Shown: piece by piece, positions 1 to 64,000 of the stretch
Position numbering within the stretch: the first letter of the stretch is position 1
Layout of the letters: every line of letters starts with the position of its first letter
Source of the DNA: Metabacillus sp. KUDC1714
Lineage (GTDB): Bacteria > Bacillota > Bacilli > Bacillales > Bacillaceae
Direction of reading: 5' to 3'
NCBI RefSeq assembly: GCF_014217835.1
Contig: NZ_CP055263.1
Location: forward strand, 4,591,501-4,655,500
DNA length: 64,000 bases
The notes under the pieces: model-generated
The model's input: the letters and a program-made list of their open reading frames with translations, nothing else
What the model was told of the DNA's origin: nothing
The model's database searches: none
Translations under genes and position numbers: made by a program

Positions 1-1
1 T

Positions 2-1801
2 TTCCCTACAGGCGGAATTATTCAAGGTCTTGAGGGAATAAAAAAGGCGTATGAAACTGGTAAAGGTAAAATAATTATACGTGGGAAAGCAAGTATAGAA
101 GAAATTCGTGGTGGAAAACAACAAATTGTCATTACGGAAATTCCTTTTGAAGTAAACAAAGCAAATCTTGTGAAACGTATGGATGAATTCCGCATTGAAC
201 GTAAGGTTGAGGGAATCGCTGAAGTACGTGATGACACTGATCGAACTGGTTTACGAATCGTTATTGAACTGAAAAAGGAAGCAAATGCTGAAGGTGTATT
301 AAATTATTTATACAAAAATAGCGACCTGCAAATTACTTACAATTTTAATATGGTAGCAATTCATAACCGTAGACCAATGTTAATGAGCTTGCCTTCCATT
401 CTTGATGCGTACATTGGTCATCAAAAGGAAGTTGTATCAAATCGTTCAAAATATGAACTTCGTAAAGCACGTGAGCGGGAGCATATTGTTGAAGGATTAA
501 TAAAGGCATTATCTATTTTAGATGAAGTGATCGCAACCATCCGTGCTTCAAAAGACAAGCGTGATGCAAAGGATAACTTAATTCAAAAATTTGTATTTAC
601 TGAGCCACAAGCTGAAGCAATCGTATCCTTACAGCTTTATCGTTTAACAAATACAGATATTACCGCATTAACAAATGAAGCAGAAGAACTTGCAAAGAAA
701 ATCGAAGAACTTACAAGTATTCTTAATGATGAAAATGTCTTACTGAAAGTGATAAAAAATGATCTTAAAAAGGTGAAAAAGACCTATGCAGATGATCGTC
801 GTTCCGTCATTGAAGCTGAGATTGAAGAAATAAAAATCAATCTTGAAGTTATGATCGCATCTGAGGATGTTATTGTAACAGTCACAAAGGACGGATATGT
901 GAAACGTACGAGTCTCAGGTCATATGCTGCATCTAACGGACAGGACTTCGGGATGAAGGATAGTGACAGATTGCTTTCTCAAATCGAAATAAATACAACA
1001 GAAGTCGTCTTGTTATTTACTAATAAAGGGAATTACTTATATTGCCCAGTACATGAATTACCTGATATACGATGGAAAGACCTTGGTCAGCATATCGCAA
1101 ACATCATACCGATTGACAGAGATGAAGTGATTCTAAAGGCAATACCTGTCAAAGATTTTGCTGAAAATCATTTCTTAACTTTTATTACGAGATCAGGTAT
1201 GGTGAAAAAGACTGAGTTAAGTCAATACAAAGCTCAGAGGTATTCAAAACCACTTGTTGCTTTAAATTTAAAAGGTGATGATACATTAATTGATGTCCAT
1301 TTAACTTCAGGACAAAATGATTTATTCTTAGTGACACAGTTAGGGTATGGTTTGTGGTTTGAAGAAGAAGAAGTAAGTGTTGTTGGTCCTAGAGCTGCTG
1401 GTGTAAAAGGAATTAACCTAAAACCAGATGATTTTGTGGTTAGCGGAAAAGTAATCGAACGTAATAAAAAAGCATTTTTAGTTATTGCCACCCAAAGAGG
1501 TGCAGTAAAGAAGATGAATGTTTCTGATTTTGAAAAATCATCACGTGCTAAACGTGGTTTAGTTATGCTTAGAGAATTAAAAAATAATCCACATAGAGTT
1601 GTTGGAGCAGAAATAGCACAAGACAAGGGCGAATTTTATCTCGAAACAGAAAAAGGAGTAATCGAAAGTATCAATCTTGCAACATTAAGACCGAATGACC
1701 GATATAGTAACGGTTCCTTCGTTATTGATGAACAAGATGCTGGCTCCGTCATAAAAGTGTGGTTAACACTTACTGATGAACAAAAAGATAATCAATCATA
1801 A
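2..1801 (+). CDS. parC: DNA topoisomerase IV subunit A, 3' part
   Basis: The reading frame is open from base 2, so the N-terminal breakage domain with the catalytic Tyr lies outside the window. What remains is the end of the breakage-rejoining region (TGGIIQGLEGIKKAYETG near the start), the coiled-coil tower and the C-terminal beta-pinwheel. The pinwheel blades are degenerate (for example TRSGMVKKTELSQY and TQRGAVKKMNVSDF) and no intact GyrA box (QRRGGKG) is seen, which favours ParC over GyrA. The enzyme decatenates replicated chromosomes together with ParE. It ends directly before a strong terminator. The parE gene would be expected upstream, outside the window. Confidence 0.95.
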   Translation, partial: FPTGGIIQGLEGIKKAYETGKGKIIIRGKASIEEIRGGKQQIVITEIPFEVNKANLVKRMDEFRIERKVEGIAEVRDDTDRTGLRIVIELKKEANAEGVLNYLYKNSDLQITYNFNMVAIHNRRPMLMSLPSILDAYIGHQKEVVSNRSKYELRKAREREHIVEGLIKALSILDEVIATIRASKDKRDAKDNLIQKFVFTEPQAEAIVSLQLYRLTNTDITALTNEAEELAKKIEELTSILNDENVLLKVIKNDLKKVKKTYADDRRSVIEAEIEEIKINLEVMIASEDVIVTVTKDGYVKRTSLRSYAASNGQDFGMKDSDRLLSQIEINTTEVVLLFTNKGNYLYCPVHELPDIRWKDLGQHIANIIPIDRDEVILKAIPVKDFAENHFLTFITRSGMVKKTELSQYKAQRYSKPLVALNLKGDDTLIDVHLTSGQNDLFLVTQLGYGLWFEEEEVSVVGPRAAGVKGINLKPDDFVVSGKVIERNKKAFLVIATQRGAVKKMNVSDFEKSSRAKRGLVMLRELKNNPHRVVGAEIAQDKGEFYLETEKGVIESINLATLRPNDRYSNGSFVIDEQDAGSVIKVWLTLTDEQKDNQS

Positions 1802-1840
1802 AAATAGGGCTGATCCGTCAAAGGATCAGCCCTATTTTTT
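1801..1840 (+). terminator. parC intrinsic terminator
   Basis: A perfect 16-bp stem (1801-1816 with 1823-1838), 6-nt loop, GC-rich core and a T run. It starts at the last base of the parC stop codon. Confidence 0.95.
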
Positions 1841-1879
1841 ATTCCACATGATCAATTTTCAATACTAATAAATGAATCT

Positions 1880-1999
1880 TTACTTTTTTTGAAAATAATC
1901 TGAGAATGCGTGTATGATTTCTATCCCCTGATACGTGAATAGACTAAGTGCAGTAATTGAAAAAGCTACAACTGGAATCATTCTTAACCAAAACATCAT
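1880..1999 (-). CDS. Small membrane protein, 39 aa
   Basis: Not recognised. The ORF begins MMFWLRMIPVVAF and has a consensus AGGAGG ribosome binding site 8 nt before the first ATG. Residues about 3-22 form one hydrophobic segment, followed by a polar tail ending in Lys-Lys, so it is likely a single-pass membrane peptide. It lies just downstream of, and in the same direction as, the next small membrane ORF. The good ribosome binding site is the main argument that it is real. Confidence 0.5.
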   Translation of the reverse strand: MMFWLRMIPVVAFSITALSLFTYQGIEIIHAFSDYFQKK

Positions 2000-2027
2000 T
2001 TATAAAACCTCCTATTTATAATTATTA

Positions 2028-2372
2028 TTAGGCAGTAAATAAATGATTTCTAGAAAAGTAGGATGATTGATAATAAACTGAGTAAAGGAAATATCTTATT
2101 TTCTGATTAAATCTTATTGATGAAAAGATAAATAGTGTTATGATCACTACTTGTAAGATTAAAGGATCCTTTACTTGAATGCTGTCTAGGTGATTAAAAT
2201 GCTTTTGATCATCCTCTTGGAGATTAATTGTTGTGAAAGATGATTCCGTTTCAACGGCTAACACTTTTGCTTGATTAGTAGGGTGATTTAAGTGAGACAT
2301 TGAAACAATATGAAACCCTACAAACACTAACAGAAGCATCAAAATCGATTTAACCAGCAACCGAAGTTTCAA
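2028..2372 (-). CDS. Two-TM membrane protein of unknown function
   Basis: Not recognised. From the TTG start at 2372 (preceded by AAAGGGGTGA at good spacing) it encodes 114 aa. The frame stays open upstream to 2423, but no convincing ribosome binding site supports the longer form. A hydrophobic segment at about residues 5-25 is followed by a polar region containing ETESSFTTINLQEDDQKHFN and a second hydrophobic segment at about 73-90. This suggests a membrane hairpin with an external loop. The C-terminus is rich in Tyr and Ser. Confidence 0.55.
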   Translation of the reverse strand: MKLRLLVKSILMLLLVFVGFHIVSMSHLNHPTNQAKVLAVETESSFTTINLQEDDQKHFNHLDSIQVKDPLILQVVIITLFIFSSIRFNQKIRYFLYSVYYQSSYFSRNHLFTA

Positions 2373-2586
2373 TGATGTCACCCCTTTGCCGTGTAATAGA
2401 TCTATCATAATCCTTTTTTCCAAATTTGAATAGTATTTTAATTGTCTAAGATAATCTTTTTTTGTCGTATTAAAAGTGTAAGGGTTTCCTTTTTTCTGAG
2501 GTTCAGTTAAGAAAGAAGTCCTATCTTTTATTCAATAAATGGGTTGCTTCGGTAGCTCTTTATTCTTATTCGACTTATAATGCAAG

Positions 2587-2616
2587 TTAGATTGAATAGG
2601 TTATGCTACAATCTAA
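2587..2616 (+). promoter_or_regulatory. Candidate promoter with inverted repeat
   Basis: An inverted repeat TTAGATTG (2587-2594) / CAATCTAA (2609-2616) overlaps a -10-like TACAAT at 2607-2612, upstream of the MEDS-domain gene. This placement is typical of a repressor operator. The binding protein is unknown. Confidence 0.35.
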
Positions 2617-2678
2617 ATAAAACATGTAAAATTTATTCTGGACTATAGAAAAAGCTATTAGCTGGTAAGGAGTAAGCT

Positions 2679-3242
2679 TTGGATAAAAAAGTTAAGCAAC
2701 TATTGAGGGATTTACAGCAATCAACATGCTATCATATATTTTACAGTTTTAACGATTTAGAACGCTATCTAGAAAATGCAATTTCCTACATTCTTTCTGG
2801 AATTGAGCAAGGGGATTATGTTTTTGTTATCGAAAACGAAAGGATATTTCCATTACTATATAAAAAAATAGAACCTTTATTAACTAAGGTACAACTGGAC
2901 AAAATAAAGCATGTAAATAACTTTGATTTTTATTGTTCAAATGGAGATTTTCATCCACCTACTATTGTAGCTTACTTTTCAAATATGTTAGAGATTTACA
3001 TAGAAAAAAACGCTTCCATCAGGACGTGGGCTCATGTAGAATGGGGAGATTTACAAGAAATAACATGTAAAATAGAAGAATTTGAACAAGCAGCTAATAA
3101 AGCAGTACAATCGATGAAGATCATTTCGGTCTGTGCTTATGATGAAGACAGACTAACTGAATCACTTAAAGCTTCATTAATTAGTTCTCATGAATATACA
3201 TTAACAGACAGTGAATCGTTCGTATTAATAATTGACCAATAA
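2679..3242 (+). CDS. MEDS-domain protein
   Basis: 187 aa, starting at TTG after an AAGGAGT ribosome binding site. The whole protein resembles the MEDS (DcmR-type sensory) domain: the HIFYSFNDLERYLENAISYI opening, then YVFVIENERIFPLLYKKIEP and RTWAHVEWGD near residue 115. In known proteins this domain is often fused to a histidine kinase or a helix-turn-helix and is thought to sense a ligand. Here it stands alone with no output domain, so its partner is unknown. No signal peptide or membrane segment is seen. The family call is from sequence pattern only. Confidence 0.75.
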   Translation: MDKKVKQLLRDLQQSTCYHIFYSFNDLERYLENAISYILSGIEQGDYVFVIENERIFPLLYKKIEPLLTKVQLDKIKHVNNFDFYCSNGDFHPPTIVAYFSNMLEIYIEKNASIRTWAHVEWGDLQEITCKIEEFEQAANKAVQSMKIISVCAYDEDRLTESLKASLISSHEYTLTDSESFVLIIDQ

Positions 3243-3315
3243 AATATCATTATATTATCTAATATAAATTGAATTATGGTGTCTTAAGGGATTAATAACA
3301 TAAAGGAGTAGTTTT

Positions 3316-3840
3316 ATGAATTTTAATATGAAAGAAGCTATTGAAGTTCTTGAACGTACACCACATACACTTGAGTGTTTTTTATCTGGTTTAGCTGATA
3401 GTTGGTTGCAATGCAATGAAGGAAAAGGAACCTGGAATGTCTTTGAAGTGATTGAACACCTTATTGAAGCAGAGAAAATTAATTGGATACCAAGACTAGA
3501 AATAATTCTTCAGGAAGGTGAAAGTAAACCGTTTCCACCATTTGATCGTCATTCTCACTTAAATCAACGGTCTGAAAGTTCGATTGAACAAAAGTTGCTT
3601 GAATTTAAAACGATTAGATTACTAAATATAACTAAACTAAAGGGTCTTATTGAAGTTGAATCACAACTTGAACTAGCAGGTACACATCCTGCATTTGGTT
3701 TAGTTAAGGTAAGAGAGTTGCTTTCCACGTGGGTACTTCATGATTTAACCCACATTGCTCAAATCGTAAGGGTCATGGCAGAGAGATACAGGGAGGACGT
3801 AGGGCCTTGGAAGGAATATTTAGGTATATTGAAAAGGTAA
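3316..3840 (+). CDS. DinB-like protein (DinB_2 type)
   Basis: 174 aa with the DinB/YfiT-type four-helix bundle pattern. Putative metal-binding histidines are in [10 protein letters not shown] (about residue 48) and in LHDLTHIAQ (about residues 141-145). The family includes bacillithiol- or mycothiol-dependent transferases and uncharacterised damage-inducible proteins, and the substrate here cannot be read from sequence. The start ATG follows AAAGGAG. It is followed by a hairpin that separates it from the convergent ABC exporter gene. Confidence 0.85.
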
Positions 3841-3857
3841 TCTTATTAAAGTTAATC

Positions 3858-3887
3858 GGTCCCCCTTTGGTAAAAGAGAGGGGGGCC
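3858..3887. terminator. Convergent-gene hairpin terminator
   Basis: A GC-rich 9-bp stem (GGTCCCCCT with AGGGGGGCC, one wobble pair) lies between two convergent genes. The T tract is weak on both strands. Confidence 0.55.
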
Positions 3888-3905
3888 AATTGGTATTTAA
3901 AGAGT

Positions 3906-5648
3906 TTACACTTGTAATTCAAACTGCTTAGAATACAGATGTGCATACGCTCCATCGTGTGCAAGTAATGCGCTGTGTGTACCTTGTTCCACAATACCGC
4001 CCTCCGTTAAAACGATAATCCGCTCAGCATTGCGAATAGTGGAAAGGCGATGGGCAATGACGATCGTTGTCCGTCCTTTTGCTAACGATTCTAGTGATTC
4101 CTTGACGATGCTTTCACTCTCATTATCAAGTGCGCTGGTTGCCTCATCAAATATGAGAACTGATGGATTCTTCAAGAATACGCGAGCGATACTTAATCGT
4201 TGTTTTTGACCACCAGACAGTTTAACCCCTCGTTGCCCAATCTCGGAGTTGTAGCCGTTTGGCAAGTTCATAATAAAGTCATGGGCATTGGCGTGCTTAG
4301 CTGCCGCGATAATTTCTTCATCATTTGCAGCTGGATTTCCGTAGCGGATATTTTCTTTCACCGTTCCTGTGAAGAGGTAAACATCTTGCTGGACAACTCC
4401 TATTGTTTTTCTTAAGGACTGTAAGTCGATATCACAGACATTGATCCCGTCTAGTAACACATCCCCCTCTGTCACATCATAAAAGCGAGGAATGAGCGAG
4501 CATAATGTCGTTTTTCCCGCACCAGACGGACCAACTAATGCTACATATTCTCCTGGCTGTATACGAAGTGACAGGTTTACTAAGACATTATCTAAATGTT
4601 CTTCGTAACGGAAGGAAGCTTGATTGAATTCAATTTCACCATGTACATCATTAAGGGTAATGGCATTCGGTTTGTTCTCGATTGCGGGCTTTAGATTGAT
4701 GATTTCCATAAAGCGCTGGAAGCCAGTGATTCCTTCTTGGAACTGCATGCTCATATGAGTCAGTCGTTGAATTGGCTCAATCATAAAGTTGATATACAGT
4801 AAAAAAGTAATCAAATCTGCTAAATCTAACGTGTTCCCTGCAATTAGAGCGCTACCAAAGATGATCACTGTAATCGTAATCAGTTGGATAAACGTTTCAA
4901 CACCATTGAAAAAGTACGCTTCAGCCTTGTACGTTTTTTTTCGACTTTCAAGAAAACGATTATTTTCTCTATTAAACTTCTCGATCTCGACAAACTCGTT
5001 GGCAAACGATTTTACTACACGGATTCCAGATAGACTATCCTCAACCTGTGCGTTTATGTCACCGATTCGCTCTTTGTTTCTTTTTAATGCTTTGTTCAAA
5101 AGCTTATTAAAATACAAGACAAAGACACTTAAAAATGGTAAAAAACAGAAAACGGCGATTGTTAATGGTGCATTAATAAAGAATAAAATAACAAATGCTC
5201 CAATAAAGCGAACGAGATATTTAACATAGTCTTCAGGACCGTGATGGTAAAGCTCGGAAAGTAGCAGCAGGTCATTTGTTATACGAGACATGAGCTGACC
5301 AGTCTTTTCCTTATCATAAAAGCTAAAGGAAAGCTTTTGCATGTGCTCAAACAGCTCGCTACGCATATCACTTTCCATACGAGCACCAACTTCATGACCT
5401 TTGTAGTCCACAAAGAAATTCCCGATATTCTGGATTGCGACTAAAACAAGCATTAGCCCACCAATCCAATACACTTTACTTAACGCGGTGGACATGTCAC
5501 CTGCCAGAACATCTTTTGTAATATACCGGACGAGCAGTGGAAAAACCAAAGTCACAGCCGAAACGATAAAGGCGCACACCAATATCGAAAGAAACAACGT
5601 TAAATAAGGTTTGTAATATGAGAAAAATTTTTTAAATGGAAAATGCAT
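3906..5648 (-). CDS. ABC exporter half-transporter (permease plus ATPase)
   Basis: 580 aa. Residues about 1-310 form a six-helix exporter membrane domain. The nucleotide-binding domain follows, with Walker A GPSGAGKT (373-380), signature LSGGQKQR, Walker B VLIFDEATSALD and switch His in AHRLST. It is the length and order of BmrA/YwjA-type homodimeric multidrug or lipid exporters, but its substrate cannot be read. The start follows AAGGGG. An 18-codon leader ORF and a terminator-like hairpin directly upstream suggest translation-coupled attenuation (see 5680-5766). If so, a translation-inhibiting antibiotic is a plausible inducer. Confidence 0.9.
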   Translation of the reverse strand: MHFPFKKFFSYYKPYLTLFLSILVCAFIVSAVTLVFPLLVRYITKDVLAGDMSTALSKVYWIGGLMLVLVAIQNIGNFFVDYKGHEVGARMESDMRSELFEHMQKLSFSFYDKEKTGQLMSRITNDLLLLSELYHHGPEDYVKYLVRFIGAFVILFFINAPLTIAVFCFLPFLSVFVLYFNKLLNKALKRNKERIGDINAQVEDSLSGIRVVKSFANEFVEIEKFNRENNRFLESRKKTYKAEAYFFNGVETFIQLITITVIIFGSALIAGNTLDLADLITFLLYINFMIEPIQRLTHMSMQFQEGITGFQRFMEIINLKPAIENKPNAITLNDVHGEIEFNQASFRYEEHLDNVLVNLSLRIQPGEYVALVGPSGAGKTTLCSLIPRFYDVTEGDVLLDGINVCDIDLQSLRKTIGVVQQDVYLFTGTVKENIRYGNPAANDEEIIAAAKHANAHDFIMNLPNGYNSEIGQRGVKLSGGQKQRLSIARVFLKNPSVLIFDEATSALDNESESIVKESLESLAKGRTTIVIAHRLSTIRNAERIIVLTEGGIVEQGTHSALLAHDGAYAHLYSKQFELQV

Positions 5649-5676
5649 GATTTACCCCTTTTTGTGTTATTTAAAT

Positions 5677-5736
5677 AAAACACATATAAGGGAGTACACC
5701 GTTAACAATTTAAGAAAGTGTTCCACCCTTATATGT
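5677..5736 (-). terminator. Attenuator-like hairpin in ABC exporter leader
   Basis: On the minus strand, ACATATAAGGG (5736-5726) pairs perfectly with CCCTTATATGT (5692-5682), with a further ACAC/GTGT pairing inside the loop and a T-rich GTTTTATTT tail. The first arm lies inside the leader peptide ORF, so a ribosome stalled there would stop the terminator from forming. This mechanism is inferred. Confidence 0.55.
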
Positions 5737-5766
5737 TTGTACGGTTTGTTTTGTCATGTTTTTCAT
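5710..5766 (-). CDS. 18-aa leader peptide upstream of ABC exporter
   Basis: The ORF encodes MKNMTKQTVQTYKGGTLS with a very strong AAAAGGAGG ribosome binding site 8 nt before ATG. Its last third overlaps the first arm of the attenuator hairpin, and it ends about 60 nt before the exporter start. The layout matches regulatory leader peptides of antibiotic-inducible transporters such as bmrB-bmrCD. This peptide sequence is not one I recognise. It probably acts only in cis. Confidence 0.6.
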   Translation of the reverse strand: MKNMTKQTVQTYKGGTLS

Positions 5767-5796
5767 GTTAAATTCCTCCTTTTCGTTGATGTTATT

Positions 5797-5824
5797 ATTG
5801 TAAGCGATTTCTTATGCTGGTGAA
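5797..5824 (-). promoter_or_regulatory. Candidate sigma-A promoter for exporter leader
   Basis: On the minus strand, TTCACC (5824-5819) and TACAAT (5802-5797) are separated by 16 nt, about 30 nt upstream of the leader peptide start and downstream of the GbsR-like gene's terminator. Confidence 0.45.
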
Positions 5825-5892
5825 CAGTGTTTTTCTTTTTTTAATTTCTTTTTTTAATTCCTTTAACGGAGAAATTCGAAAAAACAAAAAAA

Positions 5893-5931
5893 CCGAACGA
5901 TCAACCACGATTATTTCGTGTGATCGTTCGG
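5893..5931 (-). terminator. Terminator overlapping 3' end of GbsR-like gene
   Basis: An 11-bp perfect stem (CCGAACGATCA / TGATCGTTCGG) with T runs on both sides. The stop codon of the regulator gene (5913-5911) lies in the loop, so one stem arm encodes the final residues of the protein. Confidence 0.85.
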
Positions 5932-6459
5932 TTTTTTTGGAATGAAATCAAAAATTTCGTGTGTTTCAAAGCTATCAACTAAGCGATTTAGCCAGCCATA
6001 GTATTCCAATGATTGATGAAGTTTTTCAATATCACTTTTTATTTCATTTATAAAGTCTTCGGTGAGTTCTGGTTTTTCAAGGAGTAAATTAAGTTCTCGT
6101 AATGATTTCTCTATTGCAGAAACATTAATTTGTACACCATTTCTCCACTTTATCGTAAAAAAATCTATAAAGGTTTGATACCAATCTTCCTCAGCTACGT
6201 ATAAATCCTTGCGATTACCTTTTTTCCAAACCTTGTCCACCATATGTAAATCCATTAGGTTCCTAACAGAAGTACTCATACTTGTTTTACTCATACCTAA
6301 TTCATTTTTCATTTCATCTAAGGTCATAGGCTGATTTTGAAAGTAAAGTAGCCCCCACAATCTTCCTACTGAAGGTGTTACACCATATAAGTTCATATTT
6401 TGAGAGATTGCTTCAATTACACGTTCCCGAGCTTTCTCAAGTTCTTCTTTACTTTGCAA
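5911..6459 (-). CDS. GbsR/MarR-family regulator, OpuA-linked
   Basis: 182 aa. The N-terminal winged helix-turn-helix includes MTLDEMKNELGMSKTSMSTS at about residues 45-64, followed by the wing VWKKGNRKDLY. The C-terminal half is a helical dimerisation region. This is the GbsR branch of MarR-like regulators, which in Bacillus sense choline or betaine and repress osmoprotectant genes. It is divergent from the opuA operon, so control of opuA is the natural inference. Start is TTG after AGGATG. The palindrome between the two genes is a candidate target. Confidence 0.85.
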   Translation of the reverse strand: MQSKEELEKARERVIEAISQNMNLYGVTPSVGRLWGLLYFQNQPMTLDEMKNELGMSKTSMSTSVRNLMDLHMVDKVWKKGNRKDLYVAEEDWYQTFIDFFTIKWRNGVQINVSAIEKSLRELNLLLEKPELTEDFINEIKSDIEKLHQSLEYYGWLNRLVDSFETHEIFDFIPKKPNDHTK

Positions 6460-6567
6460 ACCCTGTCACATCCTATTAGCTAGTATATATATACAGACTA
6501 CATTTATATGATTTGATTGTAAAGGCAATGAAGCAAAAGGAAAATGGAGGAATTGTAAGTATATAGA

Positions 6568-6607
6568 CCGTAAAGTACGTACAGTATTTTCTGTACGTAC
6601 TTTACGG
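6568..6607. promoter_or_regulatory. Perfect 17-bp inverted repeat upstream of opuA
   Basis: CCGTAAAGTACGTACAG (6568-6584) and its exact complement (6591-6607) are separated by 6 nt. No T run follows on either strand, so a terminator is less likely than an operator or RNA hairpin. It lies between the GbsR-like gene and the opuA promoter. Confidence 0.6.
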
Positions 6608-6630
6608 AGTTAAATGAGCTTATTTGCGCT

Positions 6631-6659
6631 TTGTAATCATTTTGTACTATTTCTATAAT
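6631..6659 (+). promoter_or_regulatory. opuA sigma-A promoter
   Basis: TTGTAA (6631-6636), a 17-nt spacer, then a perfect TATAAT (6654-6659), about 100 nt before opuAA. Confidence 0.7.
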
Positions 6660-6763
6660 TAATAAGGCATAGTGTTCGTGACAATAAATCATTGAAGGGA
6701 AGGATTAATTAATAATAGATGGTTAGTCGCGCTTTATATGAGTCAATAGGTAGAGGTGGAAAA

Positions 6764-8017
6764 ATGAATAGTAATGAACGTACGGTAAAAATCACTGTTC
6801 GAGAAGTATCGAAAATTTTTGGGAAAAACACCAAAAAAGCTGCTCAGCTTCTCAAACAAGGAAAAACAAAACAAGAAATCTTAAAAGAAACAGGTTCTAC
6901 TGTAGGTGTTAATCGTGCAAACTTTGAAGTCTATCCAGGCGAAATATTCGTTATTATGGGACTTTCCGGTAGTGGTAAATCAACTTTAGTTCGGATGTTT
7001 AACCGATTAATAGAACCGACAAGTGGTCAAGTACTAATTGATGGGGAAGATATTGTTTCAATGAGTAAGGAAGAATTACGAAATGTGCGTCGTAAAAAGC
7101 TTAGTATGGTCTTTCAACGTTTTGCCCTTTTTCCACACCGAACAGTTTTGGCTAATGCAGAATACGGACTAGAGATTCAAGGTGTTAGCAAGGAAAATCG
7201 TAAGGAACGTGCATTAGAGGCACTTAAGCTTGTTGGTCTGGAAGGATATGAACATCAAATCCCTAGTCAATTAAGTGGCGGTATGCAGCAAAGGGTTGGA
7301 CTTGCTCGCGCATTAGCAAATGATCCTGACATTTTATTAATGGATGAGGCATTTAGTGCCCTTGATCCACTAATTAGAAAAGATATGCAGGACGAATTAT
7401 TAGAGCTTCAGTCAACTATGGAAAAAACAATCATCTTTATCACACATGATCTTGATGAGGCACTACGAATTGGTGACCGAATCGCTTTAATGAAGGATGG
7501 AAATATTGTTCAAATTGGTACACCAGAAGAAATCCTGATGAATCCATCAAATGACTACGTAGAGCGATTTGTTGAGGATGTGGATTTATCCAAAGTATTG
7601 ACTGCTGGTCATGTTATGAAGCGACCAGAAACGATCCAACTTGAAAAAGGAGCTAGGGTTGCTCTTAAGGTGATGAAAGATAACGGAATCTCTACTGTTT
7701 ATATTGTTGATAAACAAAAGAGATTAATAGGAGCTGTAACTGCTGCTGATGCAAGAGATGCGGTTGAAAAAAATCTGCCTTTAGCAGAAGTGATAAATAA
7801 AGATGTAACGACCGTTCAGCAAGATACACTTCTTATAGAACTATTTGATGATGTATCTACTGCAACGATACCTGTCGCTGTTATTGATCAGGACAAACGA
7901 CTTAAAGGTATTGTCATTAGAGGAGCTGTTATTGGAGCACTGGCAGGTAATGAGACGTACATAAATGACATTGAAGATAAAGAGCTCCCTGCGCAAGTAG
8001 AAAGGGAGGTACTCTAA
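6764..8017 (+). CDS. opuAA: Glycine betaine ABC importer, ATPase
   Basis: 417 aa from the ATG at 6764, preceded by AGAGGTGG; an upstream in-frame ATG at 6719 lacks a good site and would exceed the usual family length of about 418. Walker A GLSGSGKS is at 66-73, followed by signature LSGGMQQR, Walker B ILLMDEAFSALD, and two C-terminal CBS repeats (about 280-400) that in this family sense ionic strength. It energises uptake of the compatible solute glycine betaine under osmotic stress. It is the first gene of opuAA-AB-AC, one base from opuAB. Confidence 0.95.
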   Translation: MNSNERTVKITVREVSKIFGKNTKKAAQLLKQGKTKQEILKETGSTVGVNRANFEVYPGEIFVIMGLSGSGKSTLVRMFNRLIEPTSGQVLIDGEDIVSMSKEELRNVRRKKLSMVFQRFALFPHRTVLANAEYGLEIQGVSKENRKERALEALKLVGLEGYEHQIPSQLSGGMQQRVGLARALANDPDILLMDEAFSALDPLIRKDMQDELLELQSTMEKTIIFITHDLDEALRIGDRIALMKDGNIVQIGTPEEILMNPSNDYVERFVEDVDLSKVLTAGHVMKRPETIQLEKGARVALKVMKDNGISTVYIVDKQKRLIGAVTAADARDAVEKNLPLAEVINKDVTTVQQDTLLIELFDDVSTATIPVAVIDQDKRLKGIVIRGAVIGALAGNETYINDIEDKELPAQVEREVL

Positions 8018-8018
8018 G

Positions 8019-8867
8019 ATGGATGAATTATTACCAAAATTACCTATAGCCAATTGGATTGACATAATTATCGAATGGCTTGTTGATCATTTTGAACCTT
8101 TTTTTGAAAGTATTGCTTCTGGGTTAGAGTTCTTCGTAGATGGGATCGTTCTAGGTTTAGGTATTATTCCAACGATTATTTTGGCTGTTATTGTCAGTTT
8201 ACTAGCATGGAAGGTTTGTAATTGGCGGATCGCACTATTTTCATTAGTAGGATTACTATTAATTGATAATCTAGGATATTGGGAAAACATGCTAGACACA
8301 ATCGCTTTAGTCATTACATCGGTAGGTATATCTATAATTCTTGGTATTCCGATTGGAATATGGGCATCACAAAGTGAGACGGTCGGCAAAATAGTGACAC
8401 CAATCCTTGACTTTATGCAAACAATGCCTGCATTTGTTTATTTACTTCCAGCAATCTTTTTCTTTAATATTGGCGTTGTACCAGGAGTGGTCGCATCCGT
8501 TATTTTCGCAATGCCTCCAACTATTCGCTTAACAATTTTAGGGATTAAGCAAGTACCTGAAGATTTAATAGAAGCAACTCAAGCATTTGGATCAACAACA
8601 GGTCAAAAATTACTGAAGGTACAATTACCATTGGCATTACCAACAATTATGGCTGGTATAAACCAAAGCATCATGCTTGCTTTATCGATGGTAGTGATTG
8701 CCTCAATGGTTGGTGCACCAGGCTTAGGAGCGGACGTATATCGTGCCGTTACACAATTACAAACTGGAACTGGTTTTGAAGCTGGTTTAGCAATCGTAAT
8801 TATTGCGATTATATTAGACCGGATTACTCAAAATATAGGAAAAACAAAAAAAGGGGGAACAGCTTAA
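8019..8867 (+). CDS. opuAB: Glycine betaine ABC importer, permease
   Basis: 282 aa, the same length as Bacillus OpuAB. It has several hydrophobic helices and the binding-protein-dependent permease EAA-type loop (DLIEATQAFGSTTGQKLLKV, about residues 185-204). The N-terminal stretch contains an amphipathic anchor before the membrane domain. Its ATG follows the opuAA stop by one base after AAGGGAGG, so the genes are translationally coupled. Its own stop TAA shares a base with the opuAC ATG. Confidence 0.95.
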   Translation: MDELLPKLPIANWIDIIIEWLVDHFEPFFESIASGLEFFVDGIVLGLGIIPTIILAVIVSLLAWKVCNWRIALFSLVGLLLIDNLGYWENMLDTIALVITSVGISIILGIPIGIWASQSETVGKIVTPILDFMQTMPAFVYLLPAIFFFNIGVVPGVVASVIFAMPPTIRLTILGIKQVPEDLIEATQAFGSTTGQKLLKVQLPLALPTIMAGINQSIMLALSMVVIASMVGAPGLGADVYRAVTQLQTGTGFEAGLAIVIIAIILDRITQNIGKTKKGGTA

Positions 8868-9772
8868 TGTTTACAAAATTTTCAAAAGTAACATTAGCAT
8901 TCGGATTATCATTGGGTTTAGCTGCTTGTAGTGGCGGAGAGGAAAGTAGTGGGACTACTGACTCAGGTAGCAACAAAGCATCTCTTGGAGAGAGTGTAGA
9001 ATACAAAATTACGGGAATTGATCCAGGCGCTGGAATTATGAAAGCAACTGCAGCAGCGCTTGAAGAGTATGAGTTAACAGATTGGGAGCTAATTGAAGGT
9101 TCAGGAGCAGCGATGACTGCATCTCTAAAAAAAGCTTATGACGATGAAGAACCGATTATCATAACAGGTTGGACTCCACATTGGATGTTTTCAAAATTTG
9201 ATTTGAAATACCTAGAAGATCCTAAGGGTGTATATGGTGAAGCAGAAAATATTAATTCTATTGCACGTAACGGATTAGCTGAAGATCTACCGGGCGTTCA
9301 CAAGGTATTAGATCAATTCCACTGGACACCAGACGAAATGGGCGTAGTTATGAGCAGTATTCAAGATGGAACCTCACCCGAAGATGCAGCAGCTGCATGG
9401 GTAGAAGAAAATACTGACAAAGTAGCAGAATGGACGAAAGATGCACAAGAAGGTAATGGAGAAGAAGTGAAATTAGCTTATGTTGCATGGGATAGTGAAA
9501 TCGCTAGTACAAATGTTGTTGCAAAAGTACTTCAGGATCTAGGATATGAAGTAACACTTAGTCAAGTTGAAGCAGGTCCTATGTGGGCTGGTGTAGCTGA
9601 TGGAAGTATTGATGCACATATCGCAGGTTGGTTACCACTAACTCATGCTGATCAATACGAAAAATACGAAGGTGACTTTGAGGATCTTGGTGCAAACCTT
9701 GAAGGTGCAAAAACTGGATTAGTTGTTCCTGAATACATGGACATCGATTCAATTGAAGATTTAAAAGAATAA
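8867..9772 (+). CDS. opuAC: Glycine betaine-binding lipoprotein
   Basis: 301 aa. A lipoprotein signal ends in LGLAAC with the lipidated Cys at residue 21, followed by a Ser/Gly-rich linker. The mature part is a single OpuAC-type binding domain. Trp-containing motifs such as GWTPHW (about residue 103) and AGWLPLTH (about 263) are the sort that box the quaternary amine. It captures betaine outside the membrane and delivers it to OpuAB. The operon ends at the hairpin 10 nt downstream. Confidence 0.95.
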   Translation: MFTKFSKVTLAFGLSLGLAACSGGEESSGTTDSGSNKASLGESVEYKITGIDPGAGIMKATAAALEEYELTDWELIEGSGAAMTASLKKAYDDEEPIIITGWTPHWMFSKFDLKYLEDPKGVYGEAENINSIARNGLAEDLPGVHKVLDQFHWTPDEMGVVMSSIQDGTSPEDAAAAWVEENTDKVAEWTKDAQEGNGEEVKLAYVAWDSEIASTNVVAKVLQDLGYEVTLSQVEAGPMWAGVADGSIDAHIAGWLPLTHADQYEKYEGDFEDLGANLEGAKTGLVVPEYMDIDSIEDLKE

Positions 9773-9781
9773 TCTAAAAGT

Positions 9782-9816
9782 AACACCCACGTACATCATA
9801 ATACGTGGGTGTTTTT
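9782..9816 (+). terminator. opuA operon terminator
   Basis: A 12-bp stem, AACACCCACGTA with TACGTGGGTGTT, followed by a T run. Confidence 0.9.
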
Positions 9817-9896
9817 CATATTGTTTAAGCATTTATATTTACAAACTTATATACATGGAGCAATATAAAAATAGACTAATATAAAGAGGTAAACAA

Positions 9897-10526
9897 ATGT
9901 TTATAATTGAGGATTTAATTTATAAAGACATCTTATTTATAGACCGGATGGAAATCCCATCCAATAAGATTACTTGCCTTGTTGGTGAAAGTGGAGCGGG
10001 TAAATCAACATTATTAAAAATGTTAAATATCATGTTATCACCAGATGAAGGGGAAATTTATTTTAAGGATAAAAATTTAAAAGTTGTTGATCCAATCCTA
10101 CATAGAAGAAAAGTTGTCATGCTAGCACAGCAACCTACCATTTTTGAAGGAACAATTCGCGATAATTTAAACATAGGGTTGAACTTTTCCGAGAAAAAGC
10201 TAAAAGAGGATGATGAATTGAACAAAGCCTTAGAAATTGTTCATTTAAATAAAGGATTAAATGAAGATGCTTACACTTTATCAGGTGGAGAAAAACAACG
10301 ACTTGCTTTAGCAAGAGTGTATCTGATGGAACCAGAAGTATATCTGTTAGATGAACCAACAGCAGCTCTTGATGAAGACACTGAATCTGTAGTAATGGAC
10401 AGCTTTATTACGCAGGTTAAGCTGAAAGGCCAATCGGTTATTATGATCACACATTCACAAAAAATCGCAACAAAATATGGAGAAAAGATAATAACACTAG
10501 AGAAAAGAGCAGGGGAAAGAGGATGA
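9897..10526 (+). CDS. fetA: FetA-like metal exporter ATPase
   Basis: 209-aa stand-alone ABC ATPase with Walker A GESGAGKS (30-37), Q-loop AQQPTIF, signature LSGGEKQR, Walker B VYLLDEPTAALD and switch His in ITHSQK. It overlaps by 4 bases the gene for a FetB/UPF0014 permease. This matches the FetAB (YbbL-YbbM) pair, which in E. coli exports iron and raises oxidative stress tolerance. Function is taken from that homology and gene pairing; the metal specificity here is untested. The start follows AAAGAGGT. Confidence 0.85.
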   Translation: MFIIEDLIYKDILFIDRMEIPSNKITCLVGESGAGKSTLLKMLNIMLSPDEGEIYFKDKNLKVVDPILHRRKVVMLAQQPTIFEGTIRDNLNIGLNFSEKKLKEDDELNKALEIVHLNKGLNEDAYTLSGGEKQRLALARVYLMEPEVYLLDEPTAALDEDTESVVMDSFITQVKLKGQSVIMITHSQKIATKYGEKIITLEKRAGERG

Positions 10527-11305
10527 ATAATGTTATAAGAGATATTGAATTTTGGCGATTAGTTGCCGGATACATCTTCATTTTATTACTAATCGTATTT
10601 GTAAAATGGCGTGGCCTAAAACGTGAAAAACGAATTATCATCTCCACAGCAAGAATGACGATTCAATTGATTTTAGTAGGATATATTCTTACATATATAT
10701 TTAAACAACCAAATCCTTTTCTTATTACATTAATCGTTTTATTAATGCTTTTTTTTGCTGTCTATAATACATATAAACAAGTAGCATTACCAATTAACAA
10801 AAAACTAAAGAAAATTATTGCTATTTCCATGATATCTGGTTCATTGGTTACACTCATTTACTTTAATTTTGTTGTTATCCATTTTCAACCTTGGTATGAG
10901 CCACAGTATCTAATACCAATTGCAGGGATGATTATTGGCAATTCTATGACAGGAATTACTCTAGGTGTTAAGAACTTAGTTGAAGGGATCCAAAGAGAAA
11001 AACAGCTAATAGAAGGTGCTTTAATGCTAGGTGCAAAACCAGAGGCAGCAACAAAGACAGTTGTGAATTCTGCATTCGATTCAGCCATATTACCAACTAT
11101 AAATAATTTAGTGGGTATGGGAATTGTTTTTTTACCTGGTATGATGACTGGGCAAATATTAGCAGGGATTAGTCCTTTAATTGCAATTGAATATCAAATT
11201 GCGGTTCTTTTAGGAATTACCGGTAGCGTTGCGTTAACAGTGATGATCTTTACGCATTTCGGGTATAGGACGTTTTTTAATGAAAAGGCACAGTTTATGG
11301 ATTAA
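10523..11305 (+). CDS. fetB: FetB-like metal exporter permease (UPF0014)
   Basis: 260 aa with about seven hydrophobic segments. The UPF0014 core is clear: PIAGMIIGNSMTGITLGVKN (about 132-151), a coupling-type loop IEGALMLGAKPEAATK (about 162-177) and VFLPGMMTGQILAG (about 202-215). The ATG lies inside the end of the ATPase gene, so the two are coupled. It probably forms the membrane channel of an iron or metal exporter. Confidence 0.9.
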   Translation: MNNVIRDIEFWRLVAGYIFILLLIVFVKWRGLKREKRIIISTARMTIQLILVGYILTYIFKQPNPFLITLIVLLMLFFAVYNTYKQVALPINKKLKKIIAISMISGSLVTLIYFNFVVIHFQPWYEPQYLIPIAGMIIGNSMTGITLGVKNLVEGIQREKQLIEGALMLGAKPEAATKTVVNSAFDSAILPTINNLVGMGIVFLPGMMTGQILAGISPLIAIEYQIAVLLGITGSVALTVMIFTHFGYRTFFNEKAQFMD

Positions 11306-11338
11306 TAATAAAATCCTCTCAGGAAATTTTTATTAATT

Positions 11339-11373
11339 ACATCCTTACTCTGTTATAGTAAAAGTAAGGATGT
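11339..11373. terminator. Hairpin after fetB
   Basis: A stem ACATCCTTACT / AGTAAGGATGT downstream of fetB. No strong T run follows, so termination efficiency is uncertain. Confidence 0.45.
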
Positions 11374-11489
11374 TCAATAAGGTTTTGTTAAAGAGAAGAC
11401 GAGCAAGTAAACTAATAATAGATATAACAGAAAAATAGGATAAAATGCTAAATTAGATTTTACCTGACAACAAAAGGACGTGTTTAACT

Positions 11490-12131
11490 ATGATTACTGA
11501 GAAAAAAGTCACCCTTTATTTTGTGAGACATGGGGAAACTCAATATAATGTTGAAAAGCGAATGCAAGGTTTTTGTGATTCTCCGCTTACTGAAAAAGGT
11601 ATTTCACAAGCAAAATCAGTTGGAAAAGGTTTATCAGATATCAACTTTAAAGCTGCTTACTCTAGTGACAGTCAGAGAGTTATTGATACAGCCAAATATG
11701 CTATTGGAGAACGGGATATTCCGTTAACTATTGATAAACGACTCAAAGAAATGAATTTTGGTGTTTTGGAAGCGTTAGTAGAAGAGGAAATTCCAGCTTT
11801 ATACGGCAATGTACTTGAAACTTTATTCAGCTTAGATTTAGATGCTTGTGCTCCAGAAGGCGAGACTTATGCACAACTTTTTGCAAGAACTGAAAATGCA
11901 ATTGATGAAATAGTTAAAATGCATGCTTCCGAGGGAGGAAATATACTCATCTTTTCTCATGGAGTAACAATTGGCAATTATATCGTACAAATAACAAAAA
12001 GCAGCGAATTTGCGGTACATGAAAATTGCAGTGTTTCTGTTGTCAGATACATGAATGGTCAGCCTCAAATTGAAATTATTGCTGATACTTCTTTTAGAGA
12101 AAAAGGTGGTCAGTGCTTAACTAATGGTTAA
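11490..12131 (+). CDS. Histidine phosphatase family protein
   Basis: 213 aa. The N-terminal phosphohistidine motif YFVRHGETQYN (catalytic His in RHG) is present, with SSDSQRVIDTA, KEMNFGVLEAL, and the second catalytic His in IFSHGVTIGN near residue 155. This is the phosphoglycerate-mutase-like fold used by many small phosphatases. Substrate cannot be predicted and it is not necessarily glycolytic. It is followed by a terminator, so it appears monocistronic. Confidence 0.9.
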   Translation: MITEKKVTLYFVRHGETQYNVEKRMQGFCDSPLTEKGISQAKSVGKGLSDINFKAAYSSDSQRVIDTAKYAIGERDIPLTIDKRLKEMNFGVLEALVEEEIPALYGNVLETLFSLDLDACAPEGETYAQLFARTENAIDEIVKMHASEGGNILIFSHGVTIGNYIVQITKSSEFAVHENCSVSVVRYMNGQPQIEIIADTSFREKGGQCLTNG

Positions 12132-12190
12132 GTCAGTTTCTTAGTAGTTTACATGATATAAAAGGAGAGAGGGTTACAGCATGAGGAGTG

Positions 12191-12222
12191 CGATTGTTCA
12201 TTAAGAGCAGTCGTTTTTTTAT
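12191..12222 (+). terminator. Terminator after phosphatase gene
   Basis: GCGATTGTTC pairs with GAGCAGTCGT, including three wobble pairs, across ATTAA, followed by seven T. A seven-codon ORF (MRSAIVH) with a good ribosome binding site overlaps the stem but is probably incidental. Confidence 0.75.
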
Positions 12223-12309
12223 TAAAATAATGTTTAGTAGAAGAATAGGGATATAAATATAAATTATTTTATTTGATTTAAATTTTGAAGGATTAAGGAG
12301 TGGTTGCCA

Positions 12310-12513
12310 TTGGCTAATAAATTTTGTCCTATATGTGATGAAGAAAACGGGTGTATGGTAGGTGCTAGAGAAGACGGTAACTGCTGGTGTAACCTAGAAA
12401 AATTTCCAAATGAAATCTTTGAATTGGTTCCTATGGAAAGTAAAAGAAAACATTGTATATGTAAAAAATGTTTAAATAAATTTAAAGAAGAGCAGAAAAT
12501 GAACAAAAATTAG
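12310..12513 (+). CDS. Cysteine-rich CWC family protein
   Basis: 67 aa from TTG at 12310, chosen because AAGGAG is 9 nt upstream; the alternative TTG at 12304 is too close. It has a CPIC pair, then the CWC triplet (GNCWCNLEKFP) that names the family, and a C-terminal HCICKKCL cluster. Seven cysteines suggest binding of one or two zinc ions. Its role is unknown. It is a small soluble protein with no membrane segment. Confidence 0.8.
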   Translation: MANKFCPICDEENGCMVGAREDGNCWCNLEKFPNEIFELVPMESKRKHCICKKCLNKFKEEQKMNKN

Positions 12514-13060
12514 GAGAGAACTCTACAAGGATCATAGTAATATACCTCCTGACTGCCTGGATGTAGGACATATCCTCAACAATTAATTCATCGAGATAGG
12601 CTAACTTAAACAAAAAGGAGCAATTTTAGAAAATATAGTAACAATGATCAATCTTTTGGTGCAGTAAACCAATTTGATACTGAGTTCCAGCTTAACAAAA
12701 TATATTGCTATAAATGGCATTGTCGCAACCTTTTTAAGAAATTATATTTTATTTCAAAATCAAAATTAAGGGATAAAGGAGAATGATTCTAATTTGGAAT
12801 CAATCATTTTACCATTTTGTTAAGGGTTATCAATTAGACGTGTAAAGAAATAAAAAATGATATTGATTGAAGGGATACCAATTAGTTTATTGTCGATGGT
12901 ATCCTTTTTTACTTTTGTATTTTGTGTTTTTAATGTTGCTATAACTAAATGAACAAAAAATTATTTTATGTTGATTAGAGGGTAAATGGGAACTCCTTTA
13001 TTGAGGGAGTTTAGTTGAAGAAAGAGCAACAGACAATTCTGTGAATATAAAGAATGAATA
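12514..13060. other. Intergenic stretch without a convincing gene
   Basis: Only short ORFs are seen. A 20-codon ORF at about 12783 has a ribosome binding site too close to its ATG. The one clear signal is a terminator at 12873-12910. The stretch may hold gene decay products. Confidence 0.5.
12873..12910 (+). terminator. Orphan intrinsic terminator
   Basis: GGATACCA (12873-12880) pairs with TGGTATCC (12897-12904), followed by six T. No intact gene lies immediately upstream on this strand, so a lost or very small transcript is implied. Confidence 0.7.
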
Positions 13061-13277
13061 TTATTTATTTAGAGTAGAAAGTGAACATTCAATAAAGGGA
13101 GAAACCTGTAATTGTCTATATATCTCTTTTGTATTTGCAGTACAAAGATAATACTTAAAATGACGTCTAAATAGAGCTGGATCCCAAACGGACGAATTTC
13201 GGGTTTTCCACTTTCTACAGTTGCTAAAAATCCGTTTCTTGTCATAAAGGCACCTAGTCTAGGGTGTGTTAAAACAT
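13061..13277 (-). pseudogene. Pyridoxamine 5'-phosphate oxidase-like remnant
   Basis: One frame reads MTRNGFLATVESGKPEIRPF from the ATG at 13245, the conserved start of PPOX-type flavin split-barrel proteins. About 15 codons later the family pattern moves to another frame, which reads KYYLCTANTKEIYRQLQVSP and ends at a stop at 13061. Intact relatives are about 130 aa, so this copy is both frameshifted and truncated. The family assignment is from motif recognition. Confidence 0.7.
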
Positions 13278-13301
13278 GACCCTCCTTATAGTTGCATATC
13301 C

Positions 13302-13739
13302 TTATGACTTTAATTTTCCTTTATCTACAATATCCTTTACAACATCTTCAATCGTAACATTTTCAAGAGCCTTCTCTAGTGCAGTTTGAGCAATCGAAAA
13401 ATGTATACTAATTGAATCTTGAATATTTCGCCCAACCGGACAATCTGGGTTTGGGTTTTCATGTATGCTAAATAGTTCTTTTTCCTTTACAACATCAACT
13501 GCCTTATAAACGTCCAGTAATGTAATATCAGATAAATCTTTAGCTAGTTCCGCCCCTGCAATACCAGGACGTACATTTACCAATCCTGCTTTTTTAAGCA
13601 TTCCCATAATCTTTCTAATTACGGCTGGATTCGTGTTTACACTCCCCGCTAAAAATTCAGATGTGCTTACTCCAGTTTTATTTATTTCAATAAGAGATAA
13701 TATATGAATTCCAACAGCAAAACGACTACTTACAGACAT
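13302..13739 (-). CDS. Rrf2-family regulator (YwnA-like)
   Basis: 145 aa. The N-terminal winged helix (SSRFAVGIHILSLIE, then VNTNPAVIRKIMGMLKKAGL at about 34-53) is typical of Rrf2 proteins. No CX5-7CX5C iron-sulfur cluster is present; there is a single Cys in PDCPVG near residue 104, which might act as a redox switch. It is divergent from the NAD(P)-binding gene, as in Bacillus ywnA-ywnB, and probably represses that promoter through the TACATGTAA repeats. Confidence 0.85.
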   Translation of the reverse strand: MSVSSRFAVGIHILSLIEINKTGVSTSEFLAGSVNTNPAVIRKIMGMLKKAGLVNVRPGIAGAELAKDLSDITLLDVYKAVDVVKEKELFSIHENPNPDCPVGRNIQDSISIHFSIAQTALEKALENVTIEDVVKDIVDKGKLKS

Positions 13740-13826
13740 TTATTCAACCTCCTTATTAAAAGACTATCGTGTAATTAATTTGATTACAAGTTTATTATAT
13801 ATTAAAAGAGGCTTTTTTAAAAGTTG

Positions 13827-13867
13827 TTGACAAATCGTTTACATGTAACTACAATAGATACATGTAA
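13827..13867 (+). promoter_or_regulatory. Promoter with two TACATGTAA operators
   Basis: TTGACA (13827-13832), a 17-nt spacer and TACAAT (13850-13855). The palindrome TTACATGTAA (13839-13848) sits in the spacer and a second TACATGTAA follows the -10 at 13859-13867. Repression by the adjacent Rrf2 regulator is inferred. Confidence 0.7.
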
Positions 13868-13905
13868 TAATATTAGTTACATTTAAAAGATTGGAGGAAT
13901 ATACA

Positions 13906-14769
13906 ATGAAATTATTAGTTACAGGAGCAACGGGGAAATTAGGTTCGAAAGTTGTAGAAGCTTTATTAAAAACTCTAGCAGCAGAACAACTGGCTGTAAG
14001 TGTTCGCAACCCTGAGAAAGCGGAAGGATTAAGGGCTCGTGGTGTGGATGTTCGTCTGGGAGATTTTGACCGTCCAGAAACATTGGATACTGCTTTTGCA
14101 GGTATCGACCGCTTATTAATAATTTCTGCCGATGGGGACAATAAAACAAGAATTCGTCAACATGCCAATGCTGTTGGAGCAGCTGAACGTGCGGGAGTTA
14201 AATTTATTGCTTATACAAGTTTAGCAAATGCAACAGAAAGCACAAATATAATGGCCCCTCCTCATGTTGCAACAGAAGCAGCAATAGTTAAAACAGGAAT
14301 TCCATATTCGTTTTTGCGTAACAATTGGTACTTGGAAAACGAAATTGGTAGCATTCAAGGTGCAATAGCAGGTGCACCATGGGTAACATCTGCCGGAGTA
14401 GGTAAAGTAGGATGGGCACTACAACAAGATTACGCGGAAGCTGCAGCAGCAGTTCTTACAGGTAAAGGGCATGAAAATACGGTGTATGAACTTTCTGGTC
14501 CTCTTTTAACTCAAGAAGAATTAGTATTTGTTCTTGGTGTTGTATTGGGTAAAGAAATACCTGTACAACAAGTCGATGATGAGAAATATGCCGAAATCAT
14601 GAAAGGTTTAGGTTTACCTGATTTTGTGATTCCGATTGTAGTTGGTATTCAAGAGAGCATTCGAAACCGATCATTAGAAGTTGAAAGAAATGATTTCGAG
14701 AAAATTCTCGGTCGTCCTGTTACGCCGATTAGCGAAGCATTAACCCAAATTCTTAACGGAATTTCTTAA
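13906..14769 (+). CDS. NAD(P)-binding oxidoreductase (NmrA/QorB type)
   Basis: 287 aa from ATG 13906, eight bases after GGAGG. It has an atypical SDR Rossmann start, MKLLVTGATGKLGSKVVEAL (GATGxLG). AYTSLANATES near residue 105 and SFLRNNWYLEN near 140 are typical of QorB/NmrA-like quinone or sensor reductases. The substrate is unknown; relatives reduce quinones. Its position opposite the Rrf2 regulator suggests induction by electrophile or redox stress. Confidence 0.85.
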   Translation: MKLLVTGATGKLGSKVVEALLKTLAAEQLAVSVRNPEKAEGLRARGVDVRLGDFDRPETLDTAFAGIDRLLIISADGDNKTRIRQHANAVGAAERAGVKFIAYTSLANATESTNIMAPPHVATEAAIVKTGIPYSFLRNNWYLENEIGSIQGAIAGAPWVTSAGVGKVGWALQQDYAEAAAAVLTGKGHENTVYELSGPLLTQEELVFVLGVVLGKEIPVQQVDDEKYAEIMKGLGLPDFVIPIVVGIQESIRNRSLEVERNDFEKILGRPVTPISEALTQILNGIS

Positions 14770-14843
14770 ATAAAATTAGCTCAATTAAAAACCGTCCTTT
14801 TCGGGAATTTAACAAGGAACAGAATTTCCACAATGAAGAAACT

Positions 14844-14875
14844 AACTCGCCAATATACTGGCGAGTTTTGTTTTT
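14844..14875 (+). terminator. Terminator of NAD(P)-binding gene
   Basis: AACTCGCCA pairs with TGGCGAGTT (6-nt loop), followed by TTGTTTTT. Confidence 0.85.
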
Positions 14876-14877
14876 AT

Positions 14878-15077
14878 GACAAAACATTTGTAATTCCGTC
14901 TTAAAATATTAGAGATAGCATCTCAGAAAGGACTCTTTACCAAAAAGATAATTATTCCGGGGTTTTCATTCATATGCCCTGAGCCAATTGTACGTTTTAT
15001 ATAAAAACTTTTACCTGTGATAAAGTCAGTCACTTTGGCTGTTTTGCCAATCAATATGGAAAAAGAAAAATGTTGGA
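14878..15077. other. Short gene-poor stretch
   Basis: No supported gene. The minus strand has an open run of about 50 codons (containing KVTDFITGKSFYIKRTIGSG) without a start signal, possibly a gene fragment. Confidence 0.35.
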
Positions 15078-15299
15078 TTGTCCGTAATTACGGTATTCAT
15101 AACTATTCTTACGCCTATACTATTTTTACCTTTTAGCATAGGGAGAACAAAGGGAAATGAGTTTGAACATTTAATATCAAAAACTTTACAAGCTGATATG
15201 TTTGCTATTTTATGTTTATTAAGATTCTCCTTAATAATTTTTTGGTTGGTATTTTTTATAATAACATTCAAAAATCCATTAAAAATAAACAATTATTAA
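15078..15299 (+). CDS. Possible two-TM small membrane protein
   Basis: 73 aa from TTG; not recognised. Hydrophobic segments lie at about residues 2-20 and 43-64, separated by a polar stretch with GRTKGNEFEHLISK. No clear ribosome binding site precedes the TTG, and the frame is open slightly upstream with no better start. It could be a truncated membrane protein. Confidence 0.35.
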   Translation: MSVITVFITILTPILFLPFSIGRTKGNEFEHLISKTLQADMFAILCLLRFSLIIFWLVFFIITFKNPLKINNY

Positions 15300-15534
15300 T
15301 TACGAATAAATACTTACATTGAGTTTTCCCTATATTTGGACTTACATCAAACTCTAATATCCTTTTTTTAGAAGAGGAAAGCAAGGGAACTAGAGTACAT
15401 TTAATAATAGTATTTTACTAGTGTCTAGCGTTTCTGTTTTAAGCAGATACGCTTTTTTACTAACGATACAAAATAGGAATAAGACAATCTTTTTTTATCA
15501 TATCTTTAGGAAAAACACTAAGGGTGTGACATTT

Positions 15535-15762
15535 TTGAGTGTAAAAAAACAAAATCAAGTTGTTTTCTACATAATTAAAGGTTCAACAATAAAAAAATTT
15601 TTAATTCTCGATTGTATTACTGGTACAAGTCTTTATTATGCAATAAAAATAATTTCATCAAGTATATTAATTGGAATTGTTGGAAGTATTGTTGGAACCG
15701 AAGGCATTAAAAGGGCCTCATGGTTTTGTGATAAAAGATTAAAAATACATAATGTAGTATAA
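15535..15762 (+). CDS. Small hypothetical protein with one TM segment
   Basis: 75 aa from TTG 15535, which has AAGGG 10 nt upstream; the frame is open back to 15421 but the extra 38 residues lack a start signal. A hydrophobic, Gly-rich segment SSSILIGIVGSIVGTEG is at about residues 41-57. It is not recognised. The A+T-rich surroundings suggest accessory DNA. Confidence 0.4.
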   Translation: MSVKKQNQVVFYIIKGSTIKKFLILDCITGTSLYYAIKIISSSILIGIVGSIVGTEGIKRASWFCDKRLKIHNVV

Positions 15763-16165
15763 CTCTTTTCAGTTAACTGGAAGTATTTTTTTTCAGTAAT
15801 ATAAATATTAGAATCTTAAACTATGTATTTAAGTTAACAGGTGCATTACTTACTTCAAGAAGGGGTAATATTAGATTGAAATAAGTTAGCGTCTACAAAA
15901 AGTACTCAGCAATTCAATTATGAGGGATCAAACTAGATTGAGTGTTGTTTCTAAAAACACTTTTAATTAAGTAATTGGTTGATGTAAAGTGATAATTTAA
16001 TTACGGTATAAATTTGTATCGCACTTTTTTATTGAATTAATGAGGGCGTATCTACTATAAGTAGATACGCTATTTCATAAATAAAGCAGCATTATTTAAC
16101 AATTTCGTTCAATAAATAAGAAATAAAACATTTATTTCATTTGAATAATTTTTATCCATCTTAAT
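15763..16165. other. Gene-free stretch with two hairpins
   Basis: No ORF of note. A perfect 11-bp stem (GCGTATCTACT / AGTAGATACGC, 16046-16070) lies between the convergent genes. A terminator-like AAAGTG...CACTTTTTT structure lies at about 15985-16030. Confidence 0.5.
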
Positions 16166-16780
16166 TTAAGATAATACTTTCTTTCTTATTATTAATTCTG
16201 CAAAAAGTAGGTTAATAATCCAACATAACCAGACTGCTACCATGTAGGAATTTTCATAGGGGAAATTCAGAAGATTATGTGTAATGGCGACAATTATATA
16301 AATCGTCATATTTGCAAGTGAAAGAAAGAAACTTCTAATCATCCATTGGCTATGTAAAATCATCTTTCGTCTCTTGATATACAGATAACTAAGGATGGTA
16401 GTTACAAGCCATAATGTATTTAAAATAAGAAAACCTATTGTACTAAACCATCCCCCTGTTGCAAAGAGAGAGACGTAAACCCCAGGAATGAAATTTAATA
16501 CGATTGATAGGACATATATACGGCCATTCCAACGGTGAAAGTTAATAGATTTTACTCGAATTGCTTTAATAAAACCTAGGGAACCAGTTATAAGAGAAAC
16601 AATGGCCAGTGAGATATGAATACGAATCATAAACACCCATAGGGATTCATTCGTTAGAATTTGATCCTTTCTAGAAATAAACGTTTCAAAAGCTGGATCT
16701 ACCAAAAAATTCTTTGAAAATGTATGAAATACCCACATGATAGATATGAACACTATGGATATTTTAATAATCTTTTTCAT
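16166..16780 (-). CDS. DUF2306-type membrane protein
   Basis: 204 aa with about six hydrophobic helices. Histidines in helical contexts (IRIHISLAIVSL, NFHRWNGRIYV, ILHSQWMIRSFFLS) match the DUF2306 pattern, where such residues may bind heme or metal. No function is established. The start ATG follows AAGGAAAG. It appears monocistronic. Confidence 0.75.
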   Translation of the reverse strand: MKKIIKISIVFISIMWVFHTFSKNFLVDPAFETFISRKDQILTNESLWVFMIRIHISLAIVSLITGSLGFIKAIRVKSINFHRWNGRIYVLSIVLNFIPGVYVSLFATGGWFSTIGFLILNTLWLVTTILSYLYIKRRKMILHSQWMIRSFFLSLANMTIYIIVAITHNLLNFPYENSYMVAVWLCWIINLLFAELIIRKKVLS

Positions 16781-17206
16781 GACATCTTTCCTTCGTTAAT
16801 TTTTATAAAAATAAATACCGACTATTCATAATAAAGGCAGTAACTACCATTAAAATAAATATTATCCACCAATACCATTTTAACTTTGACATGTTGTCTA
16901 ATAAAGTTTTTTCTGGGCTTCTGCACAATAATGGATTAATATTTTTAAAAAGGAGCGGCTTGTAGTGAACTTTTTCACATTTACAAAAACTGAATACATG
17001 GAAATAGAATGAAGCCAAAACAAAGTTGACCTTGCACATATACTAAAAATTCTATAGAAAACTCAACCCGCAAGCTCAACAGAAGCATATCTCTATAAAA
17101 GAAGACTGTTTTGCAGTTCCCATTGCCCCCAAATAAAGTGCATTTCTTCAATTAGAGGCAAGGAACAATGAAGAAGCATCCGATAATAGCTTCCTTACCT
17201 TAATCA

Positions 17207-17241
17207 AAAGCGACTCTTCAATAAGGAAGGATCGCTTTTTT
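17207..17241 (+). terminator. Terminator-like hairpin upstream of GNAT gene
   Basis: AAAGCGA pairs with TCGCTTT, followed by a T run. There is no intact plus-strand gene upstream within 1 kb. Confidence 0.6.
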
Positions 17242-17317
17242 CTACAACTATCGGAGTATTTAGAAGGAAAATTGGTAACATGAAAGATATTATAAGGATA
17301 TCAAAAGGAGATTAATT

Positions 17318-17770
17318 ATGGATATTAGGAAACTTAACGTAGGTGAAAAACCTCCAATTGAATTGTTATTATTAGCTGACCCGTCTCAAGATATTGTCGA
17401 GGAATATGTCAATAGGGGAGAGTGTTTTGTTGCTGAAAGTGAAATGCAAATTGTTGGAGTATATGTATTACTTCCAACAAGACCTGAGACCGTGGAGTTA
17501 GTGAATGTCGCAGTAACAAAAGAGAAACAAGGTAGAGGTATAGGTAAACAATTAGTGTTAGATGCAATACAGGTATCTAGGTCAAAAGGCTATAAAACAA
17601 TTGAAATTGGTACTGGAAATTCAGGTGTAGGTCAACTAGCTCTTTATCAAAAATGTGGCTTTAGAATTATTGGAGTAGATATGGACTTTTTTATTAAGCA
17701 TTACCCAGAACCAATTTTTGAGAACGGTATTCAGTGCAGAGATATGATACGCTTATCTCAGGATTTATAG
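17318..17770 (+). CDS. GNAT N-acetyltransferase (YvbK-like)
   Basis: 150 aa. The acetyl-CoA-binding motif A is clear, VTKEKQGRGIGKQLVLDAI at about residues 66-84, followed by the beta-5 region EIGTGNSGVGQLALYQKCGF. The acceptor substrate is unknown, and relatives acetylate small amines. It starts after AAAAGGAG at good spacing and appears monocistronic. Confidence 0.85.
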   Translation: MDIRKLNVGEKPPIELLLLADPSQDIVEEYVNRGECFVAESEMQIVGVYVLLPTRPETVELVNVAVTKEKQGRGIGKQLVLDAIQVSRSKGYKTIEIGTGNSGVGQLALYQKCGFRIIGVDMDFFIKHYPEPIFENGIQCRDMIRLSQDL

Positions 17771-17864
17771 CAAAACAAGAATAATCAATTGTTGTGGTAG
17801 AATATGTGGTCTATAAAGGAAATCAATTATCGTTAATAGGTTTGTCTTTCACTGATATCCGACT

Positions 17865-18341
17865 CTAATGAGTAGTTTTTTTATTTGTATTTTCCCTTAA
17901 AGGCTCTACGACAATGAATTGATATAAATAATTAAGAAGTGCAACAAATAAACTTAGATAAAAGAGATGTTTTCTTTTCATTCTAACCATTTTATAAATT
18001 TTAAATTTTTCTGCAAGAGTTGTTATAGGATAAGCAAATAAAAAATCAGCAAAAACATTAGTAATTATATAAAGCCATACTCTTTTATAAGTTAATTTAA
18101 ATACCCATAAATTTATTGTGAAAAAAAGTCCAAACACAAATGTTATATCTGTAGATAAGCCTGGGAATATTGGTTTTTTTACTTTCCACCATTTACGGCT
18201 TTTGGACAATTCGCTTATTAAAGATATTACCAATGAACTAAAAGTAGCCGTAGGTAAAAATCTTCGGAATGCCTCACCTCCAAATAATGAAAAGGTAAAC
18301 CATGGAGCTAAAAGTAAGACAAGCATATTCCAATTTTTCAT
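17865..18341 (-). CDS. Integral membrane protein of unknown function
   Basis: 158 aa with about four or five hydrophobic helices and a basic C-terminal end. It resembles the CBO0543-type family of small Firmicute membrane proteins, but I am not certain. The start ATG follows GGAGGCAC. Confidence 0.6.
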   Translation of the reverse strand: MKNWNMLVLLLAPWFTFSLFGGEAFRRFLPTATFSSLVISLISELSKSRKWWKVKKPIFPGLSTDITFVFGLFFTINLWVFKLTYKRVWLYIITNVFADFLFAYPITTLAEKFKIYKMVRMKRKHLFYLSLFVALLNYLYQFIVVEPLRENTNKKTTH

Positions 18342-18776
18342 ATAATAGTGCCTCCGAGAATGATGATTATAAAATACTACTTTTTATTATGGTATAAAAT
18401 GCATTAATTATACTCAAATAGATAGTTACTTAATATAAGTTACCTTCACATTTAATTAAGAAAAAGTGAAATTAACTTAGCCCAGCTGTAGCATTTTGTG
18501 ATAAGTCTTCAAAAATACAAAAATTGGTAGATGAAACGAGTTGAGTTGACTCGTGCTAAAAGCAGTGTGATTTCTTATTCAGAAACACACTGCTTTTATA
18601 TTTGCTTTTTGCTATGCAAGTACCTCAAAAGAGAGCGGAATACTAGTAGCGGGTTCTTTAGTTGAATTAGGAAACGAGTTCTATAAGAAAGGAACTCGCC
18701 AGTACTACGGGGACTTCTGCCTATTTATATACCAATAACGATGTCAAATCGTCTTATGTAGCGGAATTAAAAAATC
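18342..18776. other. Gene-free stretch with decayed coding sequence
   Basis: A perfect 12-bp terminator hairpin is at 18558-18597. Downstream, at about 18615-18790, two plus-strand frames give coding-like runs (ILVAGSLVELGNEFYKKG, then ELASTTGTSAYLYTNNDVKS ending in a stop) that look like one protein broken by a frameshift. The family was not identified. Confidence 0.4.
18558..18600. terminator. Intrinsic terminator hairpin
   Basis: AAAAGCAGTGTG pairs perfectly with CACACTGCTTTT across 16 nt. Confidence 0.7.
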
Positions 18777-18807
18777 TTGACTTAGAGTAAACTCTAAGTA
18801 TTATTCT
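18777..18807 (+). promoter_or_regulatory. MerR-type promoter of the merR gene
   Basis: TTGACT (18777-18782) and TATTCT (18802-18807) are 19 nt apart, with the palindrome CTTAGAGTAAACTCTAAG (18781-18798) filling the spacer. Over-long spacers with a central palindrome are the hallmark of MerR-family control. Confidence 0.75.
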
Positions 18808-18874
18808 TTTTTTATGTCACAAATTAAAAAAGAAAGAAGAAATAGTCAAACCAGATTTAATGGAGGCGGTTATA

Positions 18875-19252
18875 TTGACATATTCTATTGGGGAATTTTC
18901 TAAAATTGTTGGGTTAAGCGAACATACATTGAGGTTTTATGAAAAAGAAGGGTTAATCAAAGTAAACAGAGACGATAACAATGTCAGAATTTACTCGGAT
19001 GAAAATAAATTATGGATTGAATCATTGCTCCACCTAAAAAATACCGGGATGTCACTAAAAGACATGAAGCAATTTGCTATGTGGGGGCATATTGGGGATG
19101 AAACAATGGAAGAAAGGTTAGCTCTACTTAAAAATCATCGCAAAAAAGTAGTGGAAGAATTGGAGAAGATTCGTCAAAGTTTAAAGCATCTAGATACTAA
19201 AATAAATGTTTATGAAAATAATAAATTAGGAAACTGTTTCTTTGGAAATTAA
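18875..19252 (+). CDS. MerR-family regulator
   Basis: 125 aa from TTG 18875, which has GGAGGCGG at good spacing. The N-terminal MerR helix-turn-helix is YSIGEFSKIVGLSEHTLRFY, followed by the wing and a C-terminal coiled coil (about 80-110). There is no metal-binding Cys cluster; a single Cys lies near the C-terminus. It is like the AdhR/YfmP-type regulators of aldehyde or electrophile stress. It likely controls its own promoter and that of the downstream flavin oxidoreductase, which carries a matching operator. Confidence 0.88.
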   Translation: MTYSIGEFSKIVGLSEHTLRFYEKEGLIKVNRDDNNVRIYSDENKLWIESLLHLKNTGMSLKDMKQFAMWGHIGDETMEERLALLKNHRKKVVEELEKIRQSLKHLDTKINVYENNKLGNCFFGN

Positions 19253-19342
19253 GCAGCCGGTTGTATTTCATTTACATCTTTTTTTAAAACCTTATATAGA
19301 CAGTTTTGTAAATCGTGTTTTATAAACAAGATAAAAAAACAC

Positions 19343-19373
19343 TTGCTTTAGAGTACACTCTAGGGTTTAACCT
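19343..19373 (+). promoter_or_regulatory. MerR-type promoter of flavin oxidoreductase gene
   Basis: TTGCTT (19343-19348), a 19-nt spacer and TAACCT (19368-19373). The spacer holds TAGAGTACACTCTA, nearly the same palindrome as the merR promoter. Confidence 0.7.
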
Positions 19374-19445
19374 ATTCTTGCACCATTTAAATATATGAAG
19401 GTTGATGAGCCTTTACTAGAATACTATTCAGAAAGAGGTTATAAA

Positions 19446-20577
19446 ATGAGCGGAAAATATAGCAACTTATTTAAATCTTTTACATTTAAAAACGGAATAA
19501 CCCTTAATAATAGAGTAGTTATGGCGCCAATGACAACTTGGTCCAGTAATGATGATCACGGTTTCAGATGATGAATTATCCTATTACAAAAAAAGAGTAA
19601 ACGGAGTAGGACTTGTTATTACAGGTTGTACACATGTTACTCCAAACGGGATCGGTTTTACAAATGAATTTGCAGCTTATGGTGATGAATTTCTGCCAGG
19701 ATTACGCAAATTAGCTGATGCCGCGAAAAGTGGCGGAGCTCCTGCTATCCTTCAAATTTTCCATGCAGGTAACAAAGCACTCCCGGACTTGACACCAAAT
19801 AGTGAGGTTGTTAGTTCCAGCGCTTTAGAGACTGAAGCAACTGGATTTGCCCCATCAGTTTTACCTAGAGAACTTTTACACGAGGAAATTTTAGATATCA
19901 TCCATGCATTTGGAGAAACAACAAGAAGAGCAATTGAAGCAGGTTTTGACGGCGTTGAACTTCATGGTGCTCATGGGTTTTTAATGCAAAACTTCTTTTC
20001 TCCTTTCTTCAATAGACGAGAAGACCAATGGGGAGGAACTTTAGAAAATCGCATGCGTTTCCCACTGGCAATTGTTCAAGAAGTGAAAAAGGTGATTGAA
20101 AAGCATGCAACAAAACCGTTTATGTTAGGATACAGAATCTCTCCTGAAGAATCAGAAGAAGGAGGTTTGAGAATCACTGATACCTACGAATTAATTGAAC
20201 GCCTGATTGAAGAAGATGTTACATATGTGCATGCTTCCTTGGTAAATGTACTTTCTTCAACACCAGTCGACAGTCAAAATGAAAAAACGTATCTTGAATT
20301 AATTGTTGACCATATACACGGCCGAGTTCCTGTACTGGCTGCTGGTTCTATGGTAACTCCGAATGATGTTGCAAAATCATTAGACAAGGGTCTTACCCTA
20401 GCTGCTATAGGCCACGCGTTAATCATGAATCCAGACTGGGTTAAAAAGGTTCAAAATGGACAAGAGTCTGAAATACAAACATCAATAAAGGCTACAAAGG
20501 TTAGTGAGCTTGAGCTTCCGGAAAAACTTTGGGGCATAATTCAAGCTTCAGGTCCATGGTTTAAGATCGAAGAATAA
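19446..20577 (+). pseudogene. NADH:flavin oxidoreductase (Old Yellow Enzyme), frameshifted
   Basis: The natural start at 19446 (after AAAGAGG) encodes the OYE N-terminus, including NNRVVMAPMTTWSSNDD, then stops at about 19571. The rest of the enzyme (FMN barrel) continues in another frame from about 19550: SDDELSYYKKRVNGVGLVIT, AGFDGVELHGAHGFLMQNFF with the substrate His pair, and the phosphate-binding end. The break sits at GATGATCACGG and a single base change would restore about 376 aa of YqiG-like sequence. Either the gene is inactivated or the base call is wrong. Confidence 0.8.
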
Positions 20578-21113
20578 AATTAGAGAAAATTCGTATTTAA
20601 AGCAAGATATTTCTGAGGTAATGACGTAATAGGTATAGCCAAAAAATAGTGGTAATAGAAAGATTCGTTATCCATATCCTAGACAATCTGGATGGACAAC
20701 CCACTATTGTGAGCAGGCATCTCAACGTACCCTCCTTTGAAACACCTGAACGCAATGTTAGGCTACAACTCTTTTTCTTTTTATAATGTCGCAGGATTTT
20801 TGAATTTGATTGTTGTGTTCACTTTACAATTTCATCCAATTAAAATGCGATTTTGATAGAGAAGGGGCGGGGGGTGAATCCTCTCGGATCATCAGGGTGA
20901 GAAGCTTCAGTTCCTTGGAAGGTAAGGGATTGGGGCTTTTTTGCTTTTTCACTAAAAACTGTCGAAAATTTCACAAATGAAAAATTGCACATTGACTCAG
21001 CAGTTGTATATTCAACAGTTCTTCGACAGCGGTAGGGATTGAATTCAAAACAACTCTCTCAAATAAGATCACAAATTGATCCCATTTAAAAATAATCCAA
21101 TTCTATATTTTCG
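20578..21113. other. Gene-free stretch
   Basis: No supported ORF. CTGTCGAA and TTCGACAG form an inverted repeat about 60 nt apart near 20960-21030, and a G-rich run followed by six T is at about 20925-20941. No known mobile element could be identified. Confidence 0.4.
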
Positions 21114-21455
21114 TTAGGGGATGATTCCTTTGATCAAAATTGGCATTTGGCATGATGATAGAGGGTACTCCAAAAATACTAGGCCATACATAATCTGGTA
21201 GGGATCCGCCAAGACTTGGTTGAATGAGCGGCTTCTTTTATTAAGATTGATGAATAGCTCCGTGACCACTTCTACGATTTTCAAATCAGCAGACGTTCCA
21301 GAAGGTTTCATCGAACCGATAAATACTACTTCGACACTAGAATCATATTGTTTAATTTTCTCAAAGATGTCAATAGGATCCTGGTAAACGACAAGGCGAA
21401 TATCAATTCTAACAGAAGCATCGGGTAAATATAATGAATTTAATAATTCAGAATT
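21114..21455 (-). pseudogene. M20 peptidase-like C-terminal remnant
   Basis: A continuous minus-strand frame with no usable start near its upstream end reads YLPDASVRIDIRLVVYQDP, then DIFEKIKQYDSS and PSGTSADLKIVEVVTELF. This resembles the dimerisation domain of M20 (ArgE/DapE/peptidase) enzymes and what follows it. It ends at 21114, so only about 110 of roughly 400 residues remain. The assignment is by pattern. Confidence 0.5.
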
Positions 21456-21472
21456 TTTTATGAGGTGAAGAA

Positions 21473-22753
21473 ATGACTGGGGATAAGAATATAAATAAGA
21501 TTGAATTTGCTAAAAATAAAGATGCTGTGGATCCTTTAGCTCAATACAGAAATGAATTTTATATCGGTGATAAAATTTACTTAGATGGGAATTCACTTGG
21601 CCTATTATCAAAGCGAGCAGAACAATCTTTAATGAAAGTTTTTCATTCATGGAAGGAATATGGAATTGATGGATGGATGAAAGGAGATTATCCTTGGTTT
21701 GATCTATCACAACAGTTAGGAAAGCAGTTAGCACCATTGGTTGGAGCATATGAAAGCGAGGTAATCGTAACAGGTTCAACAACAGTTAACATCCATCAGC
21801 TCATTTCTACATTCTATAAACCTACTACCTCCCGCAACAAAATATTAGCGGATGATGCAACATTTCCATCCGATATTTACGCATTAAAAAGCCAAATTCA
21901 ACTCAAGAGCTATCATCCAAAAGATGCACTCATTCAGGTGAAAAGCAAAGATGGAATTCTATATGAAGATGAAATTATCGAACATATGACAGATGATATT
22001 TCGTTGATCTTTTTACCAAGTGTGCTTTATCGCAGTGGTCAAATTTTAGATATAGAACGCTTGACACAGGAAGCACATAAACGTGGTATTCAAATTGGCT
22101 TTGATTTATGCCATTCAATAGGTGCAGTGCCTCATGACTTACATAAATGGGATGTAGACTTTGCAGTATGGTGCAATTATAAGCATATTAATGGAGGACC
22201 TGGCGCTGTTGCTGGTTTGTATGTAAACCAAAAATACTTTGGGAAAACACCTGGTATTGCAGGTTGGTTTAGTTCAAGGAAAGAAATACAGTTTGATATG
22301 AATCACAACCTTGAAGCAGCTGTTGATGCTGGTGCATATGAGATTGGAACGCCACATGTTTTAAGTATGGCTCCATTAATAGGGGCTTTAGAAATCTTCA
22401 ATGAAGTTGGAATCAACAACATTCGTAAGAAATCACTTGAATTGACGAATTACTTTATTGAATTAATCGAACTTGAATTAAGTCAATACAAATTTAAGAT
22501 TGTAAGTCCAATTGAAGAAGAAAAACGAGGTGCCCATATTTTACTAGAACACGAGCAATCAGCTAGTATTTGTAAAGCATTGAAAAGTCATGGAATTATA
22601 CCAGATTTTAGAGCTCCTAATTTTATTAGACTAGGACCTGTTGCTCTATATAATTCTTTTTACGATATATGGAAAACGGTTAATGTGTTAAAGAAGATTA
22701 TGGAAGAGGAGCAGTACAAAAATTTTGATAATACAAGAGAAATTATTGCGTAA
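21473..22753 (+). CDS. kynU: Kynureninase
   Basis: 426 aa, normal length. It is PLP-dependent fold type [10 protein letters not shown] near residue 39, GSTTVNIHQ in the cofactor phosphate region, [20 protein letters not shown] and the PLP lysine in [11 protein letters not shown] near residue 241. It cleaves kynurenine to anthranilate and alanine. The ATG follows GAGGTG. It is the first gene of a compact kynU-kynB-kynA operon that converts tryptophan to anthranilate; the reaction order in the pathway is KynA, KynB, KynU. Confidence 0.95.
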
Positions 22754-22765
22754 TGAGGTGAAAGG

Positions 22766-23419
22766 ATGACTTCTGAAAAATGGATTGATATTTCTCAGCC
22801 ACTTAGGGAAGATATAGCTCATTGGCCAGGCGACACGCCTTTTTCATACGAGGTTGTTTTTCGTAAAAGTGAAACGGGATCAGTTAATATTGGGAAAATG
22901 GTAACGAGTTTACATACTGGTACACATATTGATGCACCTTTTCACTTTTTGGAAAATGGAACACGTGTAACAGATTTAGACATTAATATTTTTATTGGTC
23001 CATGTCTAGTTATTGATGTTTCTCAACATGAACTGATCGATGTTGAGGTATTAAAAAAGTTTGAAATAAAAGGATCAAAACGAATATTGTTAAGAACGTC
23101 AGCAAGAAGGGATTTAACTGTGTTTCCCAAAAAAATTCCACTTCTTACTCTAGAAGCAATTGATTATTTAAAAAATCAGGACATTACATTAATTGGAATT
23201 GATTTACCTTCCGTCGATCAAATTGACAGTAAGGAACTACCAATCCATCATCGCATCTATAAACATGGGATATATATCCTTGAAAATGTTTTGCTTGATC
23301 ATATTAAACCAGGTAAGTACGAGTTATCTGCCCTACCTCTTCCAATTGAATATGCGGACGGAAGCCTAGTTAGAGCAGCTGTTAGACCATTATCGAACAA
23401 GAATGGAGTGGGAGTATGA
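22766..23419 (+). CDS. kynB: Kynurenine formamidase
   Basis: 217 aa. It carries the metal-binding signature of the cyclase/KynB family, [13 protein letters not shown] at about residues 49-61, with further residues in [12 protein letters not shown] and LENVLLDHI. It hydrolyses N-formylkynurenine to kynurenine and formate. It starts 12 nt after kynU, with GAGGTGAAAGG in the gap, and overlaps kynA by four bases. Confidence 0.95.
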
Positions 23420-24249
23420 AAAAACCAACTGACGACGAAAAAAATATTGAAACGAATTTTAGGGATAAAATGACATATGGTGAATATCTGCAACTTGATT
23501 CCATTCTTTCCAGTCAAAAAAGATTATCAGATCATCATGATGAAATGTTATTTATCGTGATTCATCAAGTGAGCGAACTATGGATGAAGTTAATTCTTCA
23601 TGAAATAACCGCAGCAAAACAAGCCATTTCTGATGGAGACTTACAAGTAAGTTTTAAAAAACTTGCACGTGTGTCACAAATTCAATCACAGATTATCAGA
23701 GCATGGGATGTTTTATCAACATTAACTCCATCAGAATATCTTGAGTTCAGAGGTGAACTGGGTAACTCCTCAGGATTTCAATCTTTTCAATATCGTTTAA
23801 TCGAATTTGCTCTAGGTAACAAAACAGACTATATTTTAAAAATTTATGAGAAAGATTCAAAGCTATCAAAAGAACTTAATGAGGCTTACCAAGAACCAAG
23901 TTTGTATGATATTTCGATAAAAGCATTACAACGAGGTGGATTTGAAATCTCAGAGAATGTACTAAATCGTGATGTTACTCAACCATATCAACATGATCAA
24001 AGTGTGCAAGATGCTTGGACAACTGTTTATAAAAATATTGACAAGTACTGGGATTTATATCAACTTGCTGAAAAGCTTGTCGATATTGAAGACAGTTTAC
24101 AACAATGGCGCTTCCGCCATATGAAGACCGTTGAAAGAATTATTGGATTCAAGATTGGAACAGGTGGCTCTTCTGGTGTCAATTACTTAAAACAAGTTCT
24201 TGATCAAAGATTTTTCCCAGAGCTATGGAATTTACGAACAGAATTGTAG
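23416..24249 (+). CDS. kynA: Tryptophan 2,3-dioxygenase
   Basis: 277 aa. Hallmarks are [32 protein letters not shown] with residues lining the heme pocket, [17 protein letters not shown], and the C-terminal [20 protein letters not shown] with the heme-binding His and the substrate loop. It opens the indole ring of tryptophan to N-formylkynurenine with heme iron and O2. It is coupled to kynB by overlap. Confidence 0.96.
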
Positions 24250-25790
<1,541 letters not shown>

Positions 25791-26441
25791 AAAATTTCAC
25801 CTCGAATTCATTTATTCTATGTTTCTATTTTAAATTCTTTAGATTATTACGTCAAATTTATATTTTACGTAATAATCTTTAACATTAATAATCATTACCC
25901 TTTTACTAACCTGCTTCGTTTGTTCAAGGACGAAAAAGTCTACAGATTAGACAAGAAATTATGTACATTAAATTACGATTTATCAAAGGTATTTTGTACA
26001 AACTTTCCTGTCCTTTTACATCCCAACTGACGAGTTGACACAAAACTCCCTACAAATTAGTTTAGTTAGAAATAATGTGAAATTAGATCTTCAACACCTC
26101 GCGTTTCAATTGTTGAATAATCTATTCCTATTGAATAGTATATTTGTACTGTGCAGCAAATGGCTCTGTTAATTTTCATCTTTCTTCTTCAACAAAGCCC
26201 CCGTTACTTCAATAGATAGAACCCTCCATTATTCATTTAAAAAAAGAAAAGCTAAGGCGTCTAATCTACACCTTGCTTTTTTAAAAAATATTTCGTGCTT
26301 TGGCACTTATAAGGAAACGTTTCGCGCAGAAGAATTTTTCACCAATTTTAACACACTACTCCTTTTAATCTCTTCTACTCTAAAATGGAACTAAAGGGAA
26401 AAAAACGTTAATCATTCCACTCTCTTTTAATCTTAACTTTT
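25791..26441. other. Gene-free stretch between xerS and the LLM gene
   Basis: A perfect 12-bp inverted repeat AGATTATTACGT (25841-25852) / ACGTAATAATCT (25867-25878) lies just upstream of xerS and could be an operator. A terminator-like AAGC.AAGG / CCTTGCTTTTTT hairpin is at about 26247-26284. No gene was supported. Confidence 0.5.
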
Positions 26442-27422
26442 TCATTTAATAAATTGTTCTGCGATTAATCGATATGATTGATGCTTATCCTTTGATGAAT
26501 AAGTGATAGTTACAATCATGATTTCATCTGCTAATACATGAGATTGAATTTCTAATATTTTACTTTTCACCTCATTAGGATTACCTATAATCATTTTCTT
26601 TTTTATTCTTTCAATAGACTTTTGATTACGTAGATTTAATAGAATTTTTTTTGCCTCATCAACAGAAGGAACTCCTTTGTTTCCTTTCATACTCTCATTT
26701 TGTAGTTCCCAAACAATTGAACTTAAAGCAATTTCTTCTGCTTTTTGAGTAGTTTCTGCACATATTACTGATAAAGCCATAATGACGTATGGTTTTTGCC
26801 CTTTTTTTCTTGGTTGAAATGACTGACGATATTGTTGGACGATTTCTGTTCCGTTTTCATCACTCATAAATTGTCCGAAACTATAGGCTAAACCATTTTC
26901 CGCCGCAAAATTTCCACTTTTTCTACTTGTACCTAACATCCATAGATCAGGACTAATTTGCGGTATCGGAGAAGCCTCTAATACGGTCCCTTCATTATCT
27001 ATGTATTTAATTAATTCGTTTACTAAATCAGGCATTTTATATACATGTTCCAAATAGTTATCCGATAATGCATTTGTTGCTTCAGCAGGACCACCCGGTG
27101 CCCTTCCAATCCCTACATCAATTCGATTAGGAAATAGAGTGGATAACATGTGATAGGTTTCTGCTACTTTATACGGCTTATAGTATGGCAATAAAACTGC
27201 TCCAGAGCCAATTCGTATATTTTTTGTATTTGCCCCAATATACCCTAACATTACCTCGGGCGCGGAGCATGCAAGCCCTGGCATTGCATGATGTTCAGCA
27301 ATCCAATAACGTGAATATCCTAATGTCTCCCCTATACGTGCGAGATTCATTGATTCCTGTAATGCTTCATTTGCCGTTTGATTAGTTGAAATGGGAGACT
27401 GATCTAAAATGCTTAATTTCAT
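26442..27422 (-). CDS. LLM class flavin-dependent oxidoreductase
   Basis: 326 aa luciferase-like monooxygenase of the MsnO8/YceB type: it opens MKLSILDQSPIS, then YSRYWIAEHHAMPGLACSAP (about 36-55), GSGAVLLPYYKPYKVAE and RIDVGIGRAPGGP (about 101-113). It would use reduced FMN and oxygen; the substrate is unknown. It is followed on the same strand by no close gene, and lies 22 nt downstream of the DUF3219 gene, so the two may be cotranscribed. Confidence 0.88.
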   Translation of the reverse strand: MKLSILDQSPISTNQTANEALQESMNLARIGETLGYSRYWIAEHHAMPGLACSAPEVMLGYIGANTKNIRIGSGAVLLPYYKPYKVAETYHMLSTLFPNRIDVGIGRAPGGPAEATNALSDNYLEHVYKMPDLVNELIKYIDNEGTVLEASPIPQISPDLWMLGTSRKSGNFAAENGLAYSFGQFMSDENGTEIVQQYRQSFQPRKKGQKPYVIMALSVICAETTQKAEEIALSSIVWELQNESMKGNKGVPSVDEAKKILLNLRNQKSIERIKKKMIIGNPNEVKSKILEIQSHVLADEIMIVTITYSSKDKHQSYRLIAEQFIK

Positions 27423-27444
27423 AAGATGAAAATCCCCTTTTCTA

Positions 27445-27726
27445 TTATTCCGCTTCTTTCAAAGTCAGTTTATATTCACCAATTTGCCCTTTTTCGTATA
27501 GATTCGTAATTGATGTTGAATATTCTTGAATCGTTCCGCGGAACTCAAGTTGTCTCTTGAGTACGATTACATCAAATGTTCCTTTGTATAATAACGTTGC
27601 TATGTCATGGTAGTTGTCATTTGTAACATAAAAAGTTACCGATATCTGAGTTTTACCTTCTATCTTTTTTTCATCATATTGTGTGATATTAATTTTAGTA
27701 TCATTTAGTTGGATTTCTGTAACCAT
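27445..27726 (-). CDS. DUF3219 family protein (YkvR-like)
   Basis: 93 aa from ATG 27726, which follows AAAGGGA; an upstream in-frame extension exists but is less well supported. It begins MVTEIQLNDTKINI and has the beta-rich pattern of DUF3219. The protein is soluble with no known function. It is placed just before the LLM oxidoreductase gene. Confidence 0.7.
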   Translation of the reverse strand: MVTEIQLNDTKINITQYDEKKIEGKTQISVTFYVTNDNYHDIATLLYKGTFDVIVLKRQLEFRGTIQEYSTSITNLYEKGQIGEYKLTLKEAE

Positions 27727-27825
27727 TTCATCATCGTCCCTTTCTAATAGATAACACATTCCTTATACATTTAACGTACTCTAACTTATAAATGACGCCG
27801 TATGATATAATTTTTCTAGATTATC

Positions 27826-27856
27826 GTGACGAATGTAAACTTTCTACGTTCGTCAC
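27826..27856. terminator. Hairpin upstream of the DUF3219 gene
   Basis: GTGACGAATGTA pairs with TACGTTCGTCAC (12 bp, one wobble). It lies downstream of the broken ORF at 27944-28149 on the minus strand and may be its terminator. Confidence 0.5.
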
Positions 27857-27943
27857 AACCATGTAAAAAGTTAATCAACCGTTAGCTGTATTTTCAAGAA
27901 TGTAACCAACTTACTTGTGACCCGCGCTTTTATTGAATTTGGT

Positions 27944-28149
27944 TTAGCGTAATCGATCAGTCATCATACTACTCAGGAAATCTACAATCCCATTCCCTAT
28001 CATGAGTTCTTCTCTATCTTGATCAACTAGTACTTTTCTGATCGTATCTTCTTTTCCCTCCAGCACTTTACTTGTCCAATGAGGGTCAAGCAACGTGTTA
28101 TTAGCTGCTTTTCCTTTAAGTTAGTCCCTAGTACTTGAATATTGGGCAT
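27944..28149 (-). pseudogene. Small ORF broken by one-base deletion
   Basis: Reading from ATG 28149 gives MPNIQVLGTNLK, after which the frame must shift by one base to continue NNTLLDPHWTSKVLEGKEDT and IGNGIVDFLSSMMTDRLR to a stop at 27944. Restored, it would encode about 68 aa. The family is not recognised. It lies 12 nt after yfmQ on the same strand, so it was probably in that operon. Confidence 0.45.
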
Positions 28150-28161
28150 TCCGCTTACTGA

Positions 28162-28584
28162 TTATGCTAAATCCTCTGTTGCTAAGAAAGAACGTTTTTG
28201 GAGATTATCGGAACGCAGTCGATATGCGACTACTTTCTTCTTGAATGTCTTGACTACATCAACACGATCATTGTAAATGTACACAAATAACCTAATATTG
28301 TTTTTGCCTCTCGGAGTGTCAATGATCAATGGAGTTACACTGTTTTCTAGAGATGTGTAATATCGCTCTAAATATAATGCTTCGTTAAAATAATTAATAA
28401 CTTGAATTTTGTCTGTACCTACCAAGTGTTTTCCATCGATGGTTACGGTGACAGTCTCGTTACTAAGTTTTTGATGCAATTCATACTTGCTGATAAGCCA
28501 TTCCACAACACCGGTTGGAAGACAGGTCACTACTATTTTAAGTAAACCAGCAAGAATCAACAAAATTACAAAAGGCCAGGTCAT
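28162..28584 (-). CDS. yfmQ: YfmQ family protein
   Basis: 140 aa, beginning MTWPFVILLILAGLLKIVVT, which forms one N-terminal membrane helix followed by CLPTGVVEWLISKYELHQKL and a mixed soluble domain. This matches the YfmQ family of Bacillus, which has no assigned function. The start follows GGAG. A broken ORF follows closely on the same strand. Confidence 0.75.
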   Translation of the reverse strand: MTWPFVILLILAGLLKIVVTCLPTGVVEWLISKYELHQKLSNETVTVTIDGKHLVGTDKIQVINYFNEALYLERYYTSLENSVTPLIIDTPRGKNNIRLFVYIYNDRVDVVKTFKKKVVAYRLRSDNLQKRSFLATEDLA

Positions 28585-28729
28585 TATTCTATCATCTCCG
28601 TTATATTTTAAATCAATTTTATAAGATAATTCATATTAAGGATTCATTATCATAATAAAGAGTTTTATAAAGTAAGATCTTTCAGTTACCTCTCTCCACT
28701 CTAAGTGCCCCTCTATTTTTAATCATTAA

Positions 28730-30190
28730 TTAACGGTCTTGTTTTAAATGATTAAAGGATTCAGCAAACCTTACGATCCCTTTACGAATCAAATCTAATT
28801 GTCCCCGTCCATATGTAAATCGTATAAAGCCTTTATTAGAACCTAAGATGCTTCCAGGGACAAATGCAACTCCATTTTTGATCGATTCTTCAAGTAATTT
28901 ATGCTCATTTATCGTTGGATTTACCTTACACCATAAGTGGATGCCTCCTTCTGGTGTTAGGAAATCCACCTGTTCCCCCATAATCTCCTTGAGACTTAAA
29001 ACAAGCTCGTCTCTACGAAGTTTAAGTTGCTTTCGGATCATATTTATATGGGAATTGAAATATTCTGAACCCAAAAATTCATTTGCAATCCACTGCGGAA
29101 ATACACTATGTCCAAAGTCTACTTGCTGTTTTGCATCCGCAAGACGTTGGATCACTTGTGGAGGGCCAATAATCCAGCCAATTCTTAATCCGGAAGCAAC
29201 AATTTTTGATAATGAACTTATATATAGAACATTTCCATTTTCATCAAGCGATTTAAGAGTCGGATTGACTTCGTTATTGTAGGAAGTCAAACTGTAAGGA
29301 TCATCTTCAATGATAGGAATACCGTATTCAGTAGATATCTCCAAAAATTTCTTGCGTCTTGAAAGGCTGAGAATAGTTCCTGTTGGATTTTGATAATCTG
29401 GATTCAAAAAGACCATCCGAATGCGATGCTTTTTATGCAATAAGAGCAAATCTTCAGGATTAGCACCGTTTTTATCAACTGGTAAAAGAAAAGTTCTTAA
29501 TCCAGCAGATTGAAATAAAGGTAAAGAATACGTATATGATGGATCTTCGATTGCAACGGCATCCCCTGGTTTAAGCAAGCACTCTACAATTAAGTGAAGC
29601 GCTTGTTGTGCACCAGAAGTAATAAGAATGGAAGAAGTATCCGTTTTTATGTGTTTATTTTCTTTAACATGAGATACTAATGTTTTTCTAAGCTCATCAT
29701 TTCCTTGTGGATGATCATAACCGAGGCTCCCTATGAAAGATTGAGTTGCCAAGATATTTTTAAAATGATTATCGGGCATTAACTCAGGTGATAATTCTCC
29801 ACTTGCTAAATTCACTAAATCATTTTTTTGAATTTCTGATCGGATTCTCTGTACTAGTGGAAGGTTTGGTAAAAACGAGCCATCTTCCACATAGCGACCC
29901 CAGTTTGGGATACGTTTATGGGAAATCCCCCAAATATCAGTACTTACCCTCGTCCCGCTGCCTTTTTTTCTCTCTACTATGCCAAGAGACTGTAATTCCT
30001 CATATGCAGACACAATAGTGCTACGATTTACATTCAACTCTTTTGCTAATGTTCGTTCAGAAGGTAGAACACTATCAGCAGGAAATTGACCAGAGGAAAT
30101 CCCATGTTCGATATATTCAGCTATTTGTTTGTAAATAGGTTTTTTATCTGTTCTGTCAGGTTTCCAATCCATTTTTTCCACCCTTGTCAT
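28730..30190 (-). CDS. MocR/GntR-family regulator with aminotransferase domain
   Basis: 486 aa. An N-terminal GntR winged helix (IYKQIAEYIEHGISSGQFPA ... LPSERTLAKELNVNRSTIVS, about 19-64) is joined to a fold-type I aminotransferase-like domain with the PLP Lys in SSLSKIVASGLRIGW (about residue 334). Such proteins usually act as PLP-responsive regulators. It resembles YisV/NorG-type members. Its target is unknown, and no obvious substrate operon adjoins it. Confidence 0.88.
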   Translation of the reverse strand: MTRVEKMDWKPDRTDKKPIYKQIAEYIEHGISSGQFPADSVLPSERTLAKELNVNRSTIVSAYEELQSLGIVERKKGSGTRVSTDIWGISHKRIPNWGRYVEDGSFLPNLPLVQRIRSEIQKNDLVNLASGELSPELMPDNHFKNILATQSFIGSLGYDHPQGNDELRKTLVSHVKENKHIKTDTSSILITSGAQQALHLIVECLLKPGDAVAIEDPSYTYSLPLFQSAGLRTFLLPVDKNGANPEDLLLLHKKHRIRMVFLNPDYQNPTGTILSLSRRKKFLEISTEYGIPIIEDDPYSLTSYNNEVNPTLKSLDENGNVLYISSLSKIVASGLRIGWIIGPPQVIQRLADAKQQVDFGHSVFPQWIANEFLGSEYFNSHINMIRKQLKLRRDELVLSLKEIMGEQVDFLTPEGGIHLWCKVNPTINEHKLLEESIKNGVAFVPGSILGSNKGFIRFTYGRGQLDLIRKGIVRFAESFNHLKQDR

Positions 30191-30250
30191 TTTTATCTAT
30201 AGTAGTTTAATTGCAAACCTTTAAAAGATAACAAAATAGAAATAAATATA

Positions 30251-30292
30251 TAAAACCTTACACCTTGTTTTTTCATAAAGTGTAAGGTTTTA
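30251..30292. terminator. Terminator between two minus-strand genes
   Basis: A perfect 13-bp stem TAAAACCTTACAC / GTGTAAGGTTTTA, functional in either direction by T content. It probably ends the small membrane protein gene. Confidence 0.75.
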
Positions 30293-30306
30293 TTTTATCT
30301 CATAAT

Positions 30307-30498
30307 TTATCTAAGAGTAATATAAACACCAACAGCTATTATAGATAAAAAGATTACAATAGCATAGATAGAAGTCAATCTTGTTACATTTCCTTTTGCT
30401 TTTTTATTATAATCTTTATCATTGTCTTTTGCTGCAAGTATGGTACCTATTAATGCCGCTATAGCCAGAATAACAATTAATATAATAGCAATTGTCAT
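30307..30498 (-). CDS. Two-TM small membrane protein
   Basis: 63 aa: hydrophobic segment at residues 3-23, a charged loop (AAKDNDKDYNKKAKGN) and a second segment at about 43-61. Start ATG follows AAAGGGGAT. Family not recognised; length and topology resemble many uncharacterised Bacillus small membrane proteins. It has its own terminator. Confidence 0.65.
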   Translation of the reverse strand: MTIAIILIVILAIAALIGTILAAKDNDKDYNKKAKGNVTRLTSIYAIVIFLSIIAVGVYITLR

Positions 30499-30670
30499 AA
30501 TTATATCCCCTTTATATAAAGATAATACTTCGTAAATTAAACATGACTATAGGTTAGTATATAGCTTAACTTAAGTTGATTAACCATCCAATTGAAGATT
30601 ATTTAAACCATCCACTTCGGTAGTTTTTATATACTCGCTTTAGCAAAAAAATGTCAGGCTAAACAAAAAA

Positions 30671-30705
30671 CCTTCGAAGATCAAGAAACACCTAATCTTC
30701 GAAGG
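30671..30705 (-). terminator. prs terminator
   Basis: An 11-bp perfect stem, CCTTCGAAGAT / ATCTTCGAAGG, followed on the minus strand by six T, about 90 nt after the prs stop. Confidence 0.85.
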
Positions 30706-30795
30706 CTTTTACTTCATATTAAAAAAATAATGATTAGCAAAGCAATTATTTTTATTTGATGGTGACAGGTATATAAAACCTATCAGAAATAAAAA

Positions 30796-31749
30796 TTACT
30801 GAACTAGTTCATCCACAGATTGTTTTTCATGGATACGTTTAATCGCTTCACTAATTAAGGGAGCAACTGAAAGCTCAACTAACTTATCAATACGCTTCTC
30901 TTCAGGAAGTGTTATTGAGTCTGTTACAACTAGTTCTTTAATTTTAGAGTTCTGAATCCGCTCAATTGCTGGTCCTGATAAAACTGGATGTGTACAGCAC
31001 GCATAAACTTCTTTTGCACCATTTTCTACAAGAGCGTTTGCTGCTAATGTAATTGTTCCTGCTGTGTCAATGATATCATCAATTAGAATCGCTGTTTTTC
31101 CTTCTATATTCCCTACGATATTCATGACTTCAACAACATTTGGTCTTGGACGTCTTTTGTCAATAATTGCAATAGGTGCTTTTAGCCTATCTGCTAATTT
31201 ACGAGCACGAGTTACGCCGCCGTGATCTGGTGAAACGATGACAATATCATCTAATTGCTTATTTAGGAAATACTCTCCCAAAATAGGAACACCCATAAGA
31301 TGGTCAATTGGTATATCAAAGAATCCTTGAATTTGTGGTGCATGCAGGTCAAGTGCAATAACACGAGTTGACCCAGCAGTTTCAAGTAGATTTGCGATAA
31401 GTTTTGCTGTGATTGGCTCTCTTGCTCTTGCTTTACGATCTTGTCTAGCATAGCCATAGTATGGAATAACCAGGTTGATTGTTTTTGCTGAAGCACGCTT
31501 TAAAGCATCTACCATTATTAAAAGCTCCATTAAATGTTCATTTACTGGGGAGCTAATTGATTGAATAATATAAACCTCACAACCACGAATACTTTCTTCA
31601 ATATTAATTTGAATTTCTCCATCACTGAAGCGAGTAACAGAACACTTCCCTAAATCAACTCCAAGAATTTCGCCGATTTTTTTTGATAAAGCTGGGTCTG
31701 AGTTTAAGGAGAATATTTTTAAATTCGAATCTTCATAGTGCTTAGACAT
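30796..31749 (-). CDS. prs: Ribose-phosphate pyrophosphokinase
   Basis: 317 aa, full length. It makes PRPP from ribose 5-phosphate and ATP for purine, pyrimidine, His and Trp synthesis. Seen here: [15 protein letters not shown], the ATP-site loop [20 protein letters not shown] (about 95-114), [14 protein letters not shown], and the PRPP-binding loop [14 protein letters not shown] (about 217-230). In most Bacilli prs follows glmU; here it stands alone, so it could be a second copy. Ribosome binding site GGAGG is somewhat far (about 13 nt) from the ATG. Confidence 0.95.
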
Positions 31750-32051
31750 AATAAGGTGAAAACCTCCATAAGGTATTTTATATTTTAGCGATTTGCCTAA
31801 TACTATTTTACACTATTAGCAAAACGTTCAATAGCTAGATCTAAAAAAATATTACTATAAATATTATAAAAAGGAATTTTTTTATCTATATCAGATCTCC
31901 ATATCCAAAATCTGAGGGTTATATATAAATGTTTTATGACTGCGGTCTAAATCTATGTATTACCCAATATTTTATAAAGAGATGAAAAATGTCTTACCAA
32001 CCTCATCCTCTTTTTTAAATATAAATATTAATGGAATGGAGTGATCTAAAG
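31750..32051. other. Divergent intergenic region upstream of prs
   Basis: A+T-rich and without an ORF. It should hold the prs promoter and that of the 32052 gene, but no consensus pair stood out. Confidence 0.4.
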
Positions 32052-32267
32052 GTGTATGTAATTCATTTTATTGAAAATAATTCAGTACAATTAGTTCAGT
32101 TAGTCAACAATATTCCTTCTGTGGATGAAAATATAAAAATTAAAGGTCGCAAAGGGAAAGTTTTAAGTGTTAAGACAATTGAAGAAAACAAAGTTCTTGT
32201 TAACGTCTTGTTTGAAAAGGTGAATAAAAACCAACCAAATATAAAAGATACGAAGAAAAAGCGATAA
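32052..32267 (+). CDS. Small basic protein of unknown function
   Basis: 71 aa from GTG 32052, 8 nt after GGAGTG; an in-frame ATG at 32031 is not preceded by a ribosome binding site. The middle GRKGKVLSVKTIEENKVLVN looks like a small beta-barrel, and the tail is Lys-rich (KDTKKKR). No family recognised. A hairpin ends the transcript downstream. Confidence 0.55.
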   Translation: MYVIHFIENNSVQLVQLVNNIPSVDENIKIKGRKGKVLSVKTIEENKVLVNVLFEKVNKNQPNIKDTKKKR

Positions 32268-32390
32268 CTAATCCTATTATGTTACGATCCTTAAAAATAC
32301 TCCCTTTCCATCATTAAATTATAAACCACTCCCAATCTGGGAAATTCTTTAGATAATTGATAGCGAAAATTTTCAAGCTTTTAAGGAAAT

Positions 32391-32430
32391 AAGAGATGAC
32401 CGAAGTAGCGGGTGAAAGTCATCTCTTATT
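32391..32430. terminator. Bidirectional hairpin terminator
   Basis: AAGAGATGAC pairs with GTCATCTCTT between convergent genes. Confidence 0.65.
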
Positions 32431-32483
32431 TTGTCATTTGAGAAAATGAGTTGCATTGATAAAACTTTAATTGTTACACTTTT

Positions 32484-33641
32484 TTACCAGGATTCAAACT
32501 TGGTTAATGCTTGCTTTCCGAGTAAATAGCCGCCTATTGCGTATGCCTCTCCTCGCTCCTGAATGGCTTCAAGAGTCTTTTGGTGTTCATATATTTGTAA
32601 GTCATATGTGGTGTATGCAATCTCTTCACTAAACGCTTTATTCAAATAAATGGCTGCCTCTTGTAACGCATGATTTCCCCGATCCATGACCTCATAAAAA
32701 GACACAAATCCATGCATAACACCATTATAGCGGATAGATTTAACTGGTACACCGTATTCTGATAACCTTTTACCGTAGGCTTCTCCTTCATCACGTAATG
32801 GATCAAACTCTGCTGTAATAATAAGTGAGGGAGGAAGGTTAGAAAGATTGTCTGCTTGTAAAGGGGATGTATATGGGTTAGACCACATTTCCTTGTTTGG
32901 CGTATAATACTTTCTTGCTTTTAACATAACGTTTCTTGAGATTAAATAATAACCACTGTCGTACATTTCTCTAGAATTAAACGCAACATCTTTGAATGTC
33001 GTAAGTGGATAAAACAGTGCTTGAGCAGTTATGGCAGGCCCTTTACGATCACGTGCCATCATGGCAACTACAGTGGCTATATTACCTCCTGCACTGTCCC
33101 CTACAATAGCAACCTTGTTTGGATTGCCATTATACGTCTTGGCATTTTCTACAGCCCAAAGTAAGGCTTCATAACTATCCTCTGTGGCTGTCGGAAATGG
33201 ATGTTCTGGTGCCAGACGATAACCAACAGAAATGACAACACTACCTGTTTTATTGGCAAGAGCTCGAACAATATTATCATGGGTATTGATATCCCCATAC
33301 CCTTCTAAAAATGCACCACCGTGGTAATAGATGATAATTGGATGTGGTCCAGAAATCTTTGGTTCATATATACGAATTGGTATTTCTGCTCCATCTGACA
33401 TGGGGATGTACTTTGTCTCTCGGTTATAACTTGAGGTTCCTGATGCCGTTAAAAATTTTGGTGGCTTCATACCAGATGTAACAAGATTTTTATCCACTGC
33501 ATGTAACAACACAGCTGTTTTTGCTGGTACTTTTCCAGCTTCTGTATGACTCCATTGTTCAACAACAACAATTATCATCATACAACATAATATCACCACT
33601 GCAATAAACGTGAGGATGAAGCTTTTTATTCGTTTTTTCAT
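32484..33641 (-). CDS. Alpha/beta hydrolase (HSL-type esterase), membrane-anchored
   Basis: 385 aa. An N-terminal hydrophobic segment (about 8-27) looks like a signal anchor. The hormone-sensitive-lipase type core follows: oxyanion motif YYHGGAFLEGYG (about 125), YRLAPEHPFP, nucleophile GDSAGGN (about 182), acid Asp in FDPLRDEG and His in VMHGFVSF (about 305). It hydrolyses small esters; the natural substrate is unknown. An extra C-terminal region of about 50 residues follows the hydrolase fold. Confidence 0.88.
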   Translation of the reverse strand: MKKRIKSFILTFIAVVILCCMMIIVVVEQWSHTEAGKVPAKTAVLLHAVDKNLVTSGMKPPKFLTASGTSSYNRETKYIPMSDGAEIPIRIYEPKISGPHPIIIYYHGGAFLEGYGDINTHDNIVRALANKTGSVVISVGYRLAPEHPFPTATEDSYEALLWAVENAKTYNGNPNKVAIVGDSAGGNIATVVAMMARDRKGPAITAQALFYPLTTFKDVAFNSREMYDSGYYLISRNVMLKARKYYTPNKEMWSNPYTSPLQADNLSNLPPSLIITAEFDPLRDEGEAYGKRLSEYGVPVKSIRYNGVMHGFVSFYEVMDRGNHALQEAAIYLNKAFSEEIAYTTYDLQIYEHQKTLEAIQERGEAYAIGGYLLGKQALTKFESW

Positions 33642-33963
33642 GTCTTTAGCTGTTAAAAGCCTTACCCTCCTTTATATAATTAAGTTTTTAATAGTTTGGA
33701 TGGATAATGAATAGAATGAATGACTAGCACTTTCATGTCTAATTTAGACTCTATTCCTTTAACCAGTTTGAAAAAGGGAGATTCGTATCGTGTTCTCTTC
33801 CTTAAAAACCTTACACATGCGTCTGTTCATATTATACTAGAATCCTCAATTTCGGTGGCCTCTTTTAGACTATCACCATATATTACCTTGATTGGTTATC
33901 TCCTTTATCTCTTATTAGTTAAGACGATGATGAAACTATATATTTATATTTTCAAAATGATAA
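33642..33963. other. Gene-poor stretch
   Basis: An 83-codon plus-strand ORF (33720-33971) lacks a ribosome binding site and runs into a terminator, so it is not called. Promoter sequences for the esterase gene are expected here. Confidence 0.4.
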
Positions 33964-34002
33964 AAGCCTGACTTGATGTTTAATCACATGCAAGTCAGGC
34001 TT
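33964..34002 (-). terminator. Terminator of the MoxR operon
   Basis: AAGCCTGACTTG pairs perfectly with CAAGTCAGGCTT (15-nt loop), with TTTATCATTTT following on the minus strand. Confidence 0.8.
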
Positions 34003-34031
34003 CACTCCCTTTAGGACTATTAATATAAAAT

Positions 34032-35354
34032 TTAATCTTTCTTTATTGATTTCAAAAGTAATGAAACCTCCTCAAGTTCGTGCAAACTTAAGTCCTGTTT
34101 CCCATATCTTGCTTTACCATAGGATTTTAGTAAGATTTTTAGCTCATTTTGATTTTTATTTTTATTTACTTCACTTATAATCTCGTATGGTGTATGGGAC
34201 ACTTTTAAGATAAATCCTTGCTTAACTTTATTTTCAACCAATAGCCGATAAACATAGCGGACTTTTTCGCGGTCGGATAAATCTTCCCACTTTGGTTTAC
34301 GATTGAATAAGTGAAAAATCAATTCCTTTGTTTGATTTTTCTTATCATGACCCCATTTTTTTATATTAATAAGACTTTCCTTTTCGTCAAAATATTGGAT
34401 TCCTTCCTCTTGTTCGCGGTGACCTAAATGAAAGATTTGGTTTAAGAAATTTAAAACCCATTTCAAACCCTTTTTAAGAAAATAACCTAATTTCTTCCCA
34501 GCAAAAATGATGAGAGCGACACTAACAATGAGTGCTAATGAATAAAATGTAAACTGCATAATTTTATCCAAAATGACAGCAATTGTGGAAGGCTCTCCTC
34601 CCTCTAAAACCGGAGTGGCTGATTCAGCAGGTGGAGGTGCACTTTCAATAGGCCCATTTTTTTCAAAGATGGATAGGATTGAGAGAATCGTAGATATAAT
34701 TGCTACAGTAGCTTTATAAAGGAATAATTGGATAAGCTTAAAGTTGGTTATGACAGCAATTATACTAATGAAAATTAAAATATAGGCTTGGTTTTTACGT
34801 TTAATTGAGCCATTCACAAACGGTTTTTTTTGTTTTGATAAGGTTGAAGATGTTAATGAATTACTATTAGAAGTGAATAAAGTGATTACGACCAGTAGAA
34901 GGCCAGTCCATGTGATGATTTTAAGATATGGAGATAAGTGATCTATAAATCGATACACAAAGTAAGCTAAAAAGTATATAGGAAACCCAAACATCCATAG
35001 TTTAGGAAAAGAAAATAATTTATCTATTTCCCGTTCTGCATATAGGATACTACGGTAAAAAATGATGCAATTACAAATAAAAACAACTAAATAAGATAAC
35101 AGATTTTCATAAAAGAGAATAGCAGAACATGCACTTATGAGAATAGTAAATACAAGATAGATCATTCGTTTTTTATCTTGGACAAATACCCTAAATAAGT
35201 AACCGAAAATAAATAGAATCGGCAAATGTGCAATCCAAAGTAGAGGTCTGGGAACAAAATATATGCCAAGTAATAGAACTAGTGGGAAGATAAGAATGAG
35301 TTCACTCATTCCTAATATCCATTTCTCTAAAATTGCTCGGGCTTTATTAGGCAT
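34032..35354 (-). CDS. DUF4129-type membrane protein
   Basis: 440 aa from ATG 35354, which has GGAGGGTG at good spacing; an upstream extension would lie inside the DUF58 gene. It has about seven N-terminal hydrophobic helices, a Pro/Ala/Glu linker (SAPPPAESATP), another helix near 270-290 and a C-terminal cytoplasmic region with VRYVYRLLVENK and SHTPYEI, as in DUF4129. In related operons this place is taken by a transglutaminase-like protein; no Cys-His-Asp triad is seen. It overlaps the DUF58 gene by 8 nt. Confidence 0.75.
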   Translation of the reverse strand: MPNKARAILEKWILGMSELILIFPLVLLLGIYFVPRPLLWIAHLPILFIFGYLFRVFVQDKKRMIYLVFTILISACSAILFYENLLSYLVVFICNCIIFYRSILYAEREIDKLFSFPKLWMFGFPIYFLAYFVYRFIDHLSPYLKIITWTGLLLVVITLFTSNSNSLTSSTLSKQKKPFVNGSIKRKNQAYILIFISIIAVITNFKLIQLFLYKATVAIISTILSILSIFEKNGPIESAPPPAESATPVLEGGEPSTIAVILDKIMQFTFYSLALIVSVALIIFAGKKLGYFLKKGLKWVLNFLNQIFHLGHREQEEGIQYFDEKESLINIKKWGHDKKNQTKELIFHLFNRKPKWEDLSDREKVRYVYRLLVENKVKQGFILKVSHTPYEIISEVNKNKNQNELKILLKSYGKARYGKQDLSLHELEEVSLLLKSIKKD

Positions 35355-36489
35355 AATATTCACCCTCCCCCTGCCTGTCTTTATTATCATTAGGCTGGTC
35401 AGTCAGCATTAATATTTCAATTTTGTTACCTTGAGTTTCAAGCATTCGGATATTATCTTGTATATTTGCTGTTAATAGTGAAGTAATTATTAGAATATCT
35501 GCATTTTTACGGTTTATCATATCTTCCATTAAAAATCGATTAAAGCTCATACTTCTATCCATGCTTAGTTTGGCCATTGTATCGTATAACTGTGTTAGCT
35601 GATATTTCCCATTCTTCGGCTCAATGCGTACAGATTCCTTTACATTATTTTCTAATGCTTGCCCAAATGGTTCAACAAAATAGGAGTTACATCCAAATCC
35701 TGTGTTTATTCCTTTCGATATTGAATGTTGTGCGATGGAAGCAGCATAAGATATACCCTTTTCAATTAATGTTGTGTTTTGAATAGGCATCCAAATATCC
35801 TCTGTTTCATCAAAATTTAGATAAATCATTAGGTGGTGGTCAGCCGTGTAATCCCTTTTACTAACCTGTAAGCTTCCTGTCCGAGCTGTTGCTTTCCAAT
35901 TTACCGAATTCATTGAGTCACCATATGAATATTCTCGTACGCCAGCAATAACAAAGGGATCGTCAATAATCCACCTTCTCACCATAATATCGCCAAGCCA
36001 ACTATGAGAAGGTAAAGGTATGTCTTCGATTGGAATGATTTCAGGATACACCGTTACGGTTGCTTTAGCGTTAAAGTTATCAAAGCTCTCACTGAAACCA
36101 AGTACATCTCCAAGTGTCAAAGATATTGTCTTAAGTTCATAATATCCCCGTTTCATACAGCATACTTTATGTCTTCTTGTTATTTTTTGATAGGGCAACA
36201 GGCTAAATAATGTTCTATGAAATTCTTCCCTTAGTTCCTCAGTTGATTGATCTTGTTTTCCTAAAAATTTTAAATTTTGATCAATTTTTGATTCTAATCG
36301 TAACCATGGTATTGGAAGAAGTTTATTATTTGAGATTTCATCGATCATTTCTATCTCTTCCCCAGCGAATACTGTATCCTTATTAAAAAAACGTTTGTAT
36401 TGCAAACGAACTAAGCCCCATTTATTAAAAATAAAGCTTTGAATCACACTTATAAGGCATGTAATAAAAATAAACCAGGCAATACTCAT
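35347..36489 (-). CDS. DUF58 domain protein
   Basis: 380 aa. Two short N-terminal hydrophobic stretches (about 1-20) are followed by a beta-rich region and the DUF58 core with REYSYGDSMNSVNWKATART at about residues 187-206 and a von Willebrand A-like fold after it (LMIYLNFDETEDIW). DUF58 proteins act with MoxR ATPases, probably in assembly or quality control of envelope proteins. The ATG overlaps the end of the MoxR gene by four bases. Confidence 0.88.
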   Translation of the reverse strand: MSIAWFIFITCLISVIQSFIFNKWGLVRLQYKRFFNKDTVFAGEEIEMIDEISNNKLLPIPWLRLESKIDQNLKFLGKQDQSTEELREEFHRTLFSLLPYQKITRRHKVCCMKRGYYELKTISLTLGDVLGFSESFDNFNAKATVTVYPEIIPIEDIPLPSHSWLGDIMVRRWIIDDPFVIAGVREYSYGDSMNSVNWKATARTGSLQVSKRDYTADHHLMIYLNFDETEDIWMPIQNTTLIEKGISYAASIAQHSISKGINTGFGCNSYFVEPFGQALENNVKESVRIEPKNGKYQLTQLYDTMAKLSMDRSMSFNRFLMEDMINRKNADILIITSLLTANIQDNIRMLETQGNKIEILMLTDQPNDNKDRQGEGEYYA

Positions 36490-37460
36490 CTATGAATGAT
36501 CCCTTTCATAAGTTCTTCCTCTGCAGGAACTGGTACCGCTTCCAATATTTCATCTAATATTATATCAACTTGATCAATCTTTGATCTCAGCATAGAATTT
36601 AATAGAATTCTGTGACCTAAAACCGGTTTAACCATTGCCTTTACATCATCAGGACTCACATAATCACGGTCTTTAAGAATTGCATAAACTTGGACAGCTT
36701 TTAACAATGCTTGGCTCCCACGAGGACTAATTCCTAATTCAATCGCTTGATGGTTTCTAGTTTTTTCTACTATATTCATGATGTATTGGAGAATATCTTC
36801 ATTTACATAAATTTTAGAATATAGGTCTTGAGCAGCAACAATATCCTCCCTATTTATGACAGGATTCATCTTTTCAAGCGGATTATTTTCTTTAAAACGC
36901 TTTAAAATATTTATTCCTTCTTGCTTGGATGGATAGCCTAACTTTACCTTTATTAAAAAGCGATCGAGTTGTGCTTCGGGTAATGGGAAGGTTCCTTGGT
37001 TTTCGACAGGATTTTGCGTAGCAATCACCATAAATGGACGATCTAATACATGTGTTTCACCGTCAATTGTTGCCTGTCTTTCCTCCATACACTCCAATAA
37101 ACTAGATTGTGTTCTTGGGGTTGCCCGATTTATTTCGTCTGCTAGGACAATATTCGAAAAAATCGGTCCTGATCGAAATTCAAATTCCCCCTTTTTTTGA
37201 TTGTAAAAATTAATACCTGTCACATCGGTAGGTAATAAATCCGGTGTGAATTGTATCCGTTTAAATGAGCAATCCAAGGATTTAGCCATCGTTTTTGCTA
37301 ATAAAGTCTTTCCTGTTCCTGGGACATCCTCCAATAGTACATGTCCAGATGAGATTAAGGCAACAAGCAGCTGGTCGATCTGCTCCTCTTTCCCGATTAC
37401 AACTTTTTGGATGTTCTCTTTTACTTTGGATGCTATTCCTTGTATATAATTTAGGTTCAT
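36486..37460 (-). CDS. MoxR-family AAA+ ATPase
   Basis: 324 aa. Walker A EDVPGTGKTLLAK (about 39-51), Walker B IVLADEINRATPRTQSSLLE (about 106-125), sensor 1 ATQNPVENQGTFPLPEAQLD and the C-terminal lid with SPRGSQALLKA. MoxR ATPases act as chaperones for von Willebrand-type partner proteins such as the DUF58 protein encoded next. It is first in a three-gene operon and starts after GAGGAG. The set resembles yeaC-yeaD-yebA of Bacillus. Confidence 0.92.
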   Translation of the reverse strand: MNLNYIQGIASKVKENIQKVVIGKEEQIDQLLVALISSGHVLLEDVPGTGKTLLAKTMAKSLDCSFKRIQFTPDLLPTDVTGINFYNQKKGEFEFRSGPIFSNIVLADEINRATPRTQSSLLECMEERQATIDGETHVLDRPFMVIATQNPVENQGTFPLPEAQLDRFLIKVKLGYPSKQEGINILKRFKENNPLEKMNPVINREDIVAAQDLYSKIYVNEDILQYIMNIVEKTRNHQAIELGISPRGSQALLKAVQVYAILKDRDYVSPDDVKAMVKPVLGHRILLNSMLRSKIDQVDIILDEILEAVPVPAEEELMKGIIHR

Positions 37461-37776
37461 TTCACTTCTCCTCTTTTCTTTTTATAATGTGATCCTCACT
37501 GATGTGATCATAATAAGCACATCTGTATTGAATTTGACGTAATCTTCTGATTTCCTTTCAGTAATGGGATATTCTTTCGAAAAATTGTAAATAAGATCTG
37601 TTTTGAAGAGGAAACGAGTGGGAATAAATACTGAAGAACAGATAATATGAAAGCTGATCTGTTACTCTGTTGATTTATTAATGCAAACCTTACATTCAAT
37701 TTATAAAAAAACGATAAATATTTTCATGAAAATAACCAATCCTATTTATGATCAATAAGAAAAGGAGAATGATGAA
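37461..37776. other. Divergent promoter region
   Basis: No supported gene. It lies between the MoxR operon and the small ORF at 37777 and is A+T-rich; no consensus promoter pair was clear. Confidence 0.35.
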
Positions 37777-37923
37777 ATGGGCAACCAAAGTGATGGCCGA
37801 CAAATTCGTTCAAGAGCTGAAAAAAGAGCAATTGAAAACGGACAAGATGTTGAAGTGAAGGAATTTTCCAGAGGAAACGGAAGTCAAAACAACAGAATTC
37901 CGAATAAAAATAAAAATTCTTAA
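37777..37923 (+). CDS. Small hydrophilic protein, 48 aa
   Basis: The ORF begins MGNQSDGRQIRSRAEKRAIE and ends NNRIPNKNKNS. It has AAAGGAG 9 nt before ATG and a strong terminator after the stop, so it is a complete transcription unit. It is very rich in Asn, Gln, Gly, Lys and Arg with no hydrophobic core, as seen in small acid-soluble or other spore-associated proteins. That role is only a guess. Confidence 0.65.
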   Translation: MGNQSDGRQIRSRAEKRAIENGQDVEVKEFSRGNGSQNNRIPNKNKNS

Positions 37924-37942
37924 AGCTATTGTATCCTATGGC

Positions 37943-37985
37943 AAAAGACTGAACCCTGTATTTATTCAGAGTTCAGTCTTTTTAT
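37943..37985. terminator. Bidirectional terminator
   Basis: AAAAGACTGAAC pairs with GTTCAGTCTTTT, ending the 48-aa ORF on the plus strand and perhaps the PL1 gene on the minus strand. Confidence 0.85.
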
Positions 37986-38041
37986 GCATATTTCAGTCTT
38001 TCTTCTAGTTACCCAGTTAAAATATTTGGCACCAACTCAAC

Positions 38042-40333
38042 CTATTTATCTATTTTACTTATATCTCCTATAAGCGAAATGTTAGAAAAAGTGGCTGTAT
38101 TATAATTTGCAATTTGACTCGTATTTTTAGCACCATCTACCGCAAATCCTATATACACATCTTCACCCATTTTGATTTCTTTTCGACCAACTTCTGTCCA
38201 ATTTTCTCCATCTTCTGAAGCATACCCTATTAATAGATCACCATTTCTTATAATTTTTAACCAGTAAGGCAGTGTTGTCCCATTAAGGGATGGTAAGCCA
38301 ATTTCCTCAGGTCGATCGTTTTCACCTGGTGCAAGAATTGGCTCGCCGTTATTAGTTCGCGTAGAAAAATGGACTGAATAAGGTGTATCCTGTTTATCAG
38401 CTTTCACTACCGACGTACTGATGATCGCTGTAGCTGCATCTTTTTCAAGACTATCACGTATCATTAGGCCCGAAATAGCATTGTTGTCAACCTTTGTTAG
38501 TGAATCTATTCTTGCTACCAGTTCTGCGTCTCCTGTTACTTCCTTAAAGGCAAAATGAAAGGCGTCAACTCTTTGATCAATGCGACCTGAGCCTTTGACT
38601 GTAAGTCCTTCATTCGTCTTAGTTGTAATACCTTTTATTTGTACTTTTCCAATATCTTTTGCGGTCCAATCTCTTGATTGATTTACTGTATTAACATGAA
38701 TTGGCATAGAGGTTGTCTGTGTAGCATTTCCGTTTTTGTCAATTGCTTTTGCTGTTATATACCATGTACCATCAGGGGCATTTTTCCAGTAAAAATCAAA
38801 TGTACCATTTGAAGATTCTCCAATCTTTTCATCATTACGATAATATTCGACTTTGGAAATAGTTCGTTTATCTTTTAGCTTAACTTTCATTCTCACGGTA
38901 GAACCTGCTTTATAAATACCGTTCATTTTAGGTGATAGAAGGTCTATCTCTGGATTATCAGCTTGCTTATCTATTAAAACAAGTGAGTTTAAATATAATT
39001 CTAAATTCGAATAACCTGATGCTGTAATGTCCTTCCCATCAGCAATATTGTTAGGATTTAATCCTTTGGCTTCTTCCCATAAATTCGGTATCCCATCATG
39101 GTCTGTATCAATTGGTGCTTTGGCCGATTTCAATTCAGGATAACCGCCTACTTCCCATTCATTATTAATTAATCTACCGGTGCCGTTTTTAACATCATTA
39201 ACAATACGCGCATCCACGGCATCTCTACGCGGATATGTTGCACCTGATTTTTTAAGTACCTCTTCATAGGCTTTCTCAGCAGGCTTTATGTTTAATGTAT
39301 CGTGCCCAAGCACTTCATAAGGAGAGTCGGAAAAAACGGTACCATCTTTGATTTCTTCCATTCCTAACGTATTATCTTCTGTTACAGCCTTATTTCCATA
39401 CATATAGTTACCTTTCACATAAAACCAGCTAGATCTGCCGTTTTGACCAGGGCTAACCACACGCTTAATTACTTTTTCGTGAGTAGCTGGTCCTGGCTTA
39501 TAATAATTATTGATCATATTATTCTCCTGATCATTCCCACCATAGGTAGAGTTAAATCCCCAATTATAAATGACATTGTTGACCATATCTGTACTAGAAA
39601 TCGGATGTAGTTTATTTCCTGAATTCCCTAGTGCAGGAAGGCGACTTGTATGGCTAGCAATTAAGTTATTGGCAAAAGTGGCATTCTCACCGCCCCATAT
39701 TCCACCATAACCATGTCTTCCTTTCACATGACCTGAGATATACAAACTCTCACTAATTATGCTCCATTGTAGTGTTGTATTTTCATTTCGATAAAAAGAC
39801 AGTGTTTCATCAACAGACCAGCTAGTTGAAATATGATCCACCATCGCATTCTTGACATCACGTCCACCAAACGCATCAGGCTCTGACTCAATATTTGTGC
39901 TACCAGGTCTAAATCTCATATAGCGGACTATTATATTTTCAGAACCAGAGATATCGGTTCCAAAACCTGCAACAGCAATTCCATCACCTGGAGCTGTTTG
40001 ACCAGCGATTGTTAAGTTTTTTTGTTTAATCTTCAAGCTTTGCTTAAGATGAATTGTACCAGATACTCGAAAGACGATAGTTCGATTTCCTTGACTAACT
40101 GCATCTCTTAATGTTCCTTTAATAGGAAGATCACCCTCACCATAATCATCTAAGGTCGTCACTTCATAAACGTCGTAGCCACGTCCACCACTTGTATACA
40201 TTCCCCCGCCTTCAGCTCCTGGGAATGCTAGAACCTTGTTAGCTTCCGCTTGGCCTTCTTGAGGAATAAATGAAATTTCTAATAACCCAAATAATAATAC
40301 TACCGTTGTTACCATTAGAGTAAACCTTTTCAC
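38042..40333 (-). CDS. Secreted pectate lyase, PL1 family, multidomain
   Basis: 763 aa. Signal peptide 1-29; PL1-type parallel beta-helix about 35-400, starting FPGAEGGGMYTSGGRG and including MVDHISTSWSVDETLS, which resembles the conserved PL1 catalytic region; a Ca-binding TSP3-like motif DTDHDGIPNLWEE (409-421); an Ig-like domain (about 461-547); and a C-terminal beta-sandwich (about 553-755, LamG/DUF1349-like) that may bind polysaccharide. It cleaves de-esterified pectin by beta-elimination outside the cell. It lies downstream of the methylesterase-lyase gene, which would prepare its substrate. Confidence 0.9.
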   Translation of the reverse strand: MKRFTLMVTTVVLLFGLLEISFIPQEGQAEANKVLAFPGAEGGGMYTSGGRGYDVYEVTTLDDYGEGDLPIKGTLRDAVSQGNRTIVFRVSGTIHLKQSLKIKQKNLTIAGQTAPGDGIAVAGFGTDISGSENIIVRYMRFRPGSTNIESEPDAFGGRDVKNAMVDHISTSWSVDETLSFYRNENTTLQWSIISESLYISGHVKGRHGYGGIWGGENATFANNLIASHTSRLPALGNSGNKLHPISSTDMVNNVIYNWGFNSTYGGNDQENNMINNYYKPGPATHEKVIKRVVSPGQNGRSSWFYVKGNYMYGNKAVTEDNTLGMEEIKDGTVFSDSPYEVLGHDTLNIKPAEKAYEEVLKKSGATYPRRDAVDARIVNDVKNGTGRLINNEWEVGGYPELKSAKAPIDTDHDGIPNLWEEAKGLNPNNIADGKDITASGYSNLELYLNSLVLIDKQADNPEIDLLSPKMNGIYKAGSTVRMKVKLKDKRTISKVEYYRNDEKIGESSNGTFDFYWKNAPDGTWYITAKAIDKNGNATQTTSMPIHVNTVNQSRDWTAKDIGKVQIKGITTKTNEGLTVKGSGRIDQRVDAFHFAFKEVTGDAELVARIDSLTKVDNNAISGLMIRDSLEKDAATAIISTSVVKADKQDTPYSVHFSTRTNNGEPILAPGENDRPEEIGLPSLNGTTLPYWLKIIRNGDLLIGYASEDGENWTEVGRKEIKMGEDVYIGFAVDGAKNTSQIANYNTATFSNISLIGDISKIDK

Positions 40334-40443
40334 TATTTATCCTCCTTAAGCAGACTGCCAGGTGGCAGCTCTGCTTTTTTTACAACAATCTATTTGTAAA
40401 ATTGCATATGAAGGTCATAATGCCAACCTGAGAAAAAACTTTG

Positions 40444-43400
40444 TCATTCCTGTGCTGAAAAGCCATCTTCTACTTTAAATAAACTTCCTATTTTCAAAGA
40501 TTCACCCGTCGCATTTTGCGAACGATCATCAACGACTTTCACATATACACGGTTTTCGTAATAACCTGTTGTATTTGTAACATCTAGTAATTTTTGTGGC
40601 CATTCTCCTGCCCAGCGGTAACCGTCTCTTCTTTCTTGTTCAATTTCTAGTATATTGTGTTTGATTAAACCATCTCTACCTGAAAAGATTGGACGATTGG
40701 TGCCGATCTCATAAAATCGATACCAAGTGTTGCTTGCTGAATCAGGATAAAAGTATTGTCCTGCAGGATCCCCTGAAACATACTTCATCTCTTCAATTTT
40801 CGCTTCTTCAAACCAGTTTATTGCACCATCGATTGCAGACTGAATTTCTATTGAAGGGTTTGGAAGTGACATCAAATACTGGACTACCCCAACTGATTCG
40901 GAACCTGAAAGAGATGGATGTTCATAGGAACGTGCTTCTTTTGGTTCGTACGTAACTGGATCATGTTGTGCACACCATGCTGTTAATTCACCATTCACCT
41001 TGATTTGGGATTTTAAAATATAATCCACTCCATGGTTTAATGAAAGCTTGGTCTGTTCTGAAAGCTCCTTATTAACAATGTCTGAATTAAATGGAAACTT
41101 CTTTTGCGAGACCATTGTTAGTACATTCATAACACGAACCATCGCATTATCGTTATACGTAACATAGTCCGAGTAGTTGCCTCTTGCAGGATATACTTGC
41201 GGCCATCCACCGCTATCATATTGAGCCTCAAGTAAATAATGGATACCTTTTAAAACAGAGTCTTTATATCGAATATCACCTGTTTCCTTATACATTAAAG
41301 CTAAGAAGAGTATCTCATTTGTTGTTGCATTATTATCAATGACACCCAATTCACCATGTTCAGGAGTATACATTTCGGATTTAGGTTCTTGACCATCCCA
41401 AGGTCGATTGTATTTATCCTCCATGTTTTTATACCATCCGCCATGATCCATTTGCCAGGATAATAGAGCATCAGCCTGTTTACGATCATTTTCTTTATTT
41501 CCGGTATAATAGGCAGCATTGAGGTACGGTATATCGTATGGATCTTCATTGAGTTGCTTCGTGATTGTACCATCCGTGTTAAATACTTCCTTGGTTTTAA
41601 TAACAGCTACTGTTTGCTTGTCTTTATTAACTCTAGTGGAAATACTTTCCACTGTCATATTTGGTTTAAGATTGGGATCAAGATCAGCCCAATCGTTGGT
41701 TGCAGTCTGCAGTTCGATATCACTAGAATTGAAGTTTTTCAGTTTACTATTAAATGTTACTTCAACGGTATTCGGGCTTGTTGCTTCACTTTTAATGATG
41801 TTTATTGGTCCGTCTGGTACAGCATTCCCTTTCGGAACAATTTTGAAAACGACAGGTTCGGACTCATTTCCCGCAAGATCAACAGCAGTCAGCGTTATGG
41901 TATTTAATCCAGGTTCAAGATCTACATTTGAGTTAAAAGTATAATCCGCAGAGGCTTGTATTGCCTTCTTATTAACAAGTATAGTGCCAGCTTCACTTAA
42001 CTTACCTGTTAGTGGAAACGGATTGTAAATCGTATTATAGTGATTTCCATTTTTCTCAAGCTTATGTTCATCTACTGTAATAACAGGTTTGACATGATCA
42101 TAAACAACTTTTACGACAGATGGGATACTGCGATTTCCATCTGTATCACGCGCTTGAACGGTGATTATGTTCAATCCCTCATTTAATTGAACAGTTGTGT
42201 TAAATTTGAAGTCTTCTTGTAGTGAAATTTCCTTCTCATTAACTGAAACGATTGCTTCTTTGTTTACTATTCCTGTAATTGTAAATTCAGCTTTATTGAC
42301 AAAAGCATCTTTCTGATCGATCGTAATAGTCGGTGGTGCTATATCTGATAATGGAATAATACCTATTCGAGTAGGGTCCCATCCATCCGTTCCTTTCAAT
42401 ATATTTTGAACAGTATATTGATTAGCTTCCTCTGGTGTTAATTGCTTTGTCCAAGGATCACGTTCTTTTGGGTTAGCCCCCACGCCTTTGCTATTATATT
42501 CTGAATACCTCGCTGTTTTTTCATTTCCTTCATTTCCCCAATTATCCCAACCATCAGATGCAATTGATGCATCGATCTCTGAATTGATAAAAGTAACAGA
42601 TGAATATGGGCGCCAAGGTCTTCCGAAACGAACTCCTTCTACACCTCCGTCAGCAGTAATAGTAGAATTCAAAAAGACATATCCAAATTTACTGTCCTGA
42701 GGGGTGCTAGCCGCTGTTAGCATTCCACCATCACGTTTACTATGGATTTGGCAATCCTCAAATACTGCTGTTGCTGGACCGAAGATGAAATCGACATCAC
42801 CTTCAATATAGCAGCCTTGATAATATTGTCTTGAGAGATGTGTATACAATGTATCTTGAAAACCTAAAAATTTTACGTTTTCAAAGTAGGCGCGATCACC
42901 CTGAACATACGCTGCAACCGCCTGACCTGTACCTTGTCCAGAATCATTCTGGATGGTTAAATTTTTAGCAATAAAATCATTTGAATAAATAAAAATACTT
43001 GAACTTTTCGAGGTGCCTAATGGATTGCCATCAGGACCTAGTGTGTTTGCATTATCACTATAAACAAGAACAGTACCTTCTTTACTTTCACCTACTAAAC
43101 TAAGGTTTGTTTTACTCTTTGGTATCGTTATTTTTTCACGATATTCACCATCCTTTAGGTAAATCACATGCCGTTTAGAACTGTTATCAGGTGCAGCATC
43201 AATGGCTTCTTGAACGGTTTTAAAATCTCCACCCTCTTTTGCTACAATTGTTACCTTCGCAGGAGTAACGGCTATAGGAGAGGATTCGAAGCTTTCTCCC
43301 TTCTCATTTACAGCTGATATGACATAGTCATAGGTTTCACCATTTGTAACGTTGACATCTTGAAAACTAGTAAGATGAACATTAGTTGCAACTACTTCAT

Positions 43401-45693
43401 ATTCCCTGCTATCAAACGAACCACGTTTAATGTTATATGTGTCAGCCCCACTTATAGTAGACCATGTTAATATAACCTGGTTATCACCTGCAGTTGCTTC
43501 AATTCCACTTGGAATGGCTGGTACTCCATTCCCTGGCATACCAACTGCGCTTATAGGATTGGAATTTGTACTAGTAGTTGTTTCGTTTTTTGCAGCTACA
43601 ACATAGTAATACCTCTCCCCATTTGATATTTCAGTATCAGTATAGTTCGTTTCCGTTACCCCACTTTTAATCATTTCATAGGACATTCCCTTTTCCTTAC
43701 TGCGTAAGATTTGGTAGGATGTTGCCCCTTTAACTGATGCCCAATTGATTGTTACCTCTCCATGGCCATCACTTGCTGACAATCCGGTTGGAGCTTGAAG
43801 TGGAGTCACAGGTGACGCACTTACTTCTTTAGAATTCGTGCTCTCTCCTCCAATATTTTCTGCCGTTACAACATAATAATAATTCGTCCCATTTTCTAAA
43901 CCAGTATCACGAAAGTTAGTTCCCTCAATATTGTCAGCAATTGTCTGATATGGTCCTTCTTTTTCTGTACTTCGTTTAATAGTATACGTTTCTTTTGGAC
44001 CGGCATTATTTTCATCGATGCCAAGTGCCCATTTGACTGACTCATCAATCAACTTCCAACCGTTTTCTGTCACGAAACCTTCCTGGCCCGCAAATAAAAA
44101 TGTAGCTACTTGACGTGCTGGTACAGGATCACCCTTCATATTTTTAGAACCCTTTTCATACGCAAAAATCGTTGCTTTGCTGTCATCATCTTCTGCAGTT
44201 GCAATCACGATCGCTTCATCAGAAGGTGCACCAAAATTGACTTTACCAGGTTGAGTGTAAACATCGATCATGCCACTTAGACCAGCAGCAAGTGGATGGT
44301 TACTCAATTTAATATTAAATGAGGTTTGGTTATCAAAGCTTCCAAATGCTCCAGAAGTAGATGCACTCAAACTGACATCATCTAAGACATAAGGTTCTGC
44401 ATATATAACTGGTACAGGGGAATTCATGAATTTTTTCCCAATATAGCTTGAGCCTGAGGATTCTCCAATAAATACTAAATCATAAATAGGTGCATCTTCA
44501 GTTTTTACTTCGTTATCCTTTTTAAAAGAGACAGTGTATCCAAGTGATTCTAAATGATCAATCGTTTTTTCATCAGCAGTAGTCCCTGTACCCACAAATA
44601 AAATCGACTTTGTTTGACCAGATGTTTTCCAGCTCAAATCAATCTGACTATCTCTAGGGAGAACCGTTAGATCGATTGGAGGTAAAGGTGGATTTGGTAT
44701 TTCAGTTGGTGTAACACTAACCTGGTTTGAAAGTTTACTTTCTCCGACTGAATTTACAGCAGAGACAACATAATAATAGGTTTTATTATTTACTAGCTTA
44801 CTATCGACAAAGCGTGTCTCTGTTATGTTTGTAGCAATAACTTCATAGGGTCCGCCATTATTCGTACTTCTCTTGATATTATACGAAGAAGCACCTTTGG
44901 CAGGGATCCAATTTAGTTCAGCTACTTGATCACCGAATATTGCTGATAAGCCCTTTGGTGAATCAGTAGGTTCAACAAATACTTGTAGATTGTCCCAATA
45001 CAAATCCCCAACAGATGATCCAGCCGTTTGCGCTTCAATTGCATCTAAACGATCAACCGCTTGGTAAAAGGGAATGTTACCTGTATATTTGCCATTAATA
45101 TAGATGTCTGCTGAATCATTCACTACATCGACTAATAGTTTTAAGTGATACCATACATTTGATTCTAATGGAATATTATTCTCACCATCATAAGAGAGTT
45201 GTTTAAAAGCTCCATCACTCCCCTTATAACCAAGGTTTCCGCCTGAAACCTCAAGAATTATGCCTGATTTTCCATGTTCTTTATCTTCTAGTCGTAAGGG
45301 ATATGAATTCCCTACTGCTTTTGGTTCCATCATAGTTAATTCAATTACAAAACTCCCAGCTTGTTGATCAAATGTTTTTGTAACAATTGTTCTAGCTCGT
45401 TTAGACGAACCACTATCATTATCAAATACTCGTAACCCTCTAGCAGAAGTGTTGCCTATAGAATCAACGGGTACATCGTCAACAAATACAGCGCTTGTTT
45501 CTTCAGTAACTCCCTCTTGTGAGGCACTATGAATATACCCAGCTGGTAAACTTCCAACTGTTTCATTCTCGAAATCATCACTAATAATAGAATTTACAGC
45601 TGGTTGATCAACTGTTGCTGCGAGGCTGACTCCACTCTGAAAAATTGGAAATAGTAGTATTAAGCATAAAAATACACACATAAATTTTTTCAT
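40444..45693 (-). CDS. Pectin methylesterase (CE8) - pectate lyase (PL10) fusion
   Basis: 1749 aa, secreted. Order: signal peptide 1-26; LamG-like beta-sandwich about 35-240; Fn3 244-329; a second Fn3 whose strands (338-357 and 568-629) are split by an inserted alpha/beta domain (about 362-560, starting SILFVGTGTTADEKTIDHLE); Fn3 632-718 and 725-811; CE8 pectinesterase 813-1105 with Gln924, QDTLY (Asp947), GDVDFIFG (Asp968) and GRPW (Arg1025); two Ig-like domains (about 1117-1290); PL10 lyase about 1366-1690 with DNNATTNE and ARSYEHPSLSG. One chain can therefore remove methyl esters and then cut the polygalacturonate. There is no sortase motif. Confidence 0.9.
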   Translation of the reverse strand: MKKFMCVFLCLILLFPIFQSGVSLAATVDQPAVNSIISDDFENETVGSLPAGYIHSASQEGVTEETSAVFVDDVPVDSIGNTSARGLRVFDNDSGSSKRARTIVTKTFDQQAGSFVIELTMMEPKAVGNSYPLRLEDKEHGKSGIILEVSGGNLGYKGSDGAFKQLSYDGENNIPLESNVWYHLKLLVDVVNDSADIYINGKYTGNIPFYQAVDRLDAIEAQTAGSSVGDLYWDNLQVFVEPTDSPKGLSAIFGDQVAELNWIPAKGASSYNIKRSTNNGGPYEVIATNITETRFVDSKLVNNKTYYYVVSAVNSVGESKLSNQVSVTPTEIPNPPLPPIDLTVLPRDSQIDLSWKTSGQTKSILFVGTGTTADEKTIDHLESLGYTVSFKKDNEVKTEDAPIYDLVFIGESSGSSYIGKKFMNSPVPVIYAEPYVLDDVSLSASTSGAFGSFDNQTSFNIKLSNHPLAAGLSGMIDVYTQPGKVNFGAPSDEAIVIATAEDDDSKATIFAYEKGSKNMKGDPVPARQVATFLFAGQEGFVTENGWKLIDESVKWALGIDENNAGPKETYTIKRSTEKEGPYQTIADNIEGTNFRDTGLENGTNYYYVVTAENIGGESTNSKEVSASPVTPLQAPTGLSASDGHGEVTINWASVKGATSYQILRSKEKGMSYEMIKSGVTETNYTDTEISNGERYYYVVAAKNETTTSTNSNPISAVGMPGNGVPAIPSGIEATAGDNQVILTWSTISGADTYNIKRGSFDSREYEVVATNVHLTSFQDVNVTNGETYDYVISAVNEKGESFESSPIAVTPAKVTIVAKEGGDFKTVQEAIDAAPDNSSKRHVIYLKDGEYREKITIPKSKTNLSLVGESKEGTVLVYSDNANTLGPDGNPLGTSKSSSIFIYSNDFIAKNLTIQNDSGQGTGQAVAAYVQGDRAYFENVKFLGFQDTLYTHLSRQYYQGCYIEGDVDFIFGPATAVFEDCQIHSKRDGGMLTAASTPQDSKFGYVFLNSTITADGGVEGVRFGRPWRPYSSVTFINSEIDASIASDGWDNWGNEGNEKTARYSEYNSKGVGANPKERDPWTKQLTPEEANQYTVQNILKGTDGWDPTRIGIIPLSDIAPPTITIDQKDAFVNKAEFTITGIVNKEAIVSVNEKEISLQEDFKFNTTVQLNEGLNIITVQARDTDGNRSIPSVVKVVYDHVKPVITVDEHKLEKNGNHYNTIYNPFPLTGKLSEAGTILVNKKAIQASADYTFNSNVDLEPGLNTITLTAVDLAGNESEPVVFKIVPKGNAVPDGPINIIKSEATSPNTVEVTFNSKLKNFNSSDIELQTATNDWADLDPNLKPNMTVESISTRVNKDKQTVAVIKTKEVFNTDGTITKQLNEDPYDIPYLNAAYYTGNKENDRKQADALLSWQMDHGGWYKNMEDKYNRPWDGQEPKSEMYTPEHGELGVIDNNATTNEILFLALMYKETGDIRYKDSVLKGIHYLLEAQYDSGGWPQVYPARGNYSDYVTYNDNAMVRVMNVLTMVSQKKFPFNSDIVNKELSEQTKLSLNHGVDYILKSQIKVNGELTAWCAQHDPVTYEPKEARSYEHPSLSGSESVGVVQYLMSLPNPSIEIQSAIDGAINWFEEAKIEEMKYVSGDPAGQYFYPDSASNTWYRFYEIGTNRPIFSGRDGLIKHNILEIEQERRDGYRWAGEWPQKLLDVTNTTGYYENRVYVKVVDDRSQNATGESLKIGSLFKVEDGFSAQE

Positions 45694-46086
45694 TCATTTC
45701 CTCCCTTATTCATACCGTTCGACTTTTTACTTCTGATTTAATTCGTTAGCACGTCATCTATTCGTATTTATAAGTGACGAGTTTGGAATTTACCCCCTTC
45801 CTTCATCATAAAGCCTTCTGTTATATTTCCTGGCTTCTTCCTACAATACCAAGTTAAGTTATTCTCTAGCATTACGTATACAATCATGCTGTAAGAAACA
45901 TACTATTTATCTCGTCAGAAAACGCTTACAAACTCTTGTCTGATATAAAGATTACTTTTTCATATAAATGATTATTGCTCATTTAATTATGTCTCGATTG
46001 TTCCTTACACTCGGATCCTTTCTAAAATGTTTGGAATTCACGAATAAGGAGCTGGGCAGATGGGCAAAGGTTGGGCACAAAACTTT
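45576..46086. repeat. Duplicated promoter/signal-peptide segment, copy 1
   Basis: About 510 bp covering the first ~39 codons and upstream region of the CE8-PL10 gene. It is repeated in the same orientation at 48037-48555 with high identity by eye. This copy is presumably the parent because it leads into the intact gene. Confidence 0.9.
45917..45930 (-). promoter_or_regulatory. cre-like box, CE8-PL10 promoter
   Basis: The minus strand reads TGTAAGCGTTTTCT, matching the CcpA consensus TGWAANCGNTNWCA except the last base. Carbon catabolite repression is inferred. Confidence 0.6.
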
Positions 46087-46210
46087 TTTATGTCATTTAG
46101 AATACCTCCTGGTTACTGACTTAGCTATCACAGTAGAGTAGTAGGTTCGACAAAGGTGAGATTTCTTAGTTTTACCTTTTTGCAACATTATGTTTATATT
46201 GGGTAAAACA

Positions 46211-46243
46211 TAAGAAGCTTCCTGTTAAAAAGGAAGCTTCTTA
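46211..46243 (-). terminator. Terminator of the SGNH esterase gene
   Basis: TAAGAAGCTTCC pairs perfectly with GGAAGCTTCTTA (9-nt loop), about 85 nt after the stop. Confidence 0.75.
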
Positions 46244-46326
46244 TTTGTTGTTTGAAAAATTGTCTTTTTTGTCTTACTAAAGATTTTCCTCGCAATTATT
46301 CACTGCTAGGGTTTTTAGGCGTTCTG

Positions 46327-47988
46327 TTATCTGTTAAGGAGGATATAAATTTTGTACAGCAGTACTGCTGTATCTTTCTTCGTCATAACAGCCTTTGGAT
46401 TTAGAAGGTTGTTCTCAGTAGGGATAAGTAAGTTTAGCTCAGCTGCAGAAGCCACTTTATTAGCAAGATTAGATGAGACTTCGTCTTTGTCTGCATAAGA
46501 ATCCAGACTTCCCTCAGGTGGCGTAATGTTTTTCTTTAATGCATAAGAGTCAAGGGCTAGGCTGACAGCCATTTCACGTGTTAAAAGCTCAGGTTTTTTA
46601 ACAATGCTTTCGATTCCAAGTTCTGCTGCTTGGATGCCAGTTAATTTTTCAATCATGTCAAGATAATCAACAAAGCGAACATCTTGTTCCGGTTTGAAGT
46701 TTTTACCCCCTACAGGCATAACTCCTAAAAGAACCATTTTCTCAATTTGTTCCCTTTCCCAAAGCGTTTCTGTATCTTTAAATACTTCCTTCATGACTTT
46801 ATGGTAAGGAAGTGTATAATGTGATAAGTCTGGAATCTTATCATTTATTTCTTCTATAATCATCCTTGCCATCTGTTTAGCACCAGCTTCTTTAAAATGG
46901 GTGTTATCATTCAATCCTGAAGGATAATTCGGGTATTCTCCTGGTTTAAGTTGCATAAAGATTGAAGCTGTACCATCATAGCCAAGATAATTGTAATACT
47001 CCAGGCTTTTTGCGTTCAGGTCAAGCAACTGTAGGTTATTTTCAGCTGCAACTTCCTTCATAGCCTGTGTATATGTAGGAAAGCTATCAACAAAGATTCC
47101 CATTTCCTTATTAAAGGTCCGTCTATTCATCGAAGTTAGGCCAACTGGGGTTGCTCCTCGTTGGAGAGCACCTTTTATATAATAATTAGTAAGATATTCC
47201 TTATATTCATCAACGGTAACATATCGGTCGGGATAATTAACAGCTTCATCATTATGTGCAAATTGAATGAATACGTAATCTCCAGGCTTAATATCGACAA
47301 GCAAATCGTTCAAACGCCCCTCATTATATGCGACCTTTGTACTTCGCCCTCCCATTGCACGGTTTTCAACTTTGATTTCTGACTTAAAGAGACGATCAAT
47401 AACTTGTCCCCAACCTGTCATTGGAGCTCGTGCAATTTCATAATTTCGTACTGTTGAGTCACTAATCAAAAAAACAGATGGATTTTCCCCAGCTGTCCGT
47501 TTCGGCAGAGGGTTGATTGAAAGCTGTGAGACACTAGCTATTTCACCCGTAATCTTAAAGTTCATCGCTTCATCAATTAAAGCGTAACGGAATAGCAGGA
47601 CATTCTCACCCTCCTGTTTTACCCATGGTTTTTTAATTTCAACTCCATTGATAAAGACTTTCGTTTTCGCAGCATCAAGAGTGCTAGGTGCAACTAGAGA
47701 AATACTATAATCGTTTACTGGTAAATCTGTACGAAACAGAATCTCAGAACCGCTTATTGAACCATTATTGATTTGAATATCAGATGAGTTTTCTAATCCA
47801 TAACCAATTTTCTCAGAGTAAACTGAAGCTTGATCGATTGTAATATAGTCTTCTTTTTCGCTTCCCCCAAATAAAAATTTAAAGCCAACTTCTGATGTAT
47901 TCTCACCCGCAGAGATTGCGCTTACATTAAAAAGTGCAACACATAAGATAATCATTAATGTTAATAATAATTTGTATAGCCTTCCCAT
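46327..47988 (-). CDS. Rhamnogalacturonan acetylesterase-like SGNH hydrolase
   Basis: 553 aa, secreted (signal peptide about 1-27). A beta-sandwich region (about 30-160, carbohydrate-binding-like) precedes the SGNH domain (about 170-385): nucleophile in FLISDSTVRNY (Ser178), MGGRSTK (Gly213), FAHND (Asn246) and DNTHF (Asp361, His364), as in CE12. The C-terminal 150 residues hold two degenerate S-layer-homology-like repeats (EREQIEKMVLLGVMPVGG; ANKVASAAELNLLIPTENN), which could tether it to the wall. It would deacetylate pectin side regions. Its upstream DNA is a copy of the pectinase promoter. Confidence 0.85.
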   Translation of the reverse strand: MGRLYKLLLTLMIILCVALFNVSAISAGENTSEVGFKFLFGGSEKEDYITIDQASVYSEKIGYGLENSSDIQINNGSISGSEILFRTDLPVNDYSISLVAPSTLDAAKTKVFINGVEIKKPWVKQEGENVLLFRYALIDEAMNFKITGEIASVSQLSINPLPKRTAGENPSVFLISDSTVRNYEIARAPMTGWGQVIDRLFKSEIKVENRAMGGRSTKVAYNEGRLNDLLVDIKPGDYVFIQFAHNDEAVNYPDRYVTVDEYKEYLTNYYIKGALQRGATPVGLTSMNRRTFNKEMGIFVDSFPTYTQAMKEVAAENNLQLLDLNAKSLEYYNYLGYDGTASIFMQLKPGEYPNYPSGLNDNTHFKEAGAKQMARMIIEEINDKIPDLSHYTLPYHKVMKEVFKDTETLWEREQIEKMVLLGVMPVGGKNFKPEQDVRFVDYLDMIEKLTGIQAAELGIESIVKKPELLTREMAVSLALDSYALKKNITPPEGSLDSYADKDEVSSNLANKVASAAELNLLIPTENNLLNPKAVMTKKDTAVLLYKIYILLNR

Positions 47989-48028
47989 TTGTCATCTCCC
48001 CTATTAATATAGTTAAATATCTAACATA

Positions 48029-48160
48029 TCATCTTGTGTCATCATTATTAATAGAATTTATCGTTGGTTGATCAACTGTTGCTGTGAATCCGACTACACT
48101 CTGAAAAATTGGAAATAGTAGTATTAAGCATAAAATACACACAAAAATTTTTTCATTCAT
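48029..48160 (-). pseudogene. Truncated copy of CE8-PL10 signal peptide
   Basis: The duplicated segment carries the pectinase start: from ATG 48160 it reads MNEKIFVCILCLILLFPIFQ and continues 43 codons to a TGA at 48029. From the ATG homologous to the parent start (48156) a one-base loss ends the frame after MKKFLCVFYA. Either way no enzyme follows; the esterase gene begins 40 nt downstream. Confidence 0.8.
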
Positions 48161-48555
48161 TTCCTCCCTTATTCATCCCGTTCGACTTATTACCTCTGAT
48201 TTAATTCGTTAGCACGTCATCTATTTGTATTTAAAAGTGACGAGCTTGGAATTTACCTCCTTCCTTCATCATAAAGCCCTCCTGCTATTTTCTCGGGCTT
48301 CTTTGTACAACACCAAGATAGTTTATCTCTAGCATTACGTCTACAATCATGCTGTAAGAAACATACTATTAACCTAGTTAGAAAACGCTCACAAACTCTT
48401 GTCTGATATAAAGATTACTTTTTCAGATAAATGATTATTGCTCATTCAATTAGTTGTCTCGATTGTTCCTTACACCCAGATCCTTTCTAAAATGTTTGGA
48501 TTTCACGAATTAAGAGCCTAGGCAGATGGGAAAAGGATGGGCACAAAAAGTTTTT
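48037..48555. repeat. Duplicated promoter/signal-peptide segment, copy 2
   Basis: A direct repeat of 45576-46086, with scattered substitutions and small indels. It places a pectinase-type promoter region, including a weaker cre-like box, in front of the esterase gene. Confidence 0.9.
48380..48393 (-). promoter_or_regulatory. cre-like box, esterase promoter copy
   Basis: The minus strand reads TGTGAGCGTTTTCT, two mismatches to the CcpA consensus. It is the duplicate of the box at 45917 and has drifted. Confidence 0.45.
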
Positions 48556-48639
48556 GTCCTTAGCTTTCAGCATGTTGCGGGAGGTAACCTAGGAGGCTAG
48601 ACAATAATCCCTGGTAGGTATTTATAAAATACTACAAGA

Positions 48640-48678
48640 AAGAAACCCCTTGTCACATCTAAAGATAAGGGGTTTCTT
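48640..48678. terminator. Intrinsic terminator between AraC and esterase genes
   Basis: AAGAAACCCCTT pairs perfectly with AAGGGGTTTCTT across 15 nt. It separates the transporter/AraC unit from the esterase promoter. Confidence 0.75.
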
Positions 48679-48828
48679 GTGATCTATTTATTTATTGATT
48701 TTAAATCACCAGAAAGACTCGTTAGATTTTGCATCATTTCTTAAGCGTCTTATTTGCCCGAGGTTGTTCAAGGGGCTTGCGCTTTTGTTCTTTTAGACCT
48801 ATGAAAAGATTTTAAATTCATAACAAAG

Positions 48829-48850
48829 CAGACATTCATTTGAATGTCTG
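48829..48850 (-). terminator. Hairpin after the AraC gene
   Basis: CAGACATTCA / TGAATGTCTG, 17 nt downstream of the AraC gene's stop. The T tract is short. Confidence 0.5.
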
Positions 48851-48866
48851 TATAATGAATGTCGAA

Positions 48867-49802
48867 TTATTTTTTTATGTAATTAGTTTGGTCATTAAAA
48901 GATAAAGTAGAAAAATCCCTTATATTGCAATATTTTTTGCGATACTCTAACGGCGTAAATCCTACTTTTTCAAGAAAATATCTGCTAAAATGGGAGCCAT
49001 GCTTAAAGCCGGATTCTAATGCTACATCTAATACAGATAAATTAGGCTCTGTTTCTAGTAATCTTTTCGAGTGATTAAGACGGCAGCTCATTAAAAATTT
49101 CATGATCGTTCCACCCGTTACTTCCTTAAATATATGTGACATATAATACTTACTAACATTAAGACTTTTAGAAATATGATCTAATGATATGTCTTCTTGG
49201 TAATGCTTATCAATCCATGCCGTAATTCTTCTAACATGCAATTCTTTTTCAGTTTCCACATGTATGTGCTTATTTTGATGTGTTTGACTTAGCTCATAAA
49301 TTTGAAACAAAAGCTGAATCACTAAGGTCTGCATTTTGGCTATATAAAAACGACAATTAAGTGTGGAGTCCTCACATTTATCAGCTTTAATCCCTTCACC
49401 TTGCGAAAGTTCAGATATTGCTTGAATTGATTGCTCTATTTGATTCAATAATTTCTGGTCAATATCACGGAATAAGCAATTATTGAACGTTGAGAATGGC
49501 TTTAATAACTCTCGAAATTTCAAGGTCGTGATAATTGGCTCCAATACCTCTGATGAAAAATGAACAACACTTCTTTCATACATTTCTGTCGGAAGAGGGT
49601 TTGCTCTGTGAAGGGTTAAACCGTTTAATAAAATTAAATCGTTTGGTTGTAAATGATAAACCTTGTTTTTAATTAAATAATGACAATTACCACTATGAAA
49701 AAGATAAATTTCAAACTCATTATGTGTATGGAAATCGTGCATGTCCCAATCCAATTCAGGATCACAATTCTTCCGATAAATCGAATATTTACAGATGTTC
49801 AC
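48867..49802 (-). CDS. AraC-family regulator
   Basis: 311 aa from GTG 49802, which follows GGGGTGG; the frame extends to an ATG at 49871 without a ribosome binding site. The N-terminal cupin (HDFHTHNEFEIYLFHSGNCH, then LQPNDLILLNGLTLHRANP) probably senses a sugar. The C-terminal double helix-turn-helix includes ISLDHISKSLNVSKYYMSHI and LDVALESGFKHGSHFSRYF, near residues 220-300. Placed directly after the ABC permease genes, it likely activates the pectin locus in response to imported oligogalacturonate or rhamnose-type sugars. Confidence 0.88.
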   Translation of the reverse strand: MNICKYSIYRKNCDPELDWDMHDFHTHNEFEIYLFHSGNCHYLIKNKVYHLQPNDLILLNGLTLHRANPLPTEMYERSVVHFSSEVLEPIITTLKFRELLKPFSTFNNCLFRDIDQKLLNQIEQSIQAISELSQGEGIKADKCEDSTLNCRFYIAKMQTLVIQLLFQIYELSQTHQNKHIHVETEKELHVRRITAWIDKHYQEDISLDHISKSLNVSKYYMSHIFKEVTGGTIMKFLMSCRLNHSKRLLETEPNLSVLDVALESGFKHGSHFSRYFLEKVGFTPLEYRKKYCNIRDFSTLSFNDQTNYIKK

Positions 49803-49908
49803 GAGTCCACCCCTATCGATATGATATGTTTGGTGTTGAGCCTTCTTGAGTAAAGCCCTGATATGTAACATACTCAGGGCTAATAAGAACCAGCAATTCT
49901 ATTTTGCT

Positions 49909-50745
49909 CTATTTAATCCCTGTTGTGGCAACACCTTCAACAAGATGCTTTTGAAAGAAGAGAAAAATAAGAAATGTTGGTATCAATGAAGCAATCGACA
50001 TGGCAAACAAAGGCCCCCATGCTGTTACAGCTGACGGATCAGAAAACAATCTTAACCCAAGTGAAACTGTGAATAGCTTAGTATCATTTAAATAAATTAA
50101 TGGTGTCATAAAATCATCCCATGTCCAGTAGAATGAGAAAATCGCAACAGTCGCTAGTGCAGGCTTTGTTAAAGGAAGAATAATATTCCAGAAAATCCCG
50201 AATGTGCTACAACCATCAATAATAGCTGCTTCATCTAATTCTCGAGGAATCCCCCTTATAAATTGAACCATTAAAAAGATAAAAAATGGCACTCCTCCTA
50301 TGAATGCAGGAACAACTAACGGATAAAATGTATTTACCCAGCCTATTTTATGAAACATGATATATTGTGGAATTAGGGTAACTTGATGTGGCAGCATGAT
50401 AGTTGCAAGTAGGCAAACAAATAATACACGTTTAAATTTAAAGTGGAGTCGAGCAAATCCAAAAGCGACTAATGTTGATGAAATCAGGGTCCCGATAACA
50501 ACTAATACTGTGACAATACTTGAATTTAAAAAGAAGGTTCCAAATGTAATATCACCAAATCCTGCCCAGCCTAGTGCATAGTTGTCCCATTTAAATTCCG
50601 AGGGAAACAAGGATGCAGCATTTTTAAAGATATCAGATTCAGGCTTAAGCGAACTTGCTAATGTCCAAAATATCGGATAAATCATCAGTAACCCAAATCC
50701 TATTACAAAAACGTGAAAAAAAATGTCACTTTTTGTTTGCTTCAT
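49909..50745 (-). CDS. Sugar ABC permease, MalG type
   Basis: 278 aa, six predicted helices, with the EAA loop RELDEAAIIDGCSTFGIFWN (about residues 169-188) and a conserved C-terminal FFQKHLVEGVATTGIKG-like end. This CUT1-family inner permease pairs with the MalF-type protein encoded one base upstream. No ATPase gene is nearby, as is usual for Bacillus CUT1 systems served by an MsmX-type ATPase. The location among pectinases points to oligogalacturonide uptake. Confidence 0.92.
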   Translation of the reverse strand: MKQTKSDIFFHVFVIGFGLLMIYPIFWTLASSLKPESDIFKNAASLFPSEFKWDNYALGWAGFGDITFGTFFLNSSIVTVLVVIGTLISSTLVAFGFARLHFKFKRVLFVCLLATIMLPHQVTLIPQYIMFHKIGWVNTFYPLVVPAFIGGVPFFIFLMVQFIRGIPRELDEAAIIDGCSTFGIFWNIILPLTKPALATVAIFSFYWTWDDFMTPLIYLNDTKLFTVSLGLRLFSDPSAVTAWGPLFAMSIASLIPTFLIFLFFQKHLVEGVATTGIK

Positions 50746-50746
50746 T

Positions 50747-51694
50747 TTATTTCCCTCCCTCTGATTCGTAATAGACCCATGCAGATGAAGATTTAAAAAT
50801 TAGTGCTGTAAAAACAGCTACGATAATCAATAAAATCCATGCCATTGCGGATGCATATCCCATTTGAAAATGAGTAAATCCCTTTTCGTATAAATAAACG
50901 GCATAAAATAATGTACGATCTAGTGGTCCACCTGCTGTAATGAGAAAACTTTGTGTAAACGTCATAAAGCCACTTATCATCTGCATGACTAAATTAAAAA
51001 AGATAACTGGTGTTAACATAGGAATCGTAATCTTAAAAAACTGACTAAACTTTGAAGCACCATCAACTGCTGCTGCTTCGTATAATTCAGTTGGTATTTG
51101 TTTTAAGCCTGCTAAGAATATTAACATTGGGGAACCGAACTGCCATACAACTAAAATGATGAGCGTTGATAATGCATAATCGGGACTTGCAATCCAGTTT
51201 TGTCCTTCAATCCCAAAATAGCTTAGGATTCCATTAATAGCACCTTCTCTTCCAAAAAGCTGCTTCCACATGACAGCTACCGCAACGCTTCCACCAACAA
51301 TAGATGGTATGTAGTACACCGATCGATATAAACCAACACCACGTCGAGCTTTTACAAAAAGCATAGCAACAAATAATGCAAAAGCTAGTTTAAAAGGGAC
51401 AGATATAAATACAAATGTAAATGTTACCTTTAAAGACGTCCAGAAACGTGAATCATCTGTAAACATGGTGATATAATTTTGTAACCCAACCCATGATGGG
51501 CTTGATAACATGTCATAATCTGTAAAAGATAGATATAAAGATGCAATCATTGGGCCAATAATAAATCCAAGAAACCCCAATAACCAAGGAGAAATAAAAG
51601 CATATGCGATTAATTCCTTTTTCCAGCCCTTATGAAGTGCTTTACTTCGTTTTGTGACCTTTTTGTCCGTTAACACACTTGTTTCTGATTGCAT
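50747..51694 (-). CDS. Sugar ABC permease, MalF type
   Basis: 315 aa. A basic cytoplasmic N-terminus (TDKKVTKRSKALHKGWKKEL) precedes six helices, with the EAA loop TELYEAAAVDGASKFSQFFK at about 223-242. It starts after a GGAGGTGCC site and ends one base before the MalG-type gene. The partner binding protein gene is 147 nt upstream, across a region with inverted repeats. Confidence 0.92.
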   Translation of the reverse strand: MQSETSVLTDKKVTKRSKALHKGWKKELIAYAFISPWLLGFLGFIIGPMIASLYLSFTDYDMLSSPSWVGLQNYITMFTDDSRFWTSLKVTFTFVFISVPFKLAFALFVAMLFVKARRGVGLYRSVYYIPSIVGGSVAVAVMWKQLFGREGAINGILSYFGIEGQNWIASPDYALSTLIILVVWQFGSPMLIFLAGLKQIPTELYEAAAVDGASKFSQFFKITIPMLTPVIFFNLVMQMISGFMTFTQSFLITAGGPLDRTLFYAVYLYEKGFTHFQMGYASAMAWILLIIVAVFTALIFKSSSAWVYYESEGGK

Positions 51695-51714
51695 TTGGCA
51701 CCTCCACTGTAAAG

Positions 51715-51825
51715 ATTATTAATTTAATAGGGTTACCCCTCTAATAATTTCTATATAAAGTCTATCTATAAGACTAAGCATATATAAAAATAATTTGAAG
51801 GGGTTTACCCTTTGGTAATGTGTAA
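51715..51825 (-). promoter_or_regulatory. Inverted repeat between binding-protein and permease genes
   Basis: On the minus strand, AGGGTAAACCCCT and AGGGGTAACCCT can pair imperfectly across about 80 nt. A hairpin here could stabilise the binding-protein mRNA or cut read-through, giving more binding protein than permease. This role is inferred. Confidence 0.4.
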
Positions 51826-51841
51826 ATCTTTATTAGGAAAT

Positions 51842-53149
51842 TTACTTATTTTTCGCTAATATTTTGTTTGCTTCAGATCGGAATGTTTTTGCCATTTCTT
51901 CTGTAGTAAATTCTCCGAAATTCAATTGTTCTGCAAGCCTTGTAAATAATGCGTCTAATTCACCTGCTCCTGATGGCTCTGGGGGATAAATTGGACTTGA
52001 ATGTTGTTCTGCAAGTTCAACATAGTCAAACATTTCCCTTGCCGCATCATCTACTTGAGGTTTCAAGTTGTCACGTACTTTCGCAGCTATTGGAACTCCT
52101 CGCTCGGCCGCTAGAATCTCATTTGCTTCAAGATCGTTTGTAATAAAATCAATGAACTTTGCAGCTGCCTCTTTATGTTTTGATTCCTTTGAGACTGAGA
52201 AGAACTGTGATGGTTTTAAATACAGTCCTTCTTTCCCTTCAGGAAGTGATGGTAAAAGGGCTAGCTTTAATTCACGTCCTGCTGCACCTTGCAGAGCAAC
52301 AATTTGGTTACTGTTAAACCATAATGTAGGTGCTTTTTCATGGACAATTAGCTCTTCTTCCAATCTACCTTGAACGGCAGCTGTTACATCTGGCGGTGCT
52401 GCTACACCATCCTTTAGTAATTCATCCCAATAGTTAAGGAACTCAACTAATAGCTTATCATCTTCATATCCAAGCGCTGTTCCTTCCTCGTTATACAATT
52501 CAATATCATGTTGCCTTAAATAATATTGAAAATTCCCTAAAGAGTTTTTAGCTCCTTCGACTCCATACACACCGTCACCGAATTGGTCCTTTAGTTTCTT
52601 TGCTGCCTCAGCATACTCTTCCCATGTATAACCAGGTTTAAAAGGTTCAACACCTGCTTTTTTAAACATGGCAGGGTCATATGCCATCGCTAAAGCATTC
52701 GTTCCTAAATTAACAGCGTAAAGCTTGTCGTCTACATATCCCCCTTCAATATACGCCTCACCAACATCATCAAGATTTAGAGCACCAGAGTCCACAAAAG
52801 AATTTAAATCCTCAATAAGTCCACGATCTACATATTCCATTAAATATCGGTAATCCATTTGAATCACATCAGCTAAATTCTTTCCAGCTGCAGCTGTTGC
52901 TAGTTTCTCCCAGTATCCATCCCAGCCTGTAAATTCAGGAGTTATTTTTATATTTGGATTTTTTTCCTCAAATAACTTGATTACTTTTTTTGTTTTATCA
53001 TGACGATCCTGAGAACCCCACCAAGCAACACGTAAAGTGATTTCTCCATCTTCACCTTCAGCTGTTTTTTCAGAACTACATCCAGCTGCTAGTCCTAACA
53101 GTAAAACGAGAATTATCATAAATGAAATAAATTTAGAAAATGATTTCAT
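51842..53149 (-). CDS. Sugar-binding lipoprotein of ABC importer
   Basis: 435 aa. A lipoprotein signal ends LAAGC with Cys24, then a family 1 extracellular solute-binding fold: TLRVAWWGSQDRHDKTKKVI, PEFTGWDGYWEKLATAAAGK and ADVIQMDYRYLMEYVDRG. It is the high-affinity capture subunit for the two permeases downstream. A specific ligand cannot be read, but the gene neighbourhood suggests pectin-derived oligosaccharides. Start follows GGGAGG. A cre-like box lies about 95 nt upstream. Confidence 0.92.
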   Translation of the reverse strand: MKSFSKFISFMIILVLLLGLAAGCSSEKTAEGEDGEITLRVAWWGSQDRHDKTKKVIKLFEEKNPNIKITPEFTGWDGYWEKLATAAAGKNLADVIQMDYRYLMEYVDRGLIEDLNSFVDSGALNLDDVGEAYIEGGYVDDKLYAVNLGTNALAMAYDPAMFKKAGVEPFKPGYTWEEYAEAAKKLKDQFGDGVYGVEGAKNSLGNFQYYLRQHDIELYNEEGTALGYEDDKLLVEFLNYWDELLKDGVAAPPDVTAAVQGRLEEELIVHEKAPTLWFNSNQIVALQGAAGRELKLALLPSLPEGKEGLYLKPSQFFSVSKESKHKEAAAKFIDFITNDLEANEILAAERGVPIAAKVRDNLKPQVDDAAREMFDYVELAEQHSSPIYPPEPSGAGELDALFTRLAEQLNFGEFTTEEMAKTFRSEANKILAKNK

Positions 53150-53241
53150 CTTTAGAAAACCTCCCTTTTTTATTAAAACTTGTCCTTCTTCAAACTAGAG
53201 CACACCTTCATTTTGTAATTAGTTAATAAATAAGCAGTTAA

Positions 53242-53255
53242 TTAAAGCGCTTTCA
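53242..53255 (-). promoter_or_regulatory. cre-like box, sugar importer promoter
   Basis: The minus strand reads TGAAAGCGCTTTAA, matching the CcpA consensus at all but one position, with a near-palindromic core. Confidence 0.65.
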
Positions 53256-53689
53256 AATTTGTTGAAGTTTTTTTACAATATGTAAAAACTAGCATAATGG
53301 TTATCCTTTCTCCCCCAATCTTGTATATTTATCCTAATTATATTTAACTTCAAGATCCTCTTCTTTTCTGTTCTTGCGGAATTTATAGTGGAAAATTAAC
53401 TTTAATTGCTGTCTTTTTTTCATCAACTTGCTTGCAATCCTATAATCTATCATATTAGAAGGATGTGATTCAAACAATTAACCTTTAGTACCAGTACTTT
53501 TACAGTAGGTCAAATCTAGCCTTTAATCGACATTTGATTATATTGTTATTTTTAGACAGCAATAAGTAGTAATTATTTAACTATTCGGAAAGGTTACTAG
53601 TATACAATTATTAGGAGATGTTCACTATTTAAGTCTTCTAACATACCACATTAGGAATTACTGTTTGTTCAAAAATCTGGTCTCATTAA

Positions 53690-53721
53690 AAAAAGGACGC
53701 CTTTTATTTAGAAAAGGCGCC
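53690..53721 (-). terminator. Terminator-like hairpin
   Basis: GGCGCCTTTT pairs with AAAAGGCGTCC, followed by seven T on the minus strand. No intact gene lies upstream on that strand before the cold shock gene's terminator. Confidence 0.6.
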
Positions 53722-54030
53722 AGATTATGGAACGAGTAATTTTTCGGTTGCATATTAAATTTTTCTTTAATAATTCGAGCTATTTCTTCAGCAATCAAAA
53801 GTTACATGAATCTATAATTTATAAATTTATTTAGGTATTCTAAGTGTTATGTGTTATGATTTATTTAACCATTTTAACACTTGTAGCATGTTGTCTTGAG
53901 AGGTTGACTAAAAGTTAAATGTTCATCCATAAATCTGGAAATATGTCTTTTACAGTCATATTTATTCTGATATTTAAGGGTCAAGCATTAATTAGTCAGC
54001 CTCTTTTAACGTTATTTTTAAGCAAATTAA

Positions 54031-54055
54031 AAAGGACTCTAATTTAGAGTCCTTT
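54031..54055 (-). terminator. Cold shock gene terminator
   Basis: AAAGGACTCT pairs with AGAGTCCTTT across 5 nt, followed by TT on the minus strand, six bases after the stop. Confidence 0.8.
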
Positions 54056-54060
54056 AATAC

Positions 54061-54261
54061 TTACGCTTTGTTTACGTTAGTAGCTTGAAGTCCACGTTGA
54101 CCTTGTTCTGTGTCAAAAGTCACTTTTTGGCCTTCGTCTAAAGATTTAAATCCTTCGCCTTGGATAGCTGAGAAATGTACGAATACATCTTCTCCACCTT
54201 CGATTTCGATGAAACCGAAACCTTTTTCTGCGTTAAACCATTTTACTGTACCTTGTTGCAT
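54061..54261 (-). CDS. Cold shock protein (CspA family)
   Basis: 66 aa from ATG 54261, preceded by GGAGG; an upstream in-frame ATG is not used because it would extend beyond the conserved family start. The RNA-binding motifs RNP1 (KGFGFIEI) and RNP2 (VFVHFSAI) are intact. It is an RNA chaperone that melts structured mRNA and aids growth at low temperature. The upstream region (54262-54420) is long for a Bacillus leader, as is usual for csp mRNAs. Confidence 0.96.
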
Positions 54262-54424
54262 GTTTGTTTCCTCCTGGGTGGATTTAATCCACAATTATTA
54301 CTATAGTTGCTCAATTAGATATCAAAGGCGAAAGTTTTAAAAACTTATTCTTTCCTTACATACCGAACAAAAATAATTCTTCTTTATCTTAACAGATAAA
54401 TTTTGGAATTGCAAATGGTATTTA

Positions 54425-54452
54425 ACAAGTTCTACAGTAAAGTAGAACTTGT
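54425..54452 (-). terminator. Hairpin after thrZ
   Basis: A perfect 11-bp stem ACAAGTTCTAC / GTAGAACTTGT, 16 nt after the thrZ stop; T tract short. Confidence 0.6.
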
Positions 54453-54467
54453 CACTGTTTTTCCTTT

Positions 54468-56390
54468 CTAGTTAAGACTTCTACTGACAATTATCTGTTT
54501 TAGATCATTGATAAACTCATCTAGTTTCACTTCACTCGAATCCTCTTTCCCATATTGCCTAACATTAACAGTCTGGAAATCTCGTTCCCGGTCTCCTACA
54601 ACTAGAATATATGGAACCTTTTTCATTTGAGCCTCTCTCATTTTAAGCCCAAGCTTCTCATCACGTAAATCAAGTTCAACACGTATTTCTGCTTGTTTTA
54701 ATTGTTGTGTAACTTTTTCTACATACTCTTTATGCGCTTCATTTGATACAGGTATTACCTTAACTTGGACTGGTGCAAGCCAAACGGGGAATGCTCCAGC
54801 AAAGTGTTCAATTAAAATACCGAGAAAACGATCGATAGAGCCAAAGACAGCCCGATGAATAACAACTGGGCGCACTTTTTTATTTTCTTCATTGATATAA
54901 GTTAAATCAAATTTTTCTGGCATTTGAAAATCGAGTTGAACTGTCGCACATTGATGACTTCGTTTGAGCGCATCTTTAATATGGATATCAATTTTTGGGC
55001 CATAAAAGGCTCCGTCACCTTCGTTAATATGAAATTCATAGTTTAATTTGTTTAAAACATTTATTAAAGAAGCTTCCGCTTTATCCCATAAAGCTTCATC
55101 ACCCATATAATCATCTGGTCTTGTTGAGAGTTCGATTTCATATTTAAAACCAAATGTACTGTAAACATAATCAATTAACTTTAATACGGATGTAATTTCA
55201 TCCTCAATTTGAGCAGGTGTTACAAAGATATGAGCATCGTCCTGGCAAAATGTGCGAACTCTAAGCATGCCATTTAAGGCACCACTAAATTCATGACGGT
55301 GCACCTGCCCGAACTCTGCCATCCGAATTGGAAGATCACGATAGGAATTAAGTTTATCTTTAAAAATAAGCATATGCCCAGGGCAATTCATTGGTTTTAA
55401 TGCAAAACTCTGATCATCCACCTCAGAAAAGTACATATTTTCTTTATAATGATCCCAATGACCAGAGCGTTCCCATAGCCGTTGGTTCATCATAATCGGT
55501 GTACGGACTTCCTTATAATCATATGAATATTGCAGCTTCCTTAAAAACACTTCTAATTCATTTCGGATTAGCTGCCCATTTGCTAAATAAAAGGGCATAC
55601 CAGGTGCTTCCTCAGAAAACATAAATAACTCTAATTCATTTCCTAATTTCCGGTGATTTCGTTTTTGTGCTTCATCAATAAAATGAAAATAATCAGCTAA
55701 AGCTTCTTTTGAAGCAAAAGCCACACCATATATACGCTGAAGCACTTTATTACTGCTGTCTCCACGCCAATATGCTCCAGATACATGTGTTAATTTAAAT
55801 GCTTTAATATACCGAGTTGCTGGTAAATGTGGACCACGGCATAAATCAACAAACTCACCTTGTCGATAGACTGTTATAACGGCTCCTAGTGGAATATCCT
55901 CTAACAGTTCTAACTTTAAAGGATCATTTGCAAAAATCGCCTTAGCCTTGTCACGTGATATTTCTTCACGTTTAATTTCCAGATTTTCAGAGATGATTTT
56001 ATTCATCTCTTTCTCAATCTTATCTAGGTCATTAACAGTTAGGTTATTTTCTAAATCAAGATCATAATAAAAACCATTTTCAATAACTGGACCAATTCCT
56101 AATTGTACAACATCTCCATAAAGACGTTTGATGGCTTGTGCTAATACATGTGCAGTTGTGTGTCTCATAATTTCAATACCAGTTAACGAATTAAGATCAT
56201 ATAACTCAATATTTGCATTCTCATTGATGCTACGCTTTAAGTCATACAATGATCCATTTACCAATCCAGCCACAGATTTCTTTTTTAAACTAGAACTAAT
56301 TGACTGTGCGATTTCCTCTAAGGATATACCTTTAACATACTTTTTTTCATCTCCATTTGGAAACTTAATAATAACCTCATTTTGACTCAT
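54468..56390 (-). CDS. thrZ: Threonyl-tRNA synthetase, ThrZ type
   Basis: 640 aa. N-terminal TGS domain (VIIKFPNGDEKKYVKGISLE), editing domain with HTTAHVLAQA (about 77-86), class II catalytic core with motif 2 around VHRHEFSGALNGMLRVRTF, zinc-binding Cys in PMNCPGHM and His in IHIK / RSHQCA, motif 3 PVVIHRAVFGSIDRF, then an anticodon-binding domain. It charges tRNA-Thr. The sequence is closer in my reading to Bacillus ThrZ than ThrS, and the two tandem T-box leaders upstream fit thrZ, an inducible second copy used on threonine starvation. Confidence 0.93.
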   Translation of the reverse strand: MSQNEVIIKFPNGDEKKYVKGISLEEIAQSISSSLKKKSVAGLVNGSLYDLKRSINENANIELYDLNSLTGIEIMRHTTAHVLAQAIKRLYGDVVQLGIGPVIENGFYYDLDLENNLTVNDLDKIEKEMNKIISENLEIKREEISRDKAKAIFANDPLKLELLEDIPLGAVITVYRQGEFVDLCRGPHLPATRYIKAFKLTHVSGAYWRGDSSNKVLQRIYGVAFASKEALADYFHFIDEAQKRNHRKLGNELELFMFSEEAPGMPFYLANGQLIRNELEVFLRKLQYSYDYKEVRTPIMMNQRLWERSGHWDHYKENMYFSEVDDQSFALKPMNCPGHMLIFKDKLNSYRDLPIRMAEFGQVHRHEFSGALNGMLRVRTFCQDDAHIFVTPAQIEDEITSVLKLIDYVYSTFGFKYEIELSTRPDDYMGDEALWDKAEASLINVLNKLNYEFHINEGDGAFYGPKIDIHIKDALKRSHQCATVQLDFQMPEKFDLTYINEENKKVRPVVIHRAVFGSIDRFLGILIEHFAGAFPVWLAPVQVKVIPVSNEAHKEYVEKVTQQLKQAEIRVELDLRDEKLGLKMREAQMKKVPYILVVGDRERDFQTVNVRQYGKEDSSEVKLDEFINDLKQIIVSRSLN

Positions 56391-56421
56391 GATTAACCAC
56401 TCCTAATATTAAATTTCAAAT

Positions 56422-56672
56422 AAAAAAAACACACCCATCCCTCAAAAAAGGGACGAGTGTGTCTATACCCGTGGTTCCACCCAACTTTCCATCTAATTAC
56501 TTACATCATGATGGCTTCGTTTAAGCTGTATCGTAGCTTTCACGGTATTGATTACTAGTATTTCACCAATACTGCTCCAAGGTGGTAAGCAATTCTATCG
56601 TATTAGGAAGTTCCCAGCCTAGCCTTCCCTCTCTGTAAACCGTTTAGAAATACTCATGTCCTTATCATTGCT
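56422..56672 (-). promoter_or_regulatory. T-box leader, proximal copy
   Basis: On the minus strand: AGAGAGGGAAGG near 56630, a candidate specifier ACC (Thr) in GCTTACCACC at about 56583, the T-box GGGTGGAACCACGGG (56482-56468) and a terminator ACACACTCGTCCC / GGGATGGGTGTGT with T run (56462-56422). Uncharged tRNA-Thr would stabilise the antiterminator and allow thrZ transcription. Confidence 0.93.
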
Positions 56673-56688
56673 TTTAGTATTTAATTAA

Positions 56689-56945
56689 ACATAAAAAAAC
56701 ACACTCAAATCCCTATATAAAAGGGACGAGTGTGTTTGATCTCGTGGTTCCACCCAACTTCCCACCACTTTTGTAATAAGTGATGGCTCGTTTTGCTGTA
56801 TCGTAGCAGCTACGGTATTAATTACTATTGGTTCATCAATACTGCTCAAAGGTGGTAAGTAATTCTCTTGTATTAGGAAGTTCCCAGCCTAGCCTTCCCT
56901 CTCTGTAAACCGTTAAGAAATACTCATGTCCTTATCATTGCATCG
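56689..56945 (-). promoter_or_regulatory. T-box leader, distal copy
   Basis: A second full T-box leader with the same elements: AGAGAGGGAAGG, a matching ACTTACCACC specifier region, GGGTGGAACCACGAG (56755-56741) and its own terminator at 56737-56689. It is very similar to the proximal copy, indicating tandem duplication. Two terminators in series tighten control. Confidence 0.92.
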
Positions 56946-57072
56946 GCTAATTTTAAATTATTAATTAATATATAGAAATATTTACTAATAGTCAATACCT
57001 AAATAGAAAATTTTATGCAAGGTTGTGTCGTAGTAAAACAATATTAACATATTAGCCGCACCTAAATTAATT

Positions 57073-57447
57073 TTATTTATAATATACTTTATCTACATTG
57101 TATTTCGCTTGAAGTTTATTAATAATGTATGTTTCGTAAATGTCTCTCTCCATTGGATCTTCGACCACACATACATCAATTTTGAATACTTCATTTCTAT
57201 GATTTTTGATAGGTGACACTGTGTCTTCTAGATGCTTTTTGACCCTCTGCCTTAGTTTTCTTGCCTTACCTACAAAAAGCAGTTCATCTTTTTTGTTATA
57301 AAATAAGATAATTCCGCCCTTATCTCTTGGAATCTCATGAAGATCAATGAAGCCCTCGATCGATTTTATGACCGGCTCATTATCATTCCGTGATTGTATT
57401 CGCTCTGTGATTGAGATGTCTGCTTTAGGAATTTCGATATTTATCAT
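57073..57447 (-). CDS. GIY-YIG domain protein
   Basis: 124 aa. A GIY-YIG-like core runs from residue 43: KGGIILFYNKKDELLFVGKA then LRQRVKKHLED, with a Glu near the end (YETYIINKLQAKYN). The classical GIY and YIG triads are altered (GII...LFVGKA), so nuclease activity is uncertain, but the Arg and Glu positions look retained. Stand-alone proteins of this sort are common in Bacillus and uncharacterised. ATG follows AAAGGACG. Confidence 0.8.
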   Translation of the reverse strand: MINIEIPKADISITERIQSRNDNEPVIKSIEGFIDLHEIPRDKGGIILFYNKKDELLFVGKARKLRQRVKKHLEDTVSPIKNHRNEVFKIDVCVVEDPMERDIYETYIINKLQAKYNVDKVYYK

Positions 57448-57840
57448 AAATTAGCACGTCCTTTTTCTTCTAATATGTAAATGGTGTTATATGTAAAAAA
57501 TAAATCATTAACTTCTACTTATTATAATTTACAATAATTAGTGATTTATTTGAAAAATATTAAGATTCGATACTTCATTATATTAGAAAATCTTTTTGGT
57601 TGTCATAACCCGGTATTTTTATCATTATTGTCGAATCTTACTATAATAGAATAATTAATACTATGTGATTAAGTACTCCTAGGAAAAATCATATCATTAA
57701 AATGCATTTTTTGCTGAGTTTCATATTGTACCATATAATTTAAAACATGTCTTTTTGTTTGAGTTTTACATGTCATATATTCGAGAAGAAACTTACATTT
57801 GTTTAACTTGAAAAGATATTAGTTGGAACGAATAAAAAAA
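57448..57840. other. Gene-free stretch
   Basis: About 390 bp, very A+T-rich, between two minus-strand genes. No ORF or clear promoter was found. Confidence 0.45.
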
Positions 57841-57861
57841 GACCTACCAATTAGGTAAGTC
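57841..57861 (-). terminator. VOC gene terminator
   Basis: GACTTACC pairs with GGTAGGTC (one wobble, short loop), followed by seven T on the minus strand. Confidence 0.75.
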
Positions 57862-57909
57862 AAAACTTTGTTAGTATTATGAAATTACGAACCATTGTGT
57901 CAGTAGCTG

Positions 57910-58317
57910 TTAACAATTCATATGTGGTGAAGTTGGTTCTAATTGCATAAATTCAATTCGGTTTCCGTCTGGGTCTTTAATCCAACATTGATAATTATTG
58001 TCTTTCCCTTTCGTTGGTTCGACATCTAAGGTAAGCCCTTTCATCTTTAGGTGATTGGCTATTTCGTTAATATCGTTCACCTCTAAGCAAATATGATTAA
58101 AGCCATTTTGGTTTCTTTCCTCTTGCTGTTTAGATAATCCACCATAAAATAATTCGATAAATTGTCCAGGAGCCACTTTAATATATTCAATCCAAGGCTG
58201 ATTCTCATTGTCACGGATTTCGAATGCCCTTTCAAAACCTAAAATGTCACAGTAGAATTCAAGTGATTTATCCATGTTTTCTACAGTTAATGCTAAATGT
58301 CCAATCCCTTTAATCAA
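57910..58317 (-). CDS. VOC family (glyoxalase-like) protein
   Basis: 135 aa. Two beta-alpha-beta-beta-beta modules: HLALTVENMDKSLEFYCDIL (about 7-26) with a metal-type His at residue 7, GQFIELFYGG, FNHICLEVNDINEIANHL and a Glu in DPDGNRIEFMQLE. It has the layout of small metal-dependent VOC enzymes (glyoxalase I, dioxygenase or thiol transferase types); substrate unknown. It follows the aldo-keto reductase gene by 43 nt on the same strand, so a joint aldehyde detoxification role is possible. Confidence 0.85.
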   Translation of the reverse strand: MIKGIGHLALTVENMDKSLEFYCDILGFERAFEIRDNENQPWIEYIKVAPGQFIELFYGGLSKQQEERNQNGFNHICLEVNDINEIANHLKMKGLTLDVEPTKGKDNNYQCWIKDPDGNRIEFMQLEPTSPHMNC

Positions 58318-58360
58318 GTAGTATCACCCCTTACTTCATTTAGTTTTATCGTTTTGAGCT

Positions 58361-59305
58361 TTAAGATAAAATCGTTTCAATTCTATTTTGTATCTCAGAA
58401 GGAAGAATGACTTCAATTGCTTTGACATTTTGTTCTACTTGACTTGGTTTACTCGCTCCGATTAAAGCGCTTGATACGTTTGGTTGTCTTAAAATCCAAG
58501 CTAATGCTAGTTCTGGTAATGTAACATCGATCTCTTTTGCAACTGCTTCTAATTGCTCAACTTTATTAAAGACATCCTCATTTAGCATCCCTTTTATAAA
58601 ATTATTAATCGATTGATTTGATGCACGACTATTATCTGGGACCTGACCATTTTTGTATTTTCCAGTTAGAACGCCCTGGGCTAATGGAGAAAATACTACC
58701 TGTCCGATTCCATATTTTTCACTTACAGGAATCACTTCATTTTCAATATAGCGGTTAAACATGTTATAGATCGGCTGATTAACCACAATTCGATCTAACA
58801 GGAATTTATCAGCAGTTGCAACTGCTTCTTCAATTTGTGCTGCACTCCACTCACTTACGCCAGCATACAAAATTTTCCCTTGACGAATTAAATCATCAAT
58901 TGTTTTCAGTGTTTCTTCAACAGGTGTTTCGGGGTCATAACGATGGCAATAAAAAATGTCTACATAATCTAGGTTCATTCTTTTTAAACTCGCGTGCACT
59001 TGCTCCATCACATGTTTACGAGATAAACCACGATCATTCGGCCCGTCGCCCATAGGCCAAAAAGCTTTTGTCGTAATAACATAAGATTCTCGAGGGTATT
59101 CCTTTAATGCTCCAGCGAGTACACGCTCACCTTCACCTTGCTCGTAAACGTTTGCAGAATCAAAGAAATTAATCCCTAGCTCATATGCCTTATGTATTGT
59201 CTTTTCTGCCACATTATCTTCTACTGATTTTCCATAGGTTAACCAGCTTCCTAAACTAATCTCACTTACTTTTAATCCTGTTCTACCTAGATTTCTATAT
59301 TTCAT
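58361..59305 (-). CDS. Aldo/keto reductase
   Basis: 314 aa from ATG 59305, which follows GGGAGG; a longer in-frame start lies inside that site. It is a TIM-barrel NADPH enzyme with the catalytic set: Asp and Tyr in NFFDSANVYEQGEGE (about 48-62), Lys in VITTKAFWP and His in IFYCHRYDPETP (about 121). The cofactor site VFSPLAQGVLTGKY and SKPSQVEQNVKA are present. It resembles voltage-channel-beta-like (YhdN-type) reductases of carbonyl compounds. It is probably cotranscribed with the VOC gene. Confidence 0.92.
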   Translation of the reverse strand: MKYRNLGRTGLKVSEISLGSWLTYGKSVEDNVAEKTIHKAYELGINFFDSANVYEQGEGERVLAGALKEYPRESYVITTKAFWPMGDGPNDRGLSRKHVMEQVHASLKRMNLDYVDIFYCHRYDPETPVEETLKTIDDLIRQGKILYAGVSEWSAAQIEEAVATADKFLLDRIVVNQPIYNMFNRYIENEVIPVSEKYGIGQVVFSPLAQGVLTGKYKNGQVPDNSRASNQSINNFIKGMLNEDVFNKVEQLEAVAKEIDVTLPELALAWILRQPNVSSALIGASKPSQVEQNVKAIEVILPSEIQNRIETILS

Positions 59306-59480
59306 ATTAAAATAGCCTCCCAAATAGTTTTTTAGATTCTAGCTGTATTGTACTGGAAGTGATCAAGCATTTAAAGTACTGAAATTATTTAAAGATACTT
59401 ACATTAAGGTTACTTACTAACCTATTTTAAGTAGATGATAATAATAAATAAGTTATAGTTCCTCTCAGATTTAATTCCCG

Positions 59481-59505
59481 GTTTCATATAAATATTCAGG
59501 GGTAT
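59481..59505 (+). promoter_or_regulatory. Sigma-B-like promoter of the CBS gene
   Basis: GTTTCA (59481-59486) and GGGTAT (59500-59505) are 13 nt apart, close to the sigma-B consensus GTTTAA-N13-GGGTAT, about 40 nt before the start codon. Confidence 0.7.
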
Positions 59506-59546
59506 TGAACTAAAGAATACAACAAAAAACTGAAGGAGGAATGATC

Positions 59547-59972
59547 GTGAATATAACTGAAGTTATGACTATTAATGCCGAAAGTTGCACTCCTGAAAGT
59601 ACTTGTAAAGAAGTAGCTGTAAAAATGAAAGATCTTGATGTAGGAGTCATACCAATATGTGACAATCAAAAATTAGCAGGAATAATAACTGATCGTGATT
59701 TAGTTTTACAGGGATTGGCTAATAATCTATCAAGTGAATCTACCATTGCTGGATTGATGTCAAAAGATGTAGTGACTGGAACCAAAGATATGTCAATTAA
59801 GGAAGCAGCAAATGTTATGTCTCAGAAGAAAATTCGTCGATTACCTATTGTAGAAAAAGGTAATTTGGTTGGAATTGTCTCTCTTGGTGATTTAGCTATA
59901 AATAATCAATCTAACCAAAAAGCTGGAAATGTGCTTGAAGAAATTTCTATGCCAGCAGAACCTAAAAGATAA
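59547..59972 (+). CDS. CBS-domain protein
   Basis: 141 aa from GTG 59547, 7 nt after GGAGG (the ATG at 59541 is too close to it). Two CBS modules: residues about 5-60 (DVGVIPICDNQKLAGIITDR) and 75-130 (KIRRLPIVEKGNLVGIVSLG). Stand-alone CBS pairs bind adenine nucleotides and act as energy or stress sensors. The sigma-B-like promoter suggests it belongs to the general stress regulon, as do related Bacillus proteins. Confidence 0.9.
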   Translation: MNITEVMTINAESCTPESTCKEVAVKMKDLDVGVIPICDNQKLAGIITDRDLVLQGLANNLSSESTIAGLMSKDVVTGTKDMSIKEAANVMSQKKIRRLPIVEKGNLVGIVSLGDLAINNQSNQKAGNVLEEISMPAEPKR

Positions 59973-60124
59973 CTATCTAATCATTTAGTCTACTAATCAT
60001 ATGACATGAGATCTCATTAAGACAACAATTAGAGACTTAAACACTTTAATTCAATTAGTTTTTAAATTTCTCTAAACCAATCATATATGTTTTTGTAGTT
60101 ACAATAACAAAGGAGTGAAAAAGA

Positions 60125-60427
60125 ATGCCCTTATTAGAAATTAGCATTATTCCGATTGGAAAAGATTCTACTAGTTTTAGTTCAGATGTCACCAAAGTTG
60201 TTCGTAAAATAAAGGAAAAAGAATTAAAATATGAGTTGACCCCTACTTCAACAGTCGTGGAAGGAGATATTGATCAATTGTGGGAAATTGCCAAAGAAAT
60301 GCATGATGAAGCAATTTCTTCTACAGGGTCGGAAAGGATTGTTACCAATATTAGTATTGATCATCGAACAGATAAACAAATGGATATGGATCATCAAATA
60401 AACACCGTCCAAAACTCGTTAAAATAG
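60125..60427 (+). CDS. MTH1187-type thiamine-binding protein (UPF0045)
   Basis: 100 aa. It has the family pattern: LLEISIIPIGKDSTSFSSDV, then YELTPTSTVVEGDIDQLWEI (about 39-58) and ERIVTNISIDHRTDK. Members form ferredoxin-like tetramers, and relatives bind thiamine or hydroxymethylpyrimidine. Start ATG follows AAAGGAGTG. It lies 150 nt after the CBS gene and may be cotranscribed or separate; a long terminator follows. Confidence 0.85.
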   Translation: MPLLEISIIPIGKDSTSFSSDVTKVVRKIKEKELKYELTPTSTVVEGDIDQLWEIAKEMHDEAISSTGSERIVTNISIDHRTDKQMDMDHQINTVQNSLK

Positions 60428-60450
60428 TATTGTGGCCCAGAATTAATATT

Positions 60451-60520
60451 GCCTCGTGGTAATTTGATTGATCCTTTAGTTATTAAATTAAGGATGATCA
60501 TTTCACCATGAGGCTTTTAT
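60451..60520 (+). terminator. Long hairpin terminator
   Basis: An extended stem, GCCTCGTGGT with ACCATGAGGC plus inner ATCCTT / AAGGAT pairing, followed by TTTTATG. Confidence 0.75.
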
Positions 60521-60705
60521 GCTCAAACCACATATTTACCTTACAAACATCTCAAAACCAATATGTATTTTACCCCATTTAATACTCGCACATATTAAAA
60601 TTCAAATCACCTAAAATTGCACTTATTATGCGTTAATAGCCTATTTTCAAATAAATAATCACCTACCTATTACAAAAGTGAATATACTGTATGTGCCATT
60701 AGGAG

Positions 60706-61461
60706 GTGATTAACATAAACGGATTATTTAAAGATGATCCCTCATATCGGTACCAAATTCAACAATGGAAAAGAACAGCTTTAGAAAAATTCGAAGAGAA
60801 AATGAAAGATAAGGAACGACCATTTCCATGTATTCCAGCTACAATAGGATTCACTACAAACCAACTGCGCTATGGATTTGTAGGTGATCCAAGGGCTTCT
60901 TCAACAATCGATGAAGTTGTAGTGCTGTTAAGTGAATACACTCAACGATCAAAACAATTTGGCAAATTCACTTCACTTATTGTTTTCTATGAAACACCAC
61001 AAGATTTGATAGAAACATATTGTGTTGAAAAATATGAACAGCTATTCTGGGAACATTTAAGTGGCATAAGTCGAAAAGACAGTCAGGAATGGCCGAAACA
61101 TATTCCAGATGATCCGCATAATGCCATTTGGGAGTTTTGCTTTAATGGAGAGCAATATTTTATATATTGTGCCACCCCATCACATCGAAATAGACAAAGC
61201 AGATATTTTGACTATCTTCTGCTAGCGATTACTCCAAGATGGGTTCTGCAAGAATTTAATACGTCTAAAATCTATGCGGAAAATATAAAATCGCAAGTGC
61301 GAAAAAGGTTGAAAAATTATGATTCCATTGATATTCATCGTGATCTAAACAGCTATGGAGAGAATGATAATTACGAGTGGAGGCAATACTTTTTACGAGA
61401 TGATGAAACAACTTTATCAAAGTGTCCTTTTCAGCAGTTTTTAAGAAAGATCGTTGAATAG
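60706..61461 (+). CDS. YqcI/YcgG family protein
   Basis: About 248-251 aa. It shows the family pattern: YRYQIQQWKRTALEKFEEKM, PFPCIPATIGFTTNQLRYGF and WEFCFNGEQYFIYCATPSHR near residue 145. Function is unknown in most members; some relatives are heme-dependent. The start is unusual: the GTG at 60706 overlaps the AGGAGGTGA site itself, while the codon at proper spacing (8 nt) is ATA at 60715, giving (M)NGLFKDD. No ATG, GTG or TTG fits better. Confidence 0.82.
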   Translation: MININGLFKDDPSYRYQIQQWKRTALEKFEEKMKDKERPFPCIPATIGFTTNQLRYGFVGDPRASSTIDEVVVLLSEYTQRSKQFGKFTSLIVFYETPQDLIETYCVEKYEQLFWEHLSGISRKDSQEWPKHIPDDPHNAIWEFCFNGEQYFIYCATPSHRNRQSRYFDYLLLAITPRWVLQEFNTSKIYAENIKSQVRKRLKNYDSIDIHRDLNSYGENDNYEWRQYFLRDDETTLSKCPFQQFLRKIVE

Positions 61462-61480
61462 TAATCATAATTCTTATACA

Positions 61481-61511
61481 AAAGCGCAAGGACCAATGCT
61501 ACTTGCGCTTT
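61481..61511. terminator. Bidirectional terminator
   Basis: AAAGCGCAAG pairs perfectly with CTTGCGCTTT between convergent genes. Confidence 0.8.
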
Positions 61512-61558
61512 ATAAATAGTTCAATAACTAATAAGCTACTTAAATTAATGGAAATATA

Positions 61559-62425
61559 TTATTTACCTCTCTTAATCCAATGTTCAGGAATGGTTAACGC
61601 AGGTGGTAACTTCGTATTAATATCGCCCTTAGCCGAGTTCACTTGTGCTTGAGTGAAAAAAATACTTCCTGTTAGATTAGCCCCACTTAAATTAGCGTCT
61701 CTAAGGTCTGCTCCGATAAGGTCAGACACTCTCAAGTCAGCTTCCCTGAGGTCAGATGCTATAAGCAGAGCTCCTCTTAGGTCCTCGCCTCTAAGGTCAG
61801 CCCCTCTTAAATTTGCACCGATAAAGTCACTACCCCTTCTACTTTTGATCTGTTGCTTTTGATTTTTATTTTTCTTATGTGAAACTTTTGCACGAACTAG
61901 TTCACTAGTTTGCAGAAGTAAGTCATTAACTTTTTTTCTATGAGCTGGTACATTAAGGTCTATGATCAACTTTGGACTTAGACTAGTAAGGTTTTCCGTA
62001 TCCTCTAAGGCAATCTTCAATTCGTTATAAATGGGTTGAGCAGCTTCTAAACTCAGAGCTTCATTTAAATAACAAAGCATTTCATGAAGTTGTTGCATAA
62101 TAGGAAATACATCAAACATTTCCTTCGCTAACTCAGGGTTATCTCTCCAGTCATTTCCATCATAGGTGACTTGAGATACCTTTTGACCTGCTCCAAAGCA
62201 TTCGTATACAGCACAGCCACGAAACCCTTTTGTTCTGAGTTTTTTATGAATACCACAGCGATAATTTGACTGCAAGTTTTGACAAGGCGTACCTCCATCT
62301 TTATCAAATGCAAAATCAGCCGATTTTGCATAAGGTAAAGCGACACAGCACAATCCAAAGCAATTTTCACAATCAGCACTTAATGGATTATTTATGTATT
62401 CGTTATTCATTAATTGACTAGACAA
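61559..62425 (-). CDS. Cysteine-cluster protein with pentapeptide repeats
   Basis: 288 aa. The N-terminal 80 residues hold eight or more cysteines (DCENCFGLCCVALPYAKSAD, PCQNLQSNYRCGIH, GCAVYECFG), likely a zinc or iron-sulfur site. A helical middle follows. At about 200-262 are some twelve pentapeptide repeats (A-D/N-L-R-G type, for example GANLRGADLRGEDLRG) forming a short right-handed beta-helix. Pentapeptide proteins can mimic DNA and protect gyrase, but this fold is also used elsewhere, so no function is claimed. Start is TTG after GGAAG. Confidence 0.82.
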   Translation of the reverse strand: MSSQLMNNEYINNPLSADCENCFGLCCVALPYAKSADFAFDKDGGTPCQNLQSNYRCGIHKKLRTKGFRGCAVYECFGAGQKVSQVTYDGNDWRDNPELAKEMFDVFPIMQQLHEMLCYLNEALSLEAAQPIYNELKIALEDTENLTSLSPKLIIDLNVPAHRKKVNDLLLQTSELVRAKVSHKKNKNQKQQIKSRRGSDFIGANLRGADLRGEDLRGALLIASDLREADLRVSDLIGADLRDANLSGANLTGSIFFTQAQVNSAKGDINTKLPPALTIPEHWIKRGK

Positions 62426-62607
62426 TCCTTACACTTCCTTAATTGAGAAATACCTTTTATCGTTTTTCATAGGATTAAAGTATGATAACATTTCAAAATT
62501 AATCAACTGGTTGAGTTAGAATTCCACGTTTCGTTAGTTCTTACTAAGATGCTTTGATTGATTCTCATGTTTAAGAAGTTATATGAAAGGCAATGCTCTC
62601 AATTTTT

Positions 62608-62856
62608 TTAGAACAACTCTAATTGTTCTTGAACAGTTTTTGTCGAAAATTTTGACTTTTTCTTCGTATTTTCAATGGTTTCCACTGGTGCTTCAACAGA
62701 ACTCACGTTATTCTTTACGTGTGCAAGATAAACCTGTTCATCCTTACATATGGGACAACGGTAAACCGTATTGGGCAATCGAGACATAGCAAGTTCAATA
62801 CGCTCCTCTTTGGGCATACCTTGTTCCTTTGAGCATTTACCACATACTTTTTCCAT
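62608..62856 (-). CDS. Small zinc-ribbon protein
   Basis: 82 aa. It begins MEKVCGKCSKEQGM (CxxC) and has a second pair in VYRCPICKDEQVY (about residues 32-44), so it probably binds one zinc. The tail is Lys-rich and ends in TVQEQLELF. Such short ribbons may bind nucleic acid. Start ATG follows AGGTGA. Family not further identified. Confidence 0.65.
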   Translation of the reverse strand: MEKVCGKCSKEQGMPKEERIELAMSRLPNTVYRCPICKDEQVYLAHVKNNVSSVEAPVETIENTKKKSKFSTKTVQEQLELF

Positions 62857-62918
62857 GATTTTTTCACCTACTTGATATCATTATACCAAAATAAATCATA
62901 CTAAAACTCGCAAATAAT

Positions 62919-63851
62919 TTAGTAACCCTTATTCACATCTACCTTATTATGAAGCGGTTTATTCTCTTCAATATTCTTTAACGTTTCAATAAAACATTCT
63001 ACTCCCTCGTTTGGTGTTGTTACAGCTGATATATGAGGTGTAATCGTGACATGTTTATGATTCCAAAGTGGGTTATCTTCTGGTAACGGCTCATGGGCAA
63101 ATACATCAAGTACTGCAAATCTAACTTGGTGTTGATTTAATGCATTTAGTAATGCTTTTTCGTTAAGTGATGAACCTCTTCCAACATTAATAAAACCTGC
63201 ATTAGATAATTGCATAAAGATGGTTTCATCAAATAGTCCTTCAGTTTCTTCTGTTAACGGTAAAGTATTAATGATATAATTCATTTCGTTTAATCTAGAA
63301 ATAAGAGCATTGATAGACATAACCTCTTTAAAGTATGCCTTTTTCTTCCCGCTTAAAGAGACTCCATATACGTCTACACCTAATGAGGAGAAAATCATCG
63401 CCATTTTTTGCCCAATTTCCCCCGCTCCAAAAACCATAATTTTTTGTTCATTTAATAATTTTGGAGTAATAGGATGCCAGTTTCCTTGAAGCTTATACGC
63501 TTGGAATTGGTCATGAAACTGCAAATCTTTTAGGATGTAACTCAAGCAATATTCAGCAATTCTTTGTCCAAAGGAACAAATCGTTCTTGTTAATAGTACA
63601 TTTTCATTCCAGTTGTTTTTAAATAAAAAACGATCGACGCCAGCACCAAGAGAGTGTACCCATTTTACATGATGATAATCAAACGTAGATTTCGTATTAA
63701 AAGAAACAAAGGCATCAGCCCATATGAAATCATCATGATTTACTTCCTCTTCAAGTAAATACCTAAAATTCTTTTGTACTTTTTTGCTTTCAATTATTCT
63801 TTTGATCTCTTTGTGCATTGGGCTGACAATTAGTATATTTTTAATAATCAT
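62919..63851 (-). CDS. D-2-hydroxyacid dehydrogenase
   Basis: 310 aa from ATG 63851 after AGAGGTG; a GTG three codons upstream overlaps that site. The NAD-binding Rossmann motif is VFGAGEIGQKMAMIFSSLG (about 140-158), followed by INTLPLTEETEGLFDE, FINVGRGSSLNEKAL with the substrate Arg, VLDVFAHEPLPEDNPLW with the Glu and ITPHISAVT with the catalytic His. It reduces a 2-keto acid or oxidises a D-2-hydroxy acid; the substrate is not determined by sequence. Confidence 0.92.
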   Translation of the reverse strand: MIIKNILIVSPMHKEIKRIIESKKVQKNFRYLLEEEVNHDDFIWADAFVSFNTKSTFDYHHVKWVHSLGAGVDRFLFKNNWNENVLLTRTICSFGQRIAEYCLSYILKDLQFHDQFQAYKLQGNWHPITPKLLNEQKIMVFGAGEIGQKMAMIFSSLGVDVYGVSLSGKKKAYFKEVMSINALISRLNEMNYIINTLPLTEETEGLFDETIFMQLSNAGFINVGRGSSLNEKALLNALNQHQVRFAVLDVFAHEPLPEDNPLWNHKHVTITPHISAVTTPNEGVECFIETLKNIEENKPLHNKVDVNKGY

Positions 63852-63954
63852 TATTTGCACCTCTTATTTTTAAAAAGCTAATTTTATTTATCTCCTATTA
63901 AAATACCTTATTATGAAACAAAAGTCGCTTATCAATTTGGCGGGCCAATTACAA

Positions 63955-64000
63955 AGGGTAGCCCAATTAGTCAATTCGTTTGACATGTATGGACTACCCT
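63955..64000. terminator. Inverted repeat at the window edge
   Basis: AGGGTAG and CTACCCT frame the last 45 bases and may be the stem of a terminator for a gene beyond the window. It is incomplete here. Confidence 0.35.

Follow-up and report, generated by a model that had tools for sequence, protein, structure and literature searches.

In the pectin locus of Metabacillus sp. KUDC1714, homologous upstream DNA precedes two non-homologous genes, one coding for a pectinase and the other for an SGNH esterase without a common Pfam domain, which raises the question of where this DNA comes from and how it came to stand before both genes. The window analysed here is the whole stretch of 64,000 nucleotides (contig NZ_CP055263.1, positions 4,591,501 to 4,655,500), and all coordinates refer to it (Table 1). 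We consider it likely that the repeated DNA, 515 bp in length, is a captured promoter, the module of which would have come first from a permease gene and then via the pectinase gene to the esterase gene.

The direct repeat and its surroundings

The segments before the pectinase gene (P copy) and before the esterase gene (E copy) gave one BLAST match in the same orientation (515 vs 517 bp, 90% identity, E 9.5e-195), which splits into five blocks free of gaps (82-94% identity), with the two copies 2463-2466 bp apart. A preliminary description had reported a direct repeat of about 510 bp at these places and a truncation of the copied pectinase ORF; both are borne out by the alignment, with the end points correct within 1-2 bases. 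The P copy includes the pectinase Shine-Dalgarno sequence (SD; AGGGAGGAAATG), and in the E copy the leader ORF with its ATG at 48156 stops after 10 codons because a 1-nt deletion shifts the frame. The esterase ATG is located 168 nt downstream of the leader ATG, beyond an interval between E copy and esterase start at 47989-48038, and the esterase has its own SD. An original in-frame fusion of the pectinase signal peptide to the esterase was rejected, as the undeleted frame terminates before the esterase start.

When the 5.76-Mb genome was searched with the repeat segment, 40 of 50 first-look candidates were scored and four matches turned up: the P and E copies in full and two that are confined to some 130 bp in its inner part. 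With two full copies among four genomic matches, and with the esterase gene as the sole ORF of at least 100 aa between araC and the pectinase gene, a genome-wide repeat or mobile element was rejected. A blastn search of 10 loci for the source of the distal 128 bp of the P segment and the linker found one 15-bp match only.

The esterase, residues 36-346 of which match YxiM, has the GDSL/SGNH domain in common with rhamnogalacturonan acetylesterase and YxiM-type SGNH esterases (PDB 1deo, 2o14), but adds a C-terminal SLH-like region (sub-threshold match at residues 403-437), which scores below the Pfam cut-off in the window esterase and P0002 and above it in P0003 and P0004. The PelZ-like gene accompanies the pectinase gene also in loci L048 and L049. 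Terminator-like sites number five in the region vs 1.7 expected. An RNA element in the leaders was rejected, as the three Rfam matches were all under their gathering scores (E 0.09-0.14) and located outside the leaders.

Table 1. Positions of genes, repeat copies and candidate regulatory features in the window
Feature	Position	Strand	Remarks
PelZ-like gene	38042..40333	-	763 aa; similar to pectate lyase PelZ, under the NCBIfam cut-off
Pectinase gene	40444..45693	-	1749 aa; fn3, pectinesterase, glucodextranase B and pectate lyase domains
P copy	45575..46089	-	pectinase upstream region with SD and the initial ~40 codons
Probable permease-start fossil, P copy	45768..45806	-	12-codon ORF MKEGGKFQTRHL, then stop, after degraded SD
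Module, P copy	45814..45977	-	nhmmer, profile of 11 permease promoters, E 1.1e-21, 75.7 bits
cre-like site, P copy	45917..45930		13/14 vs cre consensus
Hairpin between esterase gene and P copy	46210..46244		14-pair stem; terminator score on + strand only
SGNH/GDSL esterase gene	46327..47988	-	signal-like stretch at the N terminus; akin to YxiM and rhamnogalacturonan acetylesterase
E copy	48039..48555	-	second copy, 90% identical, directly upstream of the esterase gene
Pectinase start fossil, E copy	48124..48156	-	10-codon ORF MKKFLCVFYA, then stop
Probable permease-start fossil, E copy	48231..48269	-	12-codon ORF MKEGGKFQARHF, then stop, after GGAGG
Module, E copy	48269..48440	-	nhmmer, profile of 11 permease promoters, E 1.9e-22, 78.3 bits
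cre-like site, E copy	48380..48393		13/14 vs cre consensus
Terminator-like hairpin	48829..48850	-	between araC gene and E copy
AraC-type regulator gene	48867..49871	-	upstream of the E copy

The promoter module and the permease gene

The module within the P copy is composed of TAATCAT-type boxes (recognised by eye), a cre-like site, a conserved box (TCTTACAG..TGATTGTA.ACGTAATG) and a remnant of a permease leader. The 27-letter box, with three mismatches at most, has exactly four matches in the window genome and 0 in the reversed control, and the four module copies of this genome stand before the genes for permease, pectate lyase, pectinase and esterase. The cre-like site, a candidate for repression by CcpA, agrees in M. 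bambusae in 12 of 14 positions with the cre consensus, and when the P segment was shuffled 1000 times by mononucleotide, 31 shuffles held a site as good as that of the P copy.

A DNA search of 150 genomes, in which 5 first-look candidates were scored per genome so that additional modules in relatives could be missed, matched 17 genomes, in 11 of which the module is located directly upstream of the permease start; the remaining six gave weak matches (E 9.5e-4 to 0.007) without a permease nearby. A module before the permease gene of M. malikii was added by profile search. In M. niabensis (L048), the permease row (G008) derives from a second permease copy that has diverged, and the G017 row probably derives from such a copy as well. 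The module appears to have its original home before a yteP-like ABC-permease gene that heads a pectin/rhamnogalacturonide operon. Beside the permease genes lies a regulator gene (L013:10552-12822) coding for a 756-aa protein with HTH_18 and HTH_AraC domains, presumably RhgR/YesS; NCBIfam gave no equivalog above cut-off for it. The pectinase promoter itself seems to derive, as a secondary copy, from the permease operon, and the earlier proposal that the regulation of the esterase originated with the pectinase is not supported.

Upstream of the pectate lyase gene, three collinear blocks match the permease (E 3e-13, 4e-6 and 6e-10 in a three-sequence subject set), and the gap between module and lyase is filled by decayed permease sequence. 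Among the six orthologues of this lyase (81-100% identity, 60 genomes searched), the module occurs within 1.5 kb upstream in the window genome and M. bambusae only. The pectinase gene follows the gene for the binding protein of the transporter in three loci of the genus (L018, L048 and L049), those of M. niabensis, M. malikii and one more Metabacillus genome. With respect to likeness to the permease leader and start, shuffles as good were obtained in 2 of 500 cases for the P copy (z 3.5), 0 of 500 for the E copy (z 6.1) and 0 of 500 for M. bambusae (z 4.1), which indicates that the pectinase and esterase copies probably retain a trace of the permease ribosome site and start, with statistically modest support for the P copy alone.

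The sister species and the age of the esterase copy

The sister species M. bambusae is collinear at this locus (94-95% identity), carries one copy of the segment and lacks the esterase gene there. Its araC-to-pectinase distance is 711 bp vs 3173 bp in the window genome, and the resulting difference of 2,462 bp corresponds to the repeat spacing. No esterase above 48% identity was found elsewhere in M. bambusae among the matches listed, and among the 21 genomes of the genus searched two full segment copies are present in the window genome only. The preliminary description had predicted that strains with a 2.5-kb deletion between the repeats might exist; this state is found in M. bambusae, where it may also be the ancestral one. 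What M. bambusae shows would be either the outcome expected of recombination between the repeats or the state before insertion. Outgroup sites lean towards loss of the esterase gene, which may have occurred by such recombination, rather than towards gain in the window lineage after the split; the mosaic pattern that such a deletion should leave in M. bambusae was not significant (permutation p 0.16). With respect to the flanks of the B. solitudinis esterase gene, the match is limited to the gene alone (76% DNA identity), so that no native esterase promoter was recovered.

The tree groups the P copy with that of M. bambusae (support 93/85, and 84/86 in a longer concatenated alignment of 17 rows, from which the distant pectinase rows L047, L050 and L054 were left out), with other groupings not rejected by the AU test (p 0.089-0.093). 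P and E differ at 49 of 511 sites vs 33 of 511 between P and M. bambusae, an excess with p 0.02 for all sites and 0.22 without the last quarter, and in the three-way alignment private changes number 29 in E, 18 in P and 13 in M. bambusae. At module column 135, the type of site that was noticed in the three-way alignment before tree building, E has the G of all 13 outgroup rows and both P and M. bambusae have T; the E state at columns 172 and 173 is common to 9 and 10 of the 13 outgroup rows, respectively. These observations suggest that the E copy may have branched off earlier than the window species and M. bambusae parted, and a recent origin of the esterase copy by duplication in this genome is not supported.

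An alternative history, in which the segment was copied before the esterase gene only after the split and M. bambusae represents the ancestral state, we regard as unlikely: it would agree with the restriction of two full copies to the window genome, it is not excluded by the AU test (p 0.09), it fits one weak site (column 272), and evolution may have been faster in an E copy whose leader is dead, but columns 135, 172 and 173 as well as the private counts speak against it. It is also rather improbable that the E copy was imported together with the esterase gene on DNA of another lineage that carried a pectinase promoter variant of its own, a different history with the same capture; one crossover with the resident segment would in that case have left direct repeats on either side of the insert. 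The larger divergence between P and E and the position of E outside the P pair in the tree are in line with such an import, as are a 96% identical esterase (P0002) encoded on a 7,558-bp metagenome contig and the result that the other 149 relatives searched gave no esterase match above 49% identity among the matches listed; an older local duplication, however, explains the E copy equally, the donor would require the same promoter capture, and 72,556 plasmid records contain no esterase relative of at least 60% identity (all 28 matching records stay below both 60% identity and 80% coverage).

That the E copy is a functionless fossil, drifting before an esterase gene transcribed from elsewhere, is suggested by its broken leader ORF, its having most of the private changes and the lack of a recognised consensus promoter in the P module: a sigma-70 consensus scan found 12 sites vs 12.1 expected and none inside the P module, so that the promoter itself is assumed from conservation. 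We nevertheless judge this reading very unlikely, as 69 of the 77 conserved columns are intact in the E module vs 66 in P and 69 in M. bambusae, the copied module of the esterase being preserved no worse than the pectinase original, and as the P-E differences are rarer in conserved columns (4/76) than outside (15/101). Moreover, the sole minus-strand sigma-70 match touching the pre-esterase stretch (47995-47967) extends into the esterase coding sequence, and the terminator-like hairpin separates the E copy from araC. The initial proposal of promoter capture by the esterase gene stands insofar as this gene sits behind a truncated pectinase 5' copy with a well-kept module, but not insofar as the pectinase was considered the ultimate source.

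Probable recruitment of genes by promoter copying

In the history that we infer, the ancestral module, with putative regulator boxes, cre-like site, promoter and leader, would belong to the yteP-like permease gene, the operon of which adjoins the gene for the AraC-type regulator. In the lineage of the window species and M. bambusae, the module together with the permease SD and first codons would have been copied to two sites, one before the pectinase-PelZ pair and the other before the pectate lyase gene, and later the pectinase version, with the pectinase SD and 40 codons, would have been placed before the esterase gene. The copied module is expected to drive transcription of the esterase gene, which would be induced by pectin, repressed by glucose and translated from its own SD. 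As module copies with donor-gene ends stand before three genes, these genes probably joined one regulon via the copied promoters. Somewhat more tentatively, and with slightly less than even confidence, we propose that one module recruited three unrelated pectin-degrading genes and carried a donor start codon each time, so that the esterase leader would contain two nested fossil ORFs, the permease start and then the pectinase start; with the youngest recruit flanked by direct repeats that may recombine and pop out, membership of the esterase in the regulon would be a reversible, strain-variable trait.

Promoter propagation by putative mobile promoters, homologous promoters before non-homologous genes of one genome, was reportedly described by Matus-Garcia et al. 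in 2012. The four module copies before unrelated genes resemble such promoters, but the secondary copies carry donor coding remnants and are not promoter-only units, and they are therefore read as segmental duplications rather than as free-moving promoters. Promoter capture by deletion or tandem duplication is known (PMC11111574, citing Anderson and Roth 1978, Blount et al. 2012, Li and Bock 2019); in the cases named there a gene comes under the promoter of its neighbour and the join truncates the donor gene, as is seen here, but those cases are laboratory selections, whereas the present one is natural, about 10% diverged and nested, and involves a putatively regulated catabolic promoter. In Bacillales, RhgR-controlled rhamnogalacturonan genes comprise an AraC-type regulator beside transporter permeases and pectin/rhamnogalacturonan hydrolases (PMC3870299); the AraC-type regulator gene found here beside the permease genes is alike, and membership of the pectinase and the esterase in such a regulon is a prediction only. 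A literature search, with most subscription journals outside its coverage, found no published description of this case. Promoter capture itself being known, the nested natural record is the point of interest.

Since the control region of the pectinase was itself apparently copied earlier from a transporter gene, this DNA seems to be a layered record of regulon growth. Regulon entry is usually argued from small binding sites left behind; here the copied pieces are long and include donor coding sequence, and donor, recipient and order can be proposed for three natural recruitments, one of which distinguishes the two sister species, as only one of them has it. If this reading is true, the pair could serve to measure how a regulon grows by copied promoters and how recombination undoes such growth.

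Layout of the pectin locus

The window derives from a 5.76 Mb genome congeneric with Metabacillus bambusae BG109, and on its minus strand the ABC transporter genes are followed by the AraC-type regulator gene, one repeat copy (E copy), the esterase gene, a second repeat copy in the 5' region of the pectinase gene (P copy), the pectinase gene and the gene for a PelZ-like protein. Alignment of the two segments confirmed the repeat before the pectinase and esterase genes noticed in the preliminary description (90% over 515-517 bp), as well as the truncation of the copied reading frame, as in the E copy the pectinase start is dead, a 1-nt deletion leaving MKKFLCVFYA*. The esterase gene has its own Shine-Dalgarno sequence and ATG, 168 nt downstream of the copied pectinase start. 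A phage-type integrase gene is located at window positions 24702-25745, approximately 20 kb from the repeat and with no apparent link to it.

Features of the pectin locus and of the pectate lyase upstream region
Feature	Position	Strand	Occurrence
AraC-type regulator	48867-49871	-	
E copy	48039-48555	-	
Esterase	46327-47988	-	
P copy	45575-46089	-	
Pectinase	40444-45693	-	
PelZ-like protein	38042-40333	-	
Three-block decayed permease, gap between module and pectate lyase	L004:1602-1865 and matching part of L011		Common to window genome and M. bambusae

Source of the promoter module

An inner part of the segment, the module of 130-170 bp, recurs elsewhere, with matches in 17 of 150 genomes searched, the window's included (five candidates were scored per genome and copies may be missed). 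Of these matches, 11 immediately precede a yteP-like ABC permease gene; the other six are weak, with no permease nearby. The pectinase, proposed in the preliminary description as the origin of the regulation, is unlikely to be its ultimate source. A profile built from the 11 permease promoters matches the E copy (E = 1.9e-22), the P copy (E = 1.1e-21) and, in M. malikii (L049), a module preceding the permease. A conserved 27-letter box has four matches in the window genome at up to three mismatches, one each before the permease, before a pectate lyase, in the P copy and in the E copy; its reversed control has none. Clear module copies away from the permease were found in these searches only in the window genome and M. 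bambusae. The simplest reading of these sequences is that the permease promoter was the donor.

Between the pectate lyase and the module upstream of it stand three collinear permease blocks in order (E = 3e-13, 4e-6 and 6e-10, computed against a three-sequence subject set), and the sequence between module and lyase is a decayed permease copy. Among six lyase orthologues (81-100% identity, 60 genomes searched), a module within 1.5 kb upstream occurs only in the window genome and M. bambusae. Fragments of the same lyase, with several stop codons, are present in a further genome of the genus (G010:C130:47665-47984, L106).

Behind the operator, the P and E segments still resemble the permease leader, Shine-Dalgarno sequence and first codons, a likeness equalled in 2 (P), 0 (E) and 0 (M. 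bambusae) of 500 dinucleotide shuffles (z = 3.5, 6.1 and 4.1); a 12-codon reading frame, MKEGGKFQ(T/A)RH(L/F)*, comes next. The pectinase gene comes after this transporter's binding-protein gene in M. malikii (L049), M. niabensis (L048) and G017 (L018), with a PelZ-like gene behind it in the former two, the L018 contig ending within the pectinase. Near the pectinase of three species at greater distance (L047, L050, L054), no gene of the transporter operon was found. These permease traces and the pectinase position in relatives indicate that the pectinase-PelZ pair probably left the transporter operon with a shortened copy of the operon head; in the E copy, the pectinase start would later have become a second fossil.

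In M. malikii, a weak second profile match (E = 0.001) lies behind the PelZ-like gene (L049:17703-17805). In M. niabensis, a second permease start with its own module, 73% identical in its permease to that of the window genome, comes after the pectinase-PelZ pair (L048:11189-11559), and the head of the transporter operon seems duplicated; G017 has a similar diverged permease (L061).

Gain or loss of the esterase copy

M. bambusae is collinear with the window genome from thrS to the PelZ-like gene (94-95% DNA identity) and carries at this locus a single segment without esterase; its whole genome gave no esterase match above 48% identity among the matches listed. In M. bambusae 711 bp separate araC from the pectinase start, versus 3,173 in the window genome, the 2,462-bp difference equalling the spacing of the repeats, and its unbroken segment continues the E-copy flank on the araC side and the P-copy flank on the gene side. 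Such an arrangement would result from recombination between the repeats, the 2.5-kb deletion envisaged earlier, but a pre-insertion state would look alike, and the structure alone is indecisive.

In a tree rooted on the permease and pectate-lyase modules, the pectinase segments of the window genome (P) and M. bambusae group together, leaving the esterase copy outside (support 93/85; 84/86 in a longer alignment including the signal-peptide region); the two alternative groupings score 3.97 log units lower (AU p = 0.089; 0.093 in the longer alignment). The clearest sites for this placement are column 135, with G in the E copy and 13/13 outgroup rows and T in the pectinase pair, and columns 172 and 173, where the E copy matches 9/13 and 10/13 outgroup rows; column 272, a weak site, favours the opposite grouping. 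An older capture with subsequent loss in M. bambusae is the favoured history, at about even odds, and a recent duplication in the window lineage and import of the esterase together with the E copy are each considered unlikely, to the same degree. The break-point pattern expected after deletion was not significant (p = 0.16). Over 511 common ungapped columns, P and E differ at 49, P and M. bambusae at 33 and E and M. bambusae at 44 positions. E-private changes outnumber bambusae-private ones (29 vs 13, p = 0.02), though not significantly without the segment's last quarter (20 vs 12, p = 0.22). A 96% identical esterase resides on a metagenome contig of unknown species, an identity close to that between the window and M. 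bambusae pectinases (95%).

Predicted regulation and implications

The module contains TAATCAT-like boxes (by eye), a cre-like site and a conserved box around TGATTGTAGACGTAATG. A consensus sigma-70 scan gave no site within the P module and a total at chance level; conservation is thus the ground for assuming a promoter here. Of the 77 columns that permease promoters have in common, E keeps 69, P 66 and M. bambusae 69, and P-E differences are rarer in conserved columns (4/76) than outside (15/101), which suggests that the E module still works. Judged by sequence, promoter capture by the esterase stands, with the pectinase unlikely as ultimate source and the duplication not demonstrably recent.

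An AraC-type regulator gene adjoining the permease has the size and place of RhgR/YesS. Control of rhamnogalacturonan utilization in Bacillales is reported for RhgR (PMC3870299). This regulator would activate, and CcpA would repress, all four module promoters.

The esterase belongs to the SGNH enzymes, has YxiM and rhamnogalacturonan acetylesterase among its relatives, and contains an SLH-like stretch scoring below cut-off. In Bacillus solitudinis, a 73% identical esterase (P0003, L093:9250-10923) immediately follows the gene of a smaller GDSL esterase (10974-11777) and lies approximately 0.5 Mb from that species' pectinase. As removal of acetyl groups is generally thought helpful to pectin lyases, shared control of the esterase would make sense.

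Promoter propagation was reportedly proposed by Matus-Garcia et al. in 2012. Promoter capture via deletion or tandem duplication is established (PMC11111574). The pectin locus is a member of this known kind, and no description of this case was found among the papers listed in literature searches. Less usual, it seems, are three recruitments to one promoter, nested and legible in one natural lineage.
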